From a bacterium (lineage in GTDB: Bacteria > Verrucomicrobiota > Verrucomicrobiae > JAJYAR01), in NCBI GenBank assembly GCA_021779435.1, contig JAJYAR010000046.1, positions 1-11,239 on the forward strand: a stretch of 11,239 nt of DNA. The letters are read 5' to 3'. Made by a program: the position numbers and the translations under genes. Below, one piece after another: positions 1-11,239 of this stretch; the stretch's first letter is position 1, and every line of letters begins with the position of its first letter. The notes under the pieces are model-generated. The model was not told where the DNA came from, made no database searches, and saw only the letters and a list, made by a program, of their open reading frames with translations.

Positions 1-3000
1 CATGTTGACGACCTCTCCGGGAACGATGCGCAGGAGTTCCTCCGCGAGCCCGGTGGGCAACGCCTCGCCGCCGACGAGAAGTTTCCGAATCGAGCGCAGC
101 GCCTCGAGCGACTCGGGATCCTGCGTGAGGACCCGGGCGTGCGAGGGCGTGCATTGCAGGTGCGTGACACCATGCGCGGCGATCTGCCCCGGCAGCGAGT
201 ACGAGGATCCCGCCGCCGCGGTCCCGCCCCGGCTCGCGCGCATCGAGCCGGATTGCGCGGTCCGCCTGCCATGCACGCTCTCCCACTCCGAGCGGATACG
301 ATCCAGGCGCTCCAGACCTGCGAGGACAGCCTGTGGTTCGACGCCGAAGTCGATGAGGCAGGCGATGTCGTCGACGCCGATGTCGGCCAGCCGCCCCAGC
401 GTGCGACGGCAGGTCTCGGCCGTGCCGAGAAGTCCGCAGGCCGCGAAGTACCGGTTGAATGAATACTCCACGACCGCCTGTGTCTCCTCCTCCGAGAGCC
501 GGGTCACCTCGGCTCCGGGATAGAGCCCCTGCGAGAGTTCGCGCAGCAGCTCGACGGACTCGCGCAGGTAACGGCAGAGCGGGTCGTGAACAAGGGCGCG
601 CACTTCGTCGAGGTTCTCGCCGACAAAGGTGTGCAGGGCCACGGACACGCATCCGTCGCCCGGATGACCCGCGGCCCGGCGCGCTTCGCGGTAGATCACG
701 ATCTTGCGCGCAAGCTCCTCCGGTTCCTGTCCGAGGAAGTGCGTGAGGACATTCGCCCCCACCTCGCCCGCCAGGCGAAATGTCTCCGGATTGCCCGCCG
801 CCGTCACCCAGATCGGAAGCTCGCGCTGAACAGGTTTCGGGAAGACGCGCACCGTGACCGGGTTTCCCCGGCCGCCGGGAAACTCCATCGCCTCGCCGGC
901 CCAGAGCCGGCGGACGGTCTCGATGTCGCGCCGCATGACCGCCTTCCGGTCGCCAAAATTCGCCGGTGCGAGCGCGAAATCGCGGTCGTGCCAGCCCGAC
1001 GCAACCGAGATTCCGACGCGGCCGTTGGAGAGATTGTCGACGACCGACCACTCCTCGGCGACGCGCAACGGGCTGTGCAGCGGCAACACGACGCTTCCGG
1101 CGCGAATCTCGACTTTCCCGGTCGTCGCGGCGATCGCCGCACCCAGGACTGCCGGATTCGGATAGAGGCCGCCAAAGCCGTGGAAGTGACGCTCGGGGGT
1201 CCAGACGGCCTTGAAGCCATGGCTGTCGGCGAACCGGGCGCCGTCGAGCGTCAGCCTGTAACGGCCGCCCTCGGCGGACTCCGTTTCATTTCCAAAATAG
1301 AACAGGCTGAAATCGAGCGGCTTTCGCGCGGGGCGGACGCCTGCCTCCGCTGAACCCGCGCCGGGCATGCGTGCGGTTTCAGATAGGATCACGACCTTGA
1401 AGCCGCGCGTGAGCGTCCAGAAGAGTTCGAGCCCCGAGATGTCGAACGAGATGCTCGTGACGGCGAGCCACACGCCCGGCTCGGTGCCGATGACGCGGTC
1501 CATGCCCGCGAAGAAACTCACCACGTTCCGGTGCGTGACCATCACGCCCTTCGGATTCCCCGTCGAACCCGAGGTGTAGAGGACGTACGCGAGCGAGGAG
1601 GCATCGGACGTCCGGGACCCGTTGGGAGCGGCCGGCCGGGCGCCCGCAGTCCCGACCCCGTTCACGGCAACGCGCTCGTCTTCGTCAATGCAGACGACCG
1701 CGGCGTCGTGCGCAGGCAGCCGGTCCAGCATGCTCCGCTGGGTGACGAGCACCGGGGCGCGCGAGTCCTTCAACATGTACGCGAGCCGCTCCTTCGGGAA
1801 CGCCGGGTCCAGCGGGACATACGCCGCGCCCGCCTTCAGGATGCCCAGGAGCCCGATCATCATCTCGAGCGAGCGTTCAACGCAGATCCCAATGAGCACG
1901 CCGGCGGCCGCGCCCTGCGCGCGCAGCGTCGCCGCGAGCCGCTCTGCGCGGGCATCGAGTTGCGCGTAGGTCAGCTCTGAGTCCTCGAACACCACCGCGA
2001 CCGCATCCGGCGTCCGGGCCGCCTGCTCGGAAAACAACGCGTGAATCGTCCGGTCTTTCGGATACGCCGCCGTGGTCGCGTTCCACTCGCCGAGGATCAA
2101 CCCCGTCTCGGCTTCGGTGAGGAGCGGCAGCCGCGAAATCCTCTGCTCCGGCTGCGCGACCATGCCCTCCAGGATCGCGACGTAGTGCCCCATCATGCGC
2201 TCGATCGTCGGGCGCTCGAAAAGATCGGTGCTGTACTCGACGGTCACGCCGAGGTGGTCCGGCTGCTCGATCGCCCAGATCGTGAGGTCCGCTTTCGAGG
2301 TCCCTGTGTACACCGGCTCGACGCTCAGCTTGATGCCGGGGAGCGTCAGCGGCGCCGTCGGCACGTTCTGCAGCATGAAGAAGATCTGGCAGATCGGATC
2401 GAAGCTCAGGTTGCGCTGCGGCTGCAGCTCCTCGACGAGCTTCTCATACGGCATGTCGCGGTGCTCGTACGCCGAGAGAGTGACGTTCCGAACCCGCTCG
2501 AGGAGTTCCGTGACCGCCGGGTCGCCGCCGAGGTCGGTCCTGAGCGCGAGCGTGTTGATGAAGAATCCGATGAGCCCCTCGGTCTCCGCGGCGTCGCGGC
2601 CCGCCAGCGGCGAGCCGAGCACGATGTCCGTCTGCCCCGTGTAGCGATGGACGAGAACCTCGAAGCCGGCGAGGAGGGCCATGAACAGCGTCACACGGTT
2701 CCGGCCCGAAAGCTGCCGGAGCTTCGCGATCAATCCGCCGGGAATGCGAACGTCGAGGCTGTCGCCGCGGTGCGATTGCACGGGGGGCCGCGGATGGTCG
2801 GCGGGCAGCTCCAGCAGCGCCGGGGCACCGTTCATCGTCTTCTTCCAGAACTCGACGAGCCGGTTCAGCGTCTCGCCCTGGAGGTATTCCTCCTGCCATT
2901 GCGCGAAGTCCCCGTATTGGACCGGCAGCGGGGCTAGTTGCGGGTGACGCCCCCCGCTGAACGCCTCGTAACAGGAGCCGAGTTCCCGATAGAGGACCGC

Positions 3001-3504
3001 CATCGACCAGCCGTCCGATGCGATGTGGTGCATCACGAGCATCAACGCGTGCTCGGTGGCGGAAAGCCGGTACAGCCTGACGCGAAGCATCAGATCGCGG
3101 GCCAGGTCGATGGGCTTGCGCGCCTCGGCGGAGGTGAGCCGGCGCAGCTCGGCCTCGCGTTCGCCTTCGGGGAGCGCCGTCAGGTCGGTGAGGGGCACGT
3201 CGATCGACGACGCAGAGCGGACCAGCTGCCTGGGTTCCGAACCGACCGCGACGAAGTTCGTGCGCAGCGTCTCGTGCCTTTCGACGAGCGCCGCGAGCGA
3301 CTTGTCGAGAGCCTCCTTGTCCAGGTGTCCGCTCAGCCGCACGAGATAGGGGATGTTGTACAGCGGAGTGCCGGGCTCCATCTGTTCGAGGAACCACAGC
3401 CGCCGCTGCCCGGAGGAAGCGGGAATGAGCTCGCCCTCGTGCCCGGCGTCCGGCGGCAGAGAAACACGGGGTATGGCAGTGTCGAAAAGGGGTGAAGTGG
3501 GCAT
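1..3504 (-). CDS. NRPS with C domain and Gly-type adenylation domain interrupted by a luciferase-like monooxygenase (partial, runs off left edge)
   Basis: The first 1168 residues are visible; the C-terminus lies beyond the left edge. An LCL-like condensation domain (about 20-450) has an RRLWFLEQ start and an intact HHIASDG motif (H159, H160, D164). The adenylation domain begins near 488, with A3 YTSGSTGNPKG at 643-653 and A4 FDISGLELFW (D688). It is then broken by a monooxygenase of the MupA/Atu3671 luciferase-like family (about 728-1080; motifs RHFHGFGG at 772 and ASGWHD around W838). Adenylation sequence resumes near 1100 (VTHLQCTPS, LLVGGEALP) and ends just before A5. Readable pocket residues are D688, I689, L692, Q1117, L1143 and G1145, matching the first six of the glycine code DILQLGLIWK as I recall it. 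The ATG is 5 nt after the stop of the upstream NRPS gene with no strong ribosome binding site, so translational coupling is likely. Expected role: condense leucyl carrier with glycine and oxidise it. The A9/A10 region, carrier and any release domain are not visible. Confidence 0.93.
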   Translation of the reverse strand, partial: MPTSPLFDTAIPRVSLPPDAGHEGELIPASSGQRRLWFLEQMEPGTPLYNIPYLVRLSGHLDKEALDKSLAALVERHETLRTNFVAVGSEPRQLVRSASSIDVPLTDLTALPEGEREAELRRLTSAEARKPIDLARDLMLRVRLYRLSATEHALMLVMHHIASDGWSMAVLYRELGSCYEAFSGGRHPQLAPLPVQYGDFAQWQEEYLQGETLNRLVEFWKKTMNGAPALLELPADHPRPPVQSHRGDSLDVRIPGGLIAKLRQLSGRNRVTLFMALLAGFEVLVHRYTGQTDIVLGSPLAGRDAAETEGLIGFFINTLALRTDLGGDPAVTELLERVRNVTLSAYEHRDMPYEKLVEELQPQRNLSFDPICQIFFMLQNVPTAPLTLPGIKLSVEPVYTGTSKADLTIWAIEQPDHLGVTVEYSTDLFERPTIERMMGHYVAILEGMVAQPEQRISRLPLLTEAETGLILGEWNATTAAYPKDRTIHALFSEQAARTPDAVAVVFEDSELTYAQLDARAERLAATLRAQGAAAGVLIGICVERSLEMMIGLLGILKAGAAYVPLDPAFPKERLAYMLKDSRAPVLVTQRSMLDRLPAHDAAVVCIDEDERVAVNGVGTAGARPAAPNGSRTSDASSLAYVLYTSGSTGNPKGVMVTHRNVVSFFAGMDRVIGTEPGVWLAVTSISFDISGLELFWTLTRGFKVVILSETARMPGAGSAEAGVRPARKPLDFSLFYFGNETESAEGGRYRLTLDGARFADSHGFKAVWTPERHFHGFGGLYPNPAVLGAAIAATTGKVEIRAGSVVLPLHSPLRVAEEWSVVDNLSNGRVGISVASGWHDRDFALAPANFGDRKAVMRRDIETVRRLWAGEAMEFPGGRGNPVTVRVFPKPVQRELPIWVTAAGNPETFRLAGEVGANVLTHFLGQEPEELARKIVIYREARRAAGHPGDGCVSVALHTFVGENLDEVRALVHDPLCRYLRESVELLRELSQGLYPGAEVTRLSEEETQAVVEYSFNRYFAACGLLGTAETCRRTLGRLADIGVDDIACLIDFGVEPQAVLAGLERLDRIRSEWESVHGRRTAQSGSMRASRGGTAAAGSSYSLPGQIAAHGVTHLQCTPSHARVLTQDPESLEALRSIRKLLVGGEALPTGLAEELLRIVPGEVVNM
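265..1323 (-). other. Embedded FMN-dependent luciferase-like monooxygenase (MOx) domain inside the adenylation domain
   Basis: Residues about 728-1080 of the downstream NRPS start at LDFSLFYFGN and end near LDRIRSEW. They carry the hallmarks of the natural-product luciferase-like monooxygenase family: TPERHFHGFGG, YPNPAVLGAA, AGSVVLPLHSP, RVAEEWSVVDNLS, GRVGISVASGWH, then ETVRRLWAGE and LPIWVTAAGNPETF. Family members are TIM-barrel flavoenzymes that use reduced FMN and O2. The length of about 350 residues fits an entire domain, and there is no stop or frameshift, so it looks functional. It is flanked by Ala/Gly/Arg-rich linkers that join it to the two halves of the adenylation domain. Hydroxylation of carrier-bound glycine is inferred from its position and the Gly-like pocket. 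Confidence 0.9.
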
Positions 3505-3509
3505 GTGGT

Positions 3510-6500
3510 TCAGCTCGGTTGGGCCAGTTCGATTTCTGGATACGCCCCGGCCGGGCGCCGTTTCGACCGGAGTGCCGGCGGCTTCGGGAGCACAATTGCA
3601 CCGGTGCTCCGGATCGCGCTGGCGAGATCGGCCATCGTGGGGTGGTCGAACAGAACGCGGACCGACACGGAGGTGCCGAGCGCGGCGTTGATTCTCGTGA
3701 TCGCCTGCGCCGCGAGGAGCGAGTGCCCTCCCAGATCGAAGAAATTGTCCTGCACGCCGACGCGCTCACGGCCGAGCACATCCGACCACGCCTTCGCGAC
3801 AGCGCGTTCGTCCTCCGAACGCGGTCCCGCGAATTCCTTCTCCACCGGCTGCTGTGCCCCGACCGCGGCCAGCGCGGCACGGTCGACCTTCCCATTCGGG
3901 GTCAGCGGCCACGCGTCGACGACGAAAATGACCGGCGGCACCATGTAGGAAGGCAGCTGCCCGCGCAGGAATTCCACGAGTTCCGGTCCGCGCGGCGCGG
4001 CGCCCGACCGGCCGACGACGTAGCCGGCGAGCTGGGTCTGTCCGCGCGAATCATGATGCGCCAGCACGACCGCCTCGCGAACGTCGGGATGCCGCTGCAG
4101 GGCGGCGTCAATCTCGCCGAGTTCAATCCTGCAGCCGCGAATCTTCACCTGGTCGTCAAGCCGACCGAGAAACTCCAGCTGGCCGTCCGCGCGCCAGCGC
4201 ACGAGGTCACCGGTCCGGTACATGACCGGGCCGCCGCTTCCCCCGACGCTCGCGCCCGCATCATCGCGCACCGCGCCTTCCGCGCCCCCCGCAGCGACCG
4301 TGTCCAGGCCGGCTCCCCGCGCGCGGAGAAATTCCGGCCGGTCCACCAGCAGAGTCTCATCCAATAGATGAGAATACCCAGGCGCAGAGGAGACGGCTGC
4401 TGCAACGTCATCTGTTGGCTGACGCCGTGCCGGGCGGGCGAACGGGTTGCGGACGAACTTTTCCGCGGTGAGGTCAGGCCGGCCAAGATAGCCACGCGCC
4501 AGGCTCTCGCCGCCGATGTACAATTCGCCGGGCACGCCCACGGGCACGGTACGGCCCGCCCGGTCGAGCACGTAGGCGGTGACGTTGTCGATCGGTCGGC
4601 CGATGGGCGGGGCCTCGCCGCTCTCGCGCGCCACGAGGCACGCCGTGGATACGACGGTGCCTTCGGTGGGGCCATAGTGGTTGAACAGTGCACACGGGAG
4701 CGTTGCCGGAGCCGGACGCCTGAGGCGGTCGCCGCCGGTGAGCAGGGCGCGGAGCGACATCGCTTCCGGCCACGGTTCCGCGAGCACCGCCTCCGCGAGC
4801 GGTGTCGGCATGAAGGAGACCGTGATCCGCTCGTGCTCGAGCCACTTCAGCAGCTGCGCCGGCGAGATGCGCGTGTCTTCGGGGGGAAGGTGAAGGCTCG
4901 CGCCGGCCGTCAGGTACGGCCACGTCTCCCACACCGACGCATCGAACGCGGGGCTCGCCAGCTGTGTCGCGCGATCCTTGGCGCCGATCCCGTAGGTGCG
5001 CTGGTGCCAGACGACCAGGTTCATGAGGGAACGATGCTCGATCTGCACGCCCTTCGGCTGGCCGGTCGAACCGGAGGTGTAGATGACGTATGCGAGATTC
5101 CGCGACGTCGCACCGGACTCCGGAGCCAGATCGGACTCCTCCTCGAAACCGACCCCGCCGGGGGCCACGTCGATCCGGCTGGCGCCCGTCGGAAGTCCGG
5201 CCACCTCCCGGACGCCGGCCTGGGCCAGCAATACGGAGGCGCCGCAGTCCGCGAGCAGGAAGGCCAGCCGGTCCGCCGGATACTCGCAATCGAGGGGGAC
5301 GTATGCGGCGCCGGCCTTCAAGACGGCCAGCCAGCCGACGATCATCTCCGTCGAGCGGGTCATGCAGACCGCGACCCGCGACTCGATTCCGACGCCGAGT
5401 TTCCGAAGCCGGGAGGCGAGCCGGCTGGCGCGGCGGTCGAGCTCACCGTACGTGAGCGTCGTACGCGCGTCGGCGACGGCGAGCGCGTCCGGCGCAGCCG
5501 CGGCCCGGGCCTCGAAGACCTTGTGCACGCAGACTTCGCGGGAAAACCCGGCGTGCGTGCGGTTGAACCCGACGAGCAGCTTCTCGCGCTGTGCCCGCGG
5601 CAGCCAGGGAACATCGCGCACCACGTCGACACGATGATCGGCGAGCGCCTCGATCACATCCCTCAGGTGCTCGAGCAACCTTGCCACCGCGTCGGGCGCG
5701 AACCTTCGCCGATCGTGAAACGCCCGGATCAGGAGCGCGTCGTCGCCGTAGATGTCGAGGGCGAGCGGATGGTTCGGCTGGCTCCGGATCTCGAAACGCC
5801 GTTGCGACCACGGACCGCCGAGCTTCGACAGGACGGCCATCCAGGACGGCTCCTGGTAGTTGAATAGGGTGTCGAAAAGCGGGCGCCCCTGCGGCAACCC
5901 GCTCCACCCCTGGACGAGGTGCAGCGGCGTGTGCTCGAAATCGCGCATGGCCATCCATTGCTCGCGCAACGCCTGCAGCCAGTGACTCACGCCCGCCGCC
6001 GGCGAAAGCCGCACTCGCAACGGAACCGTGTTGATGAGCATGCCCACCATCGACTCCGCGCCCTCGACCGGCACATGCCGGCACGCGCGCACGGCACCGA
6101 ACACGACGTCGTCCTCGCCGGTGTACCGGCTCAGCACGATCGCCCAGGCGCCCTGCAGCAACGTGTTGAGGGTGACACCATGCCGCCGAGCGGCGTCTCG
6201 CAGCTTCGCCGTCTGCGCCTCGGTGAATCGCGTGGCGACCTCCCCCGCCGCATCGCGCGCATCCGCTGGAATCTCCAGGGGCGCGGGCAGCGGGAGCTGC
6301 GTCGGCGCATGCAGGCCCTCGAAACAGCCCCGCCAGAAGGACTCCGCGCGATGCAGGTCGAGGCTTTGCAGCCAGCCGAGGTAGCCGCGATAGGGATGCA
6401 CGGGCGCCAGCTCCGGCATCCGGCCGACGGCGAGCGAGTCATGCAGATCCAGGACTTCCCTGAACAGCGCGAGCATGCCCCGGGTGTCGAGGACGAGGTG

Positions 6501-6944
6501 GTGATACGTGAACACGAACCAGGCGTGCCCGTCGTCCGCGATGAACAACGCGAACCGGATCAGCGGGGCGTTGAGTGTCGCGAAGCCGGCGCGACGGTCC
6601 GCTGCGAGGTAGTGCTCGATGAGGGCCGGCGCATCGGCTTCACGGCAGTGGAGCACGCGGATCGGCAGCTCGACCTTCTCCGGAGGCTCGACGAAACAGC
6701 CCGGCTCGTGGCCGTCCTCCCAGACAAAGGACGTGCGAAGCGGCTCGTGCCGCGCGATCGCGACCCGCCACGCATGCGCGAACTCCGGGGCGCTCACATC
6801 GTGATGCATCTCGCACACGACCTGCTCGACATCCACGCCCGGCCCCGCGTTGTCCACGCTGTTGAACAGCATGCCCAGCTGCATCGGCGAAAGCGCATGG
6901 CAGACTGCGCCACAACCGGCATCGGATGTCGTGTCTCGGACCAT
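3510..6944 (-). CDS. NRPS, single C-A-T module, predicted to activate leucine
   Basis: A complete 1144-residue protein. The condensation domain (about 14-450) starts LSPMQLGMLFN and has HHLVLD at 148-153; the usual Gly after the Asp is Thr154. The adenylation domain (about 475-1030) has A3 YTSGSTGQPKG 622-632, A5 NHYGPTEGT 755-763, A7 YRTGDLVR 909-916, A8 from 927 and the A10 lysine K1019. The carrier domain has DNFFDLGGHSLL at 1066-1077, with Ser1075 as the phosphopantetheine site. Pocket residues D668, A669, W672, F711, L735, G737, H756, V764, V765, K1019 give DAWFLGHVVK, one change from the leucine code DAWFLGNVVK. There is no epimerase or thioesterase, so L-leucine should pass to the next protein. 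A tail of about 30 residues (KPPALRSKRRPAG) follows the carrier and might dock. About 60 extra residues lie between A6 and A7. The ATG leaves 18 residues before the LSPMQ motif, a normal lead; no strong ribosome binding site is seen. Confidence 0.95.
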   Translation of the reverse strand: MVRDTTSDAGCGAVCHALSPMQLGMLFNSVDNAGPGVDVEQVVCEMHHDVSAPEFAHAWRVAIARHEPLRTSFVWEDGHEPGCFVEPPEKVELPIRVLHCREADAPALIEHYLAADRRAGFATLNAPLIRFALFIADDGHAWFVFTYHHLVLDTRGMLALFREVLDLHDSLAVGRMPELAPVHPYRGYLGWLQSLDLHRAESFWRGCFEGLHAPTQLPLPAPLEIPADARDAAGEVATRFTEAQTAKLRDAARRHGVTLNTLLQGAWAIVLSRYTGEDDVVFGAVRACRHVPVEGAESMVGMLINTVPLRVRLSPAAGVSHWLQALREQWMAMRDFEHTPLHLVQGWSGLPQGRPLFDTLFNYQEPSWMAVLSKLGGPWSQRRFEIRSQPNHPLALDIYGDDALLIRAFHDRRRFAPDAVARLLEHLRDVIEALADHRVDVVRDVPWLPRAQREKLLVGFNRTHAGFSREVCVHKVFEARAAAAPDALAVADARTTLTYGELDRRASRLASRLRKLGVGIESRVAVCMTRSTEMIVGWLAVLKAGAAYVPLDCEYPADRLAFLLADCGASVLLAQAGVREVAGLPTGASRIDVAPGGVGFEEESDLAPESGATSRNLAYVIYTSGSTGQPKGVQIEHRSLMNLVVWHQRTYGIGAKDRATQLASPAFDASVWETWPYLTAGASLHLPPEDTRISPAQLLKWLEHERITVSFMPTPLAEAVLAEPWPEAMSLRALLTGGDRLRRPAPATLPCALFNHYGPTEGTVVSTACLVARESGEAPPIGRPIDNVTAYVLDRAGRTVPVGVPGELYIGGESLARGYLGRPDLTAEKFVRNPFARPARRQPTDDVAAAVSSAPGYSHLLDETLLVDRPEFLRARGAGLDTVAAGGAEGAVRDDAGASVGGSGGPVMYRTGDLVRWRADGQLEFLGRLDDQVKIRGCRIELGEIDAALQRHPDVREAVVLAHHDSRGQTQLAGYVVGRSGAAPRGPELVEFLRGQLPSYMVPPVIFVVDAWPLTPNGKVDRAALAAVGAQQPVEKEFAGPRSEDERAVAKAWSDVLGRERVGVQDNFFDLGGHSLLAAQAITRINAALGTSVSVRVLFDHPTMADLASAIRSTGAIVLPKPPALRSKRRPAGAYPEIELAQPS
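4224..4439 (-). other. Extra segment of about 60 residues between adenylation motifs A6 and A7
   Basis: Between NPF (833-835) and MYRTGD (908 on), where A domains usually have about 10-14 residues, this one has 72. The stretch is Ala/Gly-rich and probably flexible, with one more ordered patch (GYSHLLDETLLVDRPEF). The first third uses codons rare elsewhere in the gene (CTA, TCT, TAT, ACT, ACA, GTT, CCA), unlike the G/C-ending codons around it. The reading frame is kept through it and motifs on both sides are intact. I do not recognise a domain. Confidence 0.7.
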
Positions 6945-7067
6945 CGCGCAGAGTCTAGTTTGCGGCGAATCCGCTCAGTAGTGGGTGTGGGCCCCACTGC
7001 CGATGCGGGCTGGACCGTGCCCGTGCGAACGAGAGGGGACATGCCCCATGTTGAAATGTCTCCGCAT

Positions 7068-7093
7068 GGCGTTCACTTGTGGCAATGAACGCC
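7068..7093. promoter_or_regulatory. Inverted repeat, candidate operator or hairpin in the divergent promoter region
   Basis: GGCGTTCA at 7068-7075 and TGAACGCC at 7086-7093 are perfect 8-bp arms. Inside them TTG (7077-7079) pairs with CAA (7083-7085) if C7076 is bulged, leaving a 3-nt loop. There is no T-run on either side, which argues against an intrinsic terminator. It lies about 125 bp upstream of the NRPS start and 340 bp upstream of the kinase start. A regulator site is inferred only from the symmetry and location. Confidence 0.45.
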
Positions 7094-7148
7094 GGCCCGC
7101 CTCATCCCGCCATGGACGCCAGGGGCGATGCCGCGTGCAACCGCCTCG

Positions 7149-7182
7149 CGGATACGATGCGACCCGGGCCGCACCGTATCCG
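7149..7182. repeat. 7-bp inverted repeat with 20-nt spacer
   Basis: CGGATAC (7149-7155) and GTATCCG (7176-7182) are perfect inverted arms in the divergent intergenic region. The arm-to-arm distance is about 27 bp. It could bind a dimeric regulator or form a weak stem; at this GC content chance is a real alternative. Confidence 0.3.
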
Positions 7183-7307
7183 GGCCGGACGATCTGGCAT
7201 CGATCCTTTGTCCCCAGGAGACGCGTCGCCCGGCCCGGCGGTCCGTCCCCGCGTGCCGCGCCTGCAGTCCCGGTTCCGGTTGCCGGCCTCGGGCAGCCAG
7301 CCCCCAC

Positions 7308-7348
7308 ACCCAGTGGGTACGGCGCCCGTCGCGATTCAGGTGTACACC
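7308..7348. promoter_or_regulatory. Two adjacent short palindromes upstream of the PAS kinase
   Basis: ACCCAGTGGGT (7308-7318, 5-bp arms around one base) and GGTGTACACC (7339-7348, a perfect 10-bp palindrome) have centres about 30 bp apart, close to three helical turns. A 7-bp direct repeat ACACCCA overlaps each (7306-7312 and 7344-7350). They end about 85 bp before the chosen kinase start, a plausible place for paired operator sites. No regulator is identified. Confidence 0.35.
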
Positions 7349-7434
7349 CACCGCCGGACCGCCGGGGAGTGCCCTACACTGTGCAAAAACCGCCCCCCGG
7401 GCCCCTCCGGTGGCGCGAAACGCCCCATTTTCAC

Positions 7435-10400
7435 GTGAAGAAGGAACTTCGTATTCTCGTGCTCGAAGATGTTCCGGCTGATGTCACGCTCATCGACCAT
7501 GAGCTGCGCGAGGCCGGCATCGCGTTCCAGGTGAAACGCGTCGAGACGCGGGAGGAGTTCGCACGTGAACTCGAGCAGGAGCCGCCGGATGTCATCCTTT
7601 CCGACCACGGTCTGCCCGCCTTCGATGGATTCTCCGCCCTCGCTCTCGCTCGGACGAAATGCCCGGAGATCCCCTTCATCTTCGTCACGGGCTCCATGGG
7701 CGAGGAACTCGCGATCGAGTCGCTGCGGGGCGGCGCCGCGGACTACGTGCTGAAGACGCGCATGTCGAGCCTGGTGCCCGCGATGGAGCGCGCACTGCGC
7801 CTCGCGGCGGAGCGCAGCAAGCGACGACAGGCGGAAAAGGAACTGCGGGTGAGCGAGGAGCGTTTCCGGCTGCTCGTGAGCGGTGTCAGGGATTACGCGA
7901 TCTGCATGCTCGATCCCGACGGCCGCATCTCGAGCTGGAACTCCGGCGCGGAAATGGTGCTCGGGTACAAATCCTCCGAGGTTCTGGGCGAGCACTTCCG
8001 GCGCTTCTACAGGCCTGCGGACCGCGATGCCGGCAAGCCCGAGAACGACCTCAGAATCGCCTCCGCCGAGGGAAGGTTTCAGGAGGAGCATTGGCGGCTT
8101 CGCAAGGCCGACGAGACGTTCTGGGCCCATGTCGACATACGCGCGCTGCGGGACGAGGCCGCCGCCCTGCGCGGCTTCACGCAGGTGCTGCGCGACGCGA
8201 CCGAGCGGATGCGCGCGCAGGAGGCTCTCCGCAAGAGCGAGGAGCGGTACCGCCGGCTTGTCGAGTTGTGTCCGGACGCGCTGATCGTGCTCCACGAGGA
8301 CGAGATCGCCTTCGTGAATTCCGCGGCCATGCGACTCCTCGGAGCGTCGGAGGCCGAGCAGCTGGTCGGGAAGCGTTTCATCGAGCTCATCGCGGCCGAA
8401 TCGCGGGAGGCGGTCGCCGACCGCCTTCGCCGGCTGCGTCCCGGCAAGGCCGGATCAGGCGGTGCCGACGCGGCCGGATCCGCCGCCTTCGTCGAGGAAA
8501 CGGTGGTGCGGCTCGATGGCACGGAGGTGAGCGTCGAAATGGGCGCCACGCGGATGACGTTTCAGGATGCCCCGGCCGTGCAGATCATCGTCCACGACCT
8601 GTCGGCCCCCAAGCGGGCGGCAACCGCCCTTCTCGAAAGCGAGGCGCGCAAGACGGCGATTCTCGAAACCTCGCTCGAGGCGATCGTCGGGCTGGACGCC
8701 AAGGGGATCGTCCGCGAGTGGAACGGAGCCGCCGAACGGATCTTCGGCTACCGTCGGGACCAGGCGCTCGGAACGACGCTGGAATCACTCATCGCGCCGC
8801 CGAAAAAGCCCGAGAAGCACCTGCCCGGGCTCGCGGACATCCTCGGAACCGCGCCGGCGAGCATGCTTGGCCGTCCGATCGAACTGGTGGCGCGCAGGGC
8901 GGACGGCCGGGAGTTCCCGATCGAAATCGCGATCACCGAAATCACGATCACCGATCCGCCGTTCTACACCGCGTTCATGAGGGACATCACGGATCGCAAA
9001 CAGGCGGAGGAGGCGCTGCGCCGGAGCGAGGCGCGCAAATCGGCCATCCTGGAGTCCGCTCTCGACGCGGTCGTCACGATCGATTCCGGCGGCAAGATCA
9101 TCGAGTGGAACCCTGCGGCCGGCCAGACGTTCGGCTACAGCCGGGAGCTTGCGCTTGGCCGGGCGTTCGCCGACCTGATCTCGCCGCAATCAAACGAGGA
9201 ACTCACCCGCAAGGGACTGCCGCGCTACCTTCAGACGGGGCGCGGGAGGCTTCTGGGACAACGCATGGAGCTGATGGCGCTGCGGGCGAACGGCGCCGAG
9301 TTTCCCGTCGAACTCACGATCACCCACATCGTCGCCGGCGACGAGATGGTGTTCACCAGTTTCATACGGGACATCACCGAGCGGCGGCGCACGGAGGAGG
9401 CGCTGCGAAAGAGCGAGGAACGCTTCCGGCTGCTCGTCGAGGGCGTCGAGGACTACGCGATCTACATGCTCGACACCCACGGCCGCGTGACGACGTGGAA
9501 TGCCGGTGCCGAGCGGCTGCACGGCTACCGCGCGCAGGAGATCATCGGCCGGCGCTTTCATCGTTTCTACAGCGCCGAGGACGCCGAGCGCAGGAAGCCC
9601 GACCAGGCGCTCGCGGTTGCGACGACGGAGGGACGCTACCAGGACGAGCACGGGCTCGTCCGGAAGAACAGTTCGCAGTTCTGGGCGAGCCTGCTGATCA
9701 CCGCGTTGCGAGACGAGGCCGGGAAGCTGACCGGCTTCTCGACCATCGCGCGGGATGTGACCAAGCGGAAGAACGCCGAGGACGAGATCCGGCGCCTGAA
9801 CAGCGCGCTCGAGCAACAGGTCCAGGAACGCACCGCCGAGTTGCAGGCCGCGTACAACGAGATCGAGGCCTTCTCGTATTCGATCTCCCACGACTTGCGC
9901 GCGCCGCTCATCCATATCGCGGGGTTCGTCGACATGCTGAAATCCGACCTCGGAACACACCTCGACGACCGCAGCCGCCGTCACCTGGACACGATTTCGA
10001 ACTCGACGGAGCACATGGGCCGGATGATCGCCGACCTGCTCACGCTCTCGCGGATCGGTCGCGCGGAGATGCACAAGGTGCGCGTCAACCTCGGCGACAT
10101 CGCCAGGGAGGTTCAGAACGAGCTCATGGCTCAGTGGCAGGGACGTCCGGTGAATTGGGTCGTGGGGCAGCTTCCGGACGCGAGCGCCGACCCGATCCTC
10201 ATGCGGCAGGTCTTCGTCAATCTGCTCTCGAACGCGCTGAAGTTCACCTCAAAGCGTCCGGACGCGCGGATCGAGATCGGAGCGATCCGCGGCGACAACG
10301 AGGACGTCGTCTTCATCCGGGACAATGGAGCCGGCTTCGACATGAAGTACGCCTCGAGGTTGTTCGGTGTGTTTCAGCGGCTCCATGCGCCGACCGACTT

Positions 10401-10533
10401 TCCGGGCACCGGGGTGGGCCTGGCGAAGACGCGCCGGATCCTCCAGCGACACGGAGGGCGCATCTGGGCCGAGAGCTCACCCGGCCAGGGTGCGCTGTTC
10501 TCGTTCTCGCTCCCGCGCACCGGGCCGCCATGA
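7435..10533 (+). CDS. Soluble hybrid sensor histidine kinase, REC-PAS(x5)-HisKA-HATPase
   Basis: From the GTG at 7435 this is 1032 residues. An N-terminal receiver domain (about 4-122) has the acidic pair E11/D12, phospho-acceptor D57, T85 and K107. Five PAS domains follow (about 141-262, 268-395, 404-525, 533-655, 660-780), several with the IxxWNxxAxxxxGY signature. A short coiled coil leads to the HisKA domain with FSYSISHDLRAPL (H819). The ATPase domain has an N box (MRQVFVNLLSNALKF), G1 box DNGAGFD, F box LFGVFQRLH and G2 box GTGVGLA at 991. No membrane segment or signal peptide is seen, so sensing is cytoplasmic; the receiver should let it take part in a phosphorelay. The start is uncertain. 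GTG 7435 directly precedes receiver homology but lacks a ribosome binding site; GTG 7381 (18 residues more) has GGGGAG 11 nt upstream; in-frame ATGs at 7048 and 6985 would add non-coding-looking sequence. The ligand is unknown. Confidence 0.9.
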   Translation: MKKELRILVLEDVPADVTLIDHELREAGIAFQVKRVETREEFARELEQEPPDVILSDHGLPAFDGFSALALARTKCPEIPFIFVTGSMGEELAIESLRGGAADYVLKTRMSSLVPAMERALRLAAERSKRRQAEKELRVSEERFRLLVSGVRDYAICMLDPDGRISSWNSGAEMVLGYKSSEVLGEHFRRFYRPADRDAGKPENDLRIASAEGRFQEEHWRLRKADETFWAHVDIRALRDEAAALRGFTQVLRDATERMRAQEALRKSEERYRRLVELCPDALIVLHEDEIAFVNSAAMRLLGASEAEQLVGKRFIELIAAESREAVADRLRRLRPGKAGSGGADAAGSAAFVEETVVRLDGTEVSVEMGATRMTFQDAPAVQIIVHDLSAPKRAATALLESEARKTAILETSLEAIVGLDAKGIVREWNGAAERIFGYRRDQALGTTLESLIAPPKKPEKHLPGLADILGTAPASMLGRPIELVARRADGREFPIEIAITEITITDPPFYTAFMRDITDRKQAEEALRRSEARKSAILESALDAVVTIDSGGKIIEWNPAAGQTFGYSRELALGRAFADLISPQSNEELTRKGLPRYLQTGRGRLLGQRMELMALRANGAEFPVELTITHIVAGDEMVFTSFIRDITERRRTEEALRKSEERFRLLVEGVEDYAIYMLDTHGRVTTWNAGAERLHGYRAQEIIGRRFHRFYSAEDAERRKPDQALAVATTEGRYQDEHGLVRKNSSQFWASLLITALRDEAGKLTGFSTIARDVTKRKNAEDEIRRLNSALEQQVQERTAELQAAYNEIEAFSYSISHDLRAPLIHIAGFVDMLKSDLGTHLDDRSRRHLDTISNSTEHMGRMIADLLTLSRIGRAEMHKVRVNLGDIAREVQNELMAQWQGRPVNWVVGQLPDASADPILMRQVFVNLLSNALKFTSKRPDARIEIGAIRGDNEDVVFIRDNGAGFDMKYASRLFGVFQRLHAPTDFPGTGVGLAKTRRILQRHGGRIWAESSPGQGALFSFSLPRTGPP

Positions 10534-10578
10534 GCGGCTTCGCCCGTGGCAAATCCACGCTGCGCACGCGGGGTGCAC

Positions 10579-10681
10579 GCCGGGCCGGTGGATGGCGCGG
10601 TTATCGGAAATTTCCGCAACCTCCGCCTCGTTGTGGGGTCAACGCCTCGCGCCCAGTGCGGAGTTCCACCACCGGCCCGGC
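10579..10681. repeat. 13-bp inverted repeat enclosing a perfect 12-bp palindrome
   Basis: GCCGGGCCGGTGG (10579-10591) and CCACCGGCCCGGC (10669-10681) are perfect inverted arms separated by 77 nt. Inside lies CGGAAATTTCCG (10605-10616), a perfect palindrome further flanked by GGTT (10599-10602) and AACC (10618-10621). In RNA the outer arms could pair into a long stem just before the downstream start codon; in DNA the inner dyad could be an operator. Confidence 0.5.
10605..10616. promoter_or_regulatory. Perfect 12-bp palindrome, candidate operator of the downstream receiver gene
   Basis: CGGAAATTTCCG is its own reverse complement and has an A/T-rich centre in otherwise G/C-rich DNA. Its centre is about 100 bp upstream of the next start codon. 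The symmetry and position fit binding by a dimeric regulator, but none is identified. Confidence 0.4.
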
Positions 10682-10712
10682 CGCGTCGCTTCAACTCCTT
10701 GCACGCCTCGCA

Positions 10713-11239
10713 ATGAACCCTTTCCCCTCGCCGCCAACTTCCGCGCCGCCTCCCGAAGCACCGGCACCGGGCCGCGAGCTCGAGATCCTGCTGCTCGAAG
10801 ACAACGAGCCTCACGCCGAACTGGTTGAACACTTTCTGAGGGAAAGCGGCCTGCGGTTCACGATCACCCGGGTGGAGACCCGCGAGGCTTTCGAGGAACG
10901 TCTCGATGCGGGCGTCCCCGACATGATCCTGTCCGATTACGCCCTGCCCTCGTTCGACGGCTACGCGGCGCTCGAGATCGCCAAGCGGAGGGCGCCCAAC
11001 ACGCCGTTCATCTTCGTCACCGGCACGATGGGCGAGGAAGTCGCCATCGAAACGCTCAAGAACGGCGCGACCGATTACGTTCTCAAGACCCGGCTCGGGC
11101 GGCTCGGCCCGGCGGTGCAGCGTGCCTTGCGCGAGTTCGCCGACCGGCGCGAGCGGCAGCGCGCGGAGGACAAGCTCCGCCGCTCGCTCGACCAGATGCG
11201 CGCACTGACCACCTATCTCCAGTATGTCCGCGAGGAGGA
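10713..11239 (+). CDS. Receiver-domain protein, probably a hybrid kinase (partial, runs off right edge)
   Basis: The first 175 residues are visible. A Pro-rich leader (residues 1-20) precedes a receiver domain (about 23-142) with the acidic pair in LLLEDNE, phospho-acceptor D75, T103 and K125. It closely matches the receiver of the upstream kinase (shared RVETRE, ILSD, FIFVTG, MGEE, DYVLKTR), so the two are paralogues. After the receiver comes a charged helix (RRERQRAEDKLRRSL) and then MRALTTYLQYVREEE. From memory this last motif commonly leads into the IAREIHDELGQ box of HisKA_3 (NarX/DesK-like) kinases, so I infer a receiver-first kinase of that class, cut off before its catalytic His. No ribosome binding site is evident before the ATG; the leader makes the exact start uncertain. 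Confidence 0.85.
   Translation, partial: MNPFPSPPTSAPPPEAPAPGRELEILLLEDNEPHAELVEHFLRESGLRFTITRVETREAFEERLDAGVPDMILSDYALPSFDGYAALEIAKRRAPNTPFIFVTGTMGEEVAIETLKNGATDYVLKTRLGRLGPAVQRALREFADRRERQRAEDKLRRSLDQMRALTTYLQYVREE

Follow-up and report, generated by a model that had tools for sequence, protein, structure and literature searches.

A putative glycine module with a luciferase-like monooxygenase inside its adenylation domain, predicted to lie within a hybrid NRPS/PKS line of a Verrucomicrobiota bacterium

The window considered here, a stretch of 11,239 nucleotides from a member of the Verrucomicrobiota related to Opitutus, opens inside gene B, which encodes a condensation domain followed by an adenylation (A) domain interrupted by a luciferase-like monooxygenase (LLM). 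The best explanation, to which a probability of about 0.6 is given, is that gene B is an internal glycine module that would hydroxylate the alpha carbon of its glycine and hand the chain over to a ketosynthase in a hybrid NRPS/PKS line. Domain order, pocket code, a full-length monooxygenase and gene order in relatives, all legible in the sequence, point to this reading. The design of an interrupted A domain is already known, and its placement here seems to be mid-line, not at the end of the line. The features of the window are as follows.

1..3504, minus strand: gene B, C-A(LLM)A-[T] module with a glycine-type code; the left edge cuts it off after 1168 readable aa, and P0003 is a complete homologue
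2098..3426, minus strand: gene B Condensation domain (Pfam, residues 27-469)
1369..2034, minus strand: first part of the gene B A domain (Pfam AMP-binding, residues 491-712)
292..1311, minus strand: inserted luciferase-like monooxygenase (TIGR04020, residues 732-1071)
1..201, minus strand: gene B A domain again, resumed by residue 1102 and read as far as the start of A5, with pocket residues Q, L, G and M
3510..6944, minus strand: gene A, a C-A-T module of 1144 aa (Pfam), immediately upstream of gene B
6985..10533, plus strand: response regulator-PAS-histidine kinase (Pfam), divergent from genes A and B
10782-11237, plus strand: start of a second response regulator gene, downstream of the response regulator-PAS-histidine kinase

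The frame of gene B (3504-1) stays open for all of its 1168 codons and continues beyond the left edge of the window. Its condensation domain carries the canonical HHIASDG motif (window 3010-3030). The A3 (YTSGSTGNPKG, 1546-1578) and A4 (SFDISGLELFW, 1417-1449) motifs are both intact, as an earlier note made from the letters alone had held, although the end that it gave to the feature, position 1560, cuts A3. It was also right that A-domain sequence resumes before A5, which it does by residue 1102 (window 201). Since the window stops at the seventh pocket residue, seven such residues can be read (D, I, L, Q, L, G, M) rather than the six reported. Gene A lies 5 bases away, with the pocket code DAWFLGHVVK, which we take to be Leu-like. 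The divergent response regulator-PAS-histidine kinase is a possible regulator of the cluster, by association only.

The gene B insert is, on profile evidence, a member of the MupA/Atu3671 FMN family and a predicted FMN-dependent oxygenase. TIGR04020 (the NCBIfam model for the MupA/Atu3671 FMN-dependent luciferase-like monooxygenase) matches it at 489 bits (E 7e-147, cut-off 244.45), a score that excludes a chance match, and the match spans the whole model, positions 1-341 of 341; Pfam Bac_luciferase covers residues 739-1045. Both Pfam and TIGR04020 thus bear out the interruption between A4 and A5, and the profile check of the MupA/Atu3671 family that had been proposed puts the insert inside it at full length. 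The estimate of about 350 residues fits the domain alone (about 340-350), and the insert with its linkers extends to about 390 residues (713-1101).

The remainder of the module is supplied by P0003, a protein of 1547 aa on a 14,784-base contig that differs from the window protein at 2 positions in 1168 residues. It was found by a search with gene B residues 640-1168 in which only the 8000 candidates with the most words in common were scored; 7744 of these passed E<=1e-30, NRPS relatives in general included, and all 120 matches listed have PF00296 in the precomputed Pfam column. P0003 contains A5-A10, the A10 lysine, AMP-binding_C and a carrier domain. Its listed domains are Condensation, Bac_luciferase, PP-binding, AMP-binding and AMP-binding_C, and there is no thioesterase among them. 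The ten pocket residues, located by motif, read DILQLGMIWK, presumably a glycine-type code, which fits the glycine assignment first drawn from D, I, L, Q, L and G. Among the 120 matches listed, P0003 included, the first four residues are DILQ in 118 and DIQQ in one, with one incomplete. The A10 lysine and carrier domain expected downstream are both present in P0003, and none of the contrary results named in the earlier note (a non-Gly code, a missing A10 lysine or carrier domain, an insert outside the FMN family) was encountered.

The best solved relative of the insert is the PuwE monooxygenase (PDB 6ket, 382.6 bits). Foldseek superposes the P0003 insert on 6ket with a TM-score of 0.91 by target length, at 2.5 A and with 48% identity over 344 columns, and NRPS A domains were matched across the modelled interrupted A domain. 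That model, an AlphaFold prediction from 31 rows for the interrupted P0003 A domain, reaches a mean pLDDT of 82.8 and a pTM of 0.62, with A domain and barrel both confident and flexible junctions between them; given this pTM, their relative placement is not to be trusted. In the model the insert is predicted to leave the A domain from a loop between strand 226-229 and helix 627-634 (numbering of the modelled piece).

The surroundings of such modules were inspected around TIGR04020 matches in G001 (two loci), G002, G003, G011, G028 (one of three loci), G032, G060, G064 and G076. The gene order A (C-A-T), B (C-A-LLM-A-T), C (KS-AT-ACP-C-A-T) and D (starting C-A) recurs in seven genomes, and in six (G001, G002, G011, G028, G032 and G076) A-D is complete, with D reading C-A-T-TE. 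In G003, the contig begins within gene A, whose frame ends before the carrier domain, and the stretch examined stops within gene D. Five of the seven genomes with gene C have a gene B with 52-72% identity to that of the window over the matched part; for G002 and G003 the figures are 69 and 66% over the insert. An ABC exporter follows gene D in G001, G002, G076 and G032 and begins in G028, and the G011 stretch ends earlier. The order differs in G060 and G064, where KS-AT-LLM precedes C-A-LLM-A-T-C-A-T. A KS-AT-LLM PKS module also stands directly before C-A-LLM-A-T in L126:127-13391 and L127:3-13210, giving two LLMs in consecutive proteins. Sensor kinases similar to that of the window adjoin the cluster in G002 and, as read by eye, in G102.

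The gene A code is DAWFLG[HN]VVK in seven of eight cases, the window included, and is unreadable in G003. For gene C it is D[VIL]F[SN]xALxYK in five of seven (DVFSNAVVYK in G002, DLFNFAGTFK in G003), and for gene D DALWLGGTFK in five of seven (DAFFLGATFK in G001, partial in G003). All seven gene C proteins show the AT motifs GHSLG and HAFH, which we take to be malonyl-type, and AT and ACP lie 47-86 residues apart in the seven genomes, which leaves no room for a reductive domain. Together, codes and AT motifs presumably indicate the units Leu, Gly, malonate, Ala-like and Val-like. Given the gene A code, presumably Leu-like, and the PKS module that comes next in relatives, a corallorazine-type bimodular reading of the window genes (Ser, Gly, reductive release) was rejected. 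No description of the cluster was found among the literature matches listed, which are mostly open-access, so that one may be in print.

The interrupted glycine A domain is not uncommon overall, contrary to the earlier note, and most genomes of the family of G001 are without it: a TIGR04020 match above cut-off occurs in 20 of 252. Two peptide patterns run against genome contigs matched 570 stretches, and 335 of these encode a relative. The best 80 of these 335, representing 79 loci, were retained, and their record titles name Verrucomicrobiota, Cyanobacteria, Acidobacteriota, Proteobacteria, Bacillota, Myxococcota, Gemmatimonadota, Actinomycetota, Chloroflexota, Bacteroidota, Planctomycetota and others. 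The 79 loci contain 72 A-LLM-A domains. In 36 of them the carrier is followed by a ketosynthase encoded in the next gene, in seven by a condensation domain (five in the next gene, two in the same protein) and in two, L004 and L009, by a thioesterase of the same protein; for 24, no such gene was found within the 1.5 kb that follow on the plus strand, and in three the locus ends first. These shares do not estimate population frequencies, since the query came from Opitutaceae-type proteins and its best matches were retained as loci, and the simple ORF rules used miss some following genes. Thus, four of the 24 (L015, L024, L032, L055) do have a ketosynthase gene after the LLM protein, and four others (L053, L060, L066, L069) have a KS-AT-T-TE gene before it. 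Nine further LLM domains are not of the A-LLM-A type, one of which, L036, is merely cut by the contig end.

Several arrangements were noted beside these counts. A two-gene arrangement recurs, in which a glycine A domain with insert (about 1,550-1,800 aa) is followed by a PKS with thioesterase (for example L006, L010, L015, L022, L027 and L039). In L062, L070 and L072 from Corallococcus, the LLM follows an A-like stretch and is followed by a C domain, with no second A half, perhaps, on our assumption, the myxoprincomide type. L009 was considered as a myxothiazol/melithiazol locus and set aside, the contig start being too near to tell. Four TIGR04020 matches of equal score lie in 7320-aa open frames on G125 contigs C2, C7, C9 and C10, which, set beside the account in PMC8739492, suggests the multi-copy palmerolide cluster.

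As the module is internal in relatives, hydroxylation with hand-over to a ketosynthase is the preferred reading of gene B. In such a line, the A domain would load glycine onto the carrier domain, and the condensation domain would join it to the acyl or aminoacyl chain delivered by the C-A-T module of gene A. The flavin-dependent monooxygenase between A4 and A5 would hydroxylate the alpha carbon of glycine while it is bound as a thioester. The KS-AT-ACP of gene C, which in relatives is without a ketoreductase, would then extend the alpha-hydroxyglycyl chain, probably with malonate, before two more amino acids are added and a thioesterase releases the product. Oxidation of tethered glycine is an expectation from family members described in the corallorazine (PMC11342130) and solanimycin (PMC10204066) papers, passages of which place monooxygenases in glycine-recruiting A domains. 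That an oxidised glycine passes to a ketosynthase is most likely; from the above we infer the reaction itself, its timing, the survival of the hydroxyl through transfer to the ketosynthase and the presence of the same downstream genes in the organism of the window. The window itself ends at the start of A5, before gene C, and the remainder is taken from P0003 and relatives, which counts against this explanation. So do the report that solanimycin A arises with hydroxylation skipped (PMC10204066) and the instability of an alpha-hydroxy-N-acylglycine, which tends to shed the nitrogen, as happens with myxothiazol and melithiazol (PMC11342130).

The main rival, considerably less probable than the preferred reading, is cleavage in mid-line as after MtaG: the bond between N and the alpha carbon would break, freeing the upstream chain as an amide, and the glyoxylyl group left on the carrier would prime the ketosynthase, so that one line would make two products. 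Such an outcome is described in the pathways to myxothiazol and melithiazol: the glycine breaks up once hydroxylated, and a thioesterase removes the glyoxylate (PMC11342130, PMC10204066). It would also suit L010, the only locus of the two-gene arrangement found with formyltransferase domains (7595-12301, then the KS-AT-T-TE gene), whose glycine-LLM module lacks a condensation domain and is followed by a ketosynthase gene. However, mid-line cleavage would break the colinear order of the line, and solanimycin B, in which alpha-hydroxyglycine was deduced by mass spectrometry, shows according to its paper that the hydroxyl can be retained (PMC10204066).

Somewhat less probable again is that the monooxygenase acts elsewhere than on the alpha carbon of glycine, for instance on the polyketide extension on the next carrier, or that the insert is non-catalytic. 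Polyketide chains are the established or proposed substrates of other LLM domains, such as that of palmerolide module 9 and others cited in PMC8739492. Moreover, the A-domain inserts are not cleanly separated from the remaining LLMs: on the insert's own tree (91 rows, one of which, L036, is mislabelled since it was cut), the state "inside an A domain" needs 5 changes, of which starred branches force 2, with a shuffled mean of 10.5. Against another target stands the code, which among A domains with the insert is DILQ in 80 of 84 rows and DIQQ in one, the second A half being missing in three (one genome counted twice), and is hence glycine-type almost without exception. Insert and host A domain also vary together: path distances on their two trees correlate (80 rows, r 0.68; the highest of 999 permutations reached 0.20), which would be expected of an insert that serves the amino acid of its host domain. 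A non-catalytic insert is further disfavoured by the full-length barrel.

The A domains themselves were compared on a quick tree of 136 of 157 domains with the insert left out, omitting the duplicates L089/L090, three A-LLM proteins without a second A half, partial window rows and rows of <380 residues; the tree tool marked 28 rows as unusual in composition and three branches of this tree as long. The 80 insert-bearing rows need 3 state changes (shuffled mean 43.3, 0 of 500 as low), and the best single branch (SH-aLRT 99) unites all 80 with four domains that lack the insert, L128 and three from Bacteroidota. Three uninterrupted domains with a DILQ code (L057, L068, L129), a small control, fall outside it. 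The simplest reading, though not proven, is that the insert entered a glycine A domain once and that the two were afterwards inherited and transferred together, with some exchange. L128:7742-10983 (G102) is a syntenic gene B without the monooxygenase, nested in the insert-bearing Opitutaceae-type group, so that the insert was probably lost there. It was discarded as a natural uninterrupted control and, looking decayed, carries no information on function: its condensation motif is damaged (HEIAADR), its frame breaks after A5, A6-A8 sequence is apparently missing and no gene A adjoins. A search for gene A in G102 found none at E<=1e-200, a weak test in which G003, with its cut gene A, also scored none.

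A terminal module of MtaG/MelG type making a C-terminal amide, as the parallel drawn in the earlier note would suggest, is very improbable. It shares pocket type and insert family with gene B, and two of the 72 sampled domains (L004, L009) are followed by a thioesterase in their own protein, but P0003 is without a thioesterase domain and a PKS-NRPS protein comes next in the seven related genomes, so that an amide-releasing ending is not the default expectation.

A bolder proposal, more doubtful than the preferred reading, is that the cassette of glycine A domain and monooxygenase is one old mobile unit fixed on glycine. Its commonest use might be to furnish an oxidised two-carbon unit (alpha-hydroxyglycyl or glyoxylyl) for a ketosynthase, not to release an amide. 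In the present line, an N-acyl hemiaminal beside an unreduced ketone could perhaps be trapped by a downstream amide nitrogen to give a 5-acylamino-tetramic acid, or the line could split into two products.

Among known systems, the MtaG insert, too, is presumably placed between A4 and A5. This position differs from the usual sites of A-domain interruption, A8-A9 and sometimes A2-A3, given in a 2024 review (PMC11355689, in the portion available). MtaG and MelG resemble gene B in having the monooxygenase domain within a glycine-recruiting A domain (PMC11342130), the part of the earlier parallel that holds, whereas their terminal architecture is not expected to carry over: they end the line with a thioesterase and an amide is released, and the relatives of gene B continue mid-line with a PKS-NRPS protein. 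Module 4 of SolF in solanimycin biosynthesis, compared here by its description, is a glycine module within its line that also carries a flavin monooxygenase (PMC10204066); it is followed by an NRPS serine module, whereas gene B relatives are followed by a ketosynthase. The crz-like clusters of Serratia and Pseudomonas, 38 pathways as described in PMC11342130, likewise hold a MOx domain in a glycine A2 domain. The corallorazine line has two modules (Ser, Gly), an N-methyltransferase carried by A2 and reductive release (PMC11342130).

More distant comparisons concern the oxygenase itself. The PuwE oxygenase domain has family and fold in common with the gene B insert, but it sits between PKS and NRPS modules, where it is proposed to hydroxylate a fatty acyl chain and so to make a 2-hydroxy acyl chain (PMC4219810), whereas the gene B insert lies inside an A domain. 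The LLM of palmerolide module 9, from a Verrucomicrobia symbiont and thus the same phylum, is also of the TIGR04020 type and is proposed to hydroxylate next to the thioester (PMC8739492). It belongs to a trans-AT PKS module, and the glycine module of that line is described, in the text available, with C, A and carrier domains only. Chalkophomycin was considered as a parallel and set aside, the accessible text of PMC11085572 holding nothing relevant. The arrangement of MtaG/MelG, solanimycin and the crz-like clusters thus extends to a broad class with the same insert in glycine-type A domains across many phyla, which in this sample, where the next gene is readable, most often precedes a ketosynthase gene, so that oxidised glycine is predicted to serve as a building block in polyketide extension.
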